DNA of 10,178 bases from Alphaproteobacteria bacterium (lineage in GTDB: Bacteria; Pseudomonadota; Alphaproteobacteria; Puniceispirillales; Puniceispirillaceae), in NCBI GenBank assembly GCA_022425565.1, contig JAKMFG010000055.1:1-10178 (forward strand), written 5' to 3'. Numbering within the stretch: position 1 is the stretch's first letter; every line of letters starts with the position of its first letter. The position numbers and the translations under genes were made by a program. A model generated the notes under the pieces. The model was not told the origin of the DNA. It was given only the letters and a program-made list of their open reading frames with translations, and ran no database searches. Positions 1 to 10,178 of this stretch are shown here, in pieces.

Positions 1-584
1 TGGGTTGCCAGCTCACCGCCACCACCGAACGGAATGTAGGTCGGCATATCGACACCAAGGCGCTTGGCCCAGAGGAAGACAGTCAGGTGGTCGATGGTGC
101 CTGACGAGGTGCCGCCAAACTTCATCGCATCACCGTTCTTCATACCGGCTACAAACTCTTCTGGAGTCTTGTAGGGGCTGGTCTTGCAGTTGACCATCAG
201 GATCTGCGGGTCGTTGGTGCCGCGTGCAATCGGGGCCATGTCATCGACGGTCAGGTCGGTCTTGCCCTTTGCCATGGTGATGGCGTGGCCGACGGTGAAG
301 GTCAGGATAGTGTTGCCATCGGCAGGACGGCTATTGAAATACTGCATCGCAGCAGCACCGCCGCCACCACGCTTGTTGACGACGACCATGTCCTGCTTCA
401 GGTGACGACGTGTCCGGATCATCATCATCCGCGAGTTCACGTCGGTACCACCACCGGCACCGGCATGGGTCACAACTTCAATTGTACCTTCGGCGGCCAC
501 GACAGGAGCCGTGGACATCGCCATGACGCCGGCCATCGACGCAATGCCGACGCCGACTGACAGAATTTTCTTGGTGCTGAGCAT
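1..584 (-). CDS. TTT-family (TctC/Bug-like) periplasmic solute-binding protein, 3' end cut off by window
   Basis: The reading frame opens at ATG 582-584 on the minus strand and stays open to the window edge, giving about 194 residues; the C-terminal third or so is missing compared with the usual length of about 320. Residues 1-31 look like a Sec signal peptide: Lys5-Lys6, a hydrophobic stretch, and an Ala-rich cleavage region near APVVAA. The mature part shows TctC-family marks: VVTHAGAGGGTDVNSR just after the signal, then VVVNKRGGGGAAAMQYF, then FGGTSSGTIDHL. Such proteins bind carboxylates in the periplasm and deliver them to the TctA/TctB membrane proteins, which would lie to the left of the window. 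A strong ribosome binding site, GGGAGGAAAC, lies just before the ATG. An operator-like palindrome lies 155 bases upstream. Family is clear; the ligand is unknown. Confidence 0.9.
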   Translation of the reverse strand, partial: MLSTKKILSVGVGIASMAGVMAMSTAPVVAAEGTIEVVTHAGAGGGTDVNSRMMMIRTRRHLKQDMVVVNKRGGGGAAAMQYFNSRPADGNTILTFTVGHAITMAKGKTDLTVDDMAPIARGTNDPQILMVNCKTSPYKTPEEFVAGMKNGDAMKFGGTSSGTIDHLTVFLWAKRLGVDMPTYIPFGGGGELAT

Positions 585-631
585 TGTTTCCTCCCAGAAG
601 TTTGCTTCAGATTTCTTCTTTATGTGCCTCG

Positions 632-645
632 CCGGATTGATCCGG
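632..645. repeat. Perfect 6-bp inverted repeat in the binding-protein leader
   Basis: CCGGAT and ATCCGG are separated by TG. The repeat sits about 50 bases upstream of the binding-protein start codon, so it may lie in the mRNA leader. It has no T tract, so it does not look like a terminator. It could be a second protein-binding site or chance. Confidence 0.35.
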
Positions 646-732
646 ATTCGGCTGTCAGGACACCGCGGCGACCGCCATGAGGCTGGCTATGCCGGGAACC
701 CATTTCGCAGCGCTTTTTTGCGCCGTTTCAAA

Positions 733-750
733 TACGGTATACCAAAAAAA
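733..750. promoter_or_regulatory. Operator-like palindrome, site 1 (upstream of TTT binding protein)
   Basis: The core GGTATACC (736-743) is a perfect 8-bp palindrome followed by a run of A (744-750). The right half-site GTATACCAAA is shared with sites at 3807-3823 and 9095-9105 (read on the opposite strand). The form resembles TGGTATACCA operators known for GntR-family (FadR/FCD) regulators of sugar-acid and organic-acid genes. It is centred about 155 bases upstream of the start codon of the minus-strand gene; the left half is degenerate. Confidence 0.6.
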
Positions 751-813
751 TCGGCATAACAATCAGCAAAGTGTCCTATCTCCAACCTGCAATCACCTAA
801 TGCTGTGAAGCGC

Positions 814-854
814 AGACCCGGCTGTCACGAGACCTGGCTGTCACAAGACCCGGC
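814..854. repeat. 16-bp tandem repeat, about 2.5 copies
   Basis: Copy 1 is AGACCCGGCTGTCACG (814-829), copy 2 AGACCTGGCTGTCACA (830-845) and a partial third copy AGACCCGGC (846-854). Copies 1 and 2 differ at two positions. The repeat lies just past the stop codon of the epimerase-like gene. No function is evident; it could be a slippage product or spaced protein-binding sites. Confidence 0.75.
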
Positions 855-874
855 GGCCGTCGCCCACTTCAGGT

Positions 875-1717
875 CTAGTCGACCTTCACACCAGCCTCGA
901 TGGCCCGCTCGACCATATAATCACGACCGGCCAGCATGTCGTCGATGCTGCCGAACCCGTTGCTATAATGGCCGGTATAGCCCGTGCCCTCGATTTTCTT
1001 GAACATGGCACCGAAATCGATTGTCCCTTCGCCCGGCTTCTGATGGATTTCATAAGAACCGTTATTGTCGGCAAGCCGTACCTCGCGGCAGAGGCTGAAA
1101 TCCATGGCGTCGACGAATTTATCGATCCCGACGCCGGGAAGGAAATGTGCGTGGTTCGCGGTGAACGACCAGCGCAGTGCCGGGTTGTCGATCTCGCGGA
1201 AGAAATGCATGCATTCCGCCGGCGTGACCGGCATATAGTTTACCTCGGCGAGAACGGGTTCCCAGTTGAGATTCTCCAGTAGCAGCAGCACATCGTGTTT
1301 GGCAGCATAGTCCGCCACCCGCTTCAACCGGTCGATGGCAGCCTGCATCCTGATTGTCCTGCAGGCCGTGAAGTGATAGCCGCCATGAACAACGATCCAT
1401 TTCGCACCCAGCTTCGGCGCAAGATCGATATAGGCCTTCATATAGGCATCGACCGCATCACGGCAGAAGGGTGAAATCTCGGCAACATTCACGCCCGACA
1501 GGGTATGGAGGCCAAAATCGATACCGCTACCTTCAAGAAGCTCACGAACACCGGCACAGCGCGCATCGTCGAAGGTCTCCAGAGCATTGGGCGCGATGTC
1601 GGTCTGCGCATCAATCACGCAGACATCATTTTCCGCCGCCCAGCGGATCCCGTCCTCAAGCGGCAGGCGCCGCCCGAGATCAATCCCGATGCGCTGTTTC
1701 AGTGTCTTGCCGGCCAT
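875..1717 (-). CDS. Sugar phosphate isomerase/epimerase-like TIM-barrel protein
   Basis: This 280-residue protein belongs to the xylose isomerase-like TIM-barrel group (AP endonuclease family 2 fold), whose members isomerise or epimerise sugars or hydroxy-keto acids. Visible landmarks are LHTLSG (70-75), VVHGGYHF (109-116), LLLENLNWEP (145-154, Glu148), SFTANHAHFLPG (184-195) and VRLADNNGSYEIHQKPGEGTIDF (213-235, described by positions of Asp217, His225 and the PGEG turn). Several residues that bind the divalent metal in D-tagatose 3-epimerase-type enzymes look replaced, which makes the activity uncertain. The start ATG 1715-1717 was chosen because GAGGGGGAAC precedes it; the frame is open further upstream, but that part overlaps the preceding gene. 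It is last in the minus-strand operon, 37 bases after the crotonase gene. The specific substrate is not recognisable. Confidence 0.88.
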   Translation of the reverse strand: MAGKTLKQRIGIDLGRRLPLEDGIRWAAENDVCVIDAQTDIAPNALETFDDARCAGVRELLEGSGIDFGLHTLSGVNVAEISPFCRDAVDAYMKAYIDLAPKLGAKWIVVHGGYHFTACRTIRMQAAIDRLKRVADYAAKHDVLLLLENLNWEPVLAEVNYMPVTPAECMHFFREIDNPALRWSFTANHAHFLPGVGIDKFVDAMDFSLCREVRLADNNGSYEIHQKPGEGTIDFGAMFKKIEGTGYTGHYSNGFGSIDDMLAGRDYMVERAIEAGVKVD

Positions 1718-1754
1718 ATGTTCCCCCTCATCTGGCGACATGGTGCCGCCGGTA

Positions 1755-2567
1755 TCAGCTTCCGGTAAAATCGGGTTTCCGCTTTTCCATGAAGGCGCGC
1801 CGGCCTTCGATATAGTCCTGGCTTGCAAAGCAGGCCTTGACCATCGCGTTGAGCGCATCCAGATCGCGCGCCGATTCATCATCCTGAATGGCCTGCACAA
1901 TCGCCTTCACCGATTCGATCGTCATCGGCGCATTCTCGGAAATCCGTTTGGCGTAATCATCAACATAGGGCGCCAGCATGTGCGGCGGCAGCACCCGGTT
2001 CACGAGACCCATCTCCTGAGCCTCGCCGGCGCTGAACTGCCGCGCGGTAAAGAAGATTTCCTTGACCATGGCCGGCCCCACAAGATTCGCCAGCCGGCGG
2101 ATACCCTCATAGCCATAGCCAAGCCCGAGCTTTGCGGCCGGAATGGCAAACCGGCTCTTGTCCTCGCAGACGCGCAAGTCGCAGGCGACAGCCAGTCCCA
2201 TGCCACCGCCGATGCAGTATCCCTGAATCATGGCGATGGTCGGCTTCGGGAAATGGAACACGGAATCATAGAAGGCCTTGCTGGCTTCGGAATATTTACT
2301 CACATCCTCGGCGCTTGCCCGCTCCTTCTCGAATTTCGAGATGTCCGCGCCAGACGCAAAGGCCTTGCCGCCGGCACCACGCACGACAAGAAGCCGAGCT
2401 TCGGGATCGGCCGCCATGCGGCTCACCTCAGCCGCGCCGGCCTGGTACATGGCGAGCGAAATGGCATTATGCCGCTCGGGGTTGTTGATCACCACATGCC
2501 CGACACGGTCGACGATGCCGGTGAGTAGCTTGCCCTCGGCATGTGCGGTCAGCTGGTCAAATTTCAT
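1755..2567 (-). CDS. Crotonase-fold enoyl-CoA hydratase/isomerase-family protein, possibly a decarboxylase
   Basis: The 270-residue length and motifs fit the enoyl-CoA hydratase superfamily: oxyanion-hole segments FASGADISKF (70-79) and GYCIGGGMGLA (116-126), and a C-terminal DYIEGRRAFMEKRKPDF (249-265). In classical hydratases Glu144 follows GGGC and Glu164 follows a Pro; here the matching positions are Gly124 and Ala144, so both acid/base glutamates are absent. The segment KLGLGYGYEGIRRL followed by VKEIFFTA (146-175) closely recalls E. coli methylmalonyl-CoA decarboxylase, including a Tyr (Tyr151) at the place of its active-site Tyr140; its active-site His66 is Ala74 here. Hydratase, decarboxylase or another acyl-CoA lyase are all possible. 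The start ATG overlaps the stop of the CoA-transferase gene (ATGA, 2564-2567), so the two are translationally coupled. Confidence 0.93.
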   Translation of the reverse strand: MKFDQLTAHAEGKLLTGIVDRVGHVVINNPERHNAISLAMYQAGAAEVSRMAADPEARLLVVRGAGGKAFASGADISKFEKERASAEDVSKYSEASKAFYDSVFHFPKPTIAMIQGYCIGGGMGLAVACDLRVCEDKSRFAIPAAKLGLGYGYEGIRRLANLVGPAMVKEIFFTARQFSAGEAQEMGLVNRVLPPHMLAPYVDDYAKRISENAPMTIESVKAIVQAIQDDESARDLDALNAMVKACFASQDYIEGRRAFMEKRKPDFTGS

Positions 2568-3748
2568 GTTACGTCTCTTGCTGCAAAGTCGGCGATTTCC
2601 GCCTCGGTATAGCCGAATTCGGCGAGGATTTCTCCAGTGTGCTGGCCCTTGGTCGGCGGCGGCCTGCGGATGTCGGATGACGAGCTGCTCATCTTGATCG
2701 GCTGACCGACGATCTGTGCCGGACCGCGTTCCTGGCTGACCACATCGCGGGCCATGCCGAGATGCTGCACCTGCGGGCTCTCGAACACCTGCTGGATGTT
2801 GTTGATCTCACCACAGGGAACACCGATTTCGGCGAATCGTTCGACCCAGTAGGACGTGTTCTTCTGCGAGGTATTCTCGTTGATAATGGCATTCAGCGGC
2901 TTGCGGTTTTTGCTACGTGACGGCTGGTCGGCGTAATCCTCGTGATCCATCCGCTCGTCGGCAAGCTCGTCCTTGAGGCGGAGCCAGATGTGCTGGCCTG
3001 CACAGGCGATGTTGATGAAACCGTCCGAAGTGACGAAGACACCGGTCGGGATCGAGGTCGGGTGGTCGTTGCCTGCCTGCTTTGGCACATTGCCATCCAT
3101 CAGCCAGCGAGCGGCCTGGAAATCCAGCATCGCAATCTGCGCCTGCAGCAGTGATGTCTGTACCCATTGGCCCTTGCCGGTCTTTTCGCGCCCGAGAAGT
3201 GCCAGCAGCACACCCTGCGCGGCAAAACCACCGGCTGTCAGGTCAGCAATCGGAATGCCGACCCGCATCGGACCTTCATCCGGCGCGCCGGTGATCGACA
3301 TCAGCCCACCCATGCCCTGAGCAATCTGGTCAAAGCCGGGGCGGCCCGCCAGCGGACCATCCTGGCCAAAGCCGGAGATCGACGCATAGACAAGCCGCGG
3401 GTTCGCCGCGCTCAGTGTCTCGTAATCAATGCCAAGGCGGAACTTCACATCCGGGCGATAATTCTCAACCACCACATCAGCGGTCTCTGCCATCTTCTTG
3501 AAGATCGCGACACCCGCCGGATCCTTGAGGTTCAGCACTATCGAGCGCTTGTTACGATGCAGATTCTGGAAGTCGGAACCCTCGCGCGAGCCACCCATGT
3601 CGGACCCGGCCTTGTCGGGATTCTCGATCTTGATGACATTCGCACCCCAGTCCGCAAGCTGACGTACACAGGTGGGACCGGAACGCACCCGTGTCAGGTC
3701 AAGAACGGTGTAATCGGAGAGAATATCACTGGCTGGCTCAAACGGCAT
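2564..3748 (-). CDS. CaiB/BaiF (family III) CoA-transferase
   Basis: Family III CoA-transferases move CoA between carboxylic acids through an enzyme-bound aspartyl-CoA thioester. The N-terminus YTVLDLTRVRSGPTCVRQLADWGA (13-36, key LDLTR and GP), VIKIENP (38-44), NKRSIVLNLK (66-75), VVENYRP (93-99), SGFGQDGP (125-132) and VGIPIADLTAG (163-173) are typical. Asp169 in the last motif is the expected nucleophile. Length 394 is normal. ATG 3746-3748 is preferred, with AAGG seven bases upstream; an in-frame TTG at 3818-3820 would add 24 residues with no family resemblance and would place the start inside the operator-like palindrome. It is the first gene of a three-gene minus-strand operon and is divergent from the sulfatase gene. 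CoA donor and acceptor cannot be told from the sequence. Confidence 0.93.
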   Translation of the reverse strand: MPFEPASDILSDYTVLDLTRVRSGPTCVRQLADWGANVIKIENPDKAGSDMGGSREGSDFQNLHRNKRSIVLNLKDPAGVAIFKKMAETADVVVENYRPDVKFRLGIDYETLSAANPRLVYASISGFGQDGPLAGRPGFDQIAQGMGGLMSITGAPDEGPMRVGIPIADLTAGGFAAQGVLLALLGREKTGKGQWVQTSLLQAQIAMLDFQAARWLMDGNVPKQAGNDHPTSIPTGVFVTSDGFINIACAGQHIWLRLKDELADERMDHEDYADQPSRSKNRKPLNAIINENTSQKNTSYWVERFAEIGVPCGEINNIQQVFESPQVQHLGMARDVVSQERGPAQIVGQPIKMSSSSSDIRRPPPTKGQHTGEILAEFGYTEAEIADFAARDVT

Positions 3749-3805
3749 GATCGACCTTGCTTCGCTGACTACCGGCAGCTTTCCGGCGCCCTCGACTTGG
3801 GCAAA

Positions 3806-3823
3806 AAAATTGTATACCAAATT
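3806..3823. promoter_or_regulatory. Operator-like palindrome, site 2 (between divergent operons)
   Basis: The core GTATAC (3812-3817) continues as GTATACCAAATT to the right and is preceded by AAAAATT. The palindrome is imperfect (one mismatch next to the core). It lies 64-75 bases from the starts of the CoA-transferase (minus) and the sulfatase (plus), so one bound regulator could control both. On the minus strand TACAAT, a reasonable -10 element, overlaps the core. It matches sites 1 and 3 over GTATACCAAA. Confidence 0.6.
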
Positions 3824-3891
3824 AAAGGACGATCAGTTTTTTGAAGTCAATTCAAAACTTCAGGTCGGACGACCAACCGGACGCAACACTG

Positions 3892-5394
3892 ATGAAAACG
3901 CTTTTCATTCTCTTTGACAGCCTCAACCGGTCGGCCCTCGGGGCCTATGGTGGAAACATCCCGACACCAAATTTCGACAGGTTGGCATCGCGGTCGGCCG
4001 TGTTCGACAATCATTTTGCGGGCTCTCTTCCCTGCATGCCGGCACGGCGCGACATGCAGACCGGCCGGCTGAACTTTCTGCACCGCAGCTGGGGCCCGCT
4101 CGAGCCATTCGACGACAGTTTTGCCGCGCAGCTGAAATCATCCGGAACCTACTGTCACCTGGTGTCCGATCATTATCATTATTTCGAGGATGGCGGCGCC
4201 ACCTACCACACCCGCTATTCGAGCTGGGATTTTATCCGTGGCCAGGAATCGGACCCATGGGCAGCGATGGTACAGCCGCCGATCGACCGCTTTCGCCAGC
4301 AATATCACCCGCTTCAGTTCGAGGATCACCGTAACGGCCACCGACTGCAGGGCATGATCAACCGCACGAGGGTGAAGGGCGAGGGTGATTTTCCGGTGGT
4401 GCGATGTGTCGATTCCGCCCTGCAGTTCATGACCGAGAATGCCAGCGCGGACGACTGGATGCTGCAGATGGAAACCTTCGACCCGCATGAGCCTTTTCAT
4501 GCACCAGACGGCTACCGTGACGGCGATACCGGCTATGAGGGGCCGGTACTGGACTGGCCGCGCTACAAGACCGTCGACGAGACGCCAGAGGAAGTGGCCG
4601 AGCTTCGCGCCAATTATGCAGCGCTGGTGCGGCTGTGCGATGCACAGCTCGGGCGCATCCTCGACCATCTGGACGAACATGATGGCTGGAACGACACAGC
4701 CATCGTGATGACAACGGATCACGGGTTCCTGCTCTCGGAACATGACTGGTGGGCGAAGAACCGCATGCCCTTCTATAACGAGGTGGCGCATATCCCGCTG
4801 ATGATCTGGCATCCGGAACTGACGGCCGGCGGCGGCCAGCGGGTTTCGGCACTGACCCAGACGACCGACCTGATGCCGACCCTGCTGGCGCTTCATGGCG
4901 AGGCACCAGGGCCGCATGTCCTCGGCAAATCGCTTCTGCCGCTTCTCGACGGGCAAGTGGACAAGGTACGGGACATCGCGCTCTACGGCATTTTTGGTGG
5001 TGCCATAAATGCCACAGACGGGCGGTATAGCTATTTCCGCTATCCGGCCGATATGGAAGGTGCGGCACTGTTCGAATATACGCTGATGCCGGCCCATAAC
5101 CGCAGCCTGTTCACCATCGAGGAACTGGCGCCCGCCACATTGCATCGCGGCTTTGACTTTACCCGCGGCGCGCCGGTGCTGCGCCTGCCGGCACGGGCCG
5201 ATGCCAAACGCTCGCCCCGTCAGGGCGGCTTTGCAGATGCGCACACCGTGCTGTATGATCTGGCTTCCGACCCGCGGCAGATGTCGCCGTGCGAGAACCC
5301 CGAAGCCGAAGCCGCCATCTGCGACGCGATCCGCGCCGAAATGGCATTGCATGAGGCGCCCGCCGAGCTTTATCACCGTTTCGACCTGAGCTGA
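3892..5394 (+). CDS. Type I (formylglycine) sulfatase-family hydrolase
   Basis: This 500-residue protein belongs to the sulfatase branch of the alkaline phosphatase superfamily, which hydrolyses sulfate (sometimes phosphonate or phosphate) esters. CMPAR at 48-52 matches the CxPxR signature, so Cys48 should be converted to formylglycine by a formylglycine-generating enzyme encoded elsewhere; the TGR at 57-59 also fits. The N-terminal metal-site segment LFDSLNRSALGAYGG (7-21) has Asp9 but Ser10 where many sulfatases have a second Asp. A second metal-site segment TTDHGFLLSEHDWWAKN (274-290) carries Asp276, His277 and Lys289. No signal peptide is seen, so it is probably cytoplasmic and acts on an imported small molecule. 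ATG 3892 begins where the family N-terminus (MKTLFILFDSLN) begins, but its ribosome binding site is poor; an in-frame TTG at 3841 preceded by AAAGGA is an alternative. Substrate unknown. Confidence 0.92.
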   Translation: MKTLFILFDSLNRSALGAYGGNIPTPNFDRLASRSAVFDNHFAGSLPCMPARRDMQTGRLNFLHRSWGPLEPFDDSFAAQLKSSGTYCHLVSDHYHYFEDGGATYHTRYSSWDFIRGQESDPWAAMVQPPIDRFRQQYHPLQFEDHRNGHRLQGMINRTRVKGEGDFPVVRCVDSALQFMTENASADDWMLQMETFDPHEPFHAPDGYRDGDTGYEGPVLDWPRYKTVDETPEEVAELRANYAALVRLCDAQLGRILDHLDEHDGWNDTAIVMTTDHGFLLSEHDWWAKNRMPFYNEVAHIPLMIWHPELTAGGGQRVSALTQTTDLMPTLLALHGEAPGPHVLGKSLLPLLDGQVDKVRDIALYGIFGGAINATDGRYSYFRYPADMEGAALFEYTLMPAHNRSLFTIEELAPATLHRGFDFTRGAPVLRLPARADAKRSPRQGGFADAHTVLYDLASDPRQMSPCENPEAEAAICDAIRAEMALHEAPAELYHRFDLS

Positions 5395-5424
5395 ATTTCT
5401 GACATATCTGGACCCGTATCCCCG

Positions 5425-6930
5425 ATGAGCAACCACCTCTATGACGGCGTGTTCGCGCCCCATGCCGACAGCACCAAGACCTTCCTCTACACAGCGGACA
5501 GGGAAATCAGCTTTGCCGAATTCACGGCGCTGACCGACAGGATTGCCGCGATGCTCGTGGCGCAGGGACTTGCCCCCGGAGACCGGGTGGCGGTGCAGGC
5601 CGACAAGTCGGTGCTGCTGTTCGCCCTCTATGCGGCGACGGTCAAGGCGGGCGGGGTCTATCTGCCGCTCAATACCGGCTATACCCCGGCCGAGCTGGAC
5701 TATTTCCTTGGGGACGCAAAGCCGCGAATTGTCGTGACATCAAGCGCCGCGGCAGAGGCCATTACCCCCATAGCCGCACGGATCGGCGCTGTCCTGATGA
5801 CACTTGACGGCGATGAGAGCGGCAGCCTGTCCAAGGCCGCGATGCAGCATGAGGGCCCGTTCACGGCAGTGCCGCGCGGATCGGAAGACCTTGCCGCCAT
5901 TCTCTATACCTCCGGCACCACCGGCCGATCCAAGGGCGCCAAGCTCTGCCACCGGAACCTGCGCTCAAACGCCGAGGTGCTTCGTAAATACTGGCGCTTC
6001 ACCGCCGATGACACGCTGCTTCACATGCTGCCCATCTATCACACGCACGGGCTGTTCGTGGCCAGCAACCTGCTGGCGATGGTCGGCGGGTCGATGATCT
6101 TCCTGCCGAAATTCTCAGCCGATGTCGCGCTGGAATGGATGCCGAAAGCCACCTCGATGATGGGTGTGCCGACATTCTACACCCGGCTTCTGGACCATGA
6201 GGGGTTCACCGCCAAAGCCTCGTCGCATATGCGGCTGTTCATTTCCGGGTCGGCCCCGCTGCTGGCAGAGACGCATCGCCAGTTCGAGGAGCTGACGGGC
6301 ATGGCGATCCTCGAGCGCTACGGTATGACCGAAACCAACATGAGCACCTCGAACCCGTTCGAGGGCGACCGCCGCGCCGGCACCGTCGGGTTTGCGCTTC
6401 CCGGCGTGGAAATCCGGATTGCCGATGCGAAGACCGGCACACCGCTGCCCGATGGCGAGATCGGCATCATCGAGCAACGCGGCGACAATGTCTTTCTCGG
6501 CTATTGGGAAATGCCGGAAAAGACAGCCGAATCTTTTCACGAGGACGGCTTCTTCATCACCGGCGACATGGCGGTGCGTGATGCCGACGGCTATATCAGC
6601 ATTGTCGGCCGCGACAAGGACCTGATCATTTCCGGCGGGCTGAATGTCTATCCCAAGGAAGTGGAAGGCATGATCGACGATATCGAGGGAGTCCTGGAAA
6701 GCGCCGTCATCGGCGTGCCGCATCGTGACTTCGGCGAGGCCGTGGTGGCCGTCGTGGTGCGCGAGGACAAGGGGCTGGAAGCCGCCATGGTCGAGGCCGC
6801 GCTTGCCGGACAGCTGGCGAAATTCAAGCAGCCGAAAGCTGTTCTCTTCACCGACGCCCTGCCACGCAACAGCATGGGCAAGGTTCAGAAGGCCGAGCTT
6901 CGCAAGACCCACACGGACCTGTTCGCCTGA
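5425..6930 (+). CDS. matB: Malonyl-CoA synthetase (MatB-like acid-CoA ligase)
   Basis: This 501-residue AMP-forming ligase strongly resembles rhizobial MatB, which converts malonate (and often methylmalonate) with ATP and CoA into the CoA thioester. The start MSNHL, the segment VYLPLNTGYTPAELDYFLGDA (78-98, key LPLN and ELDYFLGDA), FISGSAPLLAETH (272-284) and MTETNMSTSNPFEG (301-314) are MatB-like as I remember that family. General ligase motifs are present: YTSGTTGRSKG (161-171), ERYGMTETN (297-305), GD at 380-381, GRDKDLIISGGLNVYPKEVE (395-414), and the C-terminal catalytic Lys486 in RNSMGKVQK. The gene is 30 bases downstream of the sulfatase and presumably cotranscribed; the ribosome binding site is weak. 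Because the neighbourhood has a decarboxylase-like crotonase and a carboxylate transporter, the acid may be a substituted malonate instead of malonate itself. Confidence 0.92.
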   Translation: MSNHLYDGVFAPHADSTKTFLYTADREISFAEFTALTDRIAAMLVAQGLAPGDRVAVQADKSVLLFALYAATVKAGGVYLPLNTGYTPAELDYFLGDAKPRIVVTSSAAAEAITPIAARIGAVLMTLDGDESGSLSKAAMQHEGPFTAVPRGSEDLAAILYTSGTTGRSKGAKLCHRNLRSNAEVLRKYWRFTADDTLLHMLPIYHTHGLFVASNLLAMVGGSMIFLPKFSADVALEWMPKATSMMGVPTFYTRLLDHEGFTAKASSHMRLFISGSAPLLAETHRQFEELTGMAILERYGMTETNMSTSNPFEGDRRAGTVGFALPGVEIRIADAKTGTPLPDGEIGIIEQRGDNVFLGYWEMPEKTAESFHEDGFFITGDMAVRDADGYISIVGRDKDLIISGGLNVYPKEVEGMIDDIEGVLESAVIGVPHRDFGEAVVAVVVREDKGLEAAMVEAALAGQLAKFKQPKAVLFTDALPRNSMGKVQKAELRKTHTDLFA

Positions 6931-7848
6931 TCAGGAGCCGGCGGCGGACCGTATCTGCCGCTCGCGCCTGAGAATGAAGATCGAGGAGGCGATGATGATC
7001 GTGCTTCCGATGATGATCTCGGCCGTCAGCACCTCACCAAACATCAGAATTCCGGCGGCAATCCCCATCGGGATCGACAGGTAATGCAGCGGCGCCAGGA
7101 TGCTTGCCGGCACCAGCTTGTGGCTGAGGGCGAGGCCGAACTGCTGGAAGCTCGACAGCACGCCGACGGCAACCAGTATGGCAAGGTCGGTGCTGGTCGA
7201 TGGCATTCGTGCGCCGGTCACCACCACGATGCCGGCAAAAATCAGCGCGCCGCAGCCATTGTGCCAGACGGCGGTGGTTGCCGGGCTGTCCCGCCGACCG
7301 AGCTTGCGAAGCGAGATCATCATCATCGCCCCGAAAAAGGGTGCGCCGAGCCCGAACAGCAGCCCGGCCATGGTCCATCCCGCAGCGGCCGACGGGTTCA
7401 GCAGCAGCATTGTCCCGCCAAACCCGACGATGACAGCCGACCAGCGGCGCCAGCCCACCCTCTCGCCAAGAAGCAGCGGCGCAAGGAAGGTGACGAACAG
7501 CGTGAGCGTCTGGAACAGCACGGTCACAAGCGACAGCGCCATCAGGTCGAGCGCGGCATAGAAACAGGCAAGGCTGATCAGTCCGGTGACGATGCGGATG
7601 GCCAGTGTTTTCGGTGCTGTGATGGAAAGCGCCTTGCCGCCGCGTTGCCAGATTGCCGTTCCCACCAGCAATGGCAGGCACAGGAGATATCTGAACAGCA
7701 GGACGGTGACGGTGTCGATATCGGCCGAGACCAGCTTCACCAGCACCGAGACCGCAACCATGATTGCGATCTCTCCAACCGCGACGCTGACGCCGACCGG
7801 CAGGTTGACCTGGCCATCCTCGGCCGCATTCCCGCCAGCACCGCTCAC
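6931..7848 (-). CDS. EamA/DMT-superfamily permease
   Basis: The 305-residue protein is very hydrophobic and appears to have about ten transmembrane segments in two EamA repeats, ending in the basic tail RRERQIR. The first repeat ends around FLAPLLLGERVGWRRWSAVIVGFGGTMLLL and the second around MGIAAGILMFGEVLTAEIIIGSTIIIAS (motifs LLLGE and LMFGE at the same place in each repeat), the usual EamA pattern. Members export or import small metabolites; no ligand can be assigned. The start is GTG 7846-7848, supported by AGGAA eight bases upstream. The gene follows the enolase-superfamily dehydratase after 33 bases and is probably cotranscribed, so it may move a sugar acid or pathway product. Its stop codon directly abuts the stop of matB on the other strand. 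Confidence 0.9.
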   Translation of the reverse strand: MSGAGGNAAEDGQVNLPVGVSVAVGEIAIMVAVSVLVKLVSADIDTVTVLLFRYLLCLPLLVGTAIWQRGGKALSITAPKTLAIRIVTGLISLACFYAALDLMALSLVTVLFQTLTLFVTFLAPLLLGERVGWRRWSAVIVGFGGTMLLLNPSAAAGWTMAGLLFGLGAPFFGAMMMISLRKLGRRDSPATTAVWHNGCGALIFAGIVVVTGARMPSTSTDLAILVAVGVLSSFQQFGLALSHKLVPASILAPLHYLSIPMGIAAGILMFGEVLTAEIIIGSTIIIASSIFILRRERQIRSAAGS

Positions 7849-7881
7849 CGCAATGTTCCTCGCGGTGTGGCCGGCATCCGC

Positions 7882-9057
7882 CTATTCCTCGATCTCGAAA
7901 TGTTCGAGATGCTTGTCGGTGATGGTTATGCCGAGGCCAGGCAGATTGTCATCCAGCTGCAGGAAGCCGTCATCATCGGCATCGGGATCACCTTCAAAGA
8001 TGTAATAGAACAGCTCGTTCCCGACCTCGACATCGAAGACCGGGAAATATTCCGCGATCGGGCAATTCATATTGGCCATGGTCAGATGGTAGTTATGCAT
8101 CTGGCCGGCATGCGGAATCACCGGTATCTGATGCGCCTCGGCGACGGCGTTGATTTTCTGTGCCGCGGTGATGCCGCCGACCCGGTTGGTGTCATATTGC
8201 AGGACCGAGACGGCCTTCTCCTGGAGAAGCTGCGCACAGCCAAGAAGCGAATATTCATGCTCGCCACCAGAGATCGGGATCGGCCCGCGGTTCAGCTCGG
8301 CATAGCCACGAAGATCATCGGCAATCACCGGCTCTTCCAGCCAGCGCGGCTCGAACTTCTCCAGCTTCGGGATCATCCGTTTCGTATAATCGAGGTTCCA
8401 GCCCATATAGGCCTCGAGCATCAGGTCACGCTCCCAGCCGATAGCCTCGCGCACCGCCTCGACCCGCTTCAGGTTCTCGCGCATACCCGCCATACCGTCG
8501 CGCGGCCCGTATCCAAATCGCGTCTTGAACCCGACATAGCCCTTCTTCATGGCTTCCTCGGCCTCGGCCTGCATGCTGTCGATCGGGCCGGCATAGAGCT
8601 TGGAATAATAGCAGGGGATCTTTTCCTTGGTGCGTCCGCCGAGGAGCTTGAAGACAGGCTTGCCGGCAAGTTTGCCCATCAGGTCCCAGATGGCGATGTC
8701 GATGGCGGAGATCGCCGTCATGCCGACGCCCTTGCGACCCCAGGCATGGGTGCGACGGTACATCTTCTCCCAGATCCAGGCATAGTCGAACGGATCCTCG
8801 CCAATCACCATCGGCGCGTAATATTCATCGATGGCCTTTTTCACAAGCGAGGGCGCGAGCGCCGCATTGCCGATGCCGATGGTGCCGTCGGTGGTCTCCA
8901 CCTCGCAGGTCAGCCACTGGTGGAACCGGAATGACTGCATCGCGTCGCCGCGTATGCCCAGCGCGTCTGACGCATTCGTGCAGAAATTGCCGGTGGGCGG
9001 GACGGTCGGCCCCTTCCAGTTCCAGACGCGTGTGCGGATGGATTTGATCGTAATCAT
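7882..9057 (-). CDS. Enolase-superfamily (mandelate racemase/MLE) dehydratase, L-rhamnonate dehydratase-like
   Basis: This 391-residue protein has the enolase-superfamily layout: an N-terminal capping domain (to about 125) and a barrel with catalytic residues on successive strands. Visible are KTR at 178-180 (KxR motif), Glu215 in LMLEAYMGW, Glu241 in RWLEEP, Glu266 in ISGGEHEYS, Asp289 and His316 in [12 protein letters not shown]. The spacing of 215, 241 and 266 fits the three magnesium ligands, with Glu in place of the usual Asp at the first. The C-terminal part ([23 protein letters not shown]) recalls proteins annotated as L-rhamnonate dehydratases, which turn a sugar acid into a 2-keto-3-deoxy acid. 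ATG 9055-9057 follows a GGGGGG-rich ribosome binding site. It heads a two-gene operon with an EamA permease and has an operator-like palindrome 44 bases upstream. The family is clear; the exact sugar acid is a guess. Confidence 0.9.
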
Positions 9058-9090
9058 GTGACGTCCCCCCGATACCCAAACTCTGTTTTC

Positions 9091-9119
9091 AGTATTTGGT
9101 ATACCGCTTTCAGACGCAA
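9091..9119 (-). promoter_or_regulatory. Candidate sigma-70-type promoter of the dehydratase operon
   Basis: Read on the minus strand, TTGCGT (9114-9119) and AATACT (9091-9096) are separated by exactly 17 bases. The match to consensus is modest. The GGTATACC palindrome lies wholly within the spacer, the position expected if a repressor blocks polymerase. No experimental start site is known. Confidence 0.35.
9095..9105. promoter_or_regulatory. Operator-like palindrome, site 3 (upstream of the dehydratase)
   Basis: TTTGGTATACC contains the perfect palindrome GGTATACC (9098-9105). On the minus strand it reads GGTATACCAAATACT, sharing GTATACCAAA with sites 1 and 2. It is centred 44 bases upstream of the dehydratase start codon. 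The likely binder is a GntR-family regulator, none of which is encoded in this window. Confidence 0.6.
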
Positions 9120-9175
9120 GCCTTCAAGAGCCGAGGTAAAACAGGCATGACGGGCGACGGTTAATTTACGGGAAA

Positions 9176-9252
9176 TGGTGATCCCGGAGGGACTCGAACC
9201 CCCTACCTACAGATTAGGAATCTGTCGCTCTATCCTGATGAGCTACGGGACC
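9176..9252 (-). tRNA. tRNA-Arg (anticodon CCT)
   Basis: The minus strand folds as a complete 77-base cloverleaf with encoded CCA (9176-9178). The acceptor stem pairs GGTCCCG with CGGGATC (one G-T wobble), the D stem pairs GCTC with GAGC, and the anticodon stem ACAGA/TCTGT closes a loop TTCCTAA, giving anticodon CCT for the arginine codon AGG. The T arm is GGGGG-TTCGAGT-CCCTC with one G-T pair. It lies 24 bases after the metal-binding protein gene and upstream of the dehydratase operon. The tRNA 3' end points towards the catabolic island, the usual side for integration of mobile islands, though no integrase or second attachment site is seen here. Confidence 0.97.
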
Positions 9253-9276
9253 ACACGGGCATCTTTATGGCCCATT

Positions 9277-9546
9277 TTACCGGCGATTGCCAGATGCCGC
9301 GTCGGTGGCCTGACCTTTCCAGCGCGCATAGTCATCGCGAAGGCAATGGCCGCAGGGACGGAAGCCTGCCTCCTGTGCTTCGGCCGCATCACCGAAGAAA
9401 ACGCGAGACGTCCGTTTCATCCTCTTTCCCGACGGACAGTCGAGCCTGCCATAGATTCGCAGGCGCCTGTTGCCACCAAAGCGGATATGGCCGGCGACGA
9501 TCAGATGGCGCAGATCGTCATCATCGATGGCCTCGTGACGGATCAT
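9277..9546 (-). CDS. Free-standing Ada-type metal-binding domain protein
   Basis: This 89-residue protein resembles the N-terminal zinc domain of the DNA-repair protein Ada (Ada_Zn_binding family). The stretch RLRIYGRLDCPSGKRMKRTSRVFF (28-51) and GFRPCGHC (61-68) match the Ada pattern in which four cysteines hold zinc. Three have counterparts here: Cys37, Cys65 and Cys68. The fourth, corresponding to E. coli Ada Cys38, which accepts methyl groups from DNA phosphotriesters, is replaced by Gly33. It therefore should not do phosphotriester repair in the Ada manner; small proteins of this kind occur widely as I recall, but their role is unclear. ATG 9544-9546 lies six bases after the stop of the alkyltransferase gene, with AAGG in between, so the two are cotranscribed. 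Confidence 0.8.
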   Translation of the reverse strand: MIRHEAIDDDDLRHLIVAGHIRFGGNRRLRIYGRLDCPSGKRMKRTSRVFFGDAAEAQEAGFRPCGHCLRDDYARWKGQATDAASGNRR

Positions 9547-9552
9547 GCCGCC

Positions 9553-9960
9553 TTATCCCGTTACCATCAGATCACGTGAGGCGGCTTCGCACCCGATCAG
9601 CGCCTGCTTGCGGGCAACGCCCCAGGCGTAGCCGCCGGGATGACCGCTGGTGCGGATCACCCGGTGGCAGGGGATCAGCACCGCCACCGGATTGGCGCCA
9701 ATGGCCCCGGCCACGGCGCGCGAAGCATCCGGCCGGCCGATCGAGCTGGCCACATCGCCATAACTTGCCAGCGCCGCCGGCGGAATTCGCAGAAGCGCCT
9801 CCCATACCTTGATCTGAAACGGGCTGCCGCGAAGATGCAGGCGTACCGGCTCGATCCCCGACCAGTCGCCGGACATGGCGCCGGCCAGAGCCGCCGCCGC
9901 ATCGTCATGAAGCGCGGCATCGCCCGGCATGATGTCGGCTGCCGGGAACATGCGGCGCAA
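9553..9960 (-). CDS. Methylated-DNA-[protein]-cysteine S-methyltransferase domain (C-terminal part of a split Ada-like gene)
   Basis: The frame encodes the DNA alkyltransferase domain that removes methyl groups from O6-methylguanine onto its own cysteine. Landmarks are FQIKVWEALLRIPPAALASYGDVA (48-71; FQ.KVWEAL and SYGD), SRAVAGAIGANP (80-91, Arg81 as the presumed base-flipping finger) and the active site PCHRVI with Cys98 (97-102). Numbering uses TTG 9958-9960 as start, but no convincing ribosome binding site precedes it. ATG 9949-9951 is another option. The same frame continues upstream, interrupted only by TAA at 10000-10002, into an AraC-type segment typical of AraC/alkyltransferase fusions, so this is probably the lower half of a broken gene. 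The domain itself looks complete and could still work if translated on its own. Confidence 0.75.
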   Translation of the reverse strand: MRRMFPAADIMPGDAALHDDAAAALAGAMSGDWSGIEPVRLHLRGSPFQIKVWEALLRIPPAALASYGDVASSIGRPDASRAVAGAIGANPVAVLIPCHRVIRTSGHPGGYAWGVARKQALIGCEAASRDLMVTG

Positions 9961-9999
9961 CCGTTCGCCCCCGGGCCCCTTATCCCCGGCGCCCCGCTC

Positions 10000-10178
10000 T
10001 TAACCCTCGTCATCAAAGGCCATATGGCAGATGCCACGCGGGGTCGAGGCGATGAAGAGCCGGCCGAACAGGCTGTCGGCATGACCATAACGGATGGCGA
10101 GCCCGGCGCCGCCGCGCGCATACTCGCCCGGGGTCATGCCCTCGACCGAGACAAACAGGTCGTGGAGCCGCCCAGGGC
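10000..10178 (-). pseudogene. AraC/Ada-like regulator-alkyltransferase fusion, interrupted by an in-frame TAA and cut by the window edge
   Basis: On the minus strand from the window edge the frame reads LHDLFVSVEGMTPGEYARGG, then IRYGHADSLFGRLFIASTPRG and ICHMAFDDEG, then TAA (10000-10002). This matches the linker between the AraC-type helix-turn-helix and the alkyltransferase domain of Ada-like fusion proteins (EAMTPGEY...GLTIRYG...FG and a following RGI). The downstream alkyltransferase frame (9553-9960) is in exactly the same phase, with 13 sense codons between the stop and its first possible start. Only one base change would restore a single protein. A real nonsense mutation, a sequencing error or a natural split are all possible. 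Confidence 0.65.

Follow-up and report, generated by a model that had tools for sequence, protein, structure and literature searches.

Conserved palindromes upstream of predicted sugar-acid operons in a SAR116-like bacterium are probable operators of a dedicated GntR/FCD regulator

Operators of the FCD (FadR) subfamily of GntR regulators are palindromes with TKGT/ACMA boxes, in which GT and AC lie 2-3 nt apart; in the excerpt of PMC4494728 used here, the spacing is 2 nt for UxuR, HypR, MdcY, PrpR and GntR and 3 nt for ExuR. In Halomonas, the regulon of the GntR-family protein AraR2 is predicted to comprise an araD-araT-araR2-araA operon and a TRAP transporter for L-arabinonate (PMC5507952, in the section drawn on). 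L-2-keto-3-deoxyarabonate (L-KDA) dehydratase, an enzyme of the non-phosphorylative (Weimberg-type) pentose pathway of Azospirillum, relies on the Schiff-base Lys171 plus the catalytic residues Glu173, Gln143 and Glu200, as described in the part of PMC9795676 consulted.

The window, 10,178 nucleotides long, is a whole contig (C71) of a fragmented SAR116-like assembly (G000; 2.29 Mb, 82.6% complete). We consider it very probable that three sites in it are operators of one dedicated GntR/FCD repressor, here called REG, whose gene would most likely lie in the unassembled stretch that separates contig C70 from the window, and that the operons concerned import and degrade a sugar acid. This locus shares features with several described systems and departs from each of them: (i) as in the AraR2 regulon, a GntR regulator lies within an operon with a (predicted) L-KDA dehydratase, AraD in Halomonas, and is predicted to control an organic-acid transporter, whereas that transporter is of the TRAP and not the TTT (tripartite tricarboxylate transporter) type, and no sulfatase, CoA-transferase or MatB is seen in the excerpted account, the two being likened by gene content (PMC5507952). 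(ii) The Halomonas GntR protein GguR is likewise predicted to control a TTT system (TctABC) with aldarate catabolic genes, but these serve a hexose-diacid pathway for galactarate/glucarate; this likeness, too, is one of gene content and is taken from the same excerpt (PMC5507952). (iii) UxuR and ExuR are, like REG, FadR-subfamily GntR proteins, and UxuR sites have the 2-nt GT/AC spacing (PMC4494728, same excerpt); unlike in hexuronate systems, UxaC, UxuA and UxuB were absent from the matches listed for the 18 proteins scanned. (iv) VanR-type FCD regulators (structures of Atu1419/VanR, PmiR and AlkR) share with REG the predicted fold and the FCD histidines, the basis of the comparison, at 20-28% identity in Foldseek alignments. 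(v) As in the Azospirillum pathway, a DapA-family enzyme with matching catalytic residues stands beside an aldehyde dehydrogenase (ALDH) resembling α-ketoglutaric semialdehyde dehydrogenase (KGSADH), but the likely upstream dehydratase here belongs to the enolase superfamily, and the CoA branch, the sulfatase and the TTT system are additional to what the consulted part of PMC9795676 describes.

The window begins with tctC, a TTT receptor gene cut by the contig end (3..584, minus strand; PF03401). A CoA-transferase operon follows on the same strand, with a family III CoA-transferase (COAT, 2564..3748; PF02515), an enoyl-CoA hydratase/isomerase family protein (ECH1, 1755..2567; NF004781 over cut-off) and, as its last gene, a xylose-isomerase-like TIM barrel protein (EPIM, 875..1717; PF01261). 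Divergent from it, on the plus strand, are a sulfatase (SULF, 3892..5394; PF00884, with no NCBIfam family over cut-off and CMPAR read by eye in the translation) and a MatB-like AMP-forming acyl-CoA ligase (5425..6930; NF005702 over cut-off). On the minus strand lie an EamA/DMT-type permease (6931..7848; PF00892) and a mandelate-racemase (MR)/enolase-superfamily acid-sugar dehydratase (MR1, 7882..9057; PF13378 and PF02746), whose closest solved chains are 3sqs, 3stp and 3ssz (756-772 bits); a literature search on the PDB codes of its solved relatives gave a single match, which concerns polymers.

The 10-mer GTATACCAAA occurs without mismatch exactly three times in the window, at 737-746 and 3812-3821 on the plus strand and 9095-9104 on the minus strand, each time 5' of a catabolic operon and once between divergent ones. 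The sequence-only reading had found the same three sites in promoter regions of metabolic genes, one of them between divergent operons, and all three exact copies bear this out; its coordinates for the third, 9096-9105, were off by one. The unstranded operator sites are operator 1 (TACGGTATACCAAA, 733..746, 5' of tctC, with GGTATACCAAA invariant in 8 aligned rows), operator 2 (AATTGTATACCAAA, 3808..3821, between the CoA-transferase and sulfatase operons, with ATTGTATACCAAA invariant in 9 rows) and operator 3 (TTTGGTATACCGCT, 9095..9108, 5' of the dehydratase gene, with ATTTGGTATACC invariant in 8 rows). All are intergenic relative to the likely real genes; operator 1 overlaps an opposite-strand frame of 83 codons, which we take as spurious, and was for this reason scored automatically as inside. 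In the window itself the palindromes are imperfect; the motif consensus TTTGGTATACCAAA is a palindrome with TKGT/ACMA boxes and a GT/AC spacing of 2 nt (GT-AT-AC). That such a 10-mer should recur by chance has a vanishingly small probability: when the window was simulated 2000 times with a first-order Markov model, the mean was 0.002 copies and the maximum one, and sites stand upstream of the orthologous genes in relatives, so that we regard chance recurrence as refuted. In its favour is only the looser search, since GTATACCAAA at up to 2 mismatches is not significant in the window (5 observed against 2.33 expected, with 5 reached in 19 of 200 shuffles). The hexamer GTATAC is found three times in the window, always at the operator sites, and three or more copies were reached in 2 of 200 shuffles.

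Across the 2.29 Mb of the assembly, TNGTATACCAAA at no more than 1 mismatch has nine places. Five fall on the window and C70, which between them make up some 0.9% of the bases; two are inside genes (C14, C308), one inside a weak frame (C291), and one 16 bp 5' of a gene that is LysR-like by eye (C306). Frequent copies inside genes would have counted against the sequence-only reading, but at 0-1 mismatch the motif is not common there. Specificity is lost at 2 mismatches, where the assembly gives 72 matches and a reversed control more, and many loose counts in 61 relatives lie close to control. In G001, G002, G003 and G018 the palindrome at up to 2 mismatches has 23 sites, 14 within the locus and 9 outside; the seven outside sites inspected, that is, all except G001:C6:108745 and G018:C19:5, are inside frames (L211, L212, L213, L218, L220, L222) or between weak frames (L217).

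The motif is also conserved upstream of orthologous genes, so that the second outcome by which that reading could have been refuted did not occur either. Among family loci with 300 bp upstream on the contig, a site lies within that distance upstream of ALDH in 13/13, tctC in 10/11, COAT in 13/14, SULF in 8/8 and MR1 in 7/7, with lower rates for DapA (4/17) and MatB (3/10); G024 has none at tctC or COAT. By the same test, nine internal genes have a site in none of 120 cases (REG 0/17, PdxA 0/15, MR2 0/12, tctA 0/12, tctB 0/11, EPIM, ECH1 and ECH2 0/15 each, DMT 0/8), and unrelated ORFs have one in 2/104, both adjoining a regulated gene. We excluded from the core regulon a weak site between an aminotransferase and an FAD-dehydrogenase gene, because no more than 6/15 and 6/13 retain it. 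Majority identity is 0.94-0.99 in site columns against 0.54-0.58 in the flanks, a comparison that measures sharpness and not presence, because only loci where a site had been called were included.

The REG gene is present in 17 of 61 family genomes, from four genera. In relatives, the C70 and window parts form one locus and REG lies between them, beyond tctA/tctB; a GntR gene next to TctA/TctB is what the sequence-only reading had proposed to look for. In G001, G003 and G018 a single locus joins the gene orders of C70 and C71, with REG between DapA and PdxA; in most relatives a PdxA-like gene comes next after ALDH-DapA-REG, and a second MR enzyme (MR2) is often present as well. The assembled G000 gave 0 matches to REG, and its only two FCD proteins are not REG. 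We nevertheless infer that the organism has the gene, because the assembly is 82.6% complete, because of the synteny, and because of G005, whose dehydratase is 99% identical to that of the window; judged from gene order, it most likely sits in the gap between C70 and the window, in an ALDH-DapA-REG operon. The earlier grouping of the TTT, CoA-transferase, sulfatase/matB and dehydratase/permease units into one regulon is supported by the relatives; as that operon, on the C70 side, belongs to it too, the regulon extends beyond the window.

REG combines an N-terminal GntR winged helix (PF00392, 54.1 bits, cut-off 27) with a C-terminal FCD domain (PF07729, 86.4 bits, cut-off 24.3; both for the G001 protein), and its structure model (pLDDT 88) has its best Foldseek matches among VanR-type repressors, at the identities given above. 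We aligned 11 of the 17 family proteins (A1) and, in a second set (A2), the proteins of 25 of 31 loci at ≥48% identity with those of 10 of 49 at ≤39%. D147, H151, H195 and H217, which we take to be the FCD metal-site residues, are kept in 25/25 near orthologues. At the position matched by eye to FadR Arg35, 25/25 near and 0/10 remote homologues have Arg; an Arg here is reported to prefer the G of the TKGT box (excerpt of PMC4494728).

It is very unlikely that the sites belong to another regulator, be it a different GntR protein (C60, C125 or C145) or a genuine hexuronate repressor of the UxuR/ExuR type, even though the assembly has four GntR proteins over cut-off and one match below, ATGGTGTATCAATTT at the start of the C145 GntR gene bears a loose resemblance to the motif, and the 2-nt spacing is common to UxuR (excerpt of PMC4494728). 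In the locus stretches of seven relatives, the three GntR regulators sought, those of C60, C125 and C145, were not seen, whereas REG is inside the locus, and motif and REG stay together into the roseobacters. We rejected REG as UxuR (47.2 bits, NF007588 cut-off 442) and as ExuR (33.7 bits, NF008571 cut-off 396; spacing 2 nt, not the 3 nt of PMC4494728); of the UxuR/ExuR-type reading made from the sequence, the GntR/FCD regulator and the UxuR-like spacing therefore stand, while membership of either family does not. Neither do the sites follow the direct-repeat operator of NanR (TGGTATAW in the same excerpt), being single palindromes without tandem copies in the flanks inspected.

REG and the operator co-occur. 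The comparison covered the best 80 of 400 relatives. Where REG is at ≥48% identity, roseobacters included, 23 of 31 loci have TTTGGNATNCC or its complement in intergenic DNA, this NATN form having been chosen after inspecting loci of relatives; where the homologue is at ≤39%, 4 of 49 do, and the most that any of 19 permuted motifs attains is 3 of the 31. At 2 mismatches the form does not discriminate (30/31 against 28/49). The strict site is missing from eight REG loci. Of these, L149 and L150 are on short contigs (4-5 kb), L139, L140, L160 and L161 carry variants, and at L156 and L158 none was seen. This association with close orthologues and rarely with remote ones also bears on the idea that the element is a mere promoter box of the TATAC type and no operator, which we hold to be most improbable: TATACC, TACCGT or TACCAT is the putative -10 in three promoters, yet the element forms a palindrome, stands at varying offsets from the putative -35 (-15 to -29), is located between two divergent operons, and has few near-exact copies in the genome.

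Promoters were placed by best common placement over the aligned rows, scored out of 12; the three given here with coordinates lie on the minus strand. The putative tctC promoter (TTGTTA-17-TACCGT, 734..762; weak, mean 6.9 over 8 rows) has its -10 inside operator 1, and the putative dehydratase promoter (TTGAAG-18-TATACC, 9098..9127; 8 in each of 8 rows) has it inside operator 3; operator 2 starts at the end of the putative -10 of the CoA-transferase operon (TTGACT-18-TTTAAT, 3821..3850; mean 8.2, minimum 5, over 9 rows) and covers the transcription start. For sulfatase/MatB no placement was convincing (best mean 6.1), and a stricter consensus scan found no promoter at the three operator sites. 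In four of the five promoters modelled, the operator seems to overlie the -10 or the start and not to lie 5' of the -35, so that repression is likely. GntR proteins can also act as activators, and REG might activate all of these operons, or some while repressing others, an unlikely arrangement that the missing sulfatase/MatB placement and the weak tctC one would allow. As a repressor, REG would bind as dimers to the palindrome TTTGG-TATA-CCAAA (wider form TTTGGNATNCCAAA), overlap the -10 or start region and so block transcription, until a sugar-acid intermediate entered the FCD pocket and lifted the block; the TTT transporter would import the acid, and the operons would degrade it through a 2-keto-3-deoxy-L-pentonate to 2-oxoglutarate.

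The C70 proteins suggest what this acid may be. The DapA protein keeps the equivalents of K171, E173, Q143 and E200 of L-KDA dehydratase (in FKIES, IQDAP and GEEA when compared with 7c0c and 3fkk by alignment, with Gln143 and Glu200 hand-counted from Lys171), and the adjoining ALDH, whose role is presumed from its context, has NF042993 (alpha-ketoglutaric semialdehyde dehydrogenase) as its best match, at 506 bits and below the equivalog cut-off of 770. Together these suggest an L-pentonate-type acid as the substrate. Literature matches listed for TGGTATACCA included no title about a GntR regulator, and those on SAR116/Roseobacter GntR regulators, arabinonate, 2-keto-3-deoxy acids with TTT, and GguR included none naming the REG regulon. 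We tentatively propose, at somewhat less than even confidence, that REG and its operators form a new orthologous regulon, extending from SAR116 to roseobacters and other marine lineages, which would control an undescribed route for a marine sugar acid of the L-pentonate type, possibly in sulfated or CoA-activated form, with a Weimberg-like core (MR dehydratase, L-KDA dehydratase, KGSADH-like ALDH, PdxA-like oxidoreductase) joined to a CoA-transferase/crotonase/MatB/sulfatase branch.

Scattered sequence signs are thereby gathered into one testable regulatory circuit, and a name is put to the regulator that is probably missing from a fragmented assembly. The regulator, dehydratase and DapA genes occur together with an operator in records named Marinovum algicola FF3, Sulfitobacter delicatus DSM 16477 and Tritonibacter mobilis NBRC101030, so that function and inducer could be tested in cultured strains, and solved structures exist for close relatives of the dehydratase. 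For uncultured marine bacteria, genes that had no assigned role, for a TTT receptor, a sulfatase, a CoA-transferase and an MR dehydratase, would be tied to one sugar-acid pathway.

All three GTATACCAAA copies that the sequence-only reading had described as operator-like are exact in the window, two at the positions it gave and the third shifted by one base, and their number is far beyond chance (mean 0.002 in 2000 Markov versions). In the assembly (2.29 Mb, 333 contigs, 82.6% complete), TNGTATACCAAA occurs with at most one mismatch in nine places, five of them on contig C71, which the window spans in full, and on contig C70, where one site lies upstream of an aldehyde dehydrogenase gene (ALDH) and a weaker one between FAD-linked dehydrogenase and aminotransferase genes. 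The expected conservation upstream of orthologous genes was borne out in the family: the upstream test found the site at 13/13 ALDH, 10/11 tctC, 13/14 CoA-transferase, 8/8 sulfatase and 7/7 dehydratase (MR1) genes, against 0/120 at nine internal genes. It also precedes MatB in 3/10 cases, DapA in 4/17 (all four at loci where no ALDH was placed ahead of DapA) and unrelated ORFs in 2/104, each adjoining a regulated gene. In promoter alignments of 8–10 rows, all from loci selected for a called site, majority identity is 0.94–0.99 in site columns and 0.54–0.58 in the flanks, and the invariant runs of at least six are the sites, plus one GCCTTT upstream of ALDH.

As that reading had also held, the regulator is not in the window: in the relatives G001, G003 and G018 a GntR/FCD protein by domain matches, REG, is encoded beyond the TTT transporter genes, between DapA and a PdxA-like gene. 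In these genomes the genes of C70 and the window form one locus: (i) an FAD dehydrogenase (−; G001 and G003); (ii) aminotransferase, crotonase, site, ALDH, DapA, REG and PdxA-like (+), plus a second MR enzyme behind them, MR2 (+), in G001 and G003; (iii) the transporter genes (−), tctC last, then a site, the G001 tctA frame being missed by the simple gene finder; (iv) epimerase-like, crotonase, CoA-transferase and site (−); (v) MatB-like (+), preceded among the three by a sulfatase in G001 only; and (vi) permease, dehydratase and site (−). Where no sulfatase gene was called (G003, G018 and G066; window counterpart 3892–5394), the second operator sits between the CoA-transferase and MatB-like genes. 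Close matches to the window's dehydratase occur in 8/61 family genomes, its own included, and REG in 17/61, from four genera. REG and DapA are labelled adjacent in 10/14 contexts fetched; in the other four (G014, G024, G062, G064) the gene finder did not call REG, and the search of the 61 genomes still places it there. That search gave no REG match in the window's assembly, whose two FCD proteins lie on contigs other than these two, and in G005 (dehydratase 99% identical) REG adjoins DapA and runs into an N gap. Given this adjacency and the relatives' joined locus, the REG gene of this genome would most simply sit in the gap between C70 and the window.

Beside the third operator lies a tRNA-Arg (anticodon CCT; 9176–9252, −), and just past that operator G001 has some 9 kb of ORFs whose third-position GC is low and which may be a mobile insert. 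At 9553–10178 (−), an Ada/OGT-like protein (by eye) carries an in-frame stop in the linker joining its two halves; the stop is absent in the relative G008, and in G005 this part falls in an assembly gap.

The link between REG and operator extends beyond the family. Among 80 loci of REG relatives (the best 80 of 400), TTTGGNATNCCAAA with at most one mismatch occurs in 20/31 with REG identity of at least 48% versus 2/49 at 39% or less (best permuted control, 3/31); at two mismatches discrimination is lost (30/31 vs 28/49). A half-exact form, counted in intergenic DNA, gives 23/31 vs 4/49 (best of 19 permuted motifs, 3/31), the NATN form of the motif having been picked only after sites in some of these loci were inspected. 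The site reads TTTGGCATTCCAAA in Marinovum algicola, Sulfitobacter delicatus and Tritonibacter mobilis, where it stands 39–90 bp ahead of a dehydratase gene that is followed by DapA and REG. The REG residue matching FadR Arg35 in a by-eye alignment is Arg in 25/25 near orthologues and 0/10 remote ones; Arg there is reported to favour G in the TKGT box (PMC4494728). The REG AlphaFold model is confident (pLDDT 88), and its best Foldseek matches are VanR-type repressors. On another contig, C145 (about 1423–1440), the start of a different GntR gene, HutC-like by eye, overlaps ATGGTGTATCAATTT, which may be its own operator.

In the best common placements, the operator covers a putative −10 at the dehydratase, ALDH and tctC promoters (mean placement scores 8.0, 7.9 and 6.9 of 12) and runs from the −10 end into the start at the CoA-transferase promoter (8.2 of 12), which fits repression: REG would block polymerase at its operator. 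The sulfatase/MatB side gave no convincing placement (best common mean 6.1 of 12), and a stricter scan returned no promoters at the sites. In GntR-type systems, according to PMC4494728, one site shared by divergent operons usually controls both of them. Since the REG gene follows those of ALDH and DapA in the same orientation, REG probably represses its own expression.

As for the substrate, the DapA-family protein aligns with L-2-keto-3-deoxyarabonate dehydratase over residues 6–305 of 305 (360 bits) and keeps the equivalents of Lys171, Glu173, Gln143 and Glu200, and the top NCBIfam match of ALDH, below cut-off, is ketoglutarate-semialdehyde dehydrogenase. These likenesses make it likely that an L-pentonate-like acid is converted to 2-oxoglutarate by a Weimberg-type route; MR1 and MR2 fall under every NCBIfam cut-off among the matches listed. 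The C70 aminotransferase (6236–7417) resembles BhcA, the L-aspartate-glyoxylate aminotransferase of the beta-hydroxyaspartate cycle (453 bits; cut-off 650). Two roseobacter loci have MR1 close to a TctA-like gene and to several weakly sulfatase-like ones (24–30% identity), which hints at a sulfated substrate; REG is labelled in one (L161) and placed by the relatives search in the other (L160).

GntR control of TTT or TRAP transporters together with sugar-acid genes has been predicted before, for AraR2 and GguR in Halomonas (PMC5507952). The REG system, which has a separate operator and its own complement of genes, looks like an addition to these regulators.
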